A DNA stretch of 64,000 bases from the NCBI RefSeq assembly GCF_001306175.1, contig NZ_LGKN01000004.1:186001-250000 (forward strand). Direction: 5' to 3'. This document shows, piece by piece, positions 1-64,000 of this stretch; the stretch's first letter is position 1, and the number at the start of each line of letters is the position of its first letter. The translations under genes were made by a program, and so were the position numbers. This DNA comes from Ardenticatena maritima (GTDB lineage Bacteria > Chloroflexota > Anaerolineae > Ardenticatenales > Ardenticatenaceae). The notes beneath the pieces were generated by a model, which worked only from the letters and a program-made list of their open reading frames with translations, was not told the DNA's origin and made no database searches.

Positions 1-474
1 GAAGCACGCCGCCAGGGGCGCTTCACCCTGCTCGACGTCACCCTTTCGCCCACCATGCAAGACCCCTCGCCGTTGTGGGCGCTCTTGCCCCACCTGGACA
101 TCTTTCTCTGCAACGAGACCGAAGCCTTGCGCCTGACCGGCGCGCCCACAGTTGCCGCCGCAACCACAACCCTGCTGGACAAAGGCGCACATTGCGTTAT
201 TGTGAAGCGGGGCGCAAACGGCTGCGACCTCGCCACCCACCAGGAGCGGCGCACCATTCCAGCCCCGCCTGTCGCGCACGTGGTGGACACCACAGGCGCG
301 GGCGACGCCTTTGGCGCGGGGCTTGTGGTCGCACTGGCGCGGGGCGCATCACTGGAAGAAGCGTGCCGGGCGGGGCACACCGCCGCCGCCCGTGTGATTA
401 CCGCTCACGGCGCTATCAGCGCCTGGCTCAATGCAGAACCAAAATCGAACGAGACGAGGAGTCGCCAACCATGA
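1..474 (+). CDS. PfkB-family carbohydrate kinase, C-terminal part
   Basis: The reading frame is already open at base 1, so the N-terminal part lies outside the window; about 157 residues are visible. PfkB (ribokinase-like) kinases phosphorylate sugars or nucleosides with ATP. The family's second signature is clear: [12 protein letters not shown], in which the last D of GAGD is the catalytic base and the glycines form the anion hole. Before it, an NETEA segment matches the conserved NxxE ATP/Mg region. The stop overlaps the galE start (ATGA), so the two genes are translationally coupled, consistent with a sugar-metabolism or envelope operon. The substrate cannot be told from the C-terminal half. 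Confidence 0.85.
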
Positions 475-1448
475 AAGTTTTCGTCACCGGCGGCGCCGGC
501 TACATCGGCAGCATCACCGCCACCGAACTACTGAACGCCGGCCACGACGTCATCGTGTACGACAACCTGAGCACCGGCCACCGCGACGCCATCCCCGAAG
601 GGGCGCGCTTTGTGCGCGGCGACCTTGGACAGCCCAAAAAACTGGCGCGCCTGCTCGCCGAAGAACGCCCCGACGCCGTCATGCACTTTGGCGCGGCGTC
701 GCTTGTGCCCGAAAGCGTCGCCAATCCGGCCAAATACTACCGCAACAACGTCGCCTACACGCTCAACCTGTTGCACGCCATGCTCGAAACCGGCGTCAAC
801 CGCATTGTGTTTTCCAGCACCGCCGCCGTCTATGGCATTCCCAAAACCATTCCCATCACCGAAGAGACACCCACCAACCCCATCAACCCCTACGGCGAAA
901 GCAAACTGATGATTGAATGGATGCTCCGCCGCTTTGATGAAGCCTACGGCATGCGCTACGCCATCCTGCGCTACTTCAACGCCGCAGGGGCGCTGCCCAA
1001 CCGTGGCGAACACCACGACCCCGAAACGCACCTCATCCCGCTGGTGTTGCAAGTGGCGCTCGGTCAGCGCGAGCACATCAAAATCTTTGGCACCGACTAC
1101 CCCACACCCGACGGCACCGCCATCCGCGACTACATCCACGTGCAAGACCTCGCCTCGGCGCACATTCTGGCGCTCGAAGCGTTGGACGAAGGAAGCCGCA
1201 CCTACAATCTCGGCAACGGGCAGGGGTTCAGCGTGAAGCAAGTCATCGAAACCGCGCGCAGTGTGACGGGGCATCCCATCCCGGCGGTCGAAGCGCCGCG
1301 CCGCCCCGGCGACCCACCCATCTTGATTGCCAGTAGCCAGCGCATCCAGCGCGAATTGGGCTGGCGTCCGCGCTTCACCTCGCTGCGGGAAATCATCGCC
1401 AGCGCGTGGGAATGGCACCGCACACATCCCAACGGGTATCGTCGGTGA
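471..1448 (+). CDS. galE: UDP-glucose 4-epimerase (extended SDR)
   Basis: A 325-residue cytosolic enzyme that interconverts UDP-glucose and UDP-galactose with bound NAD. The Rossmann motif GGAGYIGS is at residues 7-14. The catalytic set is the SST at about 115-117 with Y141 and K145 in YGESK. Length matches GalE (about 330). The start ATG at 471 overlaps the preceding kinase stop (ATGA), which fixes it over longer upstream frames. It is followed after 5 bases by a glycosyltransferase and then gnd, so it probably supplies a UDP-sugar for envelope polysaccharide. Related UDP-sugar epimerases cannot be excluded without substrate-pocket analysis. Confidence 0.93.
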
Positions 1449-1453
1449 GGACA

Positions 1454-2605
1454 ATGCGCGTTGCCATCAACGCTTTTTTTTGGGGGCAAACCACCACCGG
1501 CAGTGGGCAGTACCTGCACCACCTGGTACACGCCCTGCGCCGCACCCGTCCCGATATTGCGCTCATCCTGCTGGGGGATACAGCCGCCACACGCCGCGCC
1601 CACACCACACCACCCCCCAACGACGTTGGCTGGCGGCACGTGCCCACCCCCTTCGACACCCTGCACCCCCACCTGGCAAAAGTCTGGTTCGAGCAGGTGG
1701 GCGCACCACGCGCCGCCCAAGCCGTCCAAGCCGACGTGTACCACGTGCCCTACTTTGCGCCGCCGCTGCAAGCCCCGCTCCCGGTTGTCGCCACCGTGCA
1801 CGACCTCATCCCCCTGCTCCTGCCGGCGTATCGGGGCAACTGGCTTGTGCGGCTCTACACCGCGCTCGTCGCGCATGCCGCCCGCCGCACACCGCGCCTG
1901 CTCGCCGACAGCGAGGCGACACGCCGCGACATTCTCACCCACCTGCGTGTGCCCGCCGAGCGTGTGCAAACCGTCTACCTCGCTACCGACATTCAGCCGC
2001 CCACGCCCGACGCCGTCGCCGCCGTGCGCACCCGCTACGCCCTGCCCGAATCCTACGCGCTCTACCTGGGCGGCTTCGACGTGCGCAAGCGCGTGCCCCT
2101 GCTCATTCGCGCACTGGCGCGCACCAGCGGCGATTGGACGCTGGTCATCGCCGGGCGCTTGCCCCAAAGCGACACCGACTTTACCCCCGACCCCCGACGA
2201 GTGGCGGAAACGCTGGGCGTTGCGCACCGTCTGCACTTCTGCGGCTTCGTGCCGGATGAAGAGAAGCCCGCACTCATCGGCGGCGCACGGCTCTTTGTCT
2301 TCCCCTCGGTTTACGAAGGGTTTGGCTTGCCCGTGCTGGAAGCGCTGGCGTGCGGCGTCCCCGTCATCACCACCACCGCCAGCAGTTTGCCGGAAGTGGC
2401 GGGCAATGCGGGAGTGCTCGTGCCGCCCGACGATGAAACCAGCCTCGCCCAGGCGCTCGACCGCCTCATGCAAGACGACGCCCTGCACGCCCAACTGGCG
2501 GCGGAAGCAGTGCGCCAGGCGGCGCGCTTCTCATGGAATGCAACAGCCCGTGCAACGGCGCACGTGTACGAAACCTTGACAACTCAACAAGCATCAACCA
2601 ACTGA
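1454..2605 (+). CDS. GT4-type glycosyltransferase
   Basis: A 383-residue GT-B fold glycosyltransferase of the GT4 (group 1) family, which transfers a sugar from a nucleotide-sugar donor. The N-terminal acceptor domain starts MRVAINAFFWG and carries the SGQYLHHL loop. The C-terminal donor domain holds FVFPSVYEGFGLPVLEALA near residue 285-300, the classic EX7E motif that binds the nucleotide sugar. I chose ATG 1454, which gives the usual GT4 N-terminus and lies 5 bases after the galE stop; a start at 1406 would run deep into galE. Context (galE before, gnd after) suggests surface glycan synthesis. Donor and acceptor are unknown. Confidence 0.9.
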   Translation: MRVAINAFFWGQTTTGSGQYLHHLVHALRRTRPDIALILLGDTAATRRAHTTPPPNDVGWRHVPTPFDTLHPHLAKVWFEQVGAPRAAQAVQADVYHVPYFAPPLQAPLPVVATVHDLIPLLLPAYRGNWLVRLYTALVAHAARRTPRLLADSEATRRDILTHLRVPAERVQTVYLATDIQPPTPDAVAAVRTRYALPESYALYLGGFDVRKRVPLLIRALARTSGDWTLVIAGRLPQSDTDFTPDPRRVAETLGVAHRLHFCGFVPDEEKPALIGGARLFVFPSVYEGFGLPVLEALACGVPVITTTASSLPEVAGNAGVLVPPDDETSLAQALDRLMQDDALHAQLAAEAVRQAARFSWNATARATAHVYETLTTQQASTN

Positions 2606-2619
2606 AAGGAGTTTGATTT

Positions 2620-4023
<1,404 letters not shown>

Positions 4024-4043
4024 TCCAGACGCCCACACAGCAA

Positions 4044-4075
4044 AACGCCCTGGCGGAGCATTCCACCAGGGCGTT
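4044..4075. terminator. Bidirectional hairpin terminator, gnd / lipoprotein
   Basis: The arms AACGCCCTGG (4044-4053) and CCAGGGCGTT (4066-4075) pair perfectly, and the stem continues inward with GGA/TCC after one mismatch. On the minus strand the stem is followed by TTTT, so it should stop the lipoprotein transcript well. On the plus strand the T-rich tail is weaker. Confidence 0.8.
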
Positions 4076-4102
4076 CGCTTTGTCGGCTACGTTCGCGCGC
4101 GT

Positions 4103-4762
4103 TCAGGAGATTTCGGCACGCGCGCTCACCACTCGCGAAAGCCACTGCTTCACCACATGGTTGAGCACGCGCCCGGCGACAATTTGCGCCTGTGTCGCAT
4201 CCACCATCCGCACATCGGTGCTTGCCGAGGCAAAACTGGTCATCTCGAAGAGCGCCACATACGTTTCGACATGCACCACGGCGACCATGTGCACCACGCC
4301 TGAACCATCAACCCCCTTCCAGATACGCCACAGCGCCCCCTGCGCCTGCAACTGCTGAACCTGCGCCGTTTCCAAAAGCCCCGTTTCCTGCGCCAGCGGC
4401 ACCACAACGCCAATGTCGGTGGGGGTGAACGCTGTGCTTGCCGTATGCGCGACCTCGGCGCTGGGGAAGCGATAGACCGTGTTCGTCAAGGTGAGCGTCA
4501 CATCTTGCGTCGGCGTCTGCACGGAGAAAACCGCTGTCGCCGCCTCATCCCACCCGGCGATGGTGGGCGTGCCCACATGGGACGAAGAGGCTAACAGCAG
4601 CGTCGTCTCGCCAAAGTTCGCCAGGTCTTCACTGTGCAGCAGCGTGCGCGCCACCGGGGGCGTTTGGGCTTGCGAAGCCGCGGGCGGTTGGTTGGTGGTG
4701 GCTGTCGCGGCGGTACACCCCGCCAACAAAAAAACGACCATCAAGCAGGAAAAAACTCGCAT
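4103..4762 (-). CDS. Predicted lipoprotein of unknown function
   Basis: A 219-residue protein with a lipoprotein signal: hydrophobic MRVFSCLMVVFLLAGC with lipobox LAGC (C16 is the predicted lipidated cysteine). It is followed by a Thr/Ala/Pro-rich linker, as seen in tethered extracytoplasmic proteins. The rest has alternating hydrophobic beta-strand-like segments and no catalytic motif I recognise. It is a single gene: it converges on gnd and has the E1 dehydrogenase behind it in the same direction, separated by a strong terminator. It should sit on the outer face of the cytoplasmic membrane. Confidence 0.8.
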   Translation of the reverse strand: MRVFSCLMVVFLLAGCTAATATTNQPPAASQAQTPPVARTLLHSEDLANFGETTLLLASSSHVGTPTIAGWDEAATAVFSVQTPTQDVTLTLTNTVYRFPSAEVAHTASTAFTPTDIGVVVPLAQETGLLETAQVQQLQAQGALWRIWKGVDGSGVVHMVAVVHVETYVALFEMTSFASASTDVRMVDATQAQIVAGRVLNHVVKQWLSRVVSARAEIS

Positions 4763-4915
4763 GGTTGCACCTCAGAATGTGGTTTTTGAGGAAACGCAGA
4801 AGCGTATGCCGATTTCAACTTGTGAAGGTCTGTTCGCATCACAAAACGCACGCACGGCGCAAAATTTGGGCGCGTTTTGCACGCTTTGCCCGTTGCGGGG
4901 TGCCTCTTCGCCAAC

Positions 4916-4938
4916 AAAAAAAGCCCCCGAAGGGGCTT
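4916..4938 (-). terminator. Intrinsic terminator after the E1 dehydrogenase gene
   Basis: On the minus strand AAGCCCC, a TTCG tetraloop and GGGGCTT form a perfect 7-bp stem that runs directly into a T tract. This is a textbook Rho-independent terminator 26 bases after the E1 stop. Confidence 0.92.
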
Positions 4939-4963
4939 CTTCTGCACATCACGATGACGGCGC

Positions 4964-6949
4964 TCAATACGCCGCGAGATCGCGGGCGGCGGCGGCAATT
5001 TTGCCCGCGTCGGGATACCAGAAGCGCGCCAGTTGGGGCGCGGACGGCGTCGGCGTATCGGGCGCACTGACGCGCACCAGGGGCGCATCCAGCCACTCAA
5101 AGGCGTGTTCCCAAATGCGCGTCGCGACTTCCGCCCCAAAGCCGCAGGTCATGTTGGCTTCGTACGCCACCAGCACCTTGCCCGTCTTGCGCACCGTCGC
5201 CAGCACGGCTTCCTCATCAAGCGGCACAAGCGTGCGCAAATCGAGCACTTCCACGCTGATTCCCTCAGCCGCCAGCATCTCCGCCGCTTTGAGCGCTTCC
5301 GCCACCAGCGCGCCATAGGTGATGATACTCAGGTCGTCGCCCTCGCGCCGCACGGCGGCTTTGCCCAGCGGCACGGTGTAGTAGCCTTCGGGAACTTCGC
5401 CGCGCAGATTGTAGAGCGCCTTTTGCTCAAAATAGAGCACGGGATTGGGGTCTTCCAGCGCGGCGAGCAAAAGCCCCTTGGCGTCATACGGCGTGGACGG
5501 CACAACAATTTTCAAGCCGGGGGTATGGGCGAACCAGGCTTCGGGGCTTTGCGAGTGGAAAGGTCCCGTACTGCCGTGCGATTCGATAATCGCCCCCGCC
5601 GGGGTGCGAATCACCAGCGGCACAGGCCAGCGCGTGCGGTAGTGGTACTTCGCCGTCATGTTCACCAAAATGTCCATCGCCGGCGCGATGAAGTCCGCAA
5701 ACTGGATTTCGGCGATGGGGCGCAAGCCAAACAACGCCGCGCCCGTCGCCGCGCCCACAATCGCGGCTTCGGCAATGGGTGTATCAATCACGCGGCGCTC
5801 GCCAAACGTCTCCGCCAGGTCTTTGGAAATGCCGTACACGCCCCCATACGAGACATCTTCCCCCATCAGGAACACCCGCTCATCGCGGGCAAACGCCGTA
5901 AAAATCGCGTCGCGAATGGCGGCGCGGTACGACATCGTTGAGCGAGCGGCGCTCGCCGGCGGGCGCACTTCGGGCACGTTTGCCGGCGCGAAGACGTCCG
6001 TCAACGCCTCTTCGGGGCGCGGTTCCGGGCTGTTGAGCGCGAACTGTACCGCTTCCTCGATTTCGTCGGCAATCTCGCGGCGAATGCGCGCCGCCGTTTC
6101 ATCATCAAGCCACCCTTGCTCGCGCAAAAACGCCTCAAAGCGTGCAATGGGGTCGCGCGCCGCCCACTCTTCCAGCATCTCGCGGGGCACGTATTGCGCA
6201 GGGTCGGTAATAGAGTGCCCTTCCATGCGCATGGTCACCGCCTCGATGAGCGTCGGTCCCTCGCCGGCGCGCGCCCGCGCCACCGCCTCGCGCGCGGCTT
6301 CATAGACCGCCAGCACATCGTTGCCGTCAACGCGCACGCCGGGCATCCCATACCCTTTGGCGCGGTCAGCCAATTCGCGCAAAGCGGTGTGCTTGTGCGT
6401 GGGGGTCGAAAGCGCCCACTGGTTGTTTTCCAGCACGAAGACGACGGGCAAACGCTGCGCCGCCGCCATGTTGACCCCCTCATGCCACGACCCATGCGCG
6501 GTTGAGCCATCGCCGAAGAAGGTCATCACCACGCGCGGCTCCTGGCGATAGACAAAGCCCAACGCCACCCCCGTCGCCACCGGCACCGACGCGGTGAGAT
6601 TGCTCACCATGCTGACAATCCCCCGCTCGCGGTCGCCAAAGTGGATACCGCTATCCTTGCCGCGGTTGTGGCTGTTGGCGCGCCCCATGTACTGACAAAA
6701 GACCTCGCGTGTGGTAATCCCCCGCACCAAATTCGCGCCCAAATCACGGTACAGGGGAGCAATCACGTCGTCCTTTTCGAGTGCATAGGCGGCGCCCACC
6801 GAAATGGCTTCTTGCCCGCGCCCGGTGTAAATGCGTCCCACAATGGGGGAGTTGGCTTCACGATAGAGCGCCGAGGCGCGCTCTTCGATCATGCGCATTT
6901 TCAGCATGTAGGTGTACATCTGTAAAGCATCTTCTTGCAGAAGCGTCAT
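4964..6949 (-). CDS. Fused 2-oxoacid (pyruvate/acetoin-type) dehydrogenase E1, alpha-beta
   Basis: A 661-residue thiamine-diphosphate E1 that carries both subunits in one chain. Residues about 1-335 are the alpha half, with the ThDP/Mg motif GDG at 146-148 and ENN at 174-176. Residues about 345-661 are the beta half, with VFLMGEDVSYGGVYG and a transketolase C-terminal domain. E1 decarboxylates a 2-oxoacid and passes the acyl group to lipoyl-E2. ATG 6949 is chosen because GGAGAGG lies just upstream; an in-frame start at 7009 would add 20 residues with no ribosome site. No E2 or E3 gene is in the window, so the substrate (pyruvate, branched-chain 2-oxoacid or acetoin) is open. Confidence 0.88.
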   Translation of the reverse strand: MTLLQEDALQMYTYMLKMRMIEERASALYREANSPIVGRIYTGRGQEAISVGAAYALEKDDVIAPLYRDLGANLVRGITTREVFCQYMGRANSHNRGKDSGIHFGDRERGIVSMVSNLTASVPVATGVALGFVYRQEPRVVMTFFGDGSTAHGSWHEGVNMAAAQRLPVVFVLENNQWALSTPTHKHTALRELADRAKGYGMPGVRVDGNDVLAVYEAAREAVARARAGEGPTLIEAVTMRMEGHSITDPAQYVPREMLEEWAARDPIARFEAFLREQGWLDDETAARIRREIADEIEEAVQFALNSPEPRPEEALTDVFAPANVPEVRPPASAARSTMSYRAAIRDAIFTAFARDERVFLMGEDVSYGGVYGISKDLAETFGERRVIDTPIAEAAIVGAATGAALFGLRPIAEIQFADFIAPAMDILVNMTAKYHYRTRWPVPLVIRTPAGAIIESHGSTGPFHSQSPEAWFAHTPGLKIVVPSTPYDAKGLLLAALEDPNPVLYFEQKALYNLRGEVPEGYYTVPLGKAAVRREGDDLSIITYGALVAEALKAAEMLAAEGISVEVLDLRTLVPLDEEAVLATVRKTGKVLVAYEANMTCGFGAEVATRIWEHAFEWLDAPLVRVSAPDTPTPSAPQLARFWYPDAGKIAAAARDLAAY

Positions 6950-6993
6950 TGCTCCTCTCCTTCTGAATTCAGTTTCGCTCTTTTGCGCAGAAC

Positions 6994-7011
6994 GTGTACC
7001 ATCTGGCACAC
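6994..7011. promoter_or_regulatory. Small palindrome in the E1 / PIG-L divergent region
   Basis: GTGTACC (6994-7000) and GGCACAC (7005-7011) form an imperfect inverted repeat around ATCT, between the divergent E1 and PIG-L starts. It is the right size for a dimeric repressor site, but no regulator is adjacent and the match is modest. Confidence 0.25.
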
Positions 7012-7127
7012 ATGGCGCCCTGTCTGACGGTGCAGACGGCGCGCCATTCTAGGATGAGCCATATTCGCGTCAAACACGCGCGCGAAGAGACACCACCAAA
7101 AACGCTACACAAGGGAGCAGGAGCAAC

Positions 7128-7991
7128 ATGCGTGAACAACGACGCCTGTTGGGGATTTTCGCCCACCCCGACGATGAATCGTTTGGACCAGGGGCGACGC
7201 TTGCCAAGTACGCACGTGAAGGGGTTGACGTGCATGTTTGCATTGTGACGGACGGCGCGGCGGGCACGTGGGACCCCCAAGCCGCGGACGAAGCCGAGCA
7301 CGCCAGCCTGGCAGAAGTGCGCCGCCGCGAGTTGGAATGCGCCTGCCGCGCATTGGGGGCGACACTCCACCAATTCGGCTATCGCGACAGCGGCATGGAA
7401 GGCGCTCCCGACAACAAACATCCCGACAGCCTCTATCAAGCCGACCTGGACGAAGTCGCCCATGACATTGTGCGCCTGGTGCGTGAGGTGCGCCCCCACG
7501 TCATCATCACACACGACCCCACGGGGGGCTACTTCCACCCCGACCACATCAAAGTCAACCACGCCGTCCAACGGGCGTGGGCGCGCATGGGCGACCCCGA
7601 CGCCTACCGCGATTTGCTCGCCGAAGGGTACGAACCATGGCAACCCGCGCGGCTTTACTACACGGTCATCCCGCGCTCACGCATCAAGTGGTTCATCCGC
7701 ATTTTGCGCCTGCGCGGGCAAGACCCTCGCCGCTTTGGGCGCAACGGCGATATTGACCTCACGCGCCTCGGCGTTCCCGATGATGAGATTCACGTCCGCC
7801 TGTACGTGGAGCCGTATCTGGACGTGAAGGAGCAAGCCAGCGCGTGCCACCGCAGCCAGGGGGGTGGCGGCGCGGCGCGCTGGTTGCCGCGCTGGTTCCA
7901 GCGGCGCTCCATGCGCTACGATTTCTACGTGCAGGCGCAACCACCCAACGCCACGCCCCACGATGATTTGTTCGCGGGGCTTGACCTCTAA
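7128..7991 (+). CDS. PIG-L/LmbE-family zinc deacetylase
   Basis: A 287-residue LmbE-like protein. The zinc-binding and catalytic motif HPDDE is at residues 13-17, and a second metal-ligand region HPDHIKVNH is near residue 143. The family removes N-acetyl groups from GlcNAc-type substrates such as mycothiol or bacillithiol precursors, or GlcNAc-PI. A good ribosome site (GGAGCAGGAG) precedes ATG 7128. It stands alone, divergent from the E1 gene and convergent with the UPF0182 gene. A thiol-cofactor role is possible, but no glycosyltransferase or ligase partner is beside it. Confidence 0.88.
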   Translation: MREQRRLLGIFAHPDDESFGPGATLAKYAREGVDVHVCIVTDGAAGTWDPQAADEAEHASLAEVRRRELECACRALGATLHQFGYRDSGMEGAPDNKHPDSLYQADLDEVAHDIVRLVREVRPHVIITHDPTGGYFHPDHIKVNHAVQRAWARMGDPDAYRDLLAEGYEPWQPARLYYTVIPRSRIKWFIRILRLRGQDPRRFGRNGDIDLTRLGVPDDEIHVRLYVEPYLDVKEQASACHRSQGGGGAARWLPRWFQRRSMRYDFYVQAQPPNATPHDDLFAGLDL

Positions 7992-8001
7992 ACGCCCATG
8001 C

Positions 8002-8040
8002 CACAGGTGCGGCGCAGACACCCCACGCGCCGCACCTGTG
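8002..8040. terminator. Bidirectional hairpin terminator, PIG-L / UPF0182
   Basis: CACAGGTGCGGCGC (8002-8015) and GCGCCGCACCTGTG (8027-8040) are perfect 14-base inverted repeats around an 11-base loop, exactly between two convergent stops. There is no long T run on either side, but position and stem strength support termination. Confidence 0.8.
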
Positions 8041-8042
8041 AT

Positions 8043-10868
8043 TTACTCGCCGCTTTCACCCTGTTCCACCAGCGCTTCCAACTCGCGCAACACCGCTTCC
8101 AGAGCGTCCAACGCCTCTCCATACGCCGCCCAATCGCCCGCCACACGTGCGGCTTCGGCTTGTTCGTAGTAGGTGTTGGCACGGCGCACCAGTTCGGCGA
8201 TACGCTCATCCACCGTACCGGTCACGGGCGTTTCAGACGCGGCGGTTTCCCCCTCACTCGGCACGGCTTCCAGCACAGGCGCATTGACCAGCGCCGCCAA
8301 GGCGTCCGCCATCGTCTCGCGCATCACCACCTGGTTGCCGCTCGCCACGATGACGCGCTTCAACTCAGGAATCTGCCCGGTCTCCGCCAGCAAATAGAGC
8401 GGTTCGACATAGAGGATCGAATTTTCCAGAGGAATGACCAGCAAATTGCCGCGAATGATTTGCGAGCCTTGTTGGCTCCAAAGCGTCAACTGCTCGCTAA
8501 TCGCGGGGTCCTGGTCAATGCGCGCTTCCACCTGCATCGGTCCAAAAATAAGTTCCTGTTTCGGGAATTCATACACCACCAACTGCCCATAGTCGGGCTC
8601 GTCATTGCGCGCCGCCACCCAGGCAATCATGTTGGCTTTGTTGGCGGGCGTAAACGGTTGAATGAGCAAAAACTCAGGGCGAATTTCCTCATCGTTGGGC
8701 AAGTCTAACACAACGTAGTAGGGTTCCATGGGCACTTGTGTATTCTGGAAGACTTCCGCCGGCAATTGCCACAAGTCTTCACGGTTGTAGAAGACCTGCA
8801 CGTCTTGCATGTGGTAAATCGTGTAGAGGTCGGCTTGAATGCGGAAGAAATCCTTGGGGTAGCGGATATGCGCGCGCAAACCGGCGGGCATCTCGTCGAA
8901 CGGGGTGAACAACGAGGGGAACGCCGCCAGGTACGCCTGGATAATCGGGTCGCTGTCATCAATCAGGTAGAACGTCGCCGAGCCGTTGTAGGCGTCCACC
9001 ACCACCTTGACCGTATTGCGAATGTAATTCAGCCCATTGCGTGGCGTCGCATACGGGTAATCGTCGCTGGTGGTGTAGGCATCAATCATCCAGAACAACC
9101 GTCCACTCTCGCCATCCAGCACCAGATAGGGGTCGCTGTCAAAGGTGAGGAAAGGTGCAATGGTGCGCACCCGTTCTGTAATATCGCGGTGGAACAAAAT
9201 GCGCGATTCGGCGGTAATGTCATTGCTGAGCAACAGATTCAGGTCGGTCATGCGCATGGCGAAGAGCAGCCGCCGCACCCATCCGCCCAACGGCACCCCG
9301 CCGGCCCCTTCATAGTGGCTGGACACGTTCGTATCACCACTTGGGTAGTCAAACTCGGGCTGGCGCGTTTTGACGATGACATAATCGCCCATGAGTTGCC
9401 CGTAGTAGATTTCGGGGTGCGTCACCTCATATCCGCCGCCGGGGAACGACGATTCGGGCGGCAAATTGCGAATCCAGAAGTTGGGTTGCCCTTCGGGCGT
9501 CACTTCATCCACCGGATTGAGCACCAACCCATACCCGTGGGTGAAAATCAGGCGTTCATTGATCCATGAGCGTGCGGGCAAGTTTTCTTTCTGCAACTCG
9601 CGCGCGGCAAGCATCACCTGGCGCACCTGCCCCGTCAACAAGCGGTAGCGGTCTACGTCCACTGGGCTGAACGCATAGTAGGGGCGCAGTTCCTGCAACT
9701 GGGCGATTGTCTGCGCCAAGGGGCGCTCATCCCACAAGCGAATGTTGCGCAACACAATTTCATTGCGCCGCAAAATGTCCGCGGTGAGCGGCTGAACACG
9801 CGGGAACGCACGCTTTTCGACGCGGTCAAGCAGGTAGGCGGCGCGTGTGGCTTCAATGTTGTAGCGAATGTAGGGCGCTTCGCGCGTGAGTTCGTTCGGT
9901 TCGACAATGTAGCGCTGCAAACCGGCCGCATAGAGCGAGCCCCCCACCGAAGCCAGAACCCACAACGCCACGAGCACCACCATCGGGCGCAAGAAGAGCC
10001 GCCAATAGTTCAGCAACGCCACCACCGCCGCGCCGAGCATCAGCACCATTTGAATGCGCAGGACGGGCAATGCAGCGTGCAAGTCGGTGTATCCCGCACC
10101 AAAAACAACGCCGCGCGGCGAATAGAGCAAACGCCACACCCGCAATTGATACCCCGCCGCCAGCAAAAGAAAGAACACCGCCAACAGCAAAGCGCCATGC
10201 TTGCGAATGTAGGGCATCAACAGAAAATCGCGGCGCTGGATATTTTCCCACTGCGAAGCGGCATACACCCCCGCCACACCAATCAGCGTCAGAATCAAGG
10301 CTTGGACAAGCCAGGCGTGCAGGGTTTCATAGAGCGGCAAGGTGAACACATAGAAGCCAATATCGCGGTTGAAAATCGGGTCGCTGACGCCAAACGGGCG
10401 TGCATGCCAAAAGCGGATGAGCATATCCCACATACCGGCACCCTGCTGCGCCAAGCCAAACGCGAAGAAAAGCCCAAGCCCCGCCAGCAAGGGCGCAACC
10501 CAGTTCTCTTCCAGCAGACGGCGCTCGCCGAAAATGTCAGGGATACGAATAACAAGCCAGCGCGCCAGAAGCCAGTTGCCCACGAGGAAGAGGGCGCTCA
10601 CCAGCAGCAACCCCACAAAAACGCCCACGCGGAGTTGCACCAGCGTCAGCCAGACGCGCTCATACCCCACTTGCTGAAACCACCACCAATCGGTCAGCGT
10701 GGTTACAATCCAGCCGGCGGTGAAGAGCAGCAACAGCACCACGCCGAGCAAAAACGTCCACCGGTTGAAAAACGAGGGCGCAGGACGGCTCCGGTCGTTG
10801 GGTGGTTCATCGCCGCCGCCAAAACCGCTCCGCTCAAGCAGGCTTTCAATATCGAACTGGTAGGACAT
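8043..10868 (-). CDS. UPF0182-family integral membrane protein
   Basis: A 941-residue protein with about seven hydrophobic helices in the first 330 residues (for example FLLGVVLLLLFTAGWIV and ALLLAVFFLLLAAGY). A large, mostly extracytoplasmic region follows, and a charged helical C-terminus (EQAEAARVAGDWAAYGEALD region) closes it. Overall length, topology and the acidic helical tail match UPF0182, known from Actinobacteria, Chloroflexota and Cyanobacteria, whose function is unknown. It is monocistronic, ends at a perfect hairpin, and shares its upstream region with the divergent nnrE promoter. Confidence 0.9.
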   Translation of the reverse strand: MSYQFDIESLLERSGFGGGDEPPNDRSRPAPSFFNRWTFLLGVVLLLLFTAGWIVTTLTDWWWFQQVGYERVWLTLVQLRVGVFVGLLLVSALFLVGNWLLARWLVIRIPDIFGERRLLEENWVAPLLAGLGLFFAFGLAQQGAGMWDMLIRFWHARPFGVSDPIFNRDIGFYVFTLPLYETLHAWLVQALILTLIGVAGVYAASQWENIQRRDFLLMPYIRKHGALLLAVFFLLLAAGYQLRVWRLLYSPRGVVFGAGYTDLHAALPVLRIQMVLMLGAAVVALLNYWRLFLRPMVVLVALWVLASVGGSLYAAGLQRYIVEPNELTREAPYIRYNIEATRAAYLLDRVEKRAFPRVQPLTADILRRNEIVLRNIRLWDERPLAQTIAQLQELRPYYAFSPVDVDRYRLLTGQVRQVMLAARELQKENLPARSWINERLIFTHGYGLVLNPVDEVTPEGQPNFWIRNLPPESSFPGGGYEVTHPEIYYGQLMGDYVIVKTRQPEFDYPSGDTNVSSHYEGAGGVPLGGWVRRLLFAMRMTDLNLLLSNDITAESRILFHRDITERVRTIAPFLTFDSDPYLVLDGESGRLFWMIDAYTTSDDYPYATPRNGLNYIRNTVKVVVDAYNGSATFYLIDDSDPIIQAYLAAFPSLFTPFDEMPAGLRAHIRYPKDFFRIQADLYTIYHMQDVQVFYNREDLWQLPAEVFQNTQVPMEPYYVVLDLPNDEEIRPEFLLIQPFTPANKANMIAWVAARNDEPDYGQLVVYEFPKQELIFGPMQVEARIDQDPAISEQLTLWSQQGSQIIRGNLLVIPLENSILYVEPLYLLAETGQIPELKRVIVASGNQVVMRETMADALAALVNAPVLEAVPSEGETAASETPVTGTVDERIAELVRRANTYYEQAEAARVAGDWAAYGEALDALEAVLRELEALVEQGESGE

Positions 10869-11033
10869 AGGTGGTTCCTTCTATGGTTTGTTGTGTGAGG
10901 GCGGGCTGGGCAGCCCCATGTGGTCTCGCATGGCTTCATTGTAGCAAGAGCCGCCCGCTTGTGAAAACAGCGGAACGTGCACCGTGCGCGCACAGAGCGG
11001 AGAGCCGCTTTTTTCCACAATGTTGGTATTTTT

Positions 11034-11072
11034 TGTGGGATATGTGTGGGATAATGTGGGATATTGGGGATA
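11034..11072. promoter_or_regulatory. Phased TGTGGGATA direct repeats (operator candidate)
   Basis: Four direct repeats occur at 11034, 11045, 11055 and 11064: TGTGGGATA three times, then TTGGGGATA. Spacings of 11, 10 and 9 bases place them on one DNA face. They end 19 bases before the -35 of the nnrE promoter and lie in the divergent region shared with the UPF0182 gene. The GTGGG core and 10-bp period resemble MraZ boxes; this is a similarity by eye only. Confidence 0.5.
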
Positions 11073-11091
11073 ATTCCAAACATTCGCGCCA

Positions 11092-11120
11092 TTGCCACCA
11101 CCCTCTTGCTGGACTACAAT
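11092..11120 (+). promoter_or_regulatory. Sigma-70-type promoter of the nnrE-rnc run
   Basis: TTGCCA (11092-11097), a 17-base spacer and TACAAT (11115-11120) give a good consensus promoter. The expected start point near 11127 leaves a leader of about 33 bases before the nnrE ATG. Confidence 0.65.
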
Positions 11121-11159
11121 CTCCAAACAAACAAGCGTACACACTGTTAGAGGATTGCC

Positions 11160-11924
11160 ATGTTGACCGATTTTCCTTTCGCAATTGAAGAAATTCCCAC
11201 GCTCAGCGTGGAACAAATGCGCGAAGTTGACCGCATCATGATTGAAGACCTGGGCATCCCGCTCATCCAGATGATGGAGCACGCCGGGCGCGCCCTGGCG
11301 GACGTAGCGCGCCGTCGCCTTGGCGGTTCGGTGGTCGGCAAGCACATCATCGTTCTGGTAGGCGCGGGGCACAATGGCGGCGGCGGACTGGTCGCCGCGC
11401 GCCACCTGCACAACTGGGGCGCCGAGGTTCATGTGCTCTTTGCCACAGCGTTCAAACGCCTGAAAGAAGAAACCCAGCGCCAATACCGCATCCTCGAAGC
11501 CATCGGCGTCCCGCTCTGGCACTTCGACGACATCAGCACCCCGATTGACAAACCCACTCCCCAATGGGGGCGCGCCGCCCTCGTGCTCGACGCCCTGCTG
11601 GGCTACAACCTGCATGGCGACCCGCGCGGCTTCTACGCCGACCTCATCCGCCTGGCAAACGCCAGCCGCACCCCCATCATCAGCCTGGACGTGCCCAGCG
11701 GGCTGGACGCCAACGACGGGACGATTTACAGCCCCTGCATCGAAGCCGACGCCACCGTGACGCTCGCCCTGCCCAAACGCGGCTTGCGCGAAAGCCCCTT
11801 CGTGGTCGGCGACCTCTATCTCGCCGACATCGGCATCGCGCCCGAAGTCTACAAGCGCATGGGGCTTGACGTGCCGCCGCTCTTCCAGCATCAACCAATC
11901 GTGCGTGTGCGCTACCCAACATGA
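11160..11924 (+). CDS. nnrE: NAD(P)H-hydrate epimerase (YjeF N-domain only)
   Basis: A 254-residue enzyme that epimerises damaged NAD(P)HX so that the S-form can be repaired by the ADP/ATP-dependent dehydratase. The N-terminus VEQMREVDRIMIEDLGI and the glycine-rich VGAGHNGGGGLVAARHL near residues 62-80 are typical, as is the LDVPSGLDANDG segment near 180. The usual C-terminal dehydratase (NnrD) domain is absent, so the protein is epimerase only. It is the first gene of an eight-gene run; its stop overlaps the next start (ATGA). Confidence 0.9.
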   Translation: MLTDFPFAIEEIPTLSVEQMREVDRIMIEDLGIPLIQMMEHAGRALADVARRRLGGSVVGKHIIVLVGAGHNGGGGLVAARHLHNWGAEVHVLFATAFKRLKEETQRQYRILEAIGVPLWHFDDISTPIDKPTPQWGRAALVLDALLGYNLHGDPRGFYADLIRLANASRTPIISLDVPSGLDANDGTIYSPCIEADATVTLALPKRGLRESPFVVGDLYLADIGIAPEVYKRMGLDVPPLFQHQPIVRVRYPT

Positions 11925-12507
11925 ATGGGCAACCAACACTCGACGAACTGGAAACCGCCTTTGCACACCATGCGCCGGTTGTGGTGCGCTTTCAGCCCGC
12001 CGACACCTGGGGCGACGCCGCCGTCCTTCGCCCTTGCTTCCAACCCCGCATGGCTGGGCGCTCGTTTTCACCCTGCGCCCGCAAACCCTCTCCACCCACC
12101 AGGGGCAAATGAGTTTTCCCGGCGGGCGCGCCGATCCCGAAGACTCCACCCCCGTCGCCACGGCTTTGCGCGAATGCCATGAAGAATTGGGTGTGCCGCC
12201 CCACACGGTGCGCCTGCTCGGTCGCCTCGGCAGAGTGCCGTCCGGCGGCGCCCGCGTCAACGTGCACGCCTTTGTGGGCGCACTCCCGCCGGACACCACC
12301 TTCCAGCCCAACCCCGCCGAAGTCGCCGAGGTTGTCATCATCCCCATCGCCGACCTGCAAAAGCCCGACTGCCACCGCGTCGAAACACGCGACTTCATGG
12401 GGCGCAGCGTCCCTGTGCACTTCTACGAATGGCGGGGCTACACCATCTGGGGGCTTACCGGTTTTCTCGTGCATGAATTGTTGAAACGTTGGCCAAATCC
12501 GCGATAA
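11921..12507 (+). CDS. NudL-like Nudix hydrolase (CoA pyrophosphatase type), frame broken
   Basis: Two frames together make one Nudix protein. The first, from ATG 11921 (overlapping the nnrE stop as ATGA), reads [16 protein letters not shown] to GDAAVL. The second continues [19 protein letters not shown] and [11 protein letters not shown], then the Nudix helix RECHEELGV, and ends at 12507. Adding one C to the CCC at 12031-12033 joins them as [14 protein letters not shown]. The [10 protein letters not shown] block is typical of CoA/acyl-CoA diphosphatases (NudL/NUDT7 type). The break may be a base-calling undercall or a real mutation; I see no slippery heptamer for programmed shifting. Confidence 0.75.
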
Positions 12508-12551
12508 TGAAACCGCATTCAGCGATGAAACAAGCCCAAAGGAGCACAACC

Positions 12552-12953
12552 ATGCGCATCGCCCTGATTGCCCACGACAACAAAAAACTCGACATGGCCA
12601 TGTTCGTGCGCGACCACATTGACATTTTCCGCCAACATGAACTCGTCGCGACCAGCGGCACCGGCAAAATTCTGCAAGAAAAAACGGGGCTCACCGTCGA
12701 ACGCATCACCCACGGTCCCGACGGCGGCGACCTCATCATCGGCGCGCGTGTCGCCATGGGGCAAATTGACGCCGTCATCTTCTTCCGCGACCCGCTCACC
12801 GCACAACCGCACGAACCCGACGTGAGCGCGCTCCTGCGCGTGTGCGACGTGCACAACGTGCCGCTTGCCACCAATTTGGGCACCGCCGAAGCCATTGTGG
12901 ATTGGCTGACTGACATGACGAACAAAGCCAAAAGCACGCCGCAAAGCCAATGA
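12552..12953 (+). CDS. mgsA: Methylglyoxal synthase
   Basis: A 133-residue enzyme that converts dihydroxyacetone phosphate to methylglyoxal and phosphate, bypassing lower glycolysis under phosphate or sugar-phosphate stress. The start [12 protein letters not shown], the phosphate-binding TSGTGKIL (ATSGTG) near residue 34-41, the GPDGGD motif with the catalytic aspartates, and FFRDPL are all present. Length is close to the usual 130-150. A ribosome site (AAAGGAG) lies upstream of ATG 12552. Its stop overlaps the start of the kinase-protease fusion gene, so the two are coupled. Confidence 0.95.
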
Positions 12954-15556
12954 GTGAGCCAGCGCCACAACCCGCCGTCCTTTGCTATGGGCGTCTGCAC
13001 GTCCTGAACGGTGTACGCCTGCCCGCCCCGCCTTCCCCCGGTCGGTCGCTCCACGTGACCGCCGACTATTACCGCGTGGGGGGCGAAGCCGCCATGGTGG
13101 CGCTGGCGCTGGCGCGCTGGGGCGTGGTGCCCGCCGTCATGGGCAATGCGCTGGGCGAAGACGCCTACGCCGAGATGATTTGGCAGGAACTCCACCGACG
13201 CCGCTATGGGCGCATTCACACGGACTGGCTCACCACCGACCCGCATGTGCGCACGCCCTTCACCCGCTTGCTCACCACACCCCAGGAGCAGAGCATCGCG
13301 CTCTACTACTGGCACGAGCAAGCCCGGTGGCCTCTGCCCACAGACGAGCACATGCAACAAGTGCGCCTCTTCACCACCGACAGCCACGCCGGCGAAGCCG
13401 GTATCGCCGCTGCGCGCCTGGCGCATGCGCATGGCGTGCCCGTCATCACCGCCGACGTCATGCCGACACACCCGCTGGCGGCGCTCAGCACCATCACCAT
13501 CACCAGCCAAACCACCCTGCGGCGGCACACACAGGACGATCTCGAAACCGTGGCGCATCGCCTGCGCGAACAGGGCGTGCTCACCGTCGTTTTCACCCAC
13601 GGGAGCGAACCCATCCGCGTCCTCGACGCCGACGGCGAATGGCACACGTTCCCATCGTTCCCGCTCCCACCGGTTGATACCAGCGGCGCGGGCGACATCT
13701 TCCGTGCCGGTTTTCTCTACGGCGTATTGAACGCCTGGACCCTGGAACAGACCGTGCGCTTTGCCGCCGCCGCCGCCGCGCTCTGGGTGAACCTGCCCAC
13801 GCCGCTCAAACACGCCCCCACCCTTCAAGAAATTGACGCCTTCCTGGAAGAACGCCCCTCGCGCCCGCTCGTGCTCGACATGGCGCCTGACGAGGTGGTC
13901 TGCCCACTCTGCCAGCGGACAGTGCCCAACACCCTCTTTGAAAAACATTGGCACATGGAAAAGCGCGTGGTGCGCGCCATTCAACGCGCTTTCCCCGCCT
14001 GGCGGCGCGCCGACGGCGCATGCCCGGCGTGTGTGCAAAAATACCTGCGCTGCGCCATCGCCGAAACCCCGCACGACCTGCCCATCTTGCAAGAAGGGCA
14101 TCCCATCTACGGGCATCCCGACCTCTTCGTCCTGCCCATTGCCGTGCGCCTGCGCGCCAACCCGCACTACACCGGGCGCGGCCTCACCATCGCCTTTCTC
14201 GATAGCGGCTTCTACCCGCATCCCGACCTCACCCAACCCACCAACCGCATCACCGCCACCGCCGATGTAGGGGGACGCCACCCCATCGCCCCCGCCGATT
14301 TCAGCGAACCACGCCCCGAAGCGTGGCACGGCATGATGACCTCGGTTGTCGCCGCCGGCAACGGCTACCTGAGCAACGGCGTGTACGCCGGCATCGCCCG
14401 CGACGCCAACGTCGTGCTCATCAAGGTCAGCGACAGCCGGGGACGGGTGAAGGAGCCGGGGATTGTGCGGGGCATGCGCTGGCTGCTCGAACACGCCGAC
14501 GAGTACGCCGTGCGCATCGTCAACCTGAGTGTAGGGGGCGACACCCTCAACGCCGGACCCGAAAACGAACTCAACCAACTGGTGGAACGCGCCGTTTCGC
14601 GCGGCATGGTCGTCATCGCCGCTTCGGGAAACGCCGGTCGCGCCGAACTGGTGCCCCCCGCCTCGGCGGAATCCGCCATCACCGTGGGCGGATTGGACGA
14701 CCGCAACGTGCTCGACACAGGCGAGCATCGGCTTTACAACAGCAACTGGGGGCGCTCCACCGCGGGGTCGCCCAAGCCCGAACTCATTGCACCCAGCATC
14801 TGGATTGCCGCGCCCGTCCTGCCGGGGACGCGCATCGCCGAGCAAAACATCCTGCTCGACCGCCTGCGCCGCGCCCACGACGACGAACTGCCCACCTTGC
14901 TCGCCAACGCGCTGGACGTGCTCGACCTGCCGGCGGACATCCTGCACGCCCCCGTCGAAGCCCAACGCGCCGCCATCTACGAGCACATCATCAAAAACAA
15001 ATTCATCACGCCCTTTTACCAGCACGTGGACGGCACCAGTTTTGCCGCCCCGATTGTCGCCAGCACCGTCGCCCAAATGCTCGAAGCCAACCCATCACTG
15101 ACCCCGGAGCAGGTCAAAGACCTGCTCATGCGCACCGCGCGCCCCCTGCCCGGCTTGCCGGAAGAACGCCAGGGCTACGGCGTTGTGCAGCCGGGACCCG
15201 CGGTGACGGCGGCGCTCCGCCTGCGCTACGGCACATTGGGCGAAACGCCCCTCTCGCCCTACGTTCGCCACGGTTTCGTCCATTTCGTTTACTACGACCC
15301 ACGCGCGGAGCGCGTCAGCGTCATCGGCGATTTCAACGCATGGCAACCGGACGCCACGCCCATGGAGACAATCGCGCCGGGCATGTGGCACGCCGCGATA
15401 CCGCTGCCACCGCCGGGGCGCTACGGCTACAAATTCCTGGTGGATAACGACCGCTGGCTCGACGACCCCGAAAACAGCGAGAAAGAAGCCGACGGCTATG
15501 GCGGCTTCAACGCCGTATTGGTTGTTGAAGAGACAGACCCACCAACCCACCAATGA
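12950..15556 (+). CDS. PfkB kinase - zinc-ribbon - subtilase (S8) - CBM48 fusion protein
   Basis: An 868-residue multidomain protein without signal peptide or membrane segment. Residues about 8-300 are a PfkB sugar-kinase fold with DTSGAGD at 243-249. Residues 318-368 hold CPLC and CPAC pairs with two histidines (H333, H335), probably a zinc ribbon. Residues about 385-760 are a subtilisin-like protease: D418 (LDSG), H460 (WHG), oxyanion N561 (ASGN) and S697 (DGTSFAAP). Residues about 772-860 resemble the glycogen-binding AMPK-beta/CBM48 domain ([19 protein letters not shown]). The frame is open throughout and each domain keeps its key residues. It overlaps mgsA by 4 bases and precedes a threonine-synthase gene. 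No characterised protein of this architecture is known to me; the function is unknown. Confidence 0.88.
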
Positions 15557-15574
15557 CATGCAAAGGAGCATGCC

Positions 15575-16663
15575 ATGACCCTGACACTCTTCTGCACGGC
15601 TTGTCGCCAGCCCGCCCCCCTCACCGCCTGGCGCTGCCCAGCATGCGGCGGCGTCCTCGACACGCGGCTCCCCACCTTCCAGCCCGACGCCATTGTGCGC
15701 CATGAAGCCTCACTCTGGCGCTATGCAGCCTCTTTGCCCATAGAGCGTACCGTTTCGCTCGGTGAGGGGTTTACGCCATTGGTGGCACTACCACACACAC
15801 CCGACCCAAGGCTCATGGTCAAACTCGAATACGCCGCGCCTACGGGTTCGTTCAAAGACCGTGGAACGGTGATGACCATCAACGCACTTTTACAAGCCGG
15901 TGTGCACGACGTTGTGGAAGATTCATCGGGCAATGCGGGGGCGTCGCTCGCCGCCTACGCCGCCGCAGCCGGCATGCACGCCCGCATCTTCACCCCCGCC
16001 CACGCCGCCGAAGGCAAAAAGCGCCAAATGCGCATCTTCGGCGCAGACCTTGTCGAAGTTCCCGGCCCGCGCAGCGCCGCAACCGAAGCCTGCCTGCGCG
16101 CCGCCGAAGAAAGCGTGTACGCCAGCCACGCATGGAGCCCACTCCCACTGCTTGGGTTCATGACGGCTGCGTGGGAATTGTGGGAGCAACTGGGGGACGC
16201 GCCCGCCGCGGTCGTCTGCCCGGTGGGGCAAGGCGGGTTGTTTTTGGGGCTTTGGCGCGGCTTCCTGGCGCTCCGCACGGCGGGGTGTATCACGCGCATG
16301 CCCCGCCTCTATGCGGTCCAATCCACCGCTTGCGCCCCCATCACCACCGCCTGGTATCTGAAAGAACCCGACCCCATCGCGGTGGAAGAAGGCGAAACCA
16401 TCGCCGAGGGCATCCGCATCGCCCACCCCGTGCGCGGGCGCGACGTTCTGTCAGCCATCAGGTCGAGTGGGGGGGCGGCATTTGCCGTCTCCGACGAAGC
16501 CACCCGCGCCGCGCATCGCTGGTTTGCCAAACGGGGGCTGTTTGTCGAACCAACCAGCGCCGTCGTTGGCGTTCCGCTGGAAGAAATCTGCGAACACACA
16601 CGCGAAGACGGCGCCATCGTGCTCATGCTGACGGGGAGCGGTTTGAAATATGGCCTCTCATGA
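15575..16663 (+). CDS. Threonine synthase-family PLP enzyme
   Basis: A 362-residue fold-type II PLP enzyme. The N-terminus has a zinc-ribbon pair, CTAC at about 8-11 and CPAC at about 24-27, as in long threonine synthases. The PLP lysine lies in GSFKDRG near residue 95, and SSGNAGASLAAYA is the substrate/phosphate loop. The C-terminal LTGSGLKY motif matches ThrC (LTGxGLK). Threonine synthase turns O-phosphohomoserine into threonine. It starts 18 bases after the fusion gene with AAAGGAG upstream. No hom or thrB is nearby, so a related lyase activity remains possible. Confidence 0.85.
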   Translation: MTLTLFCTACRQPAPLTAWRCPACGGVLDTRLPTFQPDAIVRHEASLWRYAASLPIERTVSLGEGFTPLVALPHTPDPRLMVKLEYAAPTGSFKDRGTVMTINALLQAGVHDVVEDSSGNAGASLAAYAAAAGMHARIFTPAHAAEGKKRQMRIFGADLVEVPGPRSAATEACLRAAEESVYASHAWSPLPLLGFMTAAWELWEQLGDAPAAVVCPVGQGGLFLGLWRGFLALRTAGCITRMPRLYAVQSTACAPITTAWYLKEPDPIAVEEGETIAEGIRIAHPVRGRDVLSAIRSSGGAAFAVSDEATRAAHRWFAKRGLFVEPTSAVVGVPLEEICEHTREDGAIVLMLTGSGLKYGLS

Positions 16664-16937
16664 ACCGTTTGACCTGCCGCCGCGCACGTTCTTCATCCTT
16701 CAAGGCGTCTTGTTCGGGCTGGCGGGGCTGCTCACCCTCGCACGCGGGCGCTTGACGCTCGCCGAGTATGCTCGTATGCTGGCGTGGGTTTCGCTGGGGT
16801 GCTGGGTCTTTGCCGCCATGCTCTGGGGGTGGAGTCGTCGGCGCCCTTTGCCCACCTGGCTGCACCCGGCGGTTGTTTTTTTCAGCAGCATGCTACCGTT
16901 CGCCGCCAGTACACTCCTGGCATGGCTGAGCGGCTAA
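16650..16937 (+). CDS. Small three-helix membrane protein, hypothetical
   Basis: A 95-residue protein with three hydrophobic stretches (FFILQGVLFGLAGLLTLA, MLAWVSLGCWVFAAMLWGW and VVFFSSMLPFAASTLLAWL), so it is probably a small integral membrane protein. It overlaps the threonine-synthase gene by 14 bases, suggesting coupling, and fabF follows 47 bases later. I recognise no family. Coding is supported by the clean hydrophobic pattern and the operon position. Confidence 0.65.
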   Translation: MASHEPFDLPPRTFFILQGVLFGLAGLLTLARGRLTLAEYARMLAWVSLGCWVFAAMLWGWSRRRPLPTWLHPAVVFFSSMLPFAASTLLAWLSG

Positions 16938-16984
16938 CGACGGATCGCTTCAAAAGACCAACAGGATAAAGGAGCGTGCCAGAT

Positions 16985-18247
16985 ATGAGCGAACAGACAC
17001 GACGTGTCGTTGTGACGGGTATCGGCGCCATCACCGCGCTGGGCAAAGATATGCCCACCACCTGGAAGAATTTGCTTGCCGGCGTCAGCGGCGCCGGCCC
17101 GATTACTCGCTTCGACACCAGCGACTTTCTGGTCAAATTTGCCTGCGAAGTCAAGGATTTCGATATTGCCGAGTACGAAGACATCATCTCGCCCAAAGAA
17201 GCCAAACGCATTGACCGCAACATTCAGTTGATGATTGGCGCTGCGGCGCAAGCCATGCGCCAGGCTGGTTTGCGCATCGAAGACCCCGAACACGCCAACC
17301 GTGCGGGGGCGCTGGTCGGCACCGGTATCGGGGGGCTGGAAACCTTGTACGAAGGACACAAAACCCTCTTCGAGAAGGGTCCCAAACGTGTGAGCCCCTT
17401 TGTGGCGACCTACATGCTCCCCAACATGGCGGCGGGGTATCTCTCCATCTGCTTCAACCTGCGCGGTCCGAACTTCACCATCATCTCGGCGTGCGCCTCG
17501 GGGACGCACACCGTCGGGGAAGCCGCCGAAATCATCCGCCGCGGCGACGCCGACGTCATGCTGGCGGGCGGCGTGGAAGCGCCCATTACGCCCTTCGGGT
17601 TGGCGGCTTTCCACCGCACGGGGGCGCTCAGCACGCGCAACGACGACCCGCAACACGCATCGCGCCCCTTCGACGCCCAGCGCGACGGTTTTGTGTTTGG
17701 TGAAGGGGCGGGGGCGTTGGTGCTCGAAAGCCTGGAACACGCCAAAGCCCGCGGGGCTACCATCCTCGCCGAGGTGGTGGGCTACGGCTTGAGCGACGAC
17801 GCCTATCACATCAGCGCCCCTGCGGAAGGCGGCGAAGGGGCGGCGCGCGCCATGGCTATGGCGCTCCGCAAAGCGGGAGTTGGTCCCGAAGCCGTGGACT
17901 ACATCAACGCACACGGCACCAGCACGCCGCTCAACGACAAATCGGAAACGCAAGCCATCAAGACGGTCTTCGGCGAGCACGCCTACCGCATCCCCATCAG
18001 TTCCACCAAGAGCATGGTTGGGCACTTGCTGGGGGCGGCGGGGGTTGTGGAAGCCGCCGTCTGCGTGCAAACCATTCTGGACGGTATCATCCACCCCACC
18101 ATCAACTACGAATACCCCGACCCAGAATGTGATTTGGACTATGTGCCCAATCAGGCGCGCAAAGCCACGGTGCGCTACGCCCTTTCCAACAGTTTCGGCT
18201 TTGGTGGGCACAACGCATCCATCTTGCTGAAAGCCTACGAGGAGTAA
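16985..18247 (+). CDS. fabF: Beta-ketoacyl-ACP synthase II
   Basis: A 420-residue thiolase-fold condensing enzyme of fatty-acid elongation. The catalytic Cys-His-His set is present: C in SACASGTH (near residue 167), H in NAHGTSTPLND (near 307) and H in SMVGHLLGAAG (near 344). Length matches FabF. ATG 16985 is chosen because AAAGGAG stands about 10 bases upstream; the in-frame GTG at 16976 is too close. It is followed after 6 bases by rnc, a fabF-rnc order found in many bacteria. No acpP or other fab gene is adjacent. Confidence 0.94.
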   Translation: MSEQTRRVVVTGIGAITALGKDMPTTWKNLLAGVSGAGPITRFDTSDFLVKFACEVKDFDIAEYEDIISPKEAKRIDRNIQLMIGAAAQAMRQAGLRIEDPEHANRAGALVGTGIGGLETLYEGHKTLFEKGPKRVSPFVATYMLPNMAAGYLSICFNLRGPNFTIISACASGTHTVGEAAEIIRRGDADVMLAGGVEAPITPFGLAAFHRTGALSTRNDDPQHASRPFDAQRDGFVFGEGAGALVLESLEHAKARGATILAEVVGYGLSDDAYHISAPAEGGEGAARAMAMALRKAGVGPEAVDYINAHGTSTPLNDKSETQAIKTVFGEHAYRIPISSTKSMVGHLLGAAGVVEAAVCVQTILDGIIHPTINYEYPDPECDLDYVPNQARKATVRYALSNSFGFGGHNASILLKAYEE

Positions 18248-18253
18248 ACCATC

Positions 18254-18952
18254 GTGACGTGGTCGCTTGAACAGGCGCAGCAGGTCATCGGCTACACCTT
18301 TCGCCGACCCGACCTGCTGCGCACCGCCCTCACCCATCGGTCGTACCTCAATGAACATCCCGAAGAAACCGAAGATTACGAGCGTCTGGAATTTTTGGGC
18401 GACGCCGTGCTCGACCTGGTTGTCGCCGAGCATCTCTTCTACGCGCTCCCCGACTGGCCCGAAGGGGACTTGACGTTTTTGCGCGCCACGCTGGTGCGCA
18501 CCGAACAACTGGCCGATTACGCCCGCCAACTCGGCTTGGGCGACATCCTGCGCCTGGGGCGCGGCGCGGAATTGAGCGGCGGGCGCAATCACACCGCCAT
18601 CCTCGCCGATGCGTTTGAAGCCGTTGTCGGCGCGCTCTACCTGGACGGGGGGCTGGACGTGGTGCGCGATTGGGTGCTCGAACGCTTCATCGCCCCCACA
18701 GTCGAAGCCGCACGGCGCAGTGGGCGCACCCGCCGCGACCCCAAAAGCCGCCTGCAAGAAGCGGTGCAAGCCCGCTACAACATCACACCCCGCTACGCCA
18801 TCATCGCCGAAAGCGGTCCTGAACACGACCGCCGTTTTACCGCCGAGGTGCGCATTGGCGATGAGGTATGGGGCGTCGGCGAAGGGCGCAGCAAACAGGA
18901 AGCCACGCTTGCCGCGGCGGAGGCGGCGCTGCGGCGGTTGGAAGAGGCATAA
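18254..18952 (+). CDS. rnc: Ribonuclease III
   Basis: A 232-residue double-strand-specific endoribonuclease that matures rRNA precursors and structured mRNAs. The catalytic domain has the signature ERLEFLGDAVLD near residues 43-54 and the second metal-site region DAFEAVVGALYLDGG. The C-terminal part from about 155 (DPKSRLQEAVQ to AEAALRRLEE) is the dsRNA-binding domain. The start is a GTG at 18254, 6 bases after the fabF stop, and a perfect terminator follows 20 bases after the stop. Confidence 0.95.
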   Translation: MTWSLEQAQQVIGYTFRRPDLLRTALTHRSYLNEHPEETEDYERLEFLGDAVLDLVVAEHLFYALPDWPEGDLTFLRATLVRTEQLADYARQLGLGDILRLGRGAELSGGRNHTAILADAFEAVVGALYLDGGLDVVRDWVLERFIAPTVEAARRSGRTRRDPKSRLQEAVQARYNITPRYAIIAESGPEHDRRFTAEVRIGDEVWGVGEGRSKQEATLAAAEAALRRLEEA

Positions 18953-18972
18953 AAAACGCATGTGCAGATGCA

Positions 18973-19001
18973 AACGGGGCGAGCATTGGGCTCGCCCCGT
19001 T
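18973..19001. terminator. Bidirectional terminator, rnc / surface protein
   Basis: AACGGGGCGAG (18973-18983) and CTCGCCCCGTT (18991-19001) form a perfect 11-bp stem with a 7-base loop between two convergent genes. Confidence 0.85.
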
Positions 19002-19024
19002 GTAATGTGGTCTGAACTCCGTGT

Positions 19025-21280
19025 TTAGCGGCGCGTGCGACGTATCACCAGCAATCCCCCCAATACGCCCAGGGCAATTGCCAATAACATGCGTGTGTCC
19101 ACCCCCGCCTCAGAAATGAGTTCAACACTTTCAAGCGTCACGGCCGTCGGCGACGTCCCCGCATCCAGCGTGCCCAGGGTGAAATTGCTGCCCAGCAGGG
19201 AGACATCCACGCCCAGGAACTGCACCTGATCGCCGACGATGGCGGTGGCGGTGGCGATGTCGCTGAACGTCCCCGTTGTCCCGGTGCGCTTCAGCAGGCG
19301 GTAGTTGCTGACCGAACCCGCTGGGACTATGCCGCTCCCATTCATGCCGCCTTCGCTGAAGTCGAAGATGATGTCCACGGTGCAGGTGCCCGGGGTGGCG
19401 CAGTCCACGCCGGTGGTGTTGTCGGTGACATCGATGTAGAAGGAACGCGCCCAGCGCTGTGAGTTGGGGGCTGTCGCCCAGTCACCGGTGGTGGGCAGGT
19501 CGGTGGTGACGTTGCTGTTGGCAGCCACGTTGTGCCCGAAAAGCAGCCAGTCGCCGTCATCGTTGAGGAAGGAGCGGTCTACCACGATCATCCCGGCGGC
19601 GTGCGCCTGGGTGTGCTGATTGCCGCCAAATTGCCCAATGCCGGCTACGTTCAGGTCGAAATCGCCGTTGGCGTTGTCATCGCCGGCGTAGAGGTCGTTG
19701 GCGGAGAGGGCGATGCCGTACTTGGCGCTCAGGTAGTTTTCCACCAGGATACGTTCCGTATCGTTGAGGGCGGCGGAGAAGACGATGATTTCGGGAATTT
19801 GCCCATCGAAAAATTCGTCATTCTTGGTGATTGCGCGTCCAACGGCCGTTCCTCCGCTGGTGTCTACGTTTTGAGTGTTGATATTGATGGTGCCGATTGT
19901 GACGGAACCTTCATCATACACCAACACGTTGTTCGATGTCGCGCCGTTCAGCAAAACAGTGGATATGTTGTACTGCGCAGCGGTAAAAGGCACAGGATGG
20001 AAGTCGTTGCCTTCCCCGGCAAATCCATAGATATTCGACGGAGATAGGATAAGGCTCGCACGTCTTCCTATTTGCACCGATGAGGCGTTTTGCTCAAAAA
20101 CATTCTGCCATTGGCCAGTAGTTGTGGTTTGCCAACTAGCAACATAAGTGAACGTATCATCCCCAGCAGCCAGGACGGCTGAAGAGGAGGCTAGGTAGTC
20201 AGATGTAGAGCGATTGAACTGGATGGCAGGTTGTCCGTTCTGGGCGCCGGTAACATAGTTCGGTTGTTGGGATGGAGTGGCCTGGGTGTATACGAGTCCG
20301 TTGCCGCTCTGGTCCTGCCAGCAGGCGACATCTGTGCCATTCGCGGCCGTCGTCGTGCAGCCGGTATCGGCAAAGACGCCCGCATCGGCCTTCAGCCACA
20401 CTTCCAGCGTGCTGCTGCCATCGGTGATGCCCACGCTGCCGGGGCCGTTCCCGCCGCCCGCGCCGGGGGTGACGGCGGAGACTTCACGCACATACACATA
20501 CAATGTGCGGGTGGTGTAACTGCCGGCATTGGCTGCGAAAGTCCAGTCGGGATGCGTGCCTGGGTTGTTACCAATGCCCAGGTCGTCTGCCGGACGAGCA
20601 CCCACGTTATAATCCCACTGATTCCAGGCAAACACCGTCTGCCCGGCGCCATAATTGTGGACCTGCATGGAGCCGTAACAACTTTGGGGGTAATTTATTG
20701 CGTCAATTTTGTCATCGTAGTCATACGTGCTTGAACTTGCCCCTGGTAAATTCAGCGTGACATCTTCTATATAGCAATTGTGCCAGAACTCGATGTTGCC
20801 GGTGGTGATGTTGCTGCCGGTGGTCACGCCAGCCACGTTGCTGTCCACTGTCATGTTGCTCACCGTTTGCTGGAAACCGTTGGGATTGACGCTGATGACC
20901 GGCACGCCGGTCTGCTGCGCGTTTCCGCCAGTGAAGTCATCCATCGAAACCCACACCCACTGGCTGTCCAGTTCCAGGCAGTAACCCACCCGGTCATAAG
21001 CGCCAACGGTGGCGCTGTTGTCCACGCTGTAGGCGGGCATCGCACCGTTGTAATCCACATCGACCGGGATAGTCAACTGGTATACCAGGGAGTACAGCCC
21101 GGTTTCAGCGACGTTGGTTTCGCAGTTGTTGATTGCTGCTGGGGCAGACACACGATTCTCGGGCGGCGCGGCCAGTGTAACTGGCGCGGCGGCAACCACG
21201 AAAGCGACCACCATTACCAGCGCCAGGAGGGCGCGCAGCAGGCGGCTCAAAAAACTGGAAGATGAGGGTTTGTGATACAT
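19025..21280 (-). CDS. Secreted, C-terminally anchored surface protein with LamG-like region
   Basis: A 751-residue exported protein. The N-terminus has a basic region and hydrophobic core (LLRALLALVMVVAFVVAAAPVTLA) ending at a signal-peptidase-like site. Residues about 290-530 (LEVWLKADAGVF, WQDQSGNG, DYLASSS, VFSAALNDTER) resemble concanavalin/LamG-like domains of large surface proteins. The next section (AGIGQFGG, DWLLFGHN, WARSFYID) resembles modules often found beside them. The last 20 residues are a helix followed by IRRTRR, a membrane anchor with a basic stop. Base composition is lower in G+C than neighbours. It is monocistronic behind a strong AT-rich promoter; function is probably adhesive or structural. 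Confidence 0.82.
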   Translation of the reverse strand: MYHKPSSSSFLSRLLRALLALVMVVAFVVAAAPVTLAAPPENRVSAPAAINNCETNVAETGLYSLVYQLTIPVDVDYNGAMPAYSVDNSATVGAYDRVGYCLELDSQWVWVSMDDFTGGNAQQTGVPVISVNPNGFQQTVSNMTVDSNVAGVTTGSNITTGNIEFWHNCYIEDVTLNLPGASSSTYDYDDKIDAINYPQSCYGSMQVHNYGAGQTVFAWNQWDYNVGARPADDLGIGNNPGTHPDWTFAANAGSYTTRTLYVYVREVSAVTPGAGGGNGPGSVGITDGSSTLEVWLKADAGVFADTGCTTTAANGTDVACWQDQSGNGLVYTQATPSQQPNYVTGAQNGQPAIQFNRSTSDYLASSSAVLAAGDDTFTYVASWQTTTTGQWQNVFEQNASSVQIGRRASLILSPSNIYGFAGEGNDFHPVPFTAAQYNISTVLLNGATSNNVLVYDEGSVTIGTININTQNVDTSGGTAVGRAITKNDEFFDGQIPEIIVFSAALNDTERILVENYLSAKYGIALSANDLYAGDDNANGDFDLNVAGIGQFGGNQHTQAHAAGMIVVDRSFLNDDGDWLLFGHNVAANSNVTTDLPTTGDWATAPNSQRWARSFYIDVTDNTTGVDCATPGTCTVDIIFDFSEGGMNGSGIVPAGSVSNYRLLKRTGTTGTFSDIATATAIVGDQVQFLGVDVSLLGSNFTLGTLDAGTSPTAVTLESVELISEAGVDTRMLLAIALGVLGGLLVIRRTRR

Positions 21281-21702
21281 GAGATATTCCTTTCTTATCT
21301 GGTTGGAGTCAATTTCTCTACGAGCCGCCTATTGCGTATCCTGCCGCTCACGCATACAACATTAAACATGGGTTCAATTAATCACTTGCAAAATATTGCT
21401 ATTTATTTTTTTATTAAAAGGAAGTAATCTATTATAACAAATATAAAATTCAAAATCAATAGGCTAAAAGTGCAAAAAATTTTCGGTTCCTCCTCTACAA
21501 TTGTCGTACATAGGTCAAGTATTCTTAAAAATTTGTGTTTTCCTCGCTATAAAAACGTGCTCCTCCCCCCCCCTCTTGACAATCCCCCACATCTGGGGCA
21601 ACCTTCGCGCACAATCCACACGGACAACGCGCGTCCAATTGGGACGAAGCTGTACCCCGCAACAGTCCAACCAGACCCAAACAACCAAGAAGGAGTAGCA
21701 GG
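21281..21702. other. AT-rich intergenic region between surface gene and glyA
   Basis: These 422 bases hold no credible gene. The central part (about 21360-21480) is strikingly AT-rich for this genome and contains the leftward promoter at 21431-21459. On the glyA side there is a TATAAA at 21548-21553 with a poor -35, a run of nine C at 21565-21573 and a TTGACA at 21576. No known riboswitch consensus was recognised. Confidence 0.6.
21431..21459 (-). promoter_or_regulatory. Strong sigma-70-type promoter of the surface-protein gene
   Basis: On the minus strand TTGATT, a 17-base spacer and a perfect TATAAT lie in an AT-rich setting. The predicted leader to the ATG at 21280 is about 145 bases, and AAGGAAT serves as ribosome site. 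Confidence 0.7.
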
Positions 21703-23001
21703 ATGCGAAAAACAGCACCACCACTCACAGAAGACCGTCAGGCGCTTGTGCCGCCATCCGCGCCCCTCGCCGAAAGCGACCCCGAAGCGTGGGACATCAT
21801 CCTCGCCGAGCAAGCCCGCCAGCGGCGCGGACTCGAACTCATCGCCAGCGAAAACTACGTCAGCGCCGCCGTGTTGCGCGCCATGGGCTCGGTGCTCACC
21901 AACAAGTACGCCGAAGGCTACCCCGGTCGCCGCTACTACGGCGGCTGTGAAGTCGTAGACCGCGCCGAACGCCTGGCGCAGGAGCGCGCGAAACAACTCT
22001 TTGGCGCTGAGCATGTGAACGTTCAGCCCCACAGCGGCTCGCAAGCCAACGCCGCCGTCTACATGGCGGTGCTCAAACCAGGCGATACCATCCTGGGCAT
22101 GCGCCTCGACCAGGGCGGCCATCTCACGCACGGTAGCCCCGTCAATTTCAGCGGGCAACTCTACAACGTCGTCTCGTATGGGGTCAACCCCGAAACCGAA
22201 ACCATTGACTACGAGGAAATGGCGCGCCTGGCGCACGAACACAAACCGAAGATGATCGTCTGCGGCGCGTCCGCCTATCCCCGCATCATTGACTTCGAGC
22301 GCATCCGCGCCATCGCCGACGAAGTGGGGGCTTACGTCATGGCGGACATCGCCCACATTGCCGGGCTGGTCGCCGCCGGTCTGCACCCCTCGCCCATTCC
22401 ACACTGCCACTTTGTCACAACCACCACGCACAAAACCCTGCGCGGGCCGCGCGGCGGCATGATTATGTGTCAGGCGGAATTCGCCAAAGCCATTGACAAA
22501 GCCGTCTTCCCCGGCGGGCAAGGCGGGCCACTCATGCATGTCATTCTCGCCAAAGCCGTTGCGTTCGGCGAAGCCCTGCGCCCCGAATTCAAAATCTACC
22601 AGCAGCAAATCGTGCGCAATGCCAAGCGGCTCGCCGAGAAACTCGCCGACGCCGGTTTGCGCATCGTCAGCGGGGGCACCGACAACCACCTCATGCTGGT
22701 AGACGTGCGCAGTGCGGGTATCACGGGGAAAGTGGCCGAAAACGCCCTTGGGCGTGTGCATATCACCGTCAACAAAAACATGATTCCCTTCGACCCCGAA
22801 AGCCCCTTCGTCACGAGCGGTATTCGCATCGGCACGCCCGCCGTCACCAGCCGCGGCATGACCGAAACCGAAATGGATTTCATTGCCGATTGGATTGCGC
22901 AGGTGCTCTTCAATCACGACAACGAAGAATTGCTCGCCGAGATTGCGGGGCAAGTCGAAGGGCTGTGCGAACGCTTCCCGCTTCCGGGTGTGGACGCCTA
23001 A
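21703..23001 (+). CDS. glyA: Serine hydroxymethyltransferase
   Basis: A 432-residue fold-type I PLP enzyme that interconverts serine and glycine with tetrahydrofolate, the main one-carbon source. Visible motifs are LIASENYVS near residue 46, [17 protein letters not shown] near 67, [12 protein letters not shown] near 215, and [14 protein letters not shown] near 240 with the PLP lysine. Length is slightly above usual because of a 20-residue N-terminal extension. AGAAGGAG precedes ATG 21703. It leads a run with a small membrane protein gene after 19 bases. Confidence 0.96.
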
Positions 23002-23020
23002 GGGCAGCAGGAGGAAAACC

Positions 23021-23521
23021 GTGTCAGGACACGAGCCCTCTCAACTGGAAGAAGTCTTCGCCAATGCGGCGCGTAGAGCGCGATACCTTTATTTCGTTTT
23101 TGGCGTCGCCCTCGTCATCTACACACTGCTCGGCTTCGTGCTCAAATTCACAGGCATCCTGCCGCCCGATGGGGGCTTCGTCTTCCAACGTGGGGATTCC
23201 ACAGCCACGTTGCTCGCCGTTGGCGCATCTGTTGCCAGCCTGGGAATTGCCGCCGTGGTGCTCCTCGTGCTCGCACCGCGTCGCTTGCGTGTTCCCACCG
23301 CCAACCGCGATCCCGAATTCATAAGCGCCGAACTGCAACAGCGCGCCCTGTTGACGCTCGCGCTCCTCGAAGCGCCCGCCATTCTCGGGCTCGTCGTCTT
23401 CCTGACAAGCGGCAACCTGGCTGTGCTGGGCTTGCTGGCAGGTGTCAGCGTGCTCTTGCTGCTGCTCACCTTTCCCAATGAAGCACGATGGCGCGAAGCC
23501 GCCCGCACCACTCACGAATAA
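23021..23521 (+). CDS. Four-helix membrane protein, hypothetical
   Basis: A 166-residue protein predicted to span the membrane four times: YLYFVFGVALVIYTLLGFVL, LLAVGASVASLGIAAVVLLVL, ALLTLALLEAPAILGLVVFL and LAVLGLLAGVSVLLLLLTF. The start is a GTG at 23021 with AGGAGG 7 bases upstream, better than any upstream ATG, which would lie within glyA. It sits between glyA and a terminator hairpin, so it is probably co-transcribed with glyA. I recognise no named family. Confidence 0.75.
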   Translation: MSGHEPSQLEEVFANAARRARYLYFVFGVALVIYTLLGFVLKFTGILPPDGGFVFQRGDSTATLLAVGASVASLGIAAVVLLVLAPRRLRVPTANRDPEFISAELQQRALLTLALLEAPAILGLVVFLTSGNLAVLGLLAGVSVLLLLLTFPNEARWREAARTTHE

Positions 23522-23544
23522 GCGGCTCTTTGCGACTCTGATAC

Positions 23545-23573
23545 GCGCGGCGCACGTTTACAGTGTGCCGCGC
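23545..23573 (+). terminator. Hairpin after glyA run
   Basis: GCGCGGCGCAC (23545-23555) and GTGTGCCGCGC (23563-23573) form an 11-bp stem with one G-U pair and a 7-base loop, 23 bases after the last stop and followed by a moderately T-rich stretch. Confidence 0.6.
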
Positions 23574-23660
23574 ATTGCTTTGAGGCGGCGTTTGTCATCC
23601 CGACGGCTTGTCGTAGCCTATGCACACACCAACCAACACAACACCAAGGAGTGAGCAATC

Positions 23661-24830
23661 ATGCGTCGTCGCCATGCCATTGCCTTCATTCTCTTGCTTG
23701 GGCTGGTCAGCCTCCTGGCGGACGTCACCTACGAAGGGGCGCGCAGCATCACGGGCCCCTACCTGGCTTTGCTGGGCGCGGGCGCCGGCATCGTGGGGCT
23801 TGTCGCCGGTGCGGGTGAACTGATTGGCTACGCATTGCGGCTTGTCTTTGGCGTGCTGGCCGACCGCACACGCCGCTACTGGGCGTTCACCATCGTCGGC
23901 TACGCTCTCAATTTGCTGGCGGTGCCCTTGCTGGCGCTCGCCAACTCGTGGGAAATCGCCGCCGCGCTCATCGTGCTGGAACGCACAGGCAAAGCCATTC
24001 GCGCCCCCGCCCGTGATACGCTTCTCTCGCACGCGACCGAACAAACCGGGCGCGGCTGGGGCTTTGGGTTGCACGAAGCCATGGACCAGATTGGCGCGCT
24101 GTTGGGGCCGCTTGTCGTGGCGGGGATTCTGGCGCGCATGGGCAACTACCGCCTGGCTTTTGCTGCCCTCGCCGTTCCCGCCGTGCTAGCCATGGTGGCG
24201 CTCTTCACCGCCCGCGCCCTCTACCCCGCCCCGGAAATGCTGGGGAAGAACCGCCCATCGGCGTCCACCACATCGCGCCGCCTGCTCCCGCGCACCTTCT
24301 GGCTCTATCTCATCGCCAGCGTCTTCATCGCCGCCGGCTACGCCGACTTCCCCCTGCTCGCCTTCCACTTTGAGCGCACGAACCTCATGCCCGCCACCTG
24401 GATTCCGCTCATGTACGCCGTCGCCATGGCAACCGACGCCATCACCGCGCTCATCTTCGGGCGCTTGTACGACCGCCTGGGCTTGCGCATTCTGGCGCTC
24501 TCTGTGGCGCTCAGCCTCTTCTTTGCGCCGCTGGTCTTCCTGGGGAACGTCGCCGTGGTCTTTGTGGGCGTTGTGTTGTGGGGCGTTGGGTTGGGCGCGC
24601 AAGAAAGCATCATGCGCGCCGCCGTCGCCGACCTGGTGCCCAGCGCACAGCGCGGCACGGCTTATGGGCTGTTCAACGCCGCGTATGGCTTCGCCTGGTT
24701 TGTGGGAAGCGCCATCATCGGGTTGCTCTATGAAAGCACGCTGTGGCTGGCGATTGCTTTTTCGGTGCTGGTGCAAATTGCTGCTATCATAACCCTGCAA
24801 CTGGTGCGACCGAACGAGGCAACCGCATGA
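23661..24830 (+). CDS. Major facilitator superfamily transporter
   Basis: A 389-residue protein with twelve hydrophobic segments. The MFS loop 2-3 signature appears as FGVLADRTRRYW near residues 71-82, and a second copy FGRLYDRLGLR lies in the C-terminal half near 270. A cytosolic loop rich in Arg/Ala (ERTGKAIRAPARDTLLS) resembles exporter-type MFS proteins. Substrate is unknown; drug or metabolite efflux is the default guess. Its stop overlaps the next gene (ATGA), so it is coupled to the MazG-like gene. Confidence 0.88.
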   Translation: MRRRHAIAFILLLGLVSLLADVTYEGARSITGPYLALLGAGAGIVGLVAGAGELIGYALRLVFGVLADRTRRYWAFTIVGYALNLLAVPLLALANSWEIAAALIVLERTGKAIRAPARDTLLSHATEQTGRGWGFGLHEAMDQIGALLGPLVVAGILARMGNYRLAFAALAVPAVLAMVALFTARALYPAPEMLGKNRPSASTTSRRLLPRTFWLYLIASVFIAAGYADFPLLAFHFERTNLMPATWIPLMYAVAMATDAITALIFGRLYDRLGLRILALSVALSLFFAPLVFLGNVAVVFVGVVLWGVGLGAQESIMRAAVADLVPSAQRGTAYGLFNAAYGFAWFVGSAIIGLLYESTLWLAIAFSVLVQIAAIITLQLVRPNEATA

Positions 24831-25222
24831 ATCAGCAGCATTCACCACTCACGTTTGATGAATTTCAAACCTGGTTTCGGCACTATGATGACGTGCGCGG
24901 TCTCACCGACGACCCACCGCTGGCTGTGCTCGCGCGGCTGGTGGAAGAAGTGGGCGAAATTGCCCGCCACGTTCTGCGCCTGGAAGGGGAGAAACCGCTG
25001 GACGAGACCGCACGCGAAGCCGAACGCGCCGCACTGGCGCTTGAACTCGCCGACGCCTTCATTTTTCTGACCAAACTGGCCAACATCTACGCGATTGAGT
25101 GGACGCCCACCATTCACGCCGCCATGCAGAAAGCCGAACACCGTTTCGACGTGGAAGACGGACGCCGCGAAGCCCAACGCCGCCGGAGCGCGCGTACCCA
25201 TCGGCGGGCAAAGGGCGAGTAG
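24827..25222 (+). CDS. MazG-like nucleotide pyrophosphohydrolase
   Basis: A 131-residue all-alpha NTP pyrophosphatase-like protein. The Mg-binding pattern is visible as LVEEVGEIARH near residues 37-47 and LELADAFIFLTKLAN near 73-87, the EExxE and ExxD signature of MazG/dUTPase-like folds. Such enzymes hydrolyse non-canonical or damaged NTPs to NMP and pyrophosphate. ATG 24827 overlaps the transporter stop by 4 bases. The C-terminus is very Arg-rich. Whether it is house-cleaning or signalling-related cannot be told. Confidence 0.82.
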   Translation: MNQQHSPLTFDEFQTWFRHYDDVRGLTDDPPLAVLARLVEEVGEIARHVLRLEGEKPLDETAREAERAALALELADAFIFLTKLANIYAIEWTPTIHAAMQKAEHRFDVEDGRREAQRRRSARTHRRAKGE

Positions 25223-25237
25223 CCGAAAGGAGCACGC

Positions 25238-26134
25238 ATGATGACCACCACCAACCACACCTGCCCATACGCCTGCACGTTCCTCACCACAAACGGCGTG
25301 CGCCTGCACACCATCATCGCCGGCCCTGAAAATGGCGCGCCTGTGGTGTTGCTGCACGGCTTCCCCGAATTCTGGTATGGCTGGCGGCATCAAATTCCAG
25401 TGCTGGCGGCGCACGGCTGCCGCGTCATCGTCCCCGACCAACGCGGCTACAACCTGAGCGACAAGCCGCCCCGCGTCGCCGACTACAACATGGACGCATT
25501 GAGCGACGACATGCTTGGCCTCCTCGACGCGTTGGGCTATGAGCGCGCCACCCTTGTCGGGCACGACTGGGGCGCCGCCGTCGCCTGGTGGACGGCGCTC
25601 CGCACACCGGAACGCCTGCATGCGCTGGTCATCCTGAATGTGCCCCATCCGGGCGTCATGCGGCGCTACGCGCGCCGTCATCTCTCGCAACTGCGCAAAT
25701 CGTGGTACATGTTTTTCTTCCAAATCCCGCGGCTGCCTGAATGGCTCATCCGCATGCGTGGCTTTGCCGCCGGACGGCGCGCCCTGCTCACCACCAGCCG
25801 CCCCGGTGCATTCAGCCAGGAAGACATCGCGCGCTATGTGGAAGCGTGGCAACAACCCGGCGCACTCACCGCGATGATCAACTGGTATCGGGCGCTTTTT
25901 CGGCACCCGCCGCAGCGCCTTCCCCACGGGCCACGTGTGCGCGTTCCCACCCACATTCTGTGGGGCAAGCGCGACGCTTTTCTGGAACATGAAATGGCGT
26001 CGCTCAGCCGCGACCTGTGCGACCAGGGGCGGCTCACGTTCTTTGACGACGCAACGCACTGGCTGCAACACGAAGAACCCGACGCAGTCAATGAGGCGAT
26101 TCTCGACATGGTACAGGCACACAAGGAGGCATGA
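25238..26134 (+). CDS. Alpha/beta hydrolase, epoxide-hydrolase type
   Basis: A 298-residue alpha/beta hydrolase. The oxyanion motif [15 protein letters not shown] near residues 44-58 and the nucleophile elbow [11 protein letters not shown] near 108-118, with Asp as nucleophile, mark the epoxide hydrolase/haloalkane dehalogenase branch. The catalytic His is probably in THWLQHEEP near residue 270. AAAGGAG lies upstream of ATG 25238. Its stop overlaps the msrA start (ATGA), so the two are coupled. The natural substrate is unknown. Confidence 0.88.
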
Positions 26135-26682
26135 TGAGCACGCAGTACGAACAAGCCACACTTGGCGGGGGGTGTTTCTGGTGTCTGGAAGCCGTCTATC
26201 AAATGGTGCGCGGTGTTGAGCGTGTGGTGCCGGGCTATGCCGGCGGGCACGTGCCCAACCCCACCTACGAACAGGTTTGCACCGGCACAACCGGGCACGC
26301 CGAAGTGGTGCAAATCACCTACGACCCCACCGTCATCACGTATGCGGACCTGCTCGACATCTTCTGGCACATTCACGACCCCACCACACCCAACCGCCAG
26401 GGCAACGACATCGGGCCGCAATACCGTTCAATCATCCTCTACCACAATGAAGAGCAACGGCGCATCGCCGAAGCCTCCAAAGCCGCCGCCGAAGCCTCCG
26501 GGCTCTGGGGGAACCGCCCCTTTGTGACTGAGATTGTGCCGCTGACGGCATTCTACGAAGCCGAACCCTATCACCACAACTACTACCGCCGCAACCCTTC
26601 ACAAGGCTATTGCCGCTACGTCATCGAACCCAAAATCGCCAAATTCATGCGCACCTACCGTGACCGTGTGAAGGAGGATTGA
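26131..26682 (+). CDS. msrA: Peptide methionine sulfoxide reductase A
   Basis: A 183-residue enzyme that reduces methionine-S-sulfoxide in proteins. The catalytic GGCFWCLE motif lies at residues 12-19 and GYAGG at 33-37. The [10 protein letters not shown] substrate-binding region is near 148. Length is typical for a stand-alone MsrA. The start overlaps the hydrolase stop. It belongs to a run of metabolic repair genes (MazG-like, hydrolase) and is followed at once by a sugar-isomerase-like gene. Confidence 0.95.
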
Positions 26683-26684
26683 AC

Positions 26685-27671
26685 ATGCCCCTGCCGCCAC
26701 CCGACGCCGTCGCCGTCTCGTCATGGTCGTGGCACGCCCCTTTTTATGAAGGGCGGCTCTACCTGCACGATGTCCCCCACGAAGCCGCACGGCTGGGGTT
26801 TCAGGCGGTCGAACTCAACGACTTCATGCTCGCGCCGCCCCGTTTTGGGCGCGTGCGCACGCTGCTCTTCAAACTGGCGCGTGCGGCGCTGCACACCCTG
26901 CGCCCCCCGGTGGAAACAGGCGCCCCCACGCCGCCGCCCGCCCGCCTGGCACAGGTGCAAAGCCTGCTGGCGGCGTTCAGCCACCGCCACACCCCCGCCA
27001 TTCCCGATGAACTCATCCGCTACACGCACCAAAACCTTCGCCGTGTGCGTCAGGCGCTGGATGAAAGCGGTGTGCAATGCCTGGTCTGGACGGTGAACAG
27101 CGATTTTTGCACACCCGATACGGTGTGGGCGTGGCAAGAGCGCTACCTCCGCTGGGGGCTTGCCGCCGCGCAGATCCTCGGCGCAACACGTCTCCGCCTG
27201 ACGCTGGGCGGCACGGCGGACGCTTCCCCCGACGTGGAAACGCGCGTTGTCGAACGGTTAGCGGCACTGGCGGCATACGCAGGCACGCATCATCCCACCT
27301 GCCAACTGGTGGTGGAAAACCATTGGGGCATCACCACCGAACCGGAGCGGCTGTTGCGCATCCTCGACCGCGCCCGCCAGCGCGCGGGTGTCGCCATTGG
27401 GCTTTGTTTCGACCCCGGCAACCTGCCGCCCGAAACGCGCGAAGAGGGATGGGCGCTGCTCGCCCCGCAGGCGGCACATCTGCACTTTAAAACGTTCGCC
27501 TTCGACGCCGACGGCAACGAAACCACCTTGCCCTACGACCGCATTTTGCCGCTGGTGGGGGCAACGTGCGAAACCGTGACGATCGAGTTTGAGGGAGACG
27601 GCGACGCGCATACGGGTATCATGCGCTCGCTGGCACTCTACAAGCGACTGGTGGTTGGTATGCAGGCATGA
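26685..27671 (+). CDS. Sugar phosphate isomerase/epimerase-like TIM-barrel protein
   Basis: A 328-residue protein of the xylose-isomerase-like (AP endonuclease 2) TIM-barrel family. Features are the N-terminal AVSSWSWHA strand, VENHWGI near residue 210, CFDPGN near 248 and HLHFKTF near 268, where metal-binding Glu, Asp and His residues of the fold normally lie. ATG 26685 follows AAGGAGG with ideal spacing; the TTG 6 bases earlier is less likely. Members are isomerases, epimerases or dehydratases of sugars and inositols. The specific reaction is unknown. It lies 2 bases after msrA. Confidence 0.82.
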   Translation: MPLPPPDAVAVSSWSWHAPFYEGRLYLHDVPHEAARLGFQAVELNDFMLAPPRFGRVRTLLFKLARAALHTLRPPVETGAPTPPPARLAQVQSLLAAFSHRHTPAIPDELIRYTHQNLRRVRQALDESGVQCLVWTVNSDFCTPDTVWAWQERYLRWGLAAAQILGATRLRLTLGGTADASPDVETRVVERLAALAAYAGTHHPTCQLVVENHWGITTEPERLLRILDRARQRAGVAIGLCFDPGNLPPETREEGWALLAPQAAHLHFKTFAFDADGNETTLPYDRILPLVGATCETVTIEFEGDGDAHTGIMRSLALYKRLVVGMQA

Positions 27672-27686
27672 AGGCAGGTTCGCAAG

Positions 27687-28229
27687 ATGAGCGCCACGCC
27701 TACTTTTTCACAGACACCACGTCAGGAACAGCCTTTGCTGGTTGTGCGCCCCCGCTTTGTGCCCGATGTGGTCATTGCTTCGACCTTACCTTTGGCGATT
27801 TTTCTCACGCTGTGGGGCGGTGGTTTTTGCGGCGGTTTTTTCTACGTTCTCTTTGACAAGCAAGACGTCAATACGCCCACCTGGTTCCCATTTGTGGCCT
27901 GCGCGCTGAGTACCTTCTTCGGCTTGCCGCTGCTGGTACTCATTGGCACGCAACGCATGTACGCGCGCACCGAATACCGTTTCTACCGCGACCGTCTGGA
28001 ATTTGAGGAAGGGTTTTGGACGATTGAAAAGAAGATGATTCCCTACAACCGGATTACTGAAATCACTTTGAAAGAAGGCGTGATGCAGCGGCGTTATGGG
28101 TTGGGCACGATTGAACTGCTCACAGCCGGCACGGCAACACGTCCACAGCAAAGCGGCATCGAACTGCGCGACATTCCAAACCCAAGCGAGGTGTACGAGC
28201 AGGTGAAAGCGCTCATCCACACCACCTGA
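27687..28229 (+). CDS. Bacterial PH-domain membrane protein
   Basis: A 180-residue protein with two hydrophobic helices (VIASTLPLAIFLTLWGGG and WFPFVACALSTFFGLPLLVLIG), then a cytosolic bPH-like domain from about residue 90. In it, TEYRFYRDRLEFEEGFWTIEKKMIPYNRITEI is the typical strand pattern (quoted in part: YRFYRDRLEFEEGFW), followed by RRYGLGTIELLTAG and the ending LRDIPNPSEVYEQV. This layout matches YdbS/YdbT-like bPH2 proteins of unknown function. Confidence 0.8.
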   Translation: MSATPTFSQTPRQEQPLLVVRPRFVPDVVIASTLPLAIFLTLWGGGFCGGFFYVLFDKQDVNTPTWFPFVACALSTFFGLPLLVLIGTQRMYARTEYRFYRDRLEFEEGFWTIEKKMIPYNRITEITLKEGVMQRRYGLGTIELLTAGTATRPQQSGIELRDIPNPSEVYEQVKALIHTT

Positions 28230-28266
28230 AAAGCATATCAAGGCGTCCGAGAGAGCGAGAACGACG

Positions 28267-29535
28267 ATGTTTGAATGGCGCACACTCGATGATGAACCCA
28301 CACCCCCTCCACCGCCGCCCACCCAACCGACACAGCGGCGCTTCGTTCTGGTGCTGGCGCTTCTGTTGCTCGTCGCCGGCATCTCCATTCTCGTGTGGAC
28401 GCTCTACCAGCGTCAACAAGCACGGTTGATAGCGGACATTCAAACCACCATGCGCGCGCTCGACGCCGCCGCCAACACGCGCCGCACCGAAACACTTCTG
28501 CACCATCTCGACCCGACCGCGCCGCTGGGCTGGCACGCCGCCCGTATTGACGATTTCGTCAAACTCGAAACGGTTTGGCGCACCACAACCGTTGAAAACG
28601 CCACGTGGCTCAGCCGCGACCGAGTGCTTGCAGATGTGCGCACCATCTACACCACGCAGCCCCCACAAGCCACCCCCCTGCTGACGACAACCCAGCGCCT
28701 GGGTATGCGCCTCATCAACCAGACGTGGCGCGTCAGTCCCATTCCTGAGCAAGCATGGGGTGAACCGACCATCGAAACCACGCCGCACTTTCGCATTCTC
28801 TACCGCGACGCCGATACCGACCTTGCCCGCCTGCTGGCTGTAAATGTGGAAATGCTGGCGGCGACTGTGCGCACCTCTGTCGGCGACCCCATGTCCGCGT
28901 TGGCCAATGAGCGGCTCTCGATCATTCTCACCACCGACCAAAACGGGCTTCAACCCGCCTTGCGGCAATCGGTTTTTGATAACCAATTGGTGCTGACATC
29001 ACCAGTGTTGCTGGAACGGTATGACGACCGTGCACCAGAACATCTTGCGCAGGAAATCATCCTCTGGTGGCTTGCCATGCACGCCATCCAAAACCGCACA
29101 CCCGACCTGTTTGACCGCACCGCTACCAGCCTTTTCACACCTGCCCGCCAGGGCGTTTTGCTCTGGTTGGCGGAACGAAGCGGCTTGTTTCCCAACGACC
29201 CATTGCTCGCGGCATACCAACGCATCGCCTGTACGGTAGAATGGCCTGCCTTGACCGAACGGGCGCGCGCTTCGCAAAGTTCGCCCTATCATGCCGTTGC
29301 GCTTCCGGGGTTCAATGCTGAAGCAGACAAGCATGTGGCGCATGCTTACGTTCTGGTAGATGTTCTCGCGCAGAAGGGGGTATCAGCGGGGGATCTACTC
29401 ACAGCAACATACCAACAGCCGACGTGGGAACTTGTCGCGGCGCATCTTCCCACGCCCATCTCGCTGAGCGAACTCGACCGGGAGCGCATCCGTTGGCGAC
29501 AAACAGCGTGCGCGGCGACTACCACTGCACCGTAA
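28267..29535 (+). CDS. Membrane-anchored protein of unknown function
   Basis: A 422-residue protein with a short proline-rich cytosolic N-terminus (PPPPPP at about 14-19), one helix (FVLVLALLLLVAGISILVWTLY) and a large extracytoplasmic domain. The first part of that domain (residues about 60-165, ending QTWRVSPI) resembles accumulation-type helical/beta modules seen before peptidase-like folds. The centre (HFRILYRDADTDLARLLAVN, SIILTTD) recalls gluzincin-like proteins, but the HExxH zinc motif is absent (HLAQEI stands in that region). I therefore call it unknown. Its 3' end overlaps the convergent L,D-transpeptidase gene by 17 bases. Confidence 0.72.
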   Translation: MFEWRTLDDEPTPPPPPPTQPTQRRFVLVLALLLLVAGISILVWTLYQRQQARLIADIQTTMRALDAAANTRRTETLLHHLDPTAPLGWHAARIDDFVKLETVWRTTTVENATWLSRDRVLADVRTIYTTQPPQATPLLTTTQRLGMRLINQTWRVSPIPEQAWGEPTIETTPHFRILYRDADTDLARLLAVNVEMLAATVRTSVGDPMSALANERLSIILTTDQNGLQPALRQSVFDNQLVLTSPVLLERYDDRAPEHLAQEIILWWLAMHAIQNRTPDLFDRTATSLFTPARQGVLLWLAERSGLFPNDPLLAAYQRIACTVEWPALTERARASQSSPYHAVALPGFNAEADKHVAHAYVLVDVLAQKGVSAGDLLTATYQQPTWELVAAHLPTPISLSELDRERIRWRQTACAATTTAP

Positions 29536-30847
29536 CCGGCGTGCCGATGTCCGCCCATTCCCACAACATGCGGGCGTGCTCGTCAGTCAAGGCGATACAG
29601 CCATACGTGACACGTGTGCCAATGTAGCCTTCCCACATTTTCCAGCCGTCATCGCTCACCGGAAGCCCGTGAATGCCATTTTCAATCGGTCCCACCCAGT
29701 AGATACCCAGCCAGTAGGGCATCCAGAGCCGCCAAACGTTGCTACGCGCATTGAGAATTTTGCTCTGCACGCGGTACTCGCCGGGGACGGTCGGGCGTCG
29801 CGGTTCGCCGGTGCTCGCCTTCCACGACCATTTCAGTTTGCCATTTTCGTACACATACATGCGTTGCTCGCTGATATCCACCACAATGCGCTTTTCCCAC
29901 ACCGGCTCCAATGACGGCAACCCAGCCACAGTTGTCTGCCCCGGTTGCGACGACGGCGCTCCCGGCTCAACGGCGGCGCGTGCCGCACGCCCCGGCTGTG
30001 CCAGCCGCGCGCGGTGGAAGGCTAATTGGGCGGCGGCTTGCGTGGTTTTGGCGGTTTCAGCACGCGCGAGCATCACGGTGTCGAGCATCACCGCCGTGTC
30101 CAGATACGCGGGGTCGAGTTGATAGAGCGGCCACAGGTGCTCAAACGCGGTTTGCCAATCGCGTGCGCGAAACGCCTCACGTCCGGCGAAATAGGTGCGT
30201 AAGGCTTCGTATTCGCGCACAACGCCCACTTCGTCGGGGTGCAATGCGACCGCTTTTTCGAGATAGGGGAGCGCCTGTTCAGGCTGAGACGCCCGCAACG
30301 CTTCTGTGGCCAGCGTCAGGTATTCCTGCGTCAGCCAGTCGCGCAAGCGCGTATCATCCGGCGCAAGGGCGACAGCCTGTTCAAGGAAAGCGGCGGCGGC
30401 GACATGATCGCCGGCATCCCACGCCTGCCGCGCCTGCCGCACAGAAGCCACCAAGGGGTCTTCCGGCTTGGGTGCCAGCCCGAACCACGCACCCACGCCA
30501 AGCAGGCTCGCAACCACAATCGCGAGAGCCAGCGCCCACAGCCGCCACATAGGACGCCAAAGGCGTGGTGTGCGCCAGAGAGCACGCCGCGCGGCTTTCA
30601 CCGCCGGGTGCGCAGGGTCAAGCGCTGTGGCGCGGGCAAGCGCCTTGTGTGCGGCATCCGGCGAAGGGGCGGCGCGGGCATAGAGGCAGAGGGCTTCGAT
30701 ATCGTGGGGATTGCGTGCAAGCAAGCGCACCGCACAACGGCGCGCCGTATCGAGGTCGCCACGGGCGTATGCGGCTTCGCCCTCTGCAAGCCACTGGTCC
30801 AGCACGCCACTCTGCGATTGTGGGAAGGGGACGTGCATTGTTGTCAT
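29519..30847 (-). CDS. TPR-containing L,D-transpeptidase (YkuD)
   Basis: A 442-residue envelope enzyme. Residues about 10-85 hold TPR-like repeats on the cytosolic side, a helix (LWALALAIVVASLLGVGAW) spans the membrane near 105-125, and more TPR-like helices follow to about 270. The C-terminal YkuD domain carries IHGLP and the cysteine motif TYGCIAL, a variant of SHGCIRL with the catalytic Cys kept. L,D-transpeptidases form 3-3 peptidoglycan crosslinks or attach proteins. ATG 30847 lies only 6 bases after a TATACT box, so the mRNA may be leaderless. An upstream start at 30883 would overlap the promoter. Confidence 0.87.
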   Translation of the reverse strand: MTTMHVPFPQSQSGVLDQWLAEGEAAYARGDLDTARRCAVRLLARNPHDIEALCLYARAAPSPDAAHKALARATALDPAHPAVKAARRALWRTPRLWRPMWRLWALALAIVVASLLGVGAWFGLAPKPEDPLVASVRQARQAWDAGDHVAAAAFLEQAVALAPDDTRLRDWLTQEYLTLATEALRASQPEQALPYLEKAVALHPDEVGVVREYEALRTYFAGREAFRARDWQTAFEHLWPLYQLDPAYLDTAVMLDTVMLARAETAKTTQAAAQLAFHRARLAQPGRAARAAVEPGAPSSQPGQTTVAGLPSLEPVWEKRIVVDISEQRMYVYENGKLKWSWKASTGEPRRPTVPGEYRVQSKILNARSNVWRLWMPYWLGIYWVGPIENGIHGLPVSDDGWKMWEGYIGTRVTYGCIALTDEHARMLWEWADIGTPVTVQW

Positions 30848-30853
30848 ATGCTG

Positions 30854-30883
30854 AGTATACCACCGCCCCGCTTCGTGAAGCAA
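30854..30883 (-). promoter_or_regulatory. Promoter of the L,D-transpeptidase gene (possibly leaderless)
   Basis: On the minus strand TTGCTT, an 18-base spacer and TATACT are followed 6 bases later by the ATG at 30847. A normal start-point distance would put transcription initiation at the start codon. Confidence 0.5.
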
Positions 30884-30926
30884 TGCCTGGGCAGGCTCGC
30901 CCGTTGGCTACACACAAGATGCGTGT

Positions 30927-31733
30927 TCAACGATGACGGTAGGCTCTACGCCCAAACGCCAAGACGCCCCCAGCCAACACCACTAGCCCCAAGAGAAGGG
31001 GAGAAAATGGTGAAGAGGCGGGTTGTCCATTAAATTCAACAAGATCAATAGCGGTAGGTCCGCCAATACGCACTTCTATATCGTCAATCCCGAATTCATC
31101 ACGACTTCCTGAGCCAGCAACATCATCACTTTTCCATTGCAAGTAAATAAACGCCCCAGGAGCAAGGTTCACACCATTCAGTGTTGTGGCAAATGATTGT
31201 GATTGCCATGCGGGTGATACATCAGCTGCCTGAGGTGTGGTGAACGTAAAAATCGGCCCTGTATAAGAAACATCATCCAAGGAGTAATAAAAATCCAGAG
31301 AAGAACTGCGATTTTGATCGTTATAATACCAAACTTTATAGGCTACATAGAGATTACTAATGGTATTCCCTGTAGTATTTTGCAGTTTCAAGGTGATATC
31401 ACCTGGCGTGAAATCATTGCCTGTGGGTTGAACACCCAAGATTATGTTGCCACCACCTACATCGAAGGCATAAATGCCACCAGTAGTGACACTACCAGTT
31501 GAAGAGCCGCGGGCAAAATCACCATTCGTCAAAGTATCCCCAAAACTCGGTGACGAATTATCACTCAACCCTGTGACCCGCCAAAGGTCTGAATCAAGCT
31601 GCCCAGATGTTGGATTAGGTGCAAAGCCAGCCCCCGTAAAACCGGTGAAATCAATGGGCGTCACTGCCGCTAGGACAGGGGCACCCATGAGCAACAAGAA
31701 AACGATCATCAAAAAGAGCGCGACTCGTTTCAT
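30927..31733 (-). CDS. Secreted protein with C-terminal membrane anchor
   Basis: A 268-residue exported protein. The signal peptide is MKRVALFLMIVFLLLMGAPVLA. The mature part opens with PIDFTGFTGAGFAPNPTSGQ and is Gly/Ser/Thr/Asp-rich with beta-strand periodicity (IYAFDVGGGNIILGVQP, ITLKLQNTTG). This type of N-terminal module is also seen at the front of secreted nucleases, but no catalytic domain follows. The C-terminus is a helix (LLLGLVVLAGGVLAFG) and RRAYRHR, a membrane anchor like that of the 751-residue surface protein. ATG 31733 is chosen over 31808 for its AGAGGGG site and signal peptide. Confidence 0.78.
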   Translation of the reverse strand: MKRVALFLMIVFLLLMGAPVLAAVTPIDFTGFTGAGFAPNPTSGQLDSDLWRVTGLSDNSSPSFGDTLTNGDFARGSSTGSVTTGGIYAFDVGGGNIILGVQPTGNDFTPGDITLKLQNTTGNTISNLYVAYKVWYYNDQNRSSSLDFYYSLDDVSYTGPIFTFTTPQAADVSPAWQSQSFATTLNGVNLAPGAFIYLQWKSDDVAGSGSRDEFGIDDIEVRIGGPTAIDLVEFNGQPASSPFSPLLLGLVVLAGGVLAFGRRAYRHR

Positions 31734-31780
31734 TGTATACCCCTCTTTATTTTCTAATCGTGCCTCTGGGCTTCCCTCCA

Positions 31781-32646
31781 CTAAGAGGCAACCACATTCC
31801 AAAAGCATGTTGAGCGCGTGAACCTCAACTCGACTACCGGGTGCGCCACTTGCAAGAGCGCCAAACGTTCCAGCAGGACCGGCACACGGCGCTCATCAGT
31901 CATCACCACAACAACAGCGGCGCTCAACGCAGCCAGCGCTTGCCCCAAGGGGAGAGGATTCGCAGCCACATGCGGGGCTTGGACAAGCTTATAGACGCCA
32001 CGCAAAGGTGCGGAATGTGGGCGTGGTGCAAATGGGGCTTGTGTAGGATTGTGAAACGGCGTGGCATACGCTATCCACCGATCGCCCTCGGGCATGAGCG
32101 CGACAAGGTCGTCATTGAGAATCTCCGCCAGCCCGCTTTCGTGCGACAGCCGCGCAACGGTTGTTTTGCCCGTGCCAGATGGTCCCAGAAAGAGATACGC
32201 TTGCCCTTTGCGCACCAACCCTGCGCCATGCAGCAAGAGACCGCCCCGCTCAACAAGCATGATGGCAAAGAGTGCACGAATGAGATACACAAGGTTGTAG
32301 CGCGGCAAATGCGCGGTTGCATGCAAAAAAACATGTCGTCGAGACCAATCGCTTTGGACACGATAGAGCGAATGGTCAAATGTCACCCCCCCCTGGGCGT
32401 CAAAAGAGAAGCGAGGTGAGTCCTCCCATTGTGGAAGCGGCGGCAACGCGGGGTCAAGCGTAATGAGCAAACGCGCTTGGGGGGTGGCATGGCTTTATAG
32501 GCGGCATACCGCGCCGCTACCCACTCGACCACCTCGCGATGGGGTGAGGCGATTTCAAGGTGGGTGTTGGCAATCGAGATGGTGACGGCATGCGGGGGAG
32601 CAGTGGGAAGAGGTGGGGCATGGGATTGAGAAACATGCATCGTCAT
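31781..32646 (-). CDS. HPr kinase-like P-loop protein, frame broken
   Basis: The N-terminal section from ATG 32646 (VTISIANTHLEIASPHREVVEWVAARY in part: EVVEWVAARYAAYKA) and the section ending at 31781 lie in different frames. Adding one base to the six-base homopolymer at 32479-32484 (C on the coding strand) restores MPPPQARLLITLDPALP and yields about 288 residues. The C-terminal part has the Walker A motif FLGPSGTGKTT and ILNDDLVAL, typical of HprK-like ATPases found outside the PTS in many bacteria, often near peptide-modification or surface genes. The start overlaps the Fn3-like gene stop (ATGA). Either an undercalled base or a contingency tract explains the break. Confidence 0.72.
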
Positions 32647-33119
32647 TCTAGCAACTCCGTCTCTGACTGACGTTCGCGAAGCGTCGAAGCAACAATGCCG
32701 AGGCTCAACAAAATCAAAACGGCGCCCAAGAAAGGTTGCACGCGCGCCCACAAGGGCTGTTCAACCGTCACAGGAATAACTTCAACAGGTGTGCGCGCTC
32801 CACTTGTTTCGACTTCTTCGAGCTGATAGTAATACGTCCGGCCAGGAATGAGACCGGTGTCCGTGTAAACGTATTCACCACCGGTATGGCGCGCAGGCGA
32901 GGCAGGGATGAGCCGCTCATTCACCTGCTCAAAAGGGCCTTCTTCGCTGGTGCTACGATAGAGGTTGTAGCCCGCCGTTTGCACTTCGGAGGCTGTTTTC
33001 CAACGCAATGTAACGTCGGTTGGGTTTTCCTGCGATGAGAAGACGAGAATGAGACCGGCAATTGCCATCAAAAGTGCGCCGGCGATGCCGACAAGTTGTT
33101 GTGTCCGGTGGTTGGTCAT
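32643..33119 (-). CDS. Fibronectin III-like membrane protein
   Basis: A 158-residue protein with two membrane helices, LVGIAGALLMAIAGLILVF near residue 8 and FLGAVLILLSLGIVAST near 130. Between them is one extracytoplasmic domain with an Fn3-like pattern: VTLRWKTASEVQTAGYNLYR, YVYTDTGLIPGRTYYYQLEEV. ATG 33119 follows AGGA and is better than any upstream start, since the longer frame is Arg/Pro-rich antisense-like sequence. It is coupled to the HprK-like gene by a 4-base overlap. It may present a binding domain at the surface; the partner is unknown. Confidence 0.75.
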   Translation of the reverse strand: MTNHRTQQLVGIAGALLMAIAGLILVFSSQENPTDVTLRWKTASEVQTAGYNLYRSTSEEGPFEQVNERLIPASPARHTGGEYVYTDTGLIPGRTYYYQLEEVETSGARTPVEVIPVTVEQPLWARVQPFLGAVLILLSLGIVASTLRERQSETELLE

Positions 33120-33200
33120 CGTTTTCCTGCGAGGGTTTGTTGACGAAAAGAGCATAGTCGGAATACGCCAACTCGTCAATTGATTGCCGAGGGCAAAACA

Positions 33201-33235
33201 AAAACCCGGCGGGCTATGAAAACCAGCCGGGTTTT
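33201..33235 (-). terminator. Intrinsic terminator after the cysteine synthase gene
   Basis: AAAACCCGGC (33201-33210) and GCCGGGTTTT (33226-33235) form a perfect 10-bp stem. On the minus strand it ends in TTTTTGTTTTG, so it closes the sulfur operon. Confidence 0.9.
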
Positions 33236-33255
33236 GCATTGCGCGCGGCCACACG

Positions 33256-34245
33256 TCAAGACCGAAGCAGGCTGAGGTATTTGGCGCCGCCATCAGGCAA
33301 GACGGTGACGACAACCCCTTCTTCCAACTGGCGCGCCACTTGCAAAGCGGCATACACGGCGGCACCGGCGCTGAACCCCACAAACCAGCCCTCTTCACGC
33401 GCCAGGCGCATGGTGGTTTCATACGCATCCGCCGGCGAGACATAGCGCGTCTCATCCACGACGCTCGGATCGTAAATGCCCGGCACAATGGCTGTTTCAA
33501 GGTGCTTCAACCCCTCAATCACAGCCAACTCGTCTTCAGGTTCAACAGCAATGACGCGCACATTGGGGTTCACACGGCGCAAAAAGCGCGCTGTGCCCAC
33601 CAGCGTGCCACTCGTGCCGACGCCCGCCACAAAGTGGGTAATGCGCCCACCCGTCTGCGCCCAAATTTCAGGGCCTGTGTGGCAAAAGTGCGCCCGCCAG
33701 TTGGCTGGGTTGTTGTACTGGTCGGCGTAGTAGTACCGCTCCGGATTTTGCGCCACAATCTCACGCACCAGGCGAATCGCGCCGTCCGACCCTTCGAGCG
33801 GGTCGCTGAAAATCAACTCCGCACCATACGCCTGCAAAATGCGCTTGCGTTCTTCGCTGACATTCTCCGGCATCACCAGCGTGACCCGATACCCTTTCAC
33901 CGCGCCAATCCAGGCATAGGCAATGCCGGTGTTGCCGCTGGTGCTGTCAATCAAAATTTTGTCCGGCGTCAGGTCGCCGCTCCGTTCGGCGCTTTCGATG
34001 ATATGCAACGCGGCACGGTCCTTGACCGACCCGCCCGGATTGAACCATTCGGCTTTGGCGTACACCTCCACCGACGGCGGCAAATCAGCGGCCAGGTGGT
34101 GCAAGCGCAGCAACGGCGTTTCGCCAACATGATCGAGAATACTCACCGGTTGTTGTAAATGCACCCCGCGACGGGCGACATCGCGAAACGCCGTGCAACT
34201 ATCCTCAAGCAAAATTGTCTCCGGCAACGGTTGCCGCGCGACCAT
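33256..34245 (-). CDS. cysM: Cysteine synthase (CysM/CysK family)
   Basis: A 329-residue fold-type II PLP enzyme. The PLP lysine is in GGSVKDRAA near residue 74, the phosphate loop is TSGNTGIAYA near 106, and GTSGTLVGTARFL near 212 is the second glycine loop. It joins O-acetylserine (or O-phosphoserine) with a sulfur donor. Its start overlaps the stop of the rhodanese-E1 gene (TAATG), and a ubiquitin-like sulfur carrier lies just upstream. The context therefore points to a CysM type that uses a thiocarboxylated carrier protein. The N-terminal extension of about 30 residues before VSILDHVGETPLLRL is unusual. Confidence 0.9.
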   Translation of the reverse strand: MVARQPLPETILLEDSCTAFRDVARRGVHLQQPVSILDHVGETPLLRLHHLAADLPPSVEVYAKAEWFNPGGSVKDRAALHIIESAERSGDLTPDKILIDSTSGNTGIAYAWIGAVKGYRVTLVMPENVSEERKRILQAYGAELIFSDPLEGSDGAIRLVREIVAQNPERYYYADQYNNPANWRAHFCHTGPEIWAQTGGRITHFVAGVGTSGTLVGTARFLRRVNPNVRVIAVEPEDELAVIEGLKHLETAIVPGIYDPSVVDETRYVSPADAYETTMRLAREEGWFVGFSAGAAVYAALQVARQLEEGVVVTVLPDGGAKYLSLLRS

Positions 34246-35462
34246 TAGTGCACCTCGACAGGTTGAGCGCTTTCTTCTTCATCGTGGCGCGGGAACGGAA
34301 CGCCGCAAAACTCTTCATAGTCAATCAATTCGGTAATGGTGGGCTCTTCACCACAGACCGGGCATTTGGGGTTCTTGCGCAAACGCACCTGGTGGAATTG
34401 CCCTGCCAGTGCATCGTAGAGCAGCAAACGCCCGATGAGCGGTTCGCCAATCCCCAGAATGAGTTTGATGGCTTCCATTGCCTGCAAACTGCCGATAATG
34501 CCCGGCAGAACCCCCAGCACACCCCCTTCCGCGCATGATGGCACTTCGCCCGGCGGCGGCGGTGTGGGGAAGAGACACCGATAGCACGGGCCTTCATCGG
34601 CTTTGAAAACCGTCACTTGCCCCTCGAATTGGAAAATCGAACCGTCCACCAGCGGCTTCCCCGCCATGACGCAAGCATCATTGACCAGATAGCGCGTCGG
34701 GAAGTTGTCCGACCCATTCACCACAATGTCGTAGTCCTTGATGATGTCCATGATGTTTTCGCTGGTCAGCGGTTCACGATAGGGCACAACCTTCACATCC
34801 GGGTTGATGGACGCAATCGTCTCAGCCGCCGACTCAACCTTGGGACGCCCAATGTCATCCACGCCGTGCAAAATCTGGCGCTGCAAGTTGCTCAAATCCA
34901 CCACGTCGAAATCCACAATCCCCAGCGTCCCGACGCCGGCCGCCGCCAGGTAGAGCGCCGCCGGCGACCCTAATCCGCCGGCGCCAACAAGCAACACCTT
35001 AGCGTCGAGCAACTTCCACTGGCCTTCTTCGCCCACTTCCGGAATCAGAATGTGGCGCGAATAACGAATGCGCTGCTCAGGTGAAAAGATACGCGGCAGG
35101 TCAAACTTCAAGCCCTGGCTCTTCCAGGCGCCAAAGCCACCCGCCAACGAAAAGACATTCTTGTAGCCCATTTCTTTGAGCGTCTTCGCAGCAAACGCCG
35201 AACGCACACCCCCCGCGCAGTAGAGCACAATCGGCGCTTCGCGGTCAGGTTCAACTTCTTCAATGCGCCATTCAAGATGCCCGCGCGGAATGAATTTGGC
35301 GCCGGGAATGTACCCTTGTTCAAATTCATCCAACTCGCGCACGTCAATCAGGCGAATCGGCTCGCCGCGTTCCAGCCATTCGCGCAATGTTGAGACGTTG
35401 ATTTCCTGAATTTCTTGCTTGACGCGTTGCAAAAATTGCTCGCGTGTCAATCGGTCACTCAC
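34245..35462 (-). CDS. Rhodanese - ThiF/MoeB-like E1 fusion, sulfur-carrier activating enzyme
   Basis: A 405-residue protein. Residues about 18-118 are a rhodanese domain with C82 in YCAGGVRS. Residues about 125-390 are an E1-like adenylyltransferase with the ATP loop GAGGLGS at 160-166 and zinc pairs CYRC and CPVC. It should adenylate the C-terminal glycine of a ubiquitin-like carrier and pass it sulfur. The more familiar MoeZ/Uba4 has the E1 first and the rhodanese last, so the order here is inverted. The carrier gene lies 70 bases upstream and cysM overlaps its end, giving a complete sulfur-relay set. Confidence 0.88.
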   Translation of the reverse strand: MSDRLTREQFLQRVKQEIQEINVSTLREWLERGEPIRLIDVRELDEFEQGYIPGAKFIPRGHLEWRIEEVEPDREAPIVLYCAGGVRSAFAAKTLKEMGYKNVFSLAGGFGAWKSQGLKFDLPRIFSPEQRIRYSRHILIPEVGEEGQWKLLDAKVLLVGAGGLGSPAALYLAAAGVGTLGIVDFDVVDLSNLQRQILHGVDDIGRPKVESAAETIASINPDVKVVPYREPLTSENIMDIIKDYDIVVNGSDNFPTRYLVNDACVMAGKPLVDGSIFQFEGQVTVFKADEGPCYRCLFPTPPPPGEVPSCAEGGVLGVLPGIIGSLQAMEAIKLILGIGEPLIGRLLLYDALAGQFHQVRLRKNPKCPVCGEEPTITELIDYEEFCGVPFPRHDEEESAQPVEVH

Positions 35463-35532
35463 GGTACCCTCCTGTTTTTTTCAAACAATGTGAACACCAC
35501 GCGAGCGGACGCCTTTGGCCGCTTTTCGATTC

Positions 35533-35811
35533 TTACCGCCCACCGGCCATCGCCGGGATGATGCTCACTTCATCATTTTCACTCAAAGGTGTTTCTTCGC
35601 CCTGCAAAGCACGAATTTCTTCGCCGTTGACGAACACGTTGATGAAACGCTTGATTTCACCACGTTCTTCATCCACAAGGCGGGCTTTCACACCCGGATA
35701 CTGCGCTTCCAGCGCCTCCACCAAATCGCGAATGGTGCTGGCTTGCACTTCCACACGCGCCTGCCCACCAGTCAGACGCCGCAAGGGAGTTGGAACATAC
35801 ACAATTGCCAT
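35533..35811 (-). CDS. Ubiquitin-like sulfur carrier (MoaD/ThiS/CysO family)
   Basis: A 92-residue beta-grasp protein. Hallmarks are IVYVPTPLRRLTGG, TIRDLVEALEAQYPG, RFINVFVNGEEI and the ending SIIPAMAGGR. Carriers of this family work through a C-terminal Gly-Gly that becomes a thiocarboxylate. Here a single Arg follows GG, so trimming may be needed first, as for some carriers processed by JAMM-type proteases. The neighbouring activating enzyme and cysM suggest a CysO-like role in cysteine synthesis rather than molybdopterin. No JAMM protease gene is in the window. Confidence 0.87.
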   Translation of the reverse strand: MAIVYVPTPLRRLTGGQARVEVQASTIRDLVEALEAQYPGVKARLVDEERGEIKRFINVFVNGEEIRALQGEETPLSENDEVSIIPAMAGGR

Positions 35812-35893
35812 CGCTTTCTTCCTCCTTATTGCCGGTTTTTGTTATTTTGGCAGGGGCCGCGTGTTGCCGCCCCCCAATTCGCACGTATGTAGG

Positions 35894-36766
35894 TTATGGC
35901 TTTTCAATGGGCGCCCGAACCAGGTTGCCCCATTCCGTCCATGAACCGTCATAGTTGCGGACATTCTCGAAGCCCAGCAGATACTTCAACACAAACCATG
36001 TATGGCTGCTGCGCTCGCCAATGCGGCAGTAGGCAATCGTCTCCTTGTTCGGGTCAAGCCCTTGTTCCTCGATGTAAATCTTGCGCAATTCTTCGGCGCT
36101 TTTGAACGTCCCGTCCGGGTTCACCGCCCGCGACCAGGGGATGTTTTTGGCTTTGGGAATGTGCCCCCCACGCAAAGCACCCTCTTGCGGGTAGTCGGGC
36201 ATGTGCAGTTTTTCGCCGGTGTATTCCTGGGGTGAGCGCACATCCACCAACTGCGCGTCATCGCGTTCGATGAATTGGTGCACATATTGGCGGAAGACGC
36301 GCCACGGTTCATCGTTGCGTTGCGGAACCTTGTAGTCCGTCGGCGGATAAGAAGGCACTTCGCGCGTCAAGGGGCGTCCTTCTTCAATCCACTTTTGACG
36401 CCCACCGTCCATGATTTTGGCGTTGGTGTGCCCAAACAGTTGGAACACCCAAAAGGCGTAGCACGCCCACCAGTTGTTCTTATCGCCGTAGAAGACCACA
36501 AGCGTATCGTTGCTGATGCCTTTCTCGCGCATCAAATTCGCAAATTGCTCTTCCGTCAGGTAATCGCGAATGACGGGGTGCTGCAAATCGGTGTGCCAGT
36601 CAATTTTGACAGCGCCGGGAATGTGCCCCATATCGTAGAGCAGCACATCTTCATCGCTCTCCACGATGCGCACATTGGGGTCGTCCAGATGTTGGGCTAC
36701 CCACTCAGTTGAAACAAGCACATCCGGCACAGCATATCCGCGTTCTTCAATTTGCTTCTCGGCCAT
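35894..36766 (-). CDS. Thiosulfate sulfurtransferase, two-domain rhodanese
   Basis: A 290-residue protein of two rhodanese domains. The first (about 15-135) is inactive by lack of a loop cysteine, and the second carries C247 in [12 protein letters not shown], the CRxGxRS persulfide loop. It moves sulfane sulfur from thiosulfate to an acceptor such as cyanide, thiols or a partner protein. ATG 36766 follows AGGAGG with ideal spacing; the frame extends upstream but without a better start. It leads the sulfur-relay operon and would supply sulfur to the rhodanese-E1 protein and its carrier. Its leader of about 370 bases is highly structured. Confidence 0.92.
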
Positions 36767-37135
36767 ACGTTTGCCTCCTGTCTGCGTTTGGTTGGCTCTC
36801 TCCGTCATACAGTCCCACTTCACGTGGGCTGTCCCCACGGCACAATGCGCCCAGGGCAACAAGATGGGGCTTCATTGCACCGTGGGGACAACACAGCAGT
36901 GTGTGGCTTGACATGCAAAAAGGCCGACGGTGGCTTGGGCAATATGCCCCACTCTCCGAAGAGAGTGCGCCCCAACAGTTAGCCACTCCTCTCGCGAGAA
37001 GTGTCGAACTGCGGGAGCGTTAGCCGCCGTCGGCCTCGAAAGGCGAACCGGCGTTCGTCAGGCGGTGGCTAACGCCCCCGCCTGATACAGATGCATCTCT
37101 GGTTGGTGTAGAAGGCTTGTGTCTTGTTCATCATG
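36767..37135 (-). ncRNA. Structured 5' leader / candidate cis-regulatory RNA of the sulfur operon
   Basis: This gene-free stretch holds several strong pairings. P1: 36922-36935 with 37022-37035 (13 of 14 match), followed on the minus strand by TTTTT. P2: 37011-37031 with 37061-37081, which uses the same bases as P1, so the two exclude each other. A C(UUCG)G hairpin at 36950-36967 (minus strand), a palindrome TCTCGCGAGA at 36990-36999, a hairpin 37058-37065/37078-37085, and an 18-base helix 36830-36847/36873-36890 with two G-U pairs on the minus strand add to it. A sigma-70 promoter lies just upstream. No known riboswitch or T-box sequence was recognised; on the plus strand P1 and P2 pair slightly better, so strand is not certain. 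Confidence 0.5.
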
Positions 37136-37141
37136 GCTCAA

Positions 37142-37170
37142 AGTATGACCAAAACAAGCGTCTTTGTCAA
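37142..37170 (-). promoter_or_regulatory. Promoter of the sulfur operon leader
   Basis: On the minus strand a perfect TTGACA, a 17-base spacer and CATACT lie immediately after the SufT-like stop. The predicted start point near 37135 gives a leader of about 370 bases to the sulfurtransferase ATG. Confidence 0.65.
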
Positions 37171-37174
37171 CTTT

Positions 37175-37540
37175 TCACCATTCCATGCCCGGCCCAAAGC
37201 CCAGCAAACCGGGGTCTTCCATCATGCTGGGGTCCCACGGTTCGGGCAGCACTTCCACATGCACCTCACGGTCCGGCACAACCTGCGCGATTTTTTCCTT
37301 GGCTTGCTGAACCAGCCAGGGCGCATAGGGGCAGAATGGCGTTGTCAGCAGCATGTGCATCTCAACGCGATTCTCTTCCACCAGAATATGCTTGATCAGC
37401 CCCAATGTCACCAGGTCAAGCCCGATTTCCGGGTCTACCACCTGGCGCAAGTTTTCGCGGATGGCTTCCGCCAATTGCTCCGGCGTCACCTGGGATGTGT
37501 TTTGTGACTGTTCTTGTTCGTTGCGGGTTTCTTCACTCAT
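37175..37540 (-). CDS. MIP18/DUF59-family Fe-S assembly protein (SufT-like)
   Basis: A 121-residue protein with a polar N-terminus rich in Glu/Gln and the DUF59 core: VVDPEIGLDLVTLGLI near residues 34-49 and MLLTTPFCPYAPWLVQQ near 63-79, including the conserved Cys. Family members (SufT, MIP18/Cia2, PaaD-like) help mature Fe-S clusters. It is the last gene of the sufU2-sufS-sufU-Rieske series, 30 bases after the Rieske gene. The unusual acidic tail ends in GPGMEW. Confidence 0.87.
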   Translation of the reverse strand: MSEETRNEQEQSQNTSQVTPEQLAEAIRENLRQVVDPEIGLDLVTLGLIKHILVEENRVEMHMLLTTPFCPYAPWLVQQAKEKIAQVVPDREVHVEVLPEPWDPSMMEDPGLLGFGPGMEW

Positions 37541-37570
37541 TTTGGATGCTCCTTTCAGGCATACGCTTCC

Positions 37571-37879
37571 TTACACTTTCACTTGAATCTCATCATCAAC
37601 AATGCGGACTTCATAGGTGTTGACGGGCACAACCGCCGGAAAGCGCAGAACTTGCCCGGTGCGAACGTCAAAACGGGCGCCGTGGCGCGGGCATTCGATG
37701 GCACAGCCGTACAATTCCCCTTCGCCAAGCGGACCACCGTCATGCGTGCAGATGTCATCAATGGCGAAAATACCATCTTCACAATGGGCGATTGCCAAAC
37801 GTTTCGAGCCCACATGCACCACTTTGGCATGCCCCAGTGGAACATCGGCAACTTTGGCAACTGTCACGAATTCACTCAT
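37571..37879 (-). CDS. Rieske-type ferredoxin
   Basis: A 102-residue Rieske [2Fe-2S] protein. The first ligand pair is in CTHDGGPL and the second in CPRHGARF, which give the Cys-His and Cys-His ligands; the layout matches NirD-like or dioxygenase-type soluble ferredoxins. ATG 37879 is preferred: GGAG lies 9 bases upstream, and earlier starts would overlap sufU. It probably carries electrons for, or receives clusters from, the SUF machinery beside it, though its partner is not known. Confidence 0.9.
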   Translation of the reverse strand: MSEFVTVAKVADVPLGHAKVVHVGSKRLAIAHCEDGIFAIDDICTHDGGPLGEGELYGCAIECPRHGARFDVRTGQVLRFPAVVPVNTYEVRIVDDEIQVKV

Positions 37880-37898
37880 GGTGTATGACTCCATTGGG

Positions 37899-38300
37899 TT
37901 AGTTCCACTCATCTTCTTCGCCAGGCCAGGTTGTCAATCCGTACAGCCCGGCTTTCAGTACCTTCAGGCTCAACAAGGCGCACTTGATACGCGCCGGCGT
38001 CAGGGTTTCCATGCCCAGTTGTTCCAGCAAATCCTCTTTGCTCAACTGGCGCACCTCTTCGATACTCTTGCCTTTGACCATCTCCGACAAAATCGAAGCG
38101 GACGCCTGGCTAATGGTGCACCCTTCACCATCCCACTTGATGTCGGCGATGTGGTCATCTTCCAGTTTGATGTCCATGTGAATGCGGTCCCCGCATACGG
38201 GGTTGTGTTCCTCGTGTGAGATGTCCGCGTTCGGCAACTTCCCTTTGTTGCGCGGATGTCGGTAATGGTCGAGAATAAATTCGCGGTAGAAGTCGAGCAT
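37899..38300 (-). CDS. sufU: SufU-type Fe-S/zinc sulfur-transfer protein
   Basis: A 133-residue SufU/IscU-fold protein. The three conserved cysteines lie in NPVCGDR, GEGCTISQ and RIKCALL. In Gram-positive type SUF systems SufU takes persulfide sulfur from SufS by zinc-ligand swapping. It starts 27 bases after sufS. A second, diverged copy lies on the other side of sufS. Confidence 0.93.
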   Translation of the reverse strand: MLDFYREFILDHYRHPRNKGKLPNADISHEEHNPVCGDRIHMDIKLEDDHIADIKWDGEGCTISQASASILSEMVKGKSIEEVRQLSKEDLLEQLGMETLTPARIKCALLSLKVLKAGLYGLTTWPGEEDEWN

Positions 38301-38327
38301 CGTTGGTCACTCCTCTTCGCATCTTTC

Positions 38328-39551
38328 CTACGCAAACACCTTCCGAACCACATGCAACGCTTCGACCAGGCGGTCAATCTCTTCGCGCGTTGTGTAGACG
38401 TAGAAACTGGCGCGCGTGGTCGCAGGGACGTTGTAGCGCTGCATGAGCGGTTGCGCGCAATGGTGCCCCGCACGGACCGCCACCCCTTCCGCATCCAGAA
38501 TCGAGGCGATATCGTGCGGGTGAACACCGTCCAACACGAACGCCGCCACACCGCCCTTGTCAGCCGCTTTGCGTGGCCCCAGCAAGCGCAAGCCGGGCAC
38601 CTCGCTCAGGGCTTCCAGCGCATACTCCGTGATTTCGATTTCGTGCGCACGCACGTTTTCCATGCCCAATTCGCTCAAAAAGTCCACCGCCGCGCCAAAC
38701 CCAATGGCTTCGGCGATAGCGGGCGTACCGGCTTCAAACTTGTGGGGCAAATCCGCCCAGGTGGAGCGTTCCAGCGAGACAAAGGCAATCATGTCGCCGC
38801 CACCCATGTAGGGGGGCATGGCTTCCAACAATTCACGGCGCGCCCACAGCGCCCCGATACCGGTTGGACCAGCCATTTTGTGCGCGCTGAACGCCAGAAA
38901 ATCAATATCCAGCGCTTGGACATCCACCGGCATATGCGGCACGCTCTGCGCCCCATCCACCAGCACCAACGCCCCAACAGCGTGTGCTTTTGCCGTCATC
39001 TCGGCGATGGGGTTGATTGTGCCCAGCACATTGCTCATGTGTGTGACAGCCACGAGCTTGACGCGCTCATCCAGCAAGCGGTCGAAGGCGTCCATGTCAA
39101 GATACCCTTCGTCCGTCACCGGAACGGCGCGCAACTCAAAGCCGATCTGGTCGCGCAAGATTTGCCACGGCACAATGTTGGAATGGTGCTCCATCTCGGT
39201 AATCAGGACGGCGTCATTGGGGGTCAGGTTGGCACGCCCCCACGTTGCCGCCACCAGGTTGATGGCTTCGGTGGCATTGCGCGTGTAGATGAGTTCGCGC
39301 GGGCTACGCGCATTGATAAAGCGCGCAATACGTTTGCGGGCACCTTCATACGCCGCCGTGGCTTCTTCGCTGAGCGTGTGCACCCCACGATGCACATTCG
39401 CATTGTATTCGCGATAATAGCGGTCCATGGCGTCAATCACAGCCAGCGGCTTCTGCGAAGTTGCCGCACTGTCGAGATAGACGAGCGGCTTGCCGTGCAC
39501 CTGACGTTGTAAAATCGGGAATTGTTGACGAATAGCTTCAATGTCGTACAT
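38328..39551 (-). CDS. sufS: Cysteine desulfurase SufS
   Basis: A 407-residue group II desulfurase that draws sulfur from cysteine as a persulfide. The PLP lysine is in FSAHKMAGPTG near residue 223, the active cysteine is in RAGHHCAQPL near 360, and the N-terminal YLDSAATSQKP pattern is typical. ATG 39551 gives the canonical MYDIEAIRQQFP start; the longer frame adds 21 residues with no ribosome site. It lies between two SufU paralogues. Confidence 0.95.
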   Translation of the reverse strand: MYDIEAIRQQFPILQRQVHGKPLVYLDSAATSQKPLAVIDAMDRYYREYNANVHRGVHTLSEEATAAYEGARKRIARFINARSPRELIYTRNATEAINLVAATWGRANLTPNDAVLITEMEHHSNIVPWQILRDQIGFELRAVPVTDEGYLDMDAFDRLLDERVKLVAVTHMSNVLGTINPIAEMTAKAHAVGALVLVDGAQSVPHMPVDVQALDIDFLAFSAHKMAGPTGIGALWARRELLEAMPPYMGGGDMIAFVSLERSTWADLPHKFEAGTPAIAEAIGFGAAVDFLSELGMENVRAHEIEITEYALEALSEVPGLRLLGPRKAADKGGVAAFVLDGVHPHDIASILDAEGVAVRAGHHCAQPLMQRYNVPATTRASFYVYTTREEIDRLVEALHVVRKVFA

Positions 39552-39576
39552 AGTTCTTGCCTGCCTATTCACTTGA

Positions 39577-40014
39577 CTACCGTTCTTGGCGAAATTGCGC
39601 CCAATCGGTTTCATCGGCTTCGGTCTCTTTGTTCAACGATGTGCGCAACGCAAGACGCAAGGTGTACAAAGGCAACATGACACACCGCAAACGAGCGGAC
39701 ACCACATCCTCGCCAAACCACGCCGCAAAATCTCGGCTGTCCATCGCCAGCACTTCGTCAACGCGCTTTCCCTGGACCAGTTCAGCCAGGAGCGATGCCG
39801 CTGCCTGGCTAATGGTACACCCTTCACCTTCCCAGGTCATACGCGCCAAACGCTGATTGGCGTCATCGAGCACAACAAACACACTCACACGGTCGCCACA
39901 CGATGGGTTGTGCCCCTGCATGACGATAGGCGCCTCATGCAGGCGCTCGCGAAAACGCGGACGCTCAAAATGGTCGAGAATGCATTCGAGTTGCTCTTGT
40001 CGGTTCATGGGCAT
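39577..40014 (-). CDS. Second SufU/NifU-like scaffold protein
   Basis: A 145-residue SufU-fold protein that keeps the three key cysteines in NPSCGDR, GEGCTISQ and RLRCVML. It differs from the copy after sufS in the region between the second and third cysteine and in its C-terminus (TEADETDWAQ). It is the first gene of the sufS transcript, and sufS begins 25 bases later. ATG 40014 or 40008 could be used. It may be a distinct scaffold or a regulator of SufS. Confidence 0.85.
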   Translation of the reverse strand: MPMNRQEQLECILDHFERPRFRERLHEAPIVMQGHNPSCGDRVSVFVVLDDANQRLARMTWEGEGCTISQAAASLLAELVQGKRVDEVLAMDSRDFAAWFGEDVVSARLRCVMLPLYTLRLALRTSLNKETEADETDWAQFRQER

Positions 40015-40074
40015 GCGGTATCTGCTTGTTTGCCGGTTGCGCTATGATACCGCTATCCCCGCCAAAAGTCGAAC

Positions 40075-40097
40075 AGGGACGCCTGCGCGGCGTCCCT
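40075..40097 (-). terminator. Terminator between sufD and sufU2
   Basis: AGGGACGCC (40075-40083) and GGCGTCCCT (40089-40097) form a perfect 9-bp stem with a 5-base loop, 18 bases after sufD, with a TTTT about 8 bases beyond on the minus strand. It splits the suf locus into two transcripts. Confidence 0.7.
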
Positions 40098-40114
40098 GTG
40101 GTGTGCAAGCACTC

Positions 40115-41473
40115 TTAGGCGTTTTCCATCCGCTCGTGAATGACCGTTTTGAGACGGTCGCGCACGGTGCGCAACGGGATACGGTCAATCACTGGTGCAA
40201 AGAAACCGTCCACAATCAAGTTAGTGGCTTCCTTGCGCGGAATACCGCGCGCCATCAGGTAGAAGAGTTCTTCTTCGTCCAGCTGGCTGATGGTTGCACC
40301 GTGGGTACAACGCACGTCGTTGGCTTCGATTTCCAGCATGGGAATGCTGTCGGCGTGCGCCTGCGGGCTGAGCACAAGGTTGCGGTTGGCCTGGTAGGCG
40401 TCGGTTTGTTGGGCGCCCTTTTCCACCTTGATCAACCCGCGATAGACGGTGTGGGCGTTCCCCAGGAGAGCGCCCTTGTAGAGCAAGTCGCTACTGCAAT
40501 GGGTGGCGATGTGGCGCTGCAACGTGTGGTTCGCCATGTATTGCTCGCCCGTCGGGAAGTAAATCCCGTTCAGGTACGCCATACCGCCGTCGCCTTCCAG
40601 CCAGACTTCGGTTTCAAAGCGAGTGAGCGAGCCACCCAACTGACCACTGCTCCAATTCACAACCGTGTTGCGCCCCATGCGCGCACGCTGTGAGGCGAGG
40701 TGATAGACGTTGTTCCCCCAGTTTTGCACGTTGAGGTAGTTCACCTGCGCGTTATCGCCCGCCAAAATCTCCACCGCGCCTGTAACGAAGGAGACGCCGG
40801 GCAGGTCATTGCTCAGGTACTCGTCGAGTACCGTGACCGCGCTGTTGGCTTCGGCCACGACCAGCACGTGGGGGAAGACCAACGTGCCGGCTTCATCCAA
40901 CCAGTGCACCAGCTGAATAGGCTTCTCCAACGCAACATTCTTGGGCACAAAGACCACAAACCCACCGCTCAGCAGCGCGGTGTGCAGCGCCTTGAATTTA
41001 CCTTCATCGGCGCGCACAATTTGCGCCAGGTAGGGTTCCAGCAAGTCGCCATGTTCGCGCACCGCAGTCAGCAAGTCGGCAACGATGACGCCCTGCTCGC
41101 GCAAGTCGTCATTCACGTCAGCAAACACCAAGCCGCCTTCGCGGCGCACCAACAACGCCGAGCGGCGGTCGGCTTCGCGCAGAATGCCTTGCAACTTTTC
41201 GGGCAGGTCTGTTGTCGCCGCAACGGCTTCGCTCTCCGGCGAGACCAGGTGCAGGCTCTGCACGGTCTTCACCAGCAAATCGGTATCAATTTTGCGCCAT
41301 TCTTCATCTTTCTGGTTGCTCGGCCAGGGGGTATCCAAAAAGAGCCGCCAAGCGTCTAACCGGCGCTGGCGCAGCCAATCGGGCTCGCCAAAACGCGCAC
41401 TCAACGCTTCGACGGCTTCGCGGCTCAATGCCTCGAAAGCCAGCGTTTTCTCAGTCACGGTTTCGTCCTCCAC
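40115..41473 (-). CDS. sufD: Fe-S cluster assembly protein SufD
   Basis: A 452-residue beta-helix protein of the SufBC2D scaffold complex. The N-terminal section has DEEWRKIDTDLL (typical SufD/B lead), the middle is a long beta-helix, and the C-terminus carries DVRCTHGATISQLDEEELFYL and RGIPRKEA, diagnostic of SufB/D. It follows sufB by about 98 bases that contain a hairpin (41525-41554). It is the last gene of the sufC-B-D transcript. Confidence 0.94.
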   Translation of the reverse strand: MEDETVTEKTLAFEALSREAVEALSARFGEPDWLRQRRLDAWRLFLDTPWPSNQKDEEWRKIDTDLLVKTVQSLHLVSPESEAVAATTDLPEKLQGILREADRRSALLVRREGGLVFADVNDDLREQGVIVADLLTAVREHGDLLEPYLAQIVRADEGKFKALHTALLSGGFVVFVPKNVALEKPIQLVHWLDEAGTLVFPHVLVVAEANSAVTVLDEYLSNDLPGVSFVTGAVEILAGDNAQVNYLNVQNWGNNVYHLASQRARMGRNTVVNWSSGQLGGSLTRFETEVWLEGDGGMAYLNGIYFPTGEQYMANHTLQRHIATHCSSDLLYKGALLGNAHTVYRGLIKVEKGAQQTDAYQANRNLVLSPQAHADSIPMLEIEANDVRCTHGATISQLDEEELFYLMARGIPRKEATNLIVDGFFAPVIDRIPLRTVRDRLKTVIHERMENA

Positions 41474-41524
41474 ATGTCCAAAATTCTCGCCCCTTGGGCG
41501 GGCGTCATTGTCATTTCACAGGAA

Positions 41525-41554
41525 GAGGGCCAGCAACAGATGCTGCCAGCCCTC
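41525..41554 (-). other. Hairpin in the sufB-sufD intercistronic region
   Basis: GAGGGC (41525-41530) pairs with GCCCTC (41549-41554), with CAGCA/TGCTG inside. There is no T tract, so it may stabilise or process the mRNA rather than terminate it. Confidence 0.4.
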
Positions 41555-41571
41555 GTATTCCGTTCGCAGGC

Positions 41572-42990
41572 TTAGCCGACGGAGCCTTCCATTTCCAGCT
41601 GGATGAGGCGGTTCATTTCAACCGCGTATTCCATGGGTAATTCCTTGACGATGGGTTCGATGAAGCCCGACACAATCATGTTGAGGGCGTCGGCTTCGCT
41701 CAGCCCACGGCTCATCAGGTAGAAGAGCTGCTCTTCACCCACCTTCGAGACCGTGGCTTCGTGCCCCACGCTCACATCGTCTTCACGAATGTCAATGTAG
41801 GGATAGGTGTCCGAGCGGCTTTCCGGGTCAAGGATGAGCGCGTCGCAGACGACGTTGCTCTTGCTGTGATGCGCGCCCGGATAAATCTGCACCAGGCCGC
41901 GGTACCCAGCGCGCCCACCATCCTTGGAGATGGATTTGCTGGTGATGTTGCTGGTGGTGTACGGCGCAGCATGCACCGCTTTCGCGCCAGCATCCTGGTG
42001 CTGACCACGGCCGGCAAAGGCAATCGAAAGCACTTCGCCATGCGCCCCCTTGCCCATCATGTAGATGGCGGGGTATTTCATGGTGACTTTCGAGCCGATG
42101 TTGCCGTCCACCCATTCCATCGTGGCGTCTTCGTACGCCACAGCGCGCTTGGTCACCAGGTTATAGACGTTGGTTGACCAGTTCTGAATGGTGGTGTAGC
42201 GCACACGTGCGCCCTTCTTGACGATGATTTCCACCACGGCACTGTGCAGCGAGTCGGTCGTGTAGATGGGGGCGGTACACCCTTCCACGTAATGCACATA
42301 CGAGCCTTCATCGGCGATGATAAGCGTGCGTTCAAACTGCCCCATGTTTTGCGCGTTGATACGGAAGTAGGCTTGCAGGGGCATTTCCACACGCACGCCC
42401 GGGGGCACGTAGATGAACGAGCCACCCGACCAGACGGCGCTGTTCAACGCGGCGAATTTGTTATCCGACGGGGGCACTACCGTGCCAAAGTACTCCTTGA
42501 ACAGGTCGGGGTACTCTTTCAGCGCCGTATCGGTGTCCAGGAAAATCACACCCTGGCGTTCAAGTTCCTTCTTGATGTTGTGATACACCACTTCGGATTC
42601 GTACTGCGCACCAACACCCGCCAGGAATTTTTGTTCGGCTTCGGGAATCCCCAGGCGGTCGAACGTGCGCTTGATGTCTTCGGGAACGTCATCCCACGAA
42701 CGCGCCTGCTTTTCAGCCGGCTTGATGTAGTAGTAGATGTCGTCAAAGTTAATGCCCGACAGGTCGGCGCCCCACGTCGGCATGGGCTTCTTCCAGAAGA
42801 TTTCGAGCGCCCGCAAGCGGAATTCGCGCATCCAGTCGGGTTCGCCCTTCATCCAGGAAATTTCTTCCACAACCTCGCGCGACAACCCCTTCTTGGCCTT
42901 GAAGACATACTTTTCGGGGTCGTGGAAGCCGTATTTTTCGGCATATTCTTTGTTGATCAGTTCAATTTGCTGGCGTTCATCCAATGCCAT
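41572..42990 (-). CDS. sufB: Fe-S cluster assembly protein SufB
   Basis: A 472-residue core scaffold protein that builds clusters with SufC and SufD. The N-terminus ([36 protein letters not shown]) is typical of SufB, as are [19 protein letters not shown] and, near the C-terminus, [19 protein letters not shown] and SRGLSEADA. Length is standard. It starts 3 bases after the sufC stop. Confidence 0.96.
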
Positions 42991-42993
42991 AGG

Positions 42994-43770
42994 TTATGCC
43001 TCCTTTGCGAGTTCCTCGCGAACCCAGTCGTAGCCCTTTTCTTCGAGTTGGTGCGCCAGTTCAGGACCGCCTTCAGCAACAATGCGGCCATCCACCAGCA
43101 CATGCACGAAGTCGGGCTTGATGTAGTTGAGGATGCGCTGGTAGTGCGTAATCACAAGCACACCCATCCCGAATTGGTCTTTCAGTTTGTTGACACCTTC
43201 GCTCACCACACGCAGGGCGTCAATGTCCAACCCTGAGTCGGTTTCATCGAGGATGGCGATTTTCGGTTCCAGCACCGCCATTTGCAGAATTTCGGCGCGC
43301 TTCTTTTCACCACCGGAGAACCCTTCGTTCAGGTAGCGACCGGCAAACGAGCGGTCAATACCGAGCATTTCCATCTTTTCGATGAGCATCTTGCGGAATT
43401 CCACCGGCGTGATGGGCGGTTCACCGCGCGCTTCACGGTGCGCGTTGATTGCCATGCGCAGGAAGTTCGCCATCGTCACACCGGGGATGGCAACGGGGTA
43501 CTGGAACGCCAGGAAAAGCCCCACCTTGCTGCGCTCGTCGGCTTCCATTTCGAGGACGTTTTCGCCGTTGAAGAGAATTTCGCCTTCGGTGACTTCATAC
43601 TTGGGATGACCGGCAATGGTGTATGCCAGCGTGCTCTTGCCCGAACCGTTCGGGCCCATCATCGCGTGAACTTCGCCTTCGCGAATGGTGAGGTTCACAC
43701 CCTTGAGGATTTCGTTTCCATCCACACTCACGTGCAGATTCTTGATTTCGAGGACTGCTTTCTCGCTCAT
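42994..43770 (-). CDS. sufC: Fe-S cluster assembly ATPase SufC
   Basis: A 258-residue ABC-type ATPase that drives the SufBCD scaffold. Walker A is GPNGSGKST near residues 35-43, the signature is [11 protein letters not shown] near 145, and Walker B is [11 protein letters not shown] near 170. ATG 43770 gives the [12 protein letters not shown] start; the frame extends 8 residues upstream without a better site. It leads the sufCBD transcript, with a consensus promoter and a palindrome in its leader. Confidence 0.96.
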
Positions 43771-43819
43771 GGTGGTACTTTGCCTCCATTTCATTCTTCA
43801 AAAAATAACAGTGGCGACA

Positions 43820-43836
43820 TTGGCACACGTTGCCAA
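43820..43836. promoter_or_regulatory. Palindromic operator candidate ahead of sufC
   Basis: TTGGCA-N5-TGCCAA lies between the -10 box and the sufC ATG, at about +10 to +26 of the predicted transcript. That position would suit repression. No regulator gene is adjacent. Confidence 0.5.
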
Positions 43837-43847
43837 TCGACACGCAA

Positions 43848-43876
43848 ACTGTAACAAAGTTGAGTAAGTTTGTCAA
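43848..43876 (-). promoter_or_regulatory. Strong sigma-70-type promoter of sufCBD
   Basis: On the minus strand a perfect TTGACA, a 17-base spacer and TACAGT precede sufC. The leader is about 70 bases. Confidence 0.75.
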
Positions 43877-43933
43877 GTTCTACAAAGGGGGAACACCATG
43901 AGAAGGAAAAGGGGGTGAGCGCTTCTCTGGCGC

Positions 43934-45037
43934 TTATCGAATCATTTTGATGCGCTCGAAGGCGCGCTCAAACGCCCTGACAACCTTGGGGTCAAAACGT
44001 TTGCCGGCTTGCTCGCGAATGATGCGCAATGCTTCTTCAGGTGAACGCCCTTTTTGATATGGGCGATCACTCGTAATCGCGTCGTAAGTGTCCGCCACCA
44101 TAAAAATACGCGCCATCAGCGGGATTTCTTCACCCTTCAACCCTTCCGGATAACCGGTGCCATCCCAATTTTCGTGATGATACTTGACCACAGGGATTGC
44201 CGGCGCCAGAAACGGGATATGTTTCAAAATTTCCGCCCCCCATATGGTATGCTGGCGCATAATCTCCCACTCTTCCGGCGTCAACATACCTGGTTTATGT
44301 AAAATTCGGTCGGGAACACCAATTTTGCCAATATCATGCAACAGCGCACCACGCCACAAAACTTGCAACTCTTCGTCCGAAAGCCGCATTTCTTTCCCAA
44401 TTTCAAGCGCAATTTTTGCGACACGTATGGAATGCCCTTCCGTGGCTGTATCGCGCAAATCTAACGCGGAAGAGAGCGCCATCAAGGTGACGTCGTAACT
44501 CTGTTTGATTTCTTCCTGTGCGCGCTGCAATTCTTCGTTTTTGCGCACCAGATACTCAATCATATTCTGGTCGGTTTGTCGCAAGCGGCGCGACAATTCC
44601 CGCATCACGGCGAGCATCACAGCGGGGTGTTGCATCACAACAGACTCAAACCCCTCGCGCGAGATTTCAATTGCCCGCACGGCGGTTTCAGCCCGCACCG
44701 AAGCCGAGCGCGGCGCATCTTGAATCAATGCCATTTCACCAAAGAAGGCGCCCGGTCCGTGATAGCCGATTTCAATTTCGCCGTCTTCAATACGCTTGAG
44801 GACAACAACGCTCCCCGATTCAATAATGTAAAAATCATGACCGAGCGCCCCCTCTTCGAGAATGAGTTCGCCGGGGGCGTAGTGGCGCAAACGCGCCTGC
44901 TGCGCCAACGCCCCCCGTTGTTCTTCATTCAACGGCGCCAGAAAAGGCACGTGGCGAAAAATCTCAGGTGCAATATCCTTTCCCTGAAATTCCCGCGAAT
45001 GAGTTTCGGCTTCTTTGCGACTATTATCTTGGTCCAT
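43934..45037 (-). CDS. cNMP-binding / HD-GYP phosphodiesterase
   Basis: A 367-residue protein. Residues about 28-145 are a cyclic-nucleotide-binding fold (GELILEEGALGHDFYIIESG, FFGEMALIQDAPRSASV). A coiled-coil linker (EYLVRKNEELQRAQEEIKQ) leads to an HD-GYP domain from about 180, with HSIRVAKIAL, HDIGKIGVPD, HHENWDGTGYP and ADTYDAITSDRPY, all the metal and GYP residues. HD-GYP proteins degrade cyclic di-GMP or related dinucleotides. The N-terminal domain lets another signal, perhaps cAMP, gate this. AAAGGCGG is upstream, and purH ends 39 bases before it. Confidence 0.92.
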   Translation of the reverse strand: MDQDNSRKEAETHSREFQGKDIAPEIFRHVPFLAPLNEEQRGALAQQARLRHYAPGELILEEGALGHDFYIIESGSVVVLKRIEDGEIEIGYHGPGAFFGEMALIQDAPRSASVRAETAVRAIEISREGFESVVMQHPAVMLAVMRELSRRLRQTDQNMIEYLVRKNEELQRAQEEIKQSYDVTLMALSSALDLRDTATEGHSIRVAKIALEIGKEMRLSDEELQVLWRGALLHDIGKIGVPDRILHKPGMLTPEEWEIMRQHTIWGAEILKHIPFLAPAIPVVKYHHENWDGTGYPEGLKGEEIPLMARIFMVADTYDAITSDRPYQKGRSPEEALRIIREQAGKRFDPKVVRAFERAFERIKMIR

Positions 45038-45076
45038 ACAACCGCCTTTATGCGACTCAATAAAACGTTCCGAGCA

Positions 45077-46618
45077 TCAATGTCGGAAGTGGCGAACCCC
45101 AGTGAAGACCATTGCCATGCCATATTGGTTCGCCGCTGCGATCACCTCGGCATCACGTCGTGAGCCGCCGGGTTGAATCACAGCCGTCACGCCGGCTTGT
45201 GCGGCAACTTCCACACCATCCGGGAAGGGGAAGAAGGCATCCGACGCCATGACAGCCCCCGACGCCTGTTCACCCGCTTTTTGCACCGCAAGCCGCACAG
45301 CATCCACACGGCTCGGTTGCCCCGTGCCGATGCCCACGGTGGCAAACCCGCCATCCACAGCGCGCGCCAGCACAATGGCGTTGCTCTTCACCGCCAAGCA
45401 CGCCCGCCAGGCAAATTCAAGCGTTGCCCGTTCTTCGGCGGTCGGTTCGCGTGTGGTGACGCACTGCATGGCAATCGGCGTTTCCACCGCGTCAGGTGTT
45501 TGACGAATAAAACCGCCCGGAATGCTGCGCGTTTCAACATAGGGTGTACGCAGCGGGGGCACCACCAGCACACGGCGGTTCTTCTTCGCCGCCAAATGTT
45601 CACGCGCTTCGGGCGTCACCTCAGGCGCAAGCAAGACTTCGATGAAGAGGTCATCCATTGCTTCGGCTAACGCCTTGTCCACCGGGCGGTTGACGGCAAC
45701 GATCCCGCCAAACGCACTCACCGGGTCGGATGCCAACGCATGGCGATACGCCTGCACCAAATCGGGATGGGTGGCAATGCCACACGGCGATGCATGCTTG
45801 ACGATGACGACCGCCGGCGTCTCAAATTGCTGGACGGCGAGCCACGCCCCTTCGGCATCCAGCCAGTTGGTATAACTCATGCCCTTGCCTTGCAATTGTT
45901 CGGCATGCGCCAACCCGCCGGCATTCGGCACGCGATACAGCGCCCCCTGCTGGTGCGGGTTTTCGCCATAGCGCAGGTCGCCCGCTTTGCGCACGCCAAG
46001 CGGCAACACGTCGGGGAAGGGTGTTGCGTCCGTGCCGAGACGGCGCGCCAGCCAGTCGCTAATCATGGCGTCGTAGAGAGCAGTTTGGCGGAAGGCTTTG
46101 ACGGCGAAGGCTGCCCGCACGTCTTCGGGTACCTGGCGATGTTCCCGCAGGGCGGCAATGAGCGTCGGGTAGTCGTCGGGGTCGCTGACTACGGTCACGT
46201 AGCGGTAGTTTTTGGCGGCGGCGCGCAACAAGGTGACGCCGCCAATGTCAATTTGTTCGATAGCGTCTTCGAGGGTGACATCATCACGCGCAACCGTGGC
46301 TTCAAAAGGATACAGATTGACCACAACGAGGTCAATCCCCGCAATCGCGTGGCGATGCATGTCCTCAACGTCTTCGGGGCGGTCGCGACGCGCCAACAAG
46401 CCGCCGTGAATCATGGGGTGCAAGGTTTTGACACGCCCGCCCAAAATCTCAGGCATACCCGTCACCGCTTCGATGGGGGTCACGGGGATGCCGTTTTCTT
46501 GCAACAGGCGCGCCGTTCCCCCTGTGCTAATCAGTTCAATGCCCAACTCACGCAGGGCGGTTGCCAATTCCACCAGTCCACGTTTATCGGAAACACTGAG
46601 TAATGCTCGCTGAATCAT
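45077..46618 (-). CDS. purH: Bifunctional AICAR formyltransferase / IMP cyclohydrolase
   Basis: A 513-residue enzyme for the last two steps of IMP synthesis. The N-terminal cyclohydrolase half has RALLSVSDKRGL, ISTGGTARLL and GGRVKTLHPMIHGG. The C-terminal formyltransferase half has LRYGENPHQ near residue 218, HASPCGIA, SDPVSAFGGIVAVN, and the end IQPGGSRRDAEVI. ATG 46618 starts 8 bases after hisE, so it is co-transcribed with the his genes; AICAR released by HisF/HisH is its substrate, which fits the placement. Confidence 0.96.
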   Translation of the reverse strand: MIQRALLSVSDKRGLVELATALRELGIELISTGGTARLLQENGIPVTPIEAVTGMPEILGGRVKTLHPMIHGGLLARRDRPEDVEDMHRHAIAGIDLVVVNLYPFEATVARDDVTLEDAIEQIDIGGVTLLRAAAKNYRYVTVVSDPDDYPTLIAALREHRQVPEDVRAAFAVKAFRQTALYDAMISDWLARRLGTDATPFPDVLPLGVRKAGDLRYGENPHQQGALYRVPNAGGLAHAEQLQGKGMSYTNWLDAEGAWLAVQQFETPAVVIVKHASPCGIATHPDLVQAYRHALASDPVSAFGGIVAVNRPVDKALAEAMDDLFIEVLLAPEVTPEAREHLAAKKNRRVLVVPPLRTPYVETRSIPGGFIRQTPDAVETPIAMQCVTTREPTAEERATLEFAWRACLAVKSNAIVLARAVDGGFATVGIGTGQPSRVDAVRLAVQKAGEQASGAVMASDAFFPFPDGVEVAAQAGVTAVIQPGGSRRDAEVIAAANQYGMAMVFTGVRHFRH

Positions 46619-46626
46619 GTTGCGCC

Positions 46627-46926
46627 TCAATGGGGTCGGTTGCCAAATCTTCGCTGCAATTCGTTCTCGACATCCCGCCAGGGAATGTCGTGATACGCTA
46701 ACATCACAAGTAAATGGTAGAGAAAGTCGGCGGTTTCGTAGATGATTTCGTCGGGGTTCGCGTTTTTGCTGGCGATGATGATTTCACCGGCTTCTTCACC
46801 AATTTTTTTGAGGATACGATCAAGTCCGCCGTCAAACAGCGTTGTGGTGTACGATCCCTCAGGGCGTTCGGCTTTGCGCTGCCGAATGACGGCTTCAAGT
46901 TGGGTCAACACGGTTTGCTCGTTCAC
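46627..46926 (-). CDS. hisE: Phosphoribosyl-ATP pyrophosphatase
   Basis: A 99-residue all-alpha enzyme for the second step of histidine synthesis. RILKKIGEEAGEIIIASKN near residues 36-54 is the metal-binding EExxE pattern, and ETADFLYHLLVML near 62 is its partner. The start is a GTG at 46926 preceded by AGGAGAT, which beats the longer frame whose extra 17 residues are basic and non-conserved. It is separate from hisI here, unlike the fused HisIE. Confidence 0.92.
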   Translation of the reverse strand: MNEQTVLTQLEAVIRQRKAERPEGSYTTTLFDGGLDRILKKIGEEAGEIIIASKNANPDEIIYETADFLYHLLVMLAYHDIPWRDVENELQRRFGNRPH

Positions 46927-46992
46927 AGAATATCTCCTGCTGTGGCTCGCGTTTTTCACTTTACGGCTCTTTTGCATTCTGTCAACGGCGCT

Positions 46993-47334
46993 TCATGCGT
47001 CCGCCAGTGTGCGAAAAAAACAAGACTGCGCGCCTGTGTGGCACGCAGGACCCGCCGCATGGACGCGATAGAGCAGGGTATCGGCGTCGCAATCAACGCG
47101 AATTTCGACGACGTGCAGCACATTGCCGCTTGTCGCCCCCTTCTGCCAGAGTTCGCGGCGGCTACGACTCCAAAAATGCGCCATGCCGGTGGCTTGGGTG
47201 CGCTGAACCGCTTCACGGTTCGCCCACGCGACCATGAGCACGTCGCCGGTGTGGGCGTCTTGCACAACAACGGGCAACAAGCCGCGTTCGTCCCATTTCA
47301 GGTCTTGCAGTGCCACGCTCGCGGTCGAAGGCAT
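46993..47334 (-). CDS. hisI: Phosphoribosyl-AMP cyclohydrolase
   Basis: A 113-residue enzyme for the third histidine step. Conserved parts are [42 protein letters not shown] in part as [23 protein letters not shown] and [11 protein letters not shown], with the zinc cysteines. It stands between the alkyltransferase-like gene and hisE. Confidence 0.95.
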
Positions 47335-47423
47335 AAGCGCTCAATGCTCCTTCATTCGTTATGTGGGGAAGTGTGCCACGTATCTAAACGAAAACGCCTC
47401 TTGTTTTTCAACGACGCTTCTCA

Positions 47424-47762
47424 TCACCAGAACAACGATGGGTCTGGCTCCCACCCAAACCGCTCCCAATCCACGTACCCGCGTTCGTCGAATTGCACGC
47501 CCTCGGCTTCCAGGCGGCGACGCTGTTCTTCGGCGCCATGGTCGGCGCGGGTGTTGCTGATACGCCCCTGTGCGTTGATGACGCGCCACCAGGGCACGCG
47601 CTCCACTTCATCTTCGGGGAGCGCGGCGAGCGCCCACCCCACTGTGCGCGCCCCCCGTGTATGCCCAAATACAAGGCGGCTGATCAGCCCGTAAGACGCC
47701 ACACGCCCGTAGGGAATGCGGCACACCATGGCGTAAATTCGATCGAACACCGGCGATGTCAT
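47424..47762 (-). CDS. Alkyltransferase-like (ATL) DNA-binding protein
   Basis: A 112-residue protein with the MGMT C-terminal fold: [16 protein letters not shown] is the DNA-binding helix with the arginine finger, and [10 protein letters not shown] follows. In place of the PCHR active-site motif it has PWWRV, so the alkyl-accepting Cys is Trp, as in ATL proteins that flag O6-alkylguanine for nucleotide excision repair. The start overlaps the hisF stop (ATGA), so this DNA-repair gene is translated with the his operon. Confidence 0.9.
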
Positions 47763-48517
47763 GGACGTACCACCACACCCCGCTCACGCAAATAGGCTTT
47801 GACGTCGCCAATGCTCAGCGTGCGATAGTGGAATAACGACGCCGCCAACGCCGCGTCAGCGCCGCCAACAGTCAACGCTTCGTAAAAGTGTTCGGGCGCA
47901 CCTGCGCCGCCACTCGCAATCACGGGAATGTTCACGGCGTCGGCAACGGCGCGGGTGAGGGGAATATCGTAGCCGGCTTGTGTGCCGTCGGCGTCCATGC
48001 TGGTGAGCAAAATTTCCCCCGCGCCCAATCGTTCGACTTCCTGCGCCCATTCAACAGCGTTCAAACCAGTGGGAATGCGCCCACCACTGATGACCACTTC
48101 CCACCACCCCTCAGGGCGTTTGCGGGCGTCAATCGCGACGACGATGCACTGACTGCCAAAGCGTTCCGCACCACGCGCAATGAGGTCTGGTTGGCGCACT
48201 GCGGCGCTGTTGATGGCGATTTTTTCAGCGCCCGCCGCCAAAATTTCGCGCATATCTTCAACGGTGCGAATGCCCCCGCCCACAGTGAACGGGATGAAGA
48301 TGTTTTCAGCGACACGGCGCACCACATCGCGCATGATGGCGCGCCCTTCGTGAGTCGCGGAAATATCCAGGAAGACGAGTTCGTCGGCGCGCTCGCGGTC
48401 GTACACGATGGCTTGCTCGACCGGGTCGCCGGCGTCCCGCAAATTGACGAAATTGACGCCCTTGACGACACGCCCGTCCTTCACGTCCAAACAGGGGATG
48501 ATGCGCTTGGCAAGCAT
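47759..48517 (-). CDS. hisF: Imidazole glycerol phosphate synthase, cyclase subunit
   Basis: A 252-residue TIM-barrel. It starts [20 protein letters not shown], with the catalytic D11 typical of HisF, and [16 protein letters not shown] holds the second catalytic Asp near residue 130. With HisH it converts PRFAR and ammonia into imidazole glycerol phosphate and AICAR. It follows hisA by 2 bases. Confidence 0.96.
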
Positions 48518-48519
48518 GT

Positions 48520-49287
48520 TTAGCCCTCACCGTTCGGTTCTGCGGCATGTTCGCCGGGTGCGGCGCGCACCAGGTCCAGCGCCTCGCGCAAAGAGAACGC
48601 CCCCTCGTAGAGGGCTTTGCCGACGATGACGCCTTCCACGCCATAGGGTTCAATCCAGCGAATCTGGCGGATGTGGTCGAGTGAACCAATGCCGCCGCTG
48701 GCAATCACGCGCAGTTTGGTGAGATGCGCCAATTCGCCGGTGCGGGCGACATTGGGACCTTGCAACGTCCCATCGCGCGTGATGTCGGTGTAGATGATGC
48801 GCTCGACGCCCCGCTGCTTCATGCTCATCGCCAGCGCGATGATGTCCAGCCCGGTCTCTTGTTGCCAGCCATGCGTGGCAACCACGCGGTCGCGCGCGTC
48901 AATACCGACCACAATCCGCTCCGCGCCAAACGCTTCGACAGCGCGGCTCACCACATCCGGATTGGTGACGGCGACCGTGCCGAGAATCACACGCGCCACG
49001 CCCCAATCCAGCGCTTCGGCGATATCCTCGAATGTGCGCAACCCACCGCCCAACTGCACGGGCACATCCACCGTGCGCACAATCGCCTTGACGGCGTCCA
49101 CCGTTGCGGTGGCTTCGCCAAATGCGCCATCAAGATTGACCACGTGCAACCACTCGGCGCCCTCGCGCGCCCAACGCTGCGCCATCTCCACCGGATTGTC
49201 GCCGTAGACGGTTTCCGCGTTGGGGTCGCCTTTGAGCAAGCGCACGCAACGCCCATGCCGAATATCAATGGCCGGAAAAATGTGCAT
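48520..49287 (-). CDS. hisA: ProFAR isomerase
   Basis: A 255-residue TIM-barrel for the fourth histidine step. The start [21 protein letters not shown] carries the conserved first Asp, and [14 protein letters not shown] near residue 165 the second; GGIGSLDHI binds phosphate. ATG 49287 is chosen; the frame runs 20 residues further without conservation. The C-terminus is extended by about 10 polar residues. Confidence 0.95.
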
Positions 49288-49327
49288 GGTTCTACTCCGT
49301 GAGATACGTTCTGCCAACAAAATCAGC

Positions 49328-49948
49328 CTATTCCCCAAATGTTGCAAAATTGCGCAACAACGCCAAGCCGAGTTCCTGGCTTTTTTCTGGGTGAAACTGA
49401 ATACCCATCACATGGTCGCGGGCGCAAATGCACGCAAATTCGATTTCGTAGTCGCTGGTTGCCAACACCACCTCAGGGTCGGCGGGGTCAACATAGAACG
49501 AGTGTACAAAGTAGCCAAATTGCCCCGGCGCGATGCCCTGCACCAGTGGGTGCTCGCGCTGGATACGGACTTCGTTCCAGCCAATGTGCGGAATTTTGAG
49601 GCTGATGTCGAATTTGCGGACACGCCCCGGCAACAAGTGCAAGCCTTCGTGGCGTCCCAGTTCTTCGCTTTCGTCGAACAGGAGTTGCAAGCCCAGGCAA
49701 ATCCCCAGAAGCGGCACTCCCTCGGCGACACGTTCCCGGATGGCTTCATCAAGATGCGTGGCGCGCAGGCGTTCCATTGCTTTGCCAAATGCGCCCACGC
49801 CGGGCAAAACCAGTTTACGCGCCTGGCGCACCACATCGGGGTCGCCGGTGATGTGCGCCTCGGCGCCCACATACTCGAACGCACGTTGCACTGTGCGCAG
49901 GTTGCCCGCGCCGTAATCCACAATGGTGATGGGGGTCATGTGCTGCAT
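49328..49948 (-). CDS. hisH: Imidazole glycerol phosphate synthase, glutaminase subunit
   Basis: A 206-residue class I glutamine amidotransferase. The nucleophile Cys is in GICLGLQLLF near residue 84 and the His-Glu pair is in FHPEKS near 190. The N-terminal IVDYGAGNLRTV and PGVGAFGKAM are typical. GGAG lies 6 bases before ATG 49948, and hisB ends 3 bases upstream. Confidence 0.95.
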   Translation of the reverse strand: MQHMTPITIVDYGAGNLRTVQRAFEYVGAEAHITGDPDVVRQARKLVLPGVGAFGKAMERLRATHLDEAIRERVAEGVPLLGICLGLQLLFDESEELGRHEGLHLLPGRVRKFDISLKIPHIGWNEVRIQREHPLVQGIAPGQFGYFVHSFYVDPADPEVVLATSDYEIEFACICARDHVMGIQFHPEKSQELGLALLRNFATFGE

Positions 49949-49951
49949 GGC

Positions 49952-50551
49952 TCACTCCAACATGCCTTTGGTGCTTGGAACGTCGTCGCCACGCCGCGGG
50001 TCAAGCGCGACCGCCATGCGCAAGGCTTGCCCCAGGGCTTTGAAGATGCCTTCGATGATGTGATGGGTGTTCTGCCCGGCAAGCACCTGCACATGCAAGG
50101 TCATGGCGGCGTTGTGCGCCAGCGCCCGCAGAAATTCGGGCACCAACTCGGTATCGAACGTGCCGACTTTTTGGGCGGGAAAAGCGCCCTGAAAGACCAG
50201 CAAACCCCGCCCGCTAAAATCGAGCGCCACAAGCGCCAGGGCTTCGTCCATGGGCACAATCGCATGCCCGTAGCGGCGAATGCCGCGTTTGTCGCCCAGG
50301 GCTTCGTAGAGCGCTTTGCCCAGTACGATACCTACATCTTCGACCGTGTGGTGGTCGTCAATTTCGTAATCACCTTTCGCCTGGATGGAGAGGTCGAACA
50401 AGCCATGTTTGCGCACATGGTCGAGCATGTGATCGAAAAATGGAACGCCGGTCGCAATTCGACCGGCGCCAACGCCATCCAGGTTAAGTTCCAGGGTAAT
50501 GGTGGTTTCATTCGTGCGGCGTTGCAAGCGGGCCACACGCGGTGTCGCCAT
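49952..50551 (-). CDS. hisB: Imidazoleglycerol-phosphate dehydratase
   Basis: A 199-residue monofunctional HisB. The manganese-binding repeats appear as DHMLDHVRKHG and DDHHTVEDVG in the first half, and the second half has SGRG and GQNTHHIIEGIFKALGQALR. It removes water to form imidazole acetol phosphate. It is the first of the his genes here (hisG, hisD and hisC are not in the window). Confidence 0.95.
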   Translation of the reverse strand: MATPRVARLQRRTNETTITLELNLDGVGAGRIATGVPFFDHMLDHVRKHGLFDLSIQAKGDYEIDDHHTVEDVGIVLGKALYEALGDKRGIRRYGHAIVPMDEALALVALDFSGRGLLVFQGAFPAQKVGTFDTELVPEFLRALAHNAAMTLHVQVLAGQNTHHIIEGIFKALGQALRMAVALDPRRGDDVPSTKGMLE

Positions 50552-50553
50552 GA

Positions 50554-51885
50554 TTACGCTCCTTCTCCCGCCAGGGCTTTGGCTTCCTGAATGATGGTTT
50601 CAATCTGTTGCAGCACGCGCGGTGTGACGCCTTGTTGCTCGGCGTCATGGAACAAGGTTTCCAGCAGATTGATGAGATGGTCGGGCGGGTAGGTTTGGAA
50701 GGCATTGCGCAAGAGCGCCGCCCGTTCTTCCGCCGATGGCGTGCGCAACAACTGGTTGATGAGCTGCATTTCGGGCGGCAAGCGCGATTCCGCCAGGCTC
50801 ACGACTTTTTGATAGATGCGCTCCATGAGCGCCGCCACGTCTTCACGCTTCTGCTCTTTGGCGGCTTGCAAGTTTGCCGAGAGCAAGACCAGGAAGGCTT
50901 CATCCAGGTCCTGGAAACGTTCTTCGACCGCCTTGTCGATGTCTTCCGCCTGCAAGATTTCTTCCAGCTGGCGGGCGGCGCGTTCGACCGCTTGTTTGGC
51001 TTCGGCGTCCATTTCGTCGGTGAGTTTGACAAGCGCATCGCGCAAGGTGAGCAGTTCGGCGCGCTCTTCTTCGCTGGTCGCGCTCTCGATTTTTTCGGTC
51101 AGGTGCAGGAAGAAGCCGTAATCGAGAATGGGGCGATTGGCGGCGACCAGCGCCTGCAAGCGCCCAGGGTCGGCTTCGCGCAGCATGGCGAGCACATCGT
51201 CATACATGGCTTCGTAGCCGAGTTTGGGCACATCGGCGGGCGAGAGGTTGAGCCGCTCGATGAGCGTTTCACGCAAGCCGTGCAGCGCCTGCACCATCTC
51301 TTCTTCGTGGTCTTCCTGCTCCACCGTCGTCTGAATCATGTTCGACAGCATGAGCATGAAGGTGTAATCAATCTTCTCCTTGTTGGCGTCAATCAGCTGG
51401 TGCAAGGCTTCCTCATCGCCGGCGCGCGCCTTGTCAATCATTTCAAGCAAAAGTTGCAGCAATTGGGTTTGGCGCTCCAATTCCTTGCGGTCAACCCCAT
51501 CGGCTTCCAAAATGGCATGAATGAGGCTCTGGATGGTCATCATGCGCTTGGGGTTGAGCAAGTAGGCTTTCTGCTGGTCGGCGGGCAGGCTGTTCATCAC
51601 CTTGCGCGTCAGGTCGCCGATGATTTTTTCTTCCTCAGGCATGGGAAGGTTGAGTTCGGCGGGCAGGTAGATGAGCAACAATTCTTTTTGCGGGTCGTGA
51701 TAGGCGAACGGTATGGCGAGCATGCCCTGCATGCCGCAGTGCGGGCAGGTGACGGTATTCACTTGCCCTTCCAAAAAGGCTTCTTTCAGCGCGGGGTTTT
51801 GCCCCACGTCAATCACATCGTAGACCGTTGCCGCAAACGGCTGGCGGCATTGCGGGCAGGTAATCGTCGTATGTTGTGCAGACAT
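50554..51885 (-). CDS. CpXC-domain protein
   Basis: A 443-residue protein. The N-terminus has two CPxC zinc pairs, CPQC near residues 10-13 and CPHC near 47-50, within a CpXC domain. The rest is almost entirely charged helices, including EEERAELLTLRDALVKL and AKQAVERAARQLEEIL, likely helical repeats or coiled coil. The family is common in some bacteria and its role is unknown. It ends 2 bases before hisB, so it may share the his transcript. Confidence 0.85.
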   Translation of the reverse strand: MSAQHTTITCPQCRQPFAATVYDVIDVGQNPALKEAFLEGQVNTVTCPHCGMQGMLAIPFAYHDPQKELLLIYLPAELNLPMPEEEKIIGDLTRKVMNSLPADQQKAYLLNPKRMMTIQSLIHAILEADGVDRKELERQTQLLQLLLEMIDKARAGDEEALHQLIDANKEKIDYTFMLMLSNMIQTTVEQEDHEEEMVQALHGLRETLIERLNLSPADVPKLGYEAMYDDVLAMLREADPGRLQALVAANRPILDYGFFLHLTEKIESATSEEERAELLTLRDALVKLTDEMDAEAKQAVERAARQLEEILQAEDIDKAVEERFQDLDEAFLVLLSANLQAAKEQKREDVAALMERIYQKVVSLAESRLPPEMQLINQLLRTPSAEERAALLRNAFQTYPPDHLINLLETLFHDAEQQGVTPRVLQQIETIIQEAKALAGEGA

Positions 51886-51976
51886 AGTTCCTCGTGTACT
51901 TCCCTCTGTTCAAAGTGGTTCGGCGGCGCATTATAAACGTTTGGCGTATTCTCACAAAGGCACACGCAGAGGCGTT

Positions 51977-52876
51977 TCAGGGGAGCCGCGGGCGTGTAAT
52001 GCGCATGATTTGCCGCGCGTTGGGCTTCAAGCGGGTGGGGCGGTGGTAGAGGCGCACGTAGATTTTGGTGATGAGCGCCCCCAGCAGGAAGAGTTGATGC
52101 GAGTAGTAGAGCCAGAGCAGAAGAACCACGAGCGAACCTGCCGCGCCATACACGGAAGCGGGGGCAACAGTGCGCAAGTACCAGGCAATGAGGTATTGGG
52201 CAAGGTAGAAGAGTGAACCGCCGACCAGAGCGCCCAAAAAGGCTTCGCGCCAGCGAATGATGATGTCGGGAAAGATGCGGTACATGATGGTGAAGGCGGC
52301 AATGATGAGCAGATAGGGCAAAAGCAAGCGCCAAAGCTGTGAGAGTGGTTGTTCCAGCGGCATGTCTTGCGCCAGCAAGATGAGAAGCGTTTCGAGCATG
52401 ATATTGACAACGAGAACAACCGCCAGCAAGAAGCCCATCCCCAGCACAAACACCAGCGCAAAGAGGCGTTGGGAGAAGTAATGCACAATGCCATTCGGCG
52501 GGCGCACTTCAATATCCCAAATCGTGTTGAGGACGGCTTTGGTTTGCATGAAGATGTTGGTTGCGGTCCAGGCAAGCAAGCCCACACCAACCACCAACAG
52601 CGTGCCGCTGGCTTGCCGTCGGGCGTTGGCGATGAGGGTTTCGATGAAGCGGGCGCTGTTTTCCCCCAGCAACAGTTGCAATTGCAGCAAGATGCGCCGC
52701 TCCACGAGGGCGGGGTCTATCAGCAAGCCGGCGACGACAATGACGAGGAAGAGCAAGGGCGCGAGCGAAAAGAGGGTGTAGAAGCTCAACGCCGCCGCCA
52801 AACGGGGCAGCCCGTAGCGTCCCCATTCGCGGTAGACCAGCAAGAGAAAGTGGTAGAGTTTGCGATGCTCGCGCAT
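51977..52876 (-). CDS. YihY/BrkB-family membrane protein
   Basis: A 299-residue integral membrane protein with about six helices (LAAALSFYTLFSLAPLLFLVIVVAG and FALVFVLGMGFLLAVVLVVNI in part). The YihY signature ALSFYTLFSLAPLL near residue 27 and the PDIIIRWREAFLGALVGG region near 208 are typical. The family was once named RNase BN by mistake; a transport or envelope role is inferred. The basic C-terminus (RPTRLKPNARQIMRITRPRL) is cytosolic. Confidence 0.9.
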   Translation of the reverse strand: MREHRKLYHFLLLVYREWGRYGLPRLAAALSFYTLFSLAPLLFLVIVVAGLLIDPALVERRILLQLQLLLGENSARFIETLIANARRQASGTLLVVGVGLLAWTATNIFMQTKAVLNTIWDIEVRPPNGIVHYFSQRLFALVFVLGMGFLLAVVLVVNIMLETLLILLAQDMPLEQPLSQLWRLLLPYLLIIAAFTIMYRIFPDIIIRWREAFLGALVGGSLFYLAQYLIAWYLRTVAPASVYGAAGSLVVLLLWLYYSHQLFLLGALITKIYVRLYHRPTRLKPNARQIMRITRPRLP

Positions 52877-52884
52877 AGGTCTCG

Positions 52885-52913
52885 AAAAAAGGGGGGCGCC
52901 TGCGACGCCCCCC
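52885..52913 (-). terminator. Intrinsic terminator after fabL
   Basis: GGGGGGCG (52891-52898) and CGCCCCCC (52906-52913) form an 8-bp stem that ends in TTTTTT on the minus strand, between fabL and the YihY gene. Confidence 0.88.
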
Positions 52914-52920
52914 CGATGGT

Positions 52921-53685
52921 TCAGGCAAGCAGGCTATAGCCGCCATCCACAACAATGGTTTGCCCACGAATCATGTCGGCGTCGGGCGTGCAGAGGAAAG
53001 CCACCACGTTGGCGATGTCTTCAGGGGTGACGATACGCCCCGCGGGGGTGCGTTCAAGCCCGTTTTTGAGCATGGCTTCGCGGTTGGGGAAGTGTTTGAG
53101 CGCGTCGGTGTCCACCACGCCACCACTGACAGCGTTGGCTTTGATGTTGTAGGGCGCCAGTTCAACCGCCAGGTAGCGCGTCAGGGTTTCCACGGCGGCT
53201 TTGCTGATGCCGATGACCACATACTCAGGCAGCACAAACTGCGACCCCAAGCTCGAAATGCCGATGATGTGCCCACCGCCGCGTTTCTGCATGAGCGGCA
53301 CAGCGCGCTGCGCGGCAAAGAGATGACTGCGGGCGTTGATGTTCATCGTCCATTCCCACCCTTTGGGCTTCTGCTCCATGACAGGGCGAATGTAGCCGCT
53401 GGCGGCGTTGTTGACGAGGATATCCAACCCGTCGAACTCCTGCTCGATTTCGTCGAACATGGCGTTGAGCGAATCCAGGTCGCCCACGTCGGCTTTGATG
53501 GTGTGGCAACGCACACCGTAGGCGCGGATTTCTTCGGCGGTTTCCTCAGCGGCGGAGCGCTTGCGCAGATAGTTGATGATGACATCCGCCCCTTCGCTGG
53601 CGAATTTGAGGGCGATGGCTTTGCCGATGCCGCGGCTCCCGCCCGTCACCAGCACAATTTTCCCCTCGAAACGTTTTTGCGACAT
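52921..53685 (-). CDS. fabL: Enoyl-ACP reductase III (FabL-type SDR)
   Basis: A 254-residue short-chain dehydrogenase. The NADP loop is TGGSRGIGKA near residues 12-21, NNAAS follows near 90, and the catalytic region is ISSLGSQFVLPEYVVIGISK (Tyr-x6-Lys spacing as in FabL). The ending VSGGVVDTDALKHFPNRE and MIRGQTIVVDGGYSLL closely recalls Bacillus FabL. It reduces enoyl-ACP with NADPH in fatty-acid elongation. ATG 53685 is chosen: AGGAGG is 8 bases away, whereas ATG 53691 is too close. Confidence 0.87.
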   Translation of the reverse strand: MSQKRFEGKIVLVTGGSRGIGKAIALKFASEGADVIINYLRKRSAAEETAEEIRAYGVRCHTIKADVGDLDSLNAMFDEIEQEFDGLDILVNNAASGYIRPVMEQKPKGWEWTMNINARSHLFAAQRAVPLMQKRGGGHIIGISSLGSQFVLPEYVVIGISKAAVETLTRYLAVELAPYNIKANAVSGGVVDTDALKHFPNREAMLKNGLERTPAGRIVTPEDIANVVAFLCTPDADMIRGQTIVVDGGYSLLA

Positions 53686-53753
53686 GTGCATGTCCTCCTT
53701 TGTTCTGGTTGGCATTTGATTGCGCGTCTGGTGCAACCGTAAAGCAGAAACCC

Positions 53754-54197
53754 TCAAAGCTCGTCGGCGTAACGGGGCCACCGTTTCCCCGCTTTCTCGA
53801 TAACGCGGCGGTCGTTGTCGTACGTCGCCAGTTCCAATGCTTTCGCCAGCGGCCACCAGCGCACGTCGTCCACTTCGCTGAGTTGGGGGCGCAACGTGCC
53901 GCCAATGGGCTTCATGAGGAAGTAATCCACGAATTTGTGATGGCGCACATTGCGGCTGGCGTAGTACCAGTATTCGATGGTTTCCAGATGCGCCAGGGTA
54001 GCGACTTTGATGCCCGTTTCCTCTTCGACCTCGCGCCGTGCGGCTTCGGGCAGGCTTTCGTTGGGTTCCACTTGCCCTTTGGGAAGCGCCCAGCGCGTGC
54101 CGTTATGTGTGGCAATCATGAGGACGTCAGGGGCGTCGGCGGGACCCCGCAAGACGACGCCGCCGGCCGAATGAACCGTGATGGTTTTGACACGCAT
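53754..54197 (-). CDS. Nudix hydrolase
   Basis: A 147-residue Nudix protein with the complete box GQVEPNESLPEAARREVEEETG near residue 48-69 (G-x5-E-x7-RE-x2-EE-xG pattern; quoted parts: GQVEPNE, RREVEEETG). ALPKGQVE is typical of diadenosine polyphosphate (Ap4A)-type hydrolases, and HKFVDYFLM is the second strand. ATG 54197 follows GGAAGAG. It lies 68 bases upstream of fabL and may be co-transcribed. Substrate is not certain. Confidence 0.87.
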   Translation of the reverse strand: MRVKTITVHSAGGVVLRGPADAPDVLMIATHNGTRWALPKGQVEPNESLPEAARREVEEETGIKVATLAHLETIEYWYYASRNVRHHKFVDYFLMKPIGGTLRPQLSEVDDVRWWPLAKALELATYDNDRRVIEKAGKRWPRYADEL

Positions 54198-54575
54198 GGT
54201 TGTTCTCTTCCCGTGGTTGCTCATCATGACGTCTAATTTATGCGGTTTTTGGCAAGATGAGCAAATGGACGCCGAGAGCAACTGTTCGCCCCCTCTCGTT
54301 TTGACGCCTGTTTTTCTTGAAACGGTGAAAAGAACCATGCGACAATTTTGAACATTCTGACGTTTCATTTCATACTTACTGGAACCCGTGCGCGCTCTTG
54401 TCCCGCGTTCCACGTTTCCGCTGACACCTCACCCTGCCGTTGCGTCTTTCCCTGCGCCAAAAGAGTGTTCGCACTCCTCGTTGGACTGCTTCGTTGTCGT
54501 GCCCCGCCGTATCGGAGACTGGTGGCTGTATCGGTTTCGCGGTTTGAGTAAGAAGTGAGGAAAGGAGTTTTCTGT
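54198..54575. other. Divergent intergenic region
   Basis: These 378 bases separate the Nudix gene (-) from the six-repeat secreted protein (+). They contain a leftward promoter candidate (54235-54264). I see no convincing rightward promoter and no gene; short open frames here have no ribosome sites or recognisable content. Confidence 0.5.
54235..54264 (-). promoter_or_regulatory. Promoter candidate of the Nudix-fabL pair
   Basis: On the minus strand TTGCTC, an 18-base spacer and TAAATT precede the ATG at 54197 by about 37 bases. Confidence 0.35.
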
Positions 54576-56297
54576 ATGAAGGGCTTGCGCTTTGGTCTCT
54601 TTGCGGCGCTTGTTGCCGCAGTGCTGACATTGACGCAACAGACGGACTTCCCCGAAACAGTCTCGGCAGGTGGCTTTCCCACCCCTTCGGCGACAGGCGG
54701 CACCTACTTTGTGCATATCGCCTCCGCCGATAACAACGTCAGCGGGTACATGACGGAAATTCAACACCCTCTGCTGGACGAACAGCCAAATGCGATTTTC
54801 TTCGTCACACCGGTATGGGGACCGTTGCAAATTCCAGGCGTTTACTACGAGGACCCTTTCGGCGTCATCTATTCTGACACGACGAAGCGCTGGCGCATTT
54901 TCAGCCAAGGGGCGGCTTCAATCCCCAACGGCGCCGCCTTCAACATCTACATTCCCGACAGCACTGTCCCCGCTTTCGTCCACACAGCCACACCCAGCAA
55001 TACAACCGATTACTACACCGAAGTCTCATCCCCCTATCTCACCGCACCCGACGACATCGTGCTGGTGACGCAACGGTGGGGGGCGAATCAAGTTGTGTTC
55101 AACAACCACCACATTGGCGTCTCGTATGATGGTGGATGGATCATCTTCAACCACGACCAGGCAGACATCGCCAACAACGCCGAATTCAATGTCGCGGTGG
55201 TTTCCAAAATGAACCGCGCTTTCCAACACTTCACAACGTCCGCGAACGTTTCCGGGCATATCTCCTACATTTCACACCCACTCACCGACAACCGCCCCGA
55301 AGCCCTGCTCATGAGCACCTCCAGCAGTATTGGCGCCTTCAATCCCCACGGGACAGGCGTCTGGTACAACACCAGTCAACGCCAATGGAGCGTCTTCAAC
55401 CAGGATCTTGCAGCGATGCCCGCCTCACCAATCCCGATACCTTTCAACATGCTGGTTGCGCCACAAACACCTGTTCAGTTGAGCAAGAAGGAACCGAACC
55501 CTACATCAAATTATGTGCTTTTGGATCATCCACTGCTGAACAGCAATATCGGGGCGCTGGTGTTTGCCACCACACGCGGCGTGGTGACCAATGAGTCGCC
55601 CACCGGGGTCTTTTTCAGCCCAAGCACGCCGCTTTCCACCCAAGGGGTTGCAACACCTTCACAAGTGCTCGGTCAGTGGGCGGTTTACAATGAGGATTTG
55701 GCGTTGATGCCCGACAACATCGAGTTCAACATCTTTGCGCCGCCCCCCTCACTGCGGGCCTTTGTCCATACGACAACCAGCGAGAACGTGGATGGACACC
55801 GCACCATCCTGGACCACCCCATGCTAAACAACAACCCTGACGCTATCGCCTTTGTGGAGCATTCGTGGAACCCAAACGGAGCTGTGCCGGGAACGTACCA
55901 CGACCACTACGTCGGCTTGTACTACGACCAGGGTTTGGGACGCTGGGTCATCTTCAATCAAGACTTAGCCACAATGGCAACGGGGCGTTTCTTCAACGTG
56001 TTTGTCGCCAACAACATGCCCAACGCCTTCATTCATCAGGTGACCAACGGCAATGGGGCAAACGGCACCATTTCGTACCTTGATTCGCCATTGACCAACG
56101 GCAACCCCGCGGCGATTATCATCATCACCCCGCGTTACGGCTTCACCAATGATTTTCCGGTTGGTGTCTGGTATCACCCCACGTTGGAACAATGGGCGAT
56201 CGTCTCGCAAGACGGCTCAGAGTTTAGCAACCTCCACCTTTTCAACGTGCTTGTCGTCACCAACTCGGTCTATCTCCCACTCGTCACCACCGATTGA
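54576..56297 (+). CDS. Secreted protein with six repeats (DUF7452-like)
   Basis: A 573-residue exported protein. The signal peptide is MKGLRFGLFAALVAAVLTL, with cleavage probably near QQT or SAG. The rest is six diverged copies of an 80-90 residue unit, beginning near residues 43, 130, 209, 294, 379 and 464. Each has FVHTAT-like start, a DHPLLN-NPDAI strand, GVYYD and RWxIFNQDLxxMP, then FNVFV. The last repeat ends VYLPLVTTD. I chose ATG 54576 (AGGAG 8 bases upstream) over an earlier one. Repeats of this kind are seen in extracellular proteins; ligand unknown. A terminator hairpin follows. Confidence 0.83.
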   Translation: MKGLRFGLFAALVAAVLTLTQQTDFPETVSAGGFPTPSATGGTYFVHIASADNNVSGYMTEIQHPLLDEQPNAIFFVTPVWGPLQIPGVYYEDPFGVIYSDTTKRWRIFSQGAASIPNGAAFNIYIPDSTVPAFVHTATPSNTTDYYTEVSSPYLTAPDDIVLVTQRWGANQVVFNNHHIGVSYDGGWIIFNHDQADIANNAEFNVAVVSKMNRAFQHFTTSANVSGHISYISHPLTDNRPEALLMSTSSSIGAFNPHGTGVWYNTSQRQWSVFNQDLAAMPASPIPIPFNMLVAPQTPVQLSKKEPNPTSNYVLLDHPLLNSNIGALVFATTRGVVTNESPTGVFFSPSTPLSTQGVATPSQVLGQWAVYNEDLALMPDNIEFNIFAPPPSLRAFVHTTTSENVDGHRTILDHPMLNNNPDAIAFVEHSWNPNGAVPGTYHDHYVGLYYDQGLGRWVIFNQDLATMATGRFFNVFVANNMPNAFIHQVTNGNGANGTISYLDSPLTNGNPAAIIIITPRYGFTNDFPVGVWYHPTLEQWAIVSQDGSEFSNLHLFNVLVVTNSVYLPLVTTD

Positions 56298-56315
56298 GCC
56301 CCCCGACGCCACACA

Positions 56316-56342
56316 AAACGGGCGCCCGCACTGGGCGCCCGT
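56316..56342. terminator. Bidirectional terminator, repeat protein / acyl-CoA dehydrogenase
   Basis: AACGGGCGCCC (56316-56326) and GGGCGCCCGTT (56332-56342) form a perfect 11-bp stem with a 5-base loop between convergent genes; TTTT-like tract follows on the minus strand (TTTTGTG). Confidence 0.85.
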
Positions 56343-56365
56343 TGCTCACACACCTGGGGTTGCGC

Positions 56366-57514
56366 CTATTCCATCTCGCGCAAAATGCGGCGGGCAATCA
56401 CCAACCGCATGATTTCGCTTGTGCCTTCGCCGATTTGCGTCAGCCGGTTGTCGCGGTAGTAGCGTTCGACTGGAAACTCACGGCTGTACCCCATGCCGCC
56501 ATGGATTTGAATCGCCTCGAAGCAGGCTTTTTCGGCGGCTTCGCTGGCAAAGAGTTTCGCCATCGCGGCGGCCTTGGTGTAGGGCTGACCTGTGTCTTTC
56601 AGGTGAGCGGCTTTGTAAATCAGCAAGCGGGCGGCTTCCAGCAAGGTGGCCATGTCAGCCAGCTTGAACTGAATAGCCTGGAAGTCGGCGATAGGATGCC
56701 CGAACGCATGGCGCTCTTTGGCGTAGGAGACGGCGGCTTCATACGCGGCGCGCCCCAAGCCCAACGCCATGGCGGCAATGCTGATACGCCCGCCGTCCAG
56801 CGTTTTCATGAACTGGATGAACCCCTTGTTTTCAGCCCCCAGCATGTTTTCAGCCGGCACGCGGCAATCTTCAAAGAAAAGTTGCGACGTCACAGACCCC
56901 TTCAAGCCCATCTTGGGCTCGTTCTTGCCCACCTTGAAGCCCGGATTGTCGGCTTCGACAATGAAGTTGGAGATACCGTGATGCCCCGCGTCGGGGTCGG
57001 TGACCGCCGCCACCACAATGAAATCGGCGACGCCCCCGTTGGTAATCCACATTTTTTGCCCGTTGATGACCCATTCGTTGCCGTCGCGCACGGCGCGCGT
57101 CTTCAAGCGCGAAGCGTCCGACCCCGCGTGCGGTTCGGTCAACCCGAACGCGCCAATGGCTTTGCCGCTCGCCAGCGGCACCAGGTACTTGCGCTTCTGC
57201 TCCTCAGTCCCGAACATGTAAATCGGGTTGCACGCCAGCGAGACATGGGCGGCATAACTGAGCGCGGTTGAGCCACATGCGGCGGCAATTTCTTCCACCG
57301 CCAGCGCATAGCTGAGTGTATCGCCACCCGCGCCGCCGTATTCTTCGGGGAAGGGCAAGCCCATCAAGCCCAATTCAGCCATGGCTTCAAAGTTTTCGCG
57401 TGGGAAACGACCTGTTTCGTCAACTTCTTTGGCGCGTGGGGCAATCACATCGCGGGCAAGTTCGCGCACGGTGTCGCGAATGAGGCGTTGCTCTTCGGTG
57501 AGCGAGAAATCCAT
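56366..57514 (-). CDS. Acyl-CoA dehydrogenase
   Basis: A 382-residue FAD flavoenzyme for the alpha-beta dehydrogenation of acyl-CoA. GAFGLTEPHAGSDAS near residue 121 and WITNGG near 155 bind FAD and substrate, and RDNRLTQIGEGTSEIMRLVIAR near the C-terminus has the catalytic Glu (quoted in part: QIGEGTSEI). The sequence is most like the short/branched-chain group, but chain length cannot be fixed by eye. It stands alone, with a small zinc-ribbon gene 51 bases upstream. Confidence 0.93.
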   Translation of the reverse strand: MDFSLTEEQRLIRDTVRELARDVIAPRAKEVDETGRFPRENFEAMAELGLMGLPFPEEYGGAGGDTLSYALAVEEIAAACGSTALSYAAHVSLACNPIYMFGTEEQKRKYLVPLASGKAIGAFGLTEPHAGSDASRLKTRAVRDGNEWVINGQKMWITNGGVADFIVVAAVTDPDAGHHGISNFIVEADNPGFKVGKNEPKMGLKGSVTSQLFFEDCRVPAENMLGAENKGFIQFMKTLDGGRISIAAMALGLGRAAYEAAVSYAKERHAFGHPIADFQAIQFKLADMATLLEAARLLIYKAAHLKDTGQPYTKAAAMAKLFASEAAEKACFEAIQIHGGMGYSREFPVERYYRDNRLTQIGEGTSEIMRLVIARRILREME

Positions 57515-57565
57515 GGGTCTATCCTCCTTGATAGTGTGCTATTGTTTGGTTTGGGGAACAGCCGA

Positions 57566-57790
57566 CTACCACAACAACAATGCAGCCACGACGCCAATCA
57601 CAAACAATCCGATGAGAATCACGCCGAACGCCAACAAGAGCGGTTCAAGCGCGAGTTTCCACACGGAAGGCGTCGGTTCGATGAGTTCGTAGCGCCCATC
57701 GGACGTGAGACGCATGAGCTGCGCGCCACACGCTTCGCATTTGGGTTGAACAGGCACCATCTGCTTGCATTTGGGGCATACGGTCGGCAT
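57566..57790 (-). CDS. Small zinc-ribbon membrane protein
   Basis: A 74-residue protein. The N-terminus has CPKC and CEAC, a four-cysteine zinc ribbon, followed by a short linker and one C-terminal helix (LLLAFGVILIGLFVIGVVAALLL). AGGAGGG precedes ATG 57790, and an earlier start would add 15 non-conserved residues. It is probably tail-anchored with the ribbon in the cytosol. Function unknown. Confidence 0.75.
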   Translation of the reverse strand: MPTVCPKCKQMVPVQPKCEACGAQLMRLTSDGRYELIEPTPSVWKLALEPLLLAFGVILIGLFVIGVVAALLLW

Positions 57791-57835
57791 AGCACCCTCC
57801 TGAACGCCATTATAGCCAACTGTGGCGAGAGGCAA

Positions 57836-58420
57836 CTATGTTTGCCAACGGTGCACCACAACGTGCAACAACACTTCGGACAGAAACGCAAGCCGCGCCA
57901 CATCGAACTGGTCGGGGGTGAGGGTGGCTTGCGCGTAGAAAATGTCCGAAAGTTCAGCGCATTTGCGTTGCACACGGCGCACGTGCGGCGTCGGCGAAGC
58001 CAGTTCGTGGTGCAACAGCGCCAGTGCCGCTTGCGCATCGTGAATATCGGTGGCGTCGCGCATGTGGCGCGCCTGGCGCGCCGCTTCAAACTCCCGCGCC
58101 AGCAGCAACACCACGCGGTGCAGAGCGGCGGCGGTGGGCGTGGGGTCGCGCGCTAGGGGGGGCAACAGAGCAGGGTCGAGTGTCGCGAGGGTCTGCGCCC
58201 CGCTCCGCAAGGCGCGCGCCAGGGCAAGCCAATCGGTGGGCGCGGCGTCGGGGGTGTTCACAATGCGCTGGGCGTCAAGCAAGGCGCGGTGTTCGTCACG
58301 CAGGAGCGCCAGGCGGGCTTCCACTTCAGCGTCGCCCAATTCGGCACGACGCGCTTCCAGCGCCGCCATCTCACGTTCCAGCGCCTTCAAACGGGCGCGT
58401 TGGTCGGCTGTACGTGCCAT
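57836..58420 (-). CDS. Alanine- and arginine-rich helical protein, hypothetical
   Basis: A 194-residue protein, mostly helical. The N-terminus (QRARLKALEREMAALEARRAEL) is a strong coiled coil, followed by an Ala/Leu/Arg-rich helical region and a His-rich section (LLHHELASPTPHVRRVQ). I see no known motif. It lies between a Nudix/NrtR-like gene 12 bases upstream and the zinc-ribbon protein, so the three may form a transcript. The coding case rests on spacing and open length. Confidence 0.6.
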   Translation of the reverse strand: MARTADQRARLKALEREMAALEARRAELGDAEVEARLALLRDEHRALLDAQRIVNTPDAAPTDWLALARALRSGAQTLATLDPALLPPLARDPTPTAAALHRVVLLLAREFEAARQARHMRDATDIHDAQAALALLHHELASPTPHVRRVQRKCAELSDIFYAQATLTPDQFDVARLAFLSEVLLHVVVHRWQT

Positions 58421-58432
58421 GCGGGGCTCCTT

Positions 58433-59113
58433 TCAGGGAAAGAGACGGCGGGCGGTGCTTTCCACCGTGGCTTCGCGGCGAAAACGGTAGAGCCGCGCCG
58501 GACGATGACCGCCGGACTTGAATTCATCTGTTTCTTCCAGAATACCCGCCGACAAGACTTTTCGCCGAAAGTTTCGCTTGTCCAGTTGTTCACGCAAAAT
58601 CGTTTCGTAGGCGGTTTGCAATTCGGTCAACGTGAATGTTTCCGGCAGCAGTTGAAACCCCACAGCGGTGTATTCAAGTTTGTAGCGCAAGCGTTGCAGA
58701 GCATACGCCAGAATATCGGCATGGTCGAACGCCAGCGGCGGCGGTTCGTAGGCGGGCCACCAGCCCCGCTCCGTGGAACGGGGGCTTTGGACATCCAGCG
58801 GCAGCCGGTCGGCGCTGACCAGCGCAAAATACGCCACGGTCACCACACGCTGGCGCGGGTCGCGTTCGGGGTGTCCAAAGGTATACAGCTGTTCGAGATA
58901 GACATCGGTGGCGCCGCTTTCTTCGTAGAGCACCCGCCGCGCCGCTTCTTCCAGCGATTCATCCGGCTGGACAAAGCCACCTGGCAGCGCCCACATTCCC
59001 GCAAAGGGTTCATGACGCCGACGAATGAGCAAGACTTTCAGTTCATCATCCAGCAAGGTGAAGATGACGACATCCACCGTCAAGGCAATGTGCTGGTCAA
59101 AGGCTTCAGGCAT
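58433..59113 (-). CDS. NrtR-like Nudix-winged-helix protein
   Basis: A 226-residue protein. Residues about 8-140 are a Nudix fold with [23 protein letters not shown]; the usual RE of the box is RV, so catalysis may be lost. Residues about 145-226 look like the winged helix of NrtR ([27 protein letters not shown] in part: [20 protein letters not shown]), ending with RPARLYRF. NrtR proteins sense ADP-ribose and repress NAD-synthesis genes. No NAD-synthesis gene is adjacent; an ADP-ribose hydrolase remains possible. Confidence 0.82.
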
Positions 59114-59339
59114 GGCTCCTGGCTCAGGTGTTTTGGTGTCGGGCTGACACTTTTATGGTAATCGAGGAAAGGGCGAAAGGCAAAAGCCGAAAACGCCAGG
59201 CATACGCCCGCTTTTTGCGCGCACTTTGCACCTTGACAGTGCAATTTGCTGTATGGTATGCTCCCCACCACACAACCAGCACACACCACCGCCAACGACC
59301 TGATCGCCCATCTCCAATTGTCAATCATCAATCAGAACC

Positions 59340-60434
59340 ATGGCTGAGCCAACCACATCCCAAGCCTACTGGATTGCTTTCAACCACGTGCCGGGCATCG
59401 GTCCCGCCAAAACAAGCCGCCTGCTGGCGCATTTCGGTTCACTACAAGCCGCGTGGGAAGCCACCCCCGGACAACTCGCCGCCGCCGGGCTGGATCGCCG
59501 CGCCATCGAGCAACTGGTGGCGGTGCGGCGCACCTTCTCTTTCGAGAAGACGCTCGCCCATCTCGAACGCCACGGCATCACCGTGCTCACATGGGACGAC
59601 GACGCCTACCCCGCTCGCCTACGCACCATTCCCGCCTCGCCCCCCGTGCTCTACGTGCGCGGCAGCCTCACGCCCGAAGATGAGTGGGCGCTCGCCGTTG
59701 TCGGCACGCGGCGCATCACGCGCTACGGGCAGGAAGTCACCCGTCGCCTGGTCGAACCGCTTGCCGCCGAGGGCGTCACCATCGTAAGCGGGCTGGCGCT
59801 CGGCGTGGACGCCCTCGCCCACCGCACAGCACTCGACGCTGGCGGGCGCACCATCGCCGTGCTGGGGAGCGGCGTTGACCAGATTTACCCATCCTCAAAC
59901 CGCGCACTGGCGCGCCGAATCATTGAACACGGCGCCCTCATCAGCGACTACCCGCCAGGCACGCCCCCCGAACCCAACAACTTCCCACCGCGCAACCGCA
60001 TCATCAGCGGCTTGTCGCTTGGCGTGCTCGTCATCGAAGCCGGCGAAAAAAGCGGCGCCCTCATCACCGCCAACTACGCCCTCGAACAGGGGCGCGAAGT
60101 GCTGGCAGTCCCCGGAAGCATTCTCAGCGCCCAAAGCCGCGGCACCAACCGCCTCATCGCCGACGGGGCAACCCCCGTCTGCTCAGCCGAGGACATTTTG
60201 CAAGCCCTCAACCTTGAATGGCTCGACAGCCAACGCGAAGTCCAGCGTATCGCGCCCGAAAACCCACTCGAACAAGCCATCCTCGACGCCCTGCGCGACG
60301 GTCCGCGCCACGTGGACGACCTAGGGCGCACGCTCGATTTGGACGCGGCTACGGTTACAAGTACACTCGCTTTTCTAGAATTGAAAGGACACGTGCGCGC
60401 CGTTGGCGGCATGACATACGTGCGCGTACGCTAA
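59340..60434 (+). CDS. dprA: DNA processing protein DprA
   Basis: A 364-residue protein that loads RecA on incoming single-stranded DNA. The Rossmann-like core carries VVGTRRITRYG near residue 120, VSGLALGVDALAHR near 147, FPPRNRIISGLS near 217, EAGEKSGALITANYALEQGREV and VPG. The N-terminal HhH-like region (FNHVPGIGPAKTSRLL) and a C-terminal winged-helix domain (EQAILDALRDGPRHVDDLGRTL) complete the long form. It suggests competence for natural transformation or recombination repair. manC follows after 30 bases. Confidence 0.95.
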   Translation: MAEPTTSQAYWIAFNHVPGIGPAKTSRLLAHFGSLQAAWEATPGQLAAAGLDRRAIEQLVAVRRTFSFEKTLAHLERHGITVLTWDDDAYPARLRTIPASPPVLYVRGSLTPEDEWALAVVGTRRITRYGQEVTRRLVEPLAAEGVTIVSGLALGVDALAHRTALDAGGRTIAVLGSGVDQIYPSSNRALARRIIEHGALISDYPPGTPPEPNNFPPRNRIISGLSLGVLVIEAGEKSGALITANYALEQGREVLAVPGSILSAQSRGTNRLIADGATPVCSAEDILQALNLEWLDSQREVQRIAPENPLEQAILDALRDGPRHVDDLGRTLDLDAATVTSTLAFLELKGHVRAVGGMTYVRVR

Positions 60435-60464
60435 CAAGCAGATGGTGGAAACGAGGAGAAGACG

Positions 60465-61550
60465 ATGACAACAAGCAACCTCTATGCGCTCATCCTGGCC
60501 GGCGGCGTCGGTACACGCCTCTGGCCGCGCAGTCGCAGCCACAAACCCAAACAACTGCTCGCCCTCACCGGCGAGCGTTCGCTCTTGCAAATGACGGTAG
60601 ACCGCGTTCGGCCGCTCTTGCCGCCCGAACGCATCTTCATCATGACCAACCGCGAATACGTGGACGCCATCCGCGAACAGGTGCCCGATATTCCCGCAGA
60701 CCACATCATCGGCGAACCAGCCATGCGCGGCACCGCACCCGCCATCGGATTGGGGGCGGTGCTCATTCGGCGGCTCGACCCCGACGCCACCATGGCATCA
60801 CTGCACGCCGACCACTACTTCGCCGACGAAGAGCAATTTCGGCGCGCCCTCATCGCCGCCACCGACGTCGCCCAGGGCAAATGGCTGGTCAACCTGGGGG
60901 TTCGCCCCACCTACCCCGCAACCGGCTACGGCTACGTGGAACTCGCCGAAGAACTGGGCACGTTCAACGAGCACCCAGCCTACCGCGTGCTCCGCTTCAA
61001 AGAAAAACCCGACCTCGAAACGGCGCGCCATTTTGTCGCTTCGGGGCGCTTTCTCTGGAACAGTGGTATTTTTTGCTGGCGCGTGGATACTATTCTTGAA
61101 GAATTCGCCCGCCACTTGCCCGAACACACCGCCGCCCTCGAACGCATTGCCGCCGCCGTCGGCACACCCGACGCCGCCGAGGTGCTCGAACGCGAATGGC
61201 TGGCGCTCCCCGGCGAAACCACCATTGACCACGGCATCATGGAAAAAGCCGAGCGTGTCGCCACTGTGCCTATGGCCGCCGGCTGGAACGATATCGGCAG
61301 TTGGGACAGCCTGGCGGAACTTCTGGACCACGATGAACAAGGCAACCATATCGAGGGCGATACGCTGGTGATTGACGGGGAGCGCATTTTCGTGCAAAGT
61401 GAAGGGCGCTTTCTGGCACTCATCGGCCTCAGCGACGTGATTGTTGTCAACACGCCCGACGCCACGCTCATCTGTCGCGCCGGTCGTAGCCAGGACGTCA
61501 AGCACGTTGTCAAATGGTTGAAACAACACGGGCGCACCGACTTGCTTTGA
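60465..61550 (+). CDS. manC: Mannose-1-phosphate guanylyltransferase
   Basis: A 361-residue nucleotidyltransferase that makes GDP-mannose from mannose-1-phosphate and GTP. The signature LAGGVGTRLWPRSRSHKPKQ near residues 11-30 is diagnostic, as are RGTAPAIGLGA, HADHYF and FKEKPD. The C-terminus stops before the isomerase domain found in the long bifunctional ManC. It supplies GDP-mannose for glycans; no manB is adjacent. Confidence 0.93.
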   Translation: MTTSNLYALILAGGVGTRLWPRSRSHKPKQLLALTGERSLLQMTVDRVRPLLPPERIFIMTNREYVDAIREQVPDIPADHIIGEPAMRGTAPAIGLGAVLIRRLDPDATMASLHADHYFADEEQFRRALIAATDVAQGKWLVNLGVRPTYPATGYGYVELAEELGTFNEHPAYRVLRFKEKPDLETARHFVASGRFLWNSGIFCWRVDTILEEFARHLPEHTAALERIAAAVGTPDAAEVLEREWLALPGETTIDHGIMEKAERVATVPMAAGWNDIGSWDSLAELLDHDEQGNHIEGDTLVIDGERIFVQSEGRFLALIGLSDVIVVNTPDATLICRAGRSQDVKHVVKWLKQHGRTDLL

Positions 61551-61575
61551 GCAGAAAGAAGAAAGAGGAAGTTTC

Positions 61576-62343
61576 ATGTACGAAGAAGGTTGGGTTTCTG
61601 ACGAATCGGGGTTCGATTTTGTCGAACGCTTCCGCCGTGTCCTGTTGGACCCCACAAGCAGCCCGGAAGAACAGCGCGAAGCCGCACGCATTCTCATGCA
61701 AATTGGCTCCGCCGAAGCTGTGGACGCCTTGCGGTGGTTCGCAGAACACGGCGAACCTGACCTGGCGTTTGACGTTCGCCTGGCATTGAAAGAAATGCAA
61801 ATCTATGCCATCGAAGGCGAACCCGATTGGGATACCCAAAACCTCTTGATGGAAGAAATCATCAACGAAGCAGAGGCGCTGTTCGCCATTCTGGGGCGCG
61901 GCGCCAACCGCGAGACCTGGATTGACGCGCTCGCCGAGCGCCTCTACCGCGAAGGGCACGACATCATCGAAGGCGCGCGCGCCATGATGCGCTACAACAC
62001 CCATGTCATCGAACTGCTGCCTGTTGACATGATTGTGGACGGGCTTCTCGTGGTGCATTTTTGGACGGCTGAGGACAGTCTGAACGCGCTCTCGCTGGGC
62101 AATCAGCCACCGCGGCTCTTCACCGAGGAGTACGACGAAGCAGACGACCCGGACGTTCCCATTGACCCGCTCGATGAGTGCTACGCCCGTGTCCGCACAG
62201 CCGACTTCTTTGTGGGGCTGCTGCTGGACGTGAGCGGCGACCAGTTGACATCCGACTTCGTTTTCAACAACTTTTATCGCCGCACCTTCCCATACGTGGA
62301 ATACATCCTGTCCATACCGAAAGGAAAACGTCGGCGACAATAG
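61576..62343 (+). CDS. Acidic helical protein, hypothetical
   Basis: A 255-residue, strongly acidic protein. The first half looks like HEAT-type helices (SSPEEQREAARILMQIGSAEA and GEPDLAFDVRLALKEMQ). The second half is mixed and ends SIPKGKRRRQ. No catalytic motif or signal was recognised. A good ribosome site (AAAGAGGAAG) precedes ATG 61576. It lies between manC and topA in the same direction, with 25-base and about 48-base gaps. Confidence 0.72.
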   Translation: MYEEGWVSDESGFDFVERFRRVLLDPTSSPEEQREAARILMQIGSAEAVDALRWFAEHGEPDLAFDVRLALKEMQIYAIEGEPDWDTQNLLMEEIINEAEALFAILGRGANRETWIDALAERLYREGHDIIEGARAMMRYNTHVIELLPVDMIVDGLLVVHFWTAEDSLNALSLGNQPPRLFTEEYDEADDPDVPIDPLDECYARVRTADFFVGLLLDVSGDQLTSDFVFNNFYRRTFPYVEYILSIPKGKRRRQ

Positions 62344-62391
62344 ACGCACAACAGTGAGAAGAACGGAAAAGTCAAAAAAGGTGTGAACGAC

Positions 62392-64000
62392 GTGAGCGAA
62401 CCAATTCAAGCCTACTGCATGAAATGCAAAACCAAGCGGGAAATGCGTGACCCGCAACCCGTTTTCACCGAAAACGGGCGTCCCGCCACACGCGGCACGT
62501 GCCCCGTGTGCGGCACAACCCTTTTTCGCATGGGGGCAACCCCCGCCCATGAAGGGTTGACACCGCCGCCCCCCAAACCTACCACGAAAAAGGAAAAAAA
62601 GGCGTCGCGCAAACGACGCAGTACCACATCGGCAACCTCAGGGGAGAAAAGCGGCGCCCAACAGGGCAAGGGCAACAAACTCGTCATCGTTGAATCGCCC
62701 GCCAAAGCCCGCACCATTGGCAAATACCTGGGGCGCGGCTACACCGTGCGCGCCTCGCTTGGGCACGTGCGCGACCTGCTCAAATCGCAGTTAAGCGTGG
62801 ACATCGAAAACAATTTTGAACCGACCTACCGCGTGCCCAACGAAAAACGGGCGCTCGTCAAGGAACTGAAAAGCGCCGCCCAAAAAGCATCCGAAATCTA
62901 TCTCGCCACCGACCCCGACCGCGAAGGGGAAGCCATCGCGTGGCATTTGCTGGAAAGCATGGACGTGCCCCAAGAACGCGCGCGGCGTGTTGTCTTCCAC
63001 GAAATCACCAAGAACGCCATTCAGGAAGCGTTCCAGCACCCGCGCCAGATTGACATGCAATTGGTGAACGCCCAACAGGCGCGCCGCATCCTCGACCGCC
63101 TGGTGGGCTACCAGATCAGCCCTCTGCTCTGGCGCAACGTGCGCAGTCGCCTCAGCGCGGGGCGTGTGCAGAGCGTTGCCCTGCGCATGGTTGTTGAACG
63201 TGAGCGCGAGATTCGCGCCTTCACGCCCGAAGAATACTGGACAATCGAAGCGTTCTTTGCGCAAATGAGCACGCGCGGGCAAGACCCCCGCCCCTCGTTC
63301 AAAGCCAAATTGGTGCGCGTGAACGGCAAAGAGCCACACCTGCCCAACGCCGACGCCGCCCAAGCCATTCTCAACGCCTTGCAAGGGGCGCAGTATGTCA
63401 TCACCGACGTGCGCCAAAAACAGCGCCGACGCCGCCCTTCCGCCCCCTTCACCACCAGCACCATGCAACAGGAAGCCAGCCGTCGGCTTGGCTTTGGCGC
63501 GCGCAAAACCATGCAAATCGCCCAGCAACTCTACGAAGGCATTGACATCGGCGATGGCGTCGTGGGTCTCATCACCTACATGCGTACCGACAGCGTGAAC
63601 GTCAGCCGCGAAGCCCAAGCCGAAGCCCGCGACTACATTCACAAAACGTTTGGCGAAACCTACGTCCCCGCCAAGCCGCCTGTCTACAAAACACGCGCCA
63701 AGCAAGCGCAAGAAGCGCACGAAGCCATCCGTCCCACATCGGTCTGGCGCACGCCCGACTCTATCAAACAATACCTCTCGCGCGACCAGTACCGCCTGTA
63801 TGAACTCATTTGGAAGCGCTTCGTCGCCAGCCAAATGGCGCCCGCCATTCTCGACACCACGTCGGTGGACATCGTCGCCGATACCGAAGGGCGCGTACCC
63901 GCCGACGCCGAACAGGTGGACGAAACCCTGCGCGCCGCCCTCGCCCGCAACCCGGCGTACCTCTTCCGGGCAAGCGGCTCGGTGGTGCGCTTCCCCGGCT
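62392..64000 (+). CDS. topA: DNA topoisomerase I with N-terminal zinc ribbon, N-terminal part
   Basis: The frame is open to the end of the window (536 codons seen). It begins with a zinc-ribbon domain (YCMKCKTKREM and CPVCGTTLFRMG; DUF5679-like), a Lys/Arg-rich linker, then the topoisomerase core from about residue 97: the Toprim pattern LVIVESPAKARTIGKYLG and DPDREGEAIAWHL, and the active tyrosine in GLITYMRTDS near residue 400. TopA relaxes negative supercoils. The likely start is GTG 62392, about 10 bases after AAGG; GTG 62383 and ATG 62419 are alternatives, but the latter would cut the zinc ribbon. Confidence 0.93.
   Translation, partial: MSEPIQAYCMKCKTKREMRDPQPVFTENGRPATRGTCPVCGTTLFRMGATPAHEGLTPPPPKPTTKKEKKASRKRRSTTSATSGEKSGAQQGKGNKLVIVESPAKARTIGKYLGRGYTVRASLGHVRDLLKSQLSVDIENNFEPTYRVPNEKRALVKELKSAAQKASEIYLATDPDREGEAIAWHLLESMDVPQERARRVVFHEITKNAIQEAFQHPRQIDMQLVNAQQARRILDRLVGYQISPLLWRNVRSRLSAGRVQSVALRMVVEREREIRAFTPEEYWTIEAFFAQMSTRGQDPRPSFKAKLVRVNGKEPHLPNADAAQAILNALQGAQYVITDVRQKQRRRRPSAPFTTSTMQQEASRRLGFGARKTMQIAQQLYEGIDIGDGVVGLITYMRTDSVNVSREAQAEARDYIHKTFGETYVPAKPPVYKTRAKQAQEAHEAIRPTSVWRTPDSIKQYLSRDQYRLYELIWKRFVASQMAPAILDTTSVDIVADTEGRVPADAEQVDETLRAALARNPAYLFRASGSVVRFPG

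Follow-up and report, generated by a model that had tools for sequence, protein, structure and literature searches.

Closest described systems

The uORFC-8-2 motif was predicted before cysS in Rhodobacterales as an upstream ORF with Cys codons, hairpins, and an intrinsic terminator, and ribosome-mediated attenuation by shortage of Cys-tRNA was proposed for it (PMC8632094). Leader peptides with runs of Cys were also predicted before cys operons in Mycobacterium, Propionibacterium, and Bifidobacterium, without terminators (PMC1262725). The cysteine-responsive control in mycobacteria was described as translation attenuation by Canestrari et al. 2020 (cited in PMC9094748 and PMC13236596). The trp-type attenuators, e.g., those of Corynebacterium and Streptomyces trp (PMC1262725), have codons for the product amino acid, 1:2, 2:3, and 3:4 pairing, and an intrinsic terminator.

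The locus described here lies in the window, i.e., the whole stretch of 64,000 nucleotides of Ardenticatena maritima DNA that was analysed. The leader is best explained as a ribosome-mediated, cysteine-responsive transcription attenuator, in which hairpin A is the 1:2 pairing, helix P2 the 2:3 pairing, and helix P1 the 3:4 pairing. The probability of this reading is put at roughly 0.88, with the switching deduced from the arrangement of the parts.

uORFC-8-2 is the nearest published transcription attenuator. Both leaders have a short Cys-codon ORF, hairpins, and an intrinsic terminator. However, uORFC-8-2 belongs to Alphaproteobacteria, carries tandem Cys codons at positions 14-15 inside the first stem, and controls the cysteinyl-tRNA synthetase gene. 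The window leader belongs to Chloroflexota and has CxC near the stop codon instead of tandem Cys codons, and the genes behind such leaders are those of cysteine biosynthesis and sulfur assimilation, i.e., sulfurtransferase, cysK/cysM, and sulfite reductase, rather than cysS.

The actinobacterial leaders likewise have Cys codons near the stop codon upstream of cys operons, and those of mycobacteria are leaderless. No terminator hairpins were found in them, whereas the window leader has a predicted terminator and a covarying antiterminator, and its ORF reads C-I-C rather than the Cys run of the mycobacterial polycysteine sORF.

Three features are shared with the trp-type attenuators. The window has a short ORF whose codons include those of the amino acid that the downstream genes produce, an intrinsic terminator (P1 and a U-run) between this ORF and the first gene, and an antiterminator which shares bases with the terminator and adjoins the regulatory codons. 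The differences are that the window leader would respond to Cys, that its stop codon falls within region 2 with a constant spacing to the Cys codons, and that its terminator arms enclose a large structured insert.

In the literature searched, no paper joins Chloroflexi, transcription attenuation, and leader peptides. A new version of the Cys attenuator, widespread in one Chloroflexota class and placed on cysteine-synthesis operons, is well supported. It extends leader-peptide attenuation to Chloroflexota and is likely how this large and little-studied class of bacteria controls cysteine.

Leader layout and operon genes

A sigma-70-type promoter, TTGACA-17-CATACT, was confirmed at 37142..37170 on the minus strand, where the sequence-only reading had placed it. 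It matches the consensus at 10/12 positions (1 such match found vs 0.2 expected). Transcription is expected to start at ~37136-37134, just before a leader ORF. The leader had been described as gene-free, which is incorrect, as an ORF of 21 codons, MMNKTQAFYTNQRCICIRRGR, had been missed at 37134-37069 on the minus strand. No Shine-Dalgarno sequence was found before its ATG, so translation would have to be leaderless, and may begin directly at the expected transcript start. The ORF starts ~7 bases after the -10 element in the window and in a same-genus genome (L068), whose promoter has the same spacing, and some 30-45 bases after it in other loci. The parts of the leader lie between 37170 and 36766 on the minus strand. 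The leader folds far better than shuffled sequences (z -9.35). The C(UUCG)G hairpin noticed earlier inside the leader is present.

The regulatory codons, i.e., UGC (Cys), AUC (Ile), and UGU (Cys), are at 37087..37095 on the minus strand and were present at 22/22 loci. The window ORF has only two regulatory Cys codons, which end five bases ahead of a P2 strand, and its stop codon (UAG) sits within the 5' strand of P2.

The first regulated gene (35894..36766, minus strand) encodes a sulfurtransferase with two rhodanese domains (Pfam Rhodanese 1.4e-36). It is followed on the same strand by genes for a ThiS/MoaD-like, i.e., CysO-like, sulfur carrier (35533..35811; Pfam ThiS 1.2e-17), a ThiF/MoeB-like activating enzyme with a rhodanese domain (34245..35462; Pfam ThiF 1.7e-90, Rhodanese 6.3e-22), and a CysM-like cysteine synthase (33256..34245; Pfam PALP 1e-75). 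For the last gene, the NCBIfam cysKM model was above cut-off, and the cysM model gave the best E-value but fell just below its own cut-off. The attenuator would tie this rhodanese/ThiS/ThiF/CysM sulfur-carrier route to cysteine supply.

A run of SUF-type iron-sulfur genes was found at 37175-43794 on the minus strand. It was read as SufC, SufB, SufD, a scaffold-like protein, SufS, SufU, Rieske, and SufT-like, with the last two genes checked by Pfam. The run ends 4 bases ahead of the leader promoter, so the P1 terminator may also end suf transcripts.

Competing hairpins and terminator

Hairpin A (37058..37085, minus strand), UCAGGCGG/CCGCCUGA with the inner part GGC-GUUA-GCC, pairs regions 1 and 2 (z -5.5) and covers the codons after the Cys codons together with the stop codon. 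Region 1 directly follows the Cys codons, and region 2 surrounds the stop codon. In P2, region 2 (5' strand, 37063..37081, minus strand) pairs with region 3 (3' strand, 37011..37029, minus strand; CGGCGGCUAACGCUCCCGC), with one A-C mismatch. P1 is the terminator domain (36917..37035, minus strand; z -9.0), in which region 3 pairs with region 4, AGCCACCGUCGGCC-U5. Its arms, 37022-37035 and 36922-36935, have one C-A mismatch, and TTTTT follows at 36921-36917. P1 with its U-run and P2 had been pointed out before as mutually exclusive helices, and the overlap was borne out, with 37022-37029 common to the 3' strand of P2 and the 5' arm of P1. A simple terminator scan omits P1 of the window, as its loop limit is 8 bases.

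The first gene begins ~150 bases past the terminator. A distal hairpin of 18 bp lies in between (36826..36895, minus strand). It is very stable and was also found in the same-genus genome, with a double change from C-G to U-A, and was not found in three other genomes of the family. Its U-G and G-U pairs form on the minus strand only, in agreement with the sequence-only reading. This lineage-specific hairpin is outside the conserved element and is probably no part of the switch.

The hairpins bear on the view that the Cys codons act through translation, i.e., by coupling or by exposing the ribosome site of the first gene, and not through a terminator. Such control is reported for the Cys-rich leaderless sORFs of mycobacteria in the citing papers mentioned above (PMC9094748, PMC13236596), and the window ORF also looks leaderless. 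However, a hairpin with a U-run comes after the ORF here and an intrinsic-terminator-like one after 28/31 of the leader ORFs examined, a conserved competing helix overlaps the terminator hairpin, and the first gene lies beyond the terminator at the distance given above. Control at translation instead of through the terminator is very unlikely.

Covariation of P2

Homologous leaders do exist, and their comparison, a check that had been proposed, revealed compensating changes in P2. Counted from the T of TGC, the start of the best downstream partner for the region after the Cys codons is at +14 in 21/22 loci and at +12, running through +14, in the remaining one, and an 8-bp core is in register at 22/22. 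The offset of region 2 is constant across the loci, and its partner strand follows the sequence changes. GCGGGGGCG is found with CGCTCCCGC or CGCCCCCGC, GCGAGGGCG with CGCCCTCGC, GCGGGGTCA with TGACCCCGC, and GCGGGGCCA with TGGCCCCGC.

The partner 9-mer of the locus' own variant was found in 21/22 loci (8-mer in 22/22), and those of other loci's variants in 5/88. Over 21 rows, which include other peptide types, 164/168 cells pair; 10,000 partner shuffles averaged 149, and none matched this value. The 3' partners were picked here as the best complement, which favours pairing. The cross-variant comparison is the cleaner control for this reason. Owing to the high GC content, individual loci score only modestly against shuffles.

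Attenuation model

Transcription would begin just ahead of the leader ORF. With charged Cys-tRNA available, the ribosome would pass UGC-AUC-UGU and reach UAG, covering the 5' strand of P2. P2 would then be blocked, and the P1 hairpin with its U-run would terminate transcription. When Cys-tRNA is short, the ribosome would stall at the Cys codons, so that hairpin A is blocked and the 5' strand of P2 stays open. P2 would then capture the 5' part of P1 ahead of synthesis of the P1 3' arm, and the polymerase would read on into the sulfurtransferase-ThiS-ThiF-CysM operon.

For comparison with the model, the window RNA was folded as an intermediate that stops short of region 4, with a ribosome footprint imposed as a constraint. 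With the second Cys codon in the A site, the probability of P2 was 0.95-0.98. Without a ribosome, hairpin A formed at 0.99. With the stop codon in the A site neither helix formed, a geometric result because the mask covers the P2 strand. In the first-Cys-codon stall, hairpin A was still mostly formed (0.91). At full length and equilibrium, P1 wins in every ribosome state, so antitermination must be kinetic. When the folding was generalised, longer intermediates favoured P2 on the UGU stall in only 6/22 loci; for loci other than that of the window, the simple folding model is clear for short intermediates only.

Related loci in Chloroflexota

The full leader has an 84% relative in the same-genus genome. 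Three more genomes of the family carry the leader core (82-86%), and in every case the same sulfurtransferase gene comes directly after it. Across families, conservation is highest within the leader ORF. Its end reads CIC-x-x-R-G-[RHQ]-stop at 22 Chloroflexota loci, i.e., the window and 21 others. The core DNA at each locus is TGC ATC TGT NNN NGN CGN GGN CRN TAR, which ends a short frame with an upstream start codon.

The core pattern matched 15/396 genomes of the class, and the reversed control matched none. A scan of 84,980 genomes with the CIC-x-x-R-G-[RHQ]-stop form gave 26 stretches, from Thermoflexus, Ardenticatena, other Ardenticatenales, and several Chloroflexi, with a few chance matches in other phyla. 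In the phylum-wide scan of 400 genomes with the CIC pattern, matches came from the window and two Thermoflexus-type genomes only. This count is too low a measure of the spread, since the Cys arrangement differs in other families. No other CIC spelling with the same tail was found in the class scan with mismatches or in the phylum scan with TGY ATH TGY. Across the 22 loci, TGC ATC TGT is invariant even at wobble positions, partly as a consequence of the search pattern.

Secondary matches of the core pattern were rejected because they lie in other long frames or without a usable leader ORF before a sulfur gene. These chance matches were inside yidC and a GAF-type gene of the same genome, and in Facklamia, Mucilaginibacter, Brevundimonas, Neptunomonas, Mariprofundus, Rhodobacteraceae, an actinomycete, and one viral contig. 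A REP-like repeat was also discarded, as the element is present once in the genome in this form. The core also contains another short frame, MHLYQAGALATA, which was rejected too. Two Thermoflexus-type loci have CTG where it should start, so its start codon is not conserved, and families differ in where it stops, whereas the CIC frame ends at a constant place.

Cysteine leaders upstream of cysteine-synthase genes

For 78 cysteine-synthase-family genes in genomes of the class, up to 480 bases of upstream sequence were taken without use of the motif. For each of the 20 residues, the sense and antisense strands were scored for ORFs of 8-36 codons whose last 11 positions hold that residue twice, either side by side or with one position between. 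Cys-clustered short ORFs were found in 32/78 sense vs 4/78 antisense regions (p 4e-8, which overstates independence because the genes are related and some genomes are from one genus). No other residue passed 0.05 in this 78-gene set. Two of the 32 ORFs fall at the expected place of the preceding moeB-type gene and probably arose by chance; the remaining 30 are from 13 families. These leaders include MNTFIHCLCLRRGS, MSYTAKTIACACSCFERA, MTQPLVCICL, and MQHRAVCCCLKMGSNRL. RNA sequence and even peptide vary among them and the Cys codons are kept, and the switch helix often begins 4-5 bases past the last Cys codon. In NCBIfam, the three leader peptides searched hit no family, and the finding points to some 50 such tiny genes without a protein-family model (three tested).

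The variation of the peptide speaks to a possible nascent-peptide arrest, in which the conserved C-I-C...R-G-R end would stall the ribosome on a sulfur metabolite and not by codon starvation. The invariant wobble positions of UGC AUC UGU in the CIC loci and the conserved peptide end would fit such an arrest. However, P2 pairing accounts for the codons that follow the Cys pair, and in other families the peptide changes to CLC, CSC, CCTC, or CCC and the Cys codons stay. Arrest is highly improbable; if true, an arrest peptide coupled to a terminator would be a new, so far undescribed type of sensor for the cysteine pathway.

Direct binding of a sulfur compound or uncharged tRNA-Cys by the RNA, i.e., a riboswitch or T-box, was suggested by the long conserved structured leader and the sulfur genes downstream. 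The covariance-model search gave no Rfam 15 match at the gathering threshold, whether to SAM and other sulfur-related riboswitch classes, to the T-box sequence and specifier stem, or to any other model. Permissive matches, at E up to 10, were chance-like, most of them to microRNA models at the distal hairpin. What the loci have in common is a sequence that reads as a Cys-codon ORF, and elsewhere in the class other Cys-codon ORFs with different RNA replace the core, which an aptamer would not allow. Such direct sensing is extremely improbable. Of the sequence-only reading, the cis-regulatory terminator/antiterminator leader of a sulfur-carrier cysteine operon survives, and the metabolite aptamer or T-box is not supported. 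Its tRNA sensing holds in a broad sense, as charged Cys-tRNA is probably measured, most simply by the translating ribosome.

That the terminator merely ends the upstream suf-type operon, with the ORF there by chance, is suggested by the same-strand SUF run ending 4 bases ahead, but this has a close to negligible likelihood and is already contradicted by conservation with the downstream gene, since related genomes keep the element before the same sulfur genes where the upstream gene differs, and by the Cys enrichment and covariation.

Downstream genes of the proposed attenuator loci

The genes after the 22 loci are those for sulfurtransferase, CBS-type synthase, or sulfite/nitrite reductase, or else cysK/cysM, which some loci combine with cysE or a JAB-domain protease; at one locus (L057) the stretch stops at the contig end before a downstream gene is identifiable. 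At L073, L066, L056, and other Thermoflexus-type loci, a cysteine synthase and then a JAB-domain protease are placed under the same attenuator. The CysO-CysM-Mec route likewise pairs cysteine synthase with a JAB-domain protease.

A second Cys leader, MCLCICPQRGPRRPRG, was found in the same genome as the window (L084, ~866-919; G000 contig C3, ~831 kb), before a 653-residue sulfite/nitrite reductase frame. Its terminator is GCCCCCG...CGGGGGC-TTTTTT. At another locus (L037, 1610-1710), a terminator-like hairpin, GAGCTCAGGG..CCCTGGGCTCTTTT, precedes a second hairpin, GACCAAC..GTTGGTCTTTTT, and the two may be stops acting in series before sulfite reductase.
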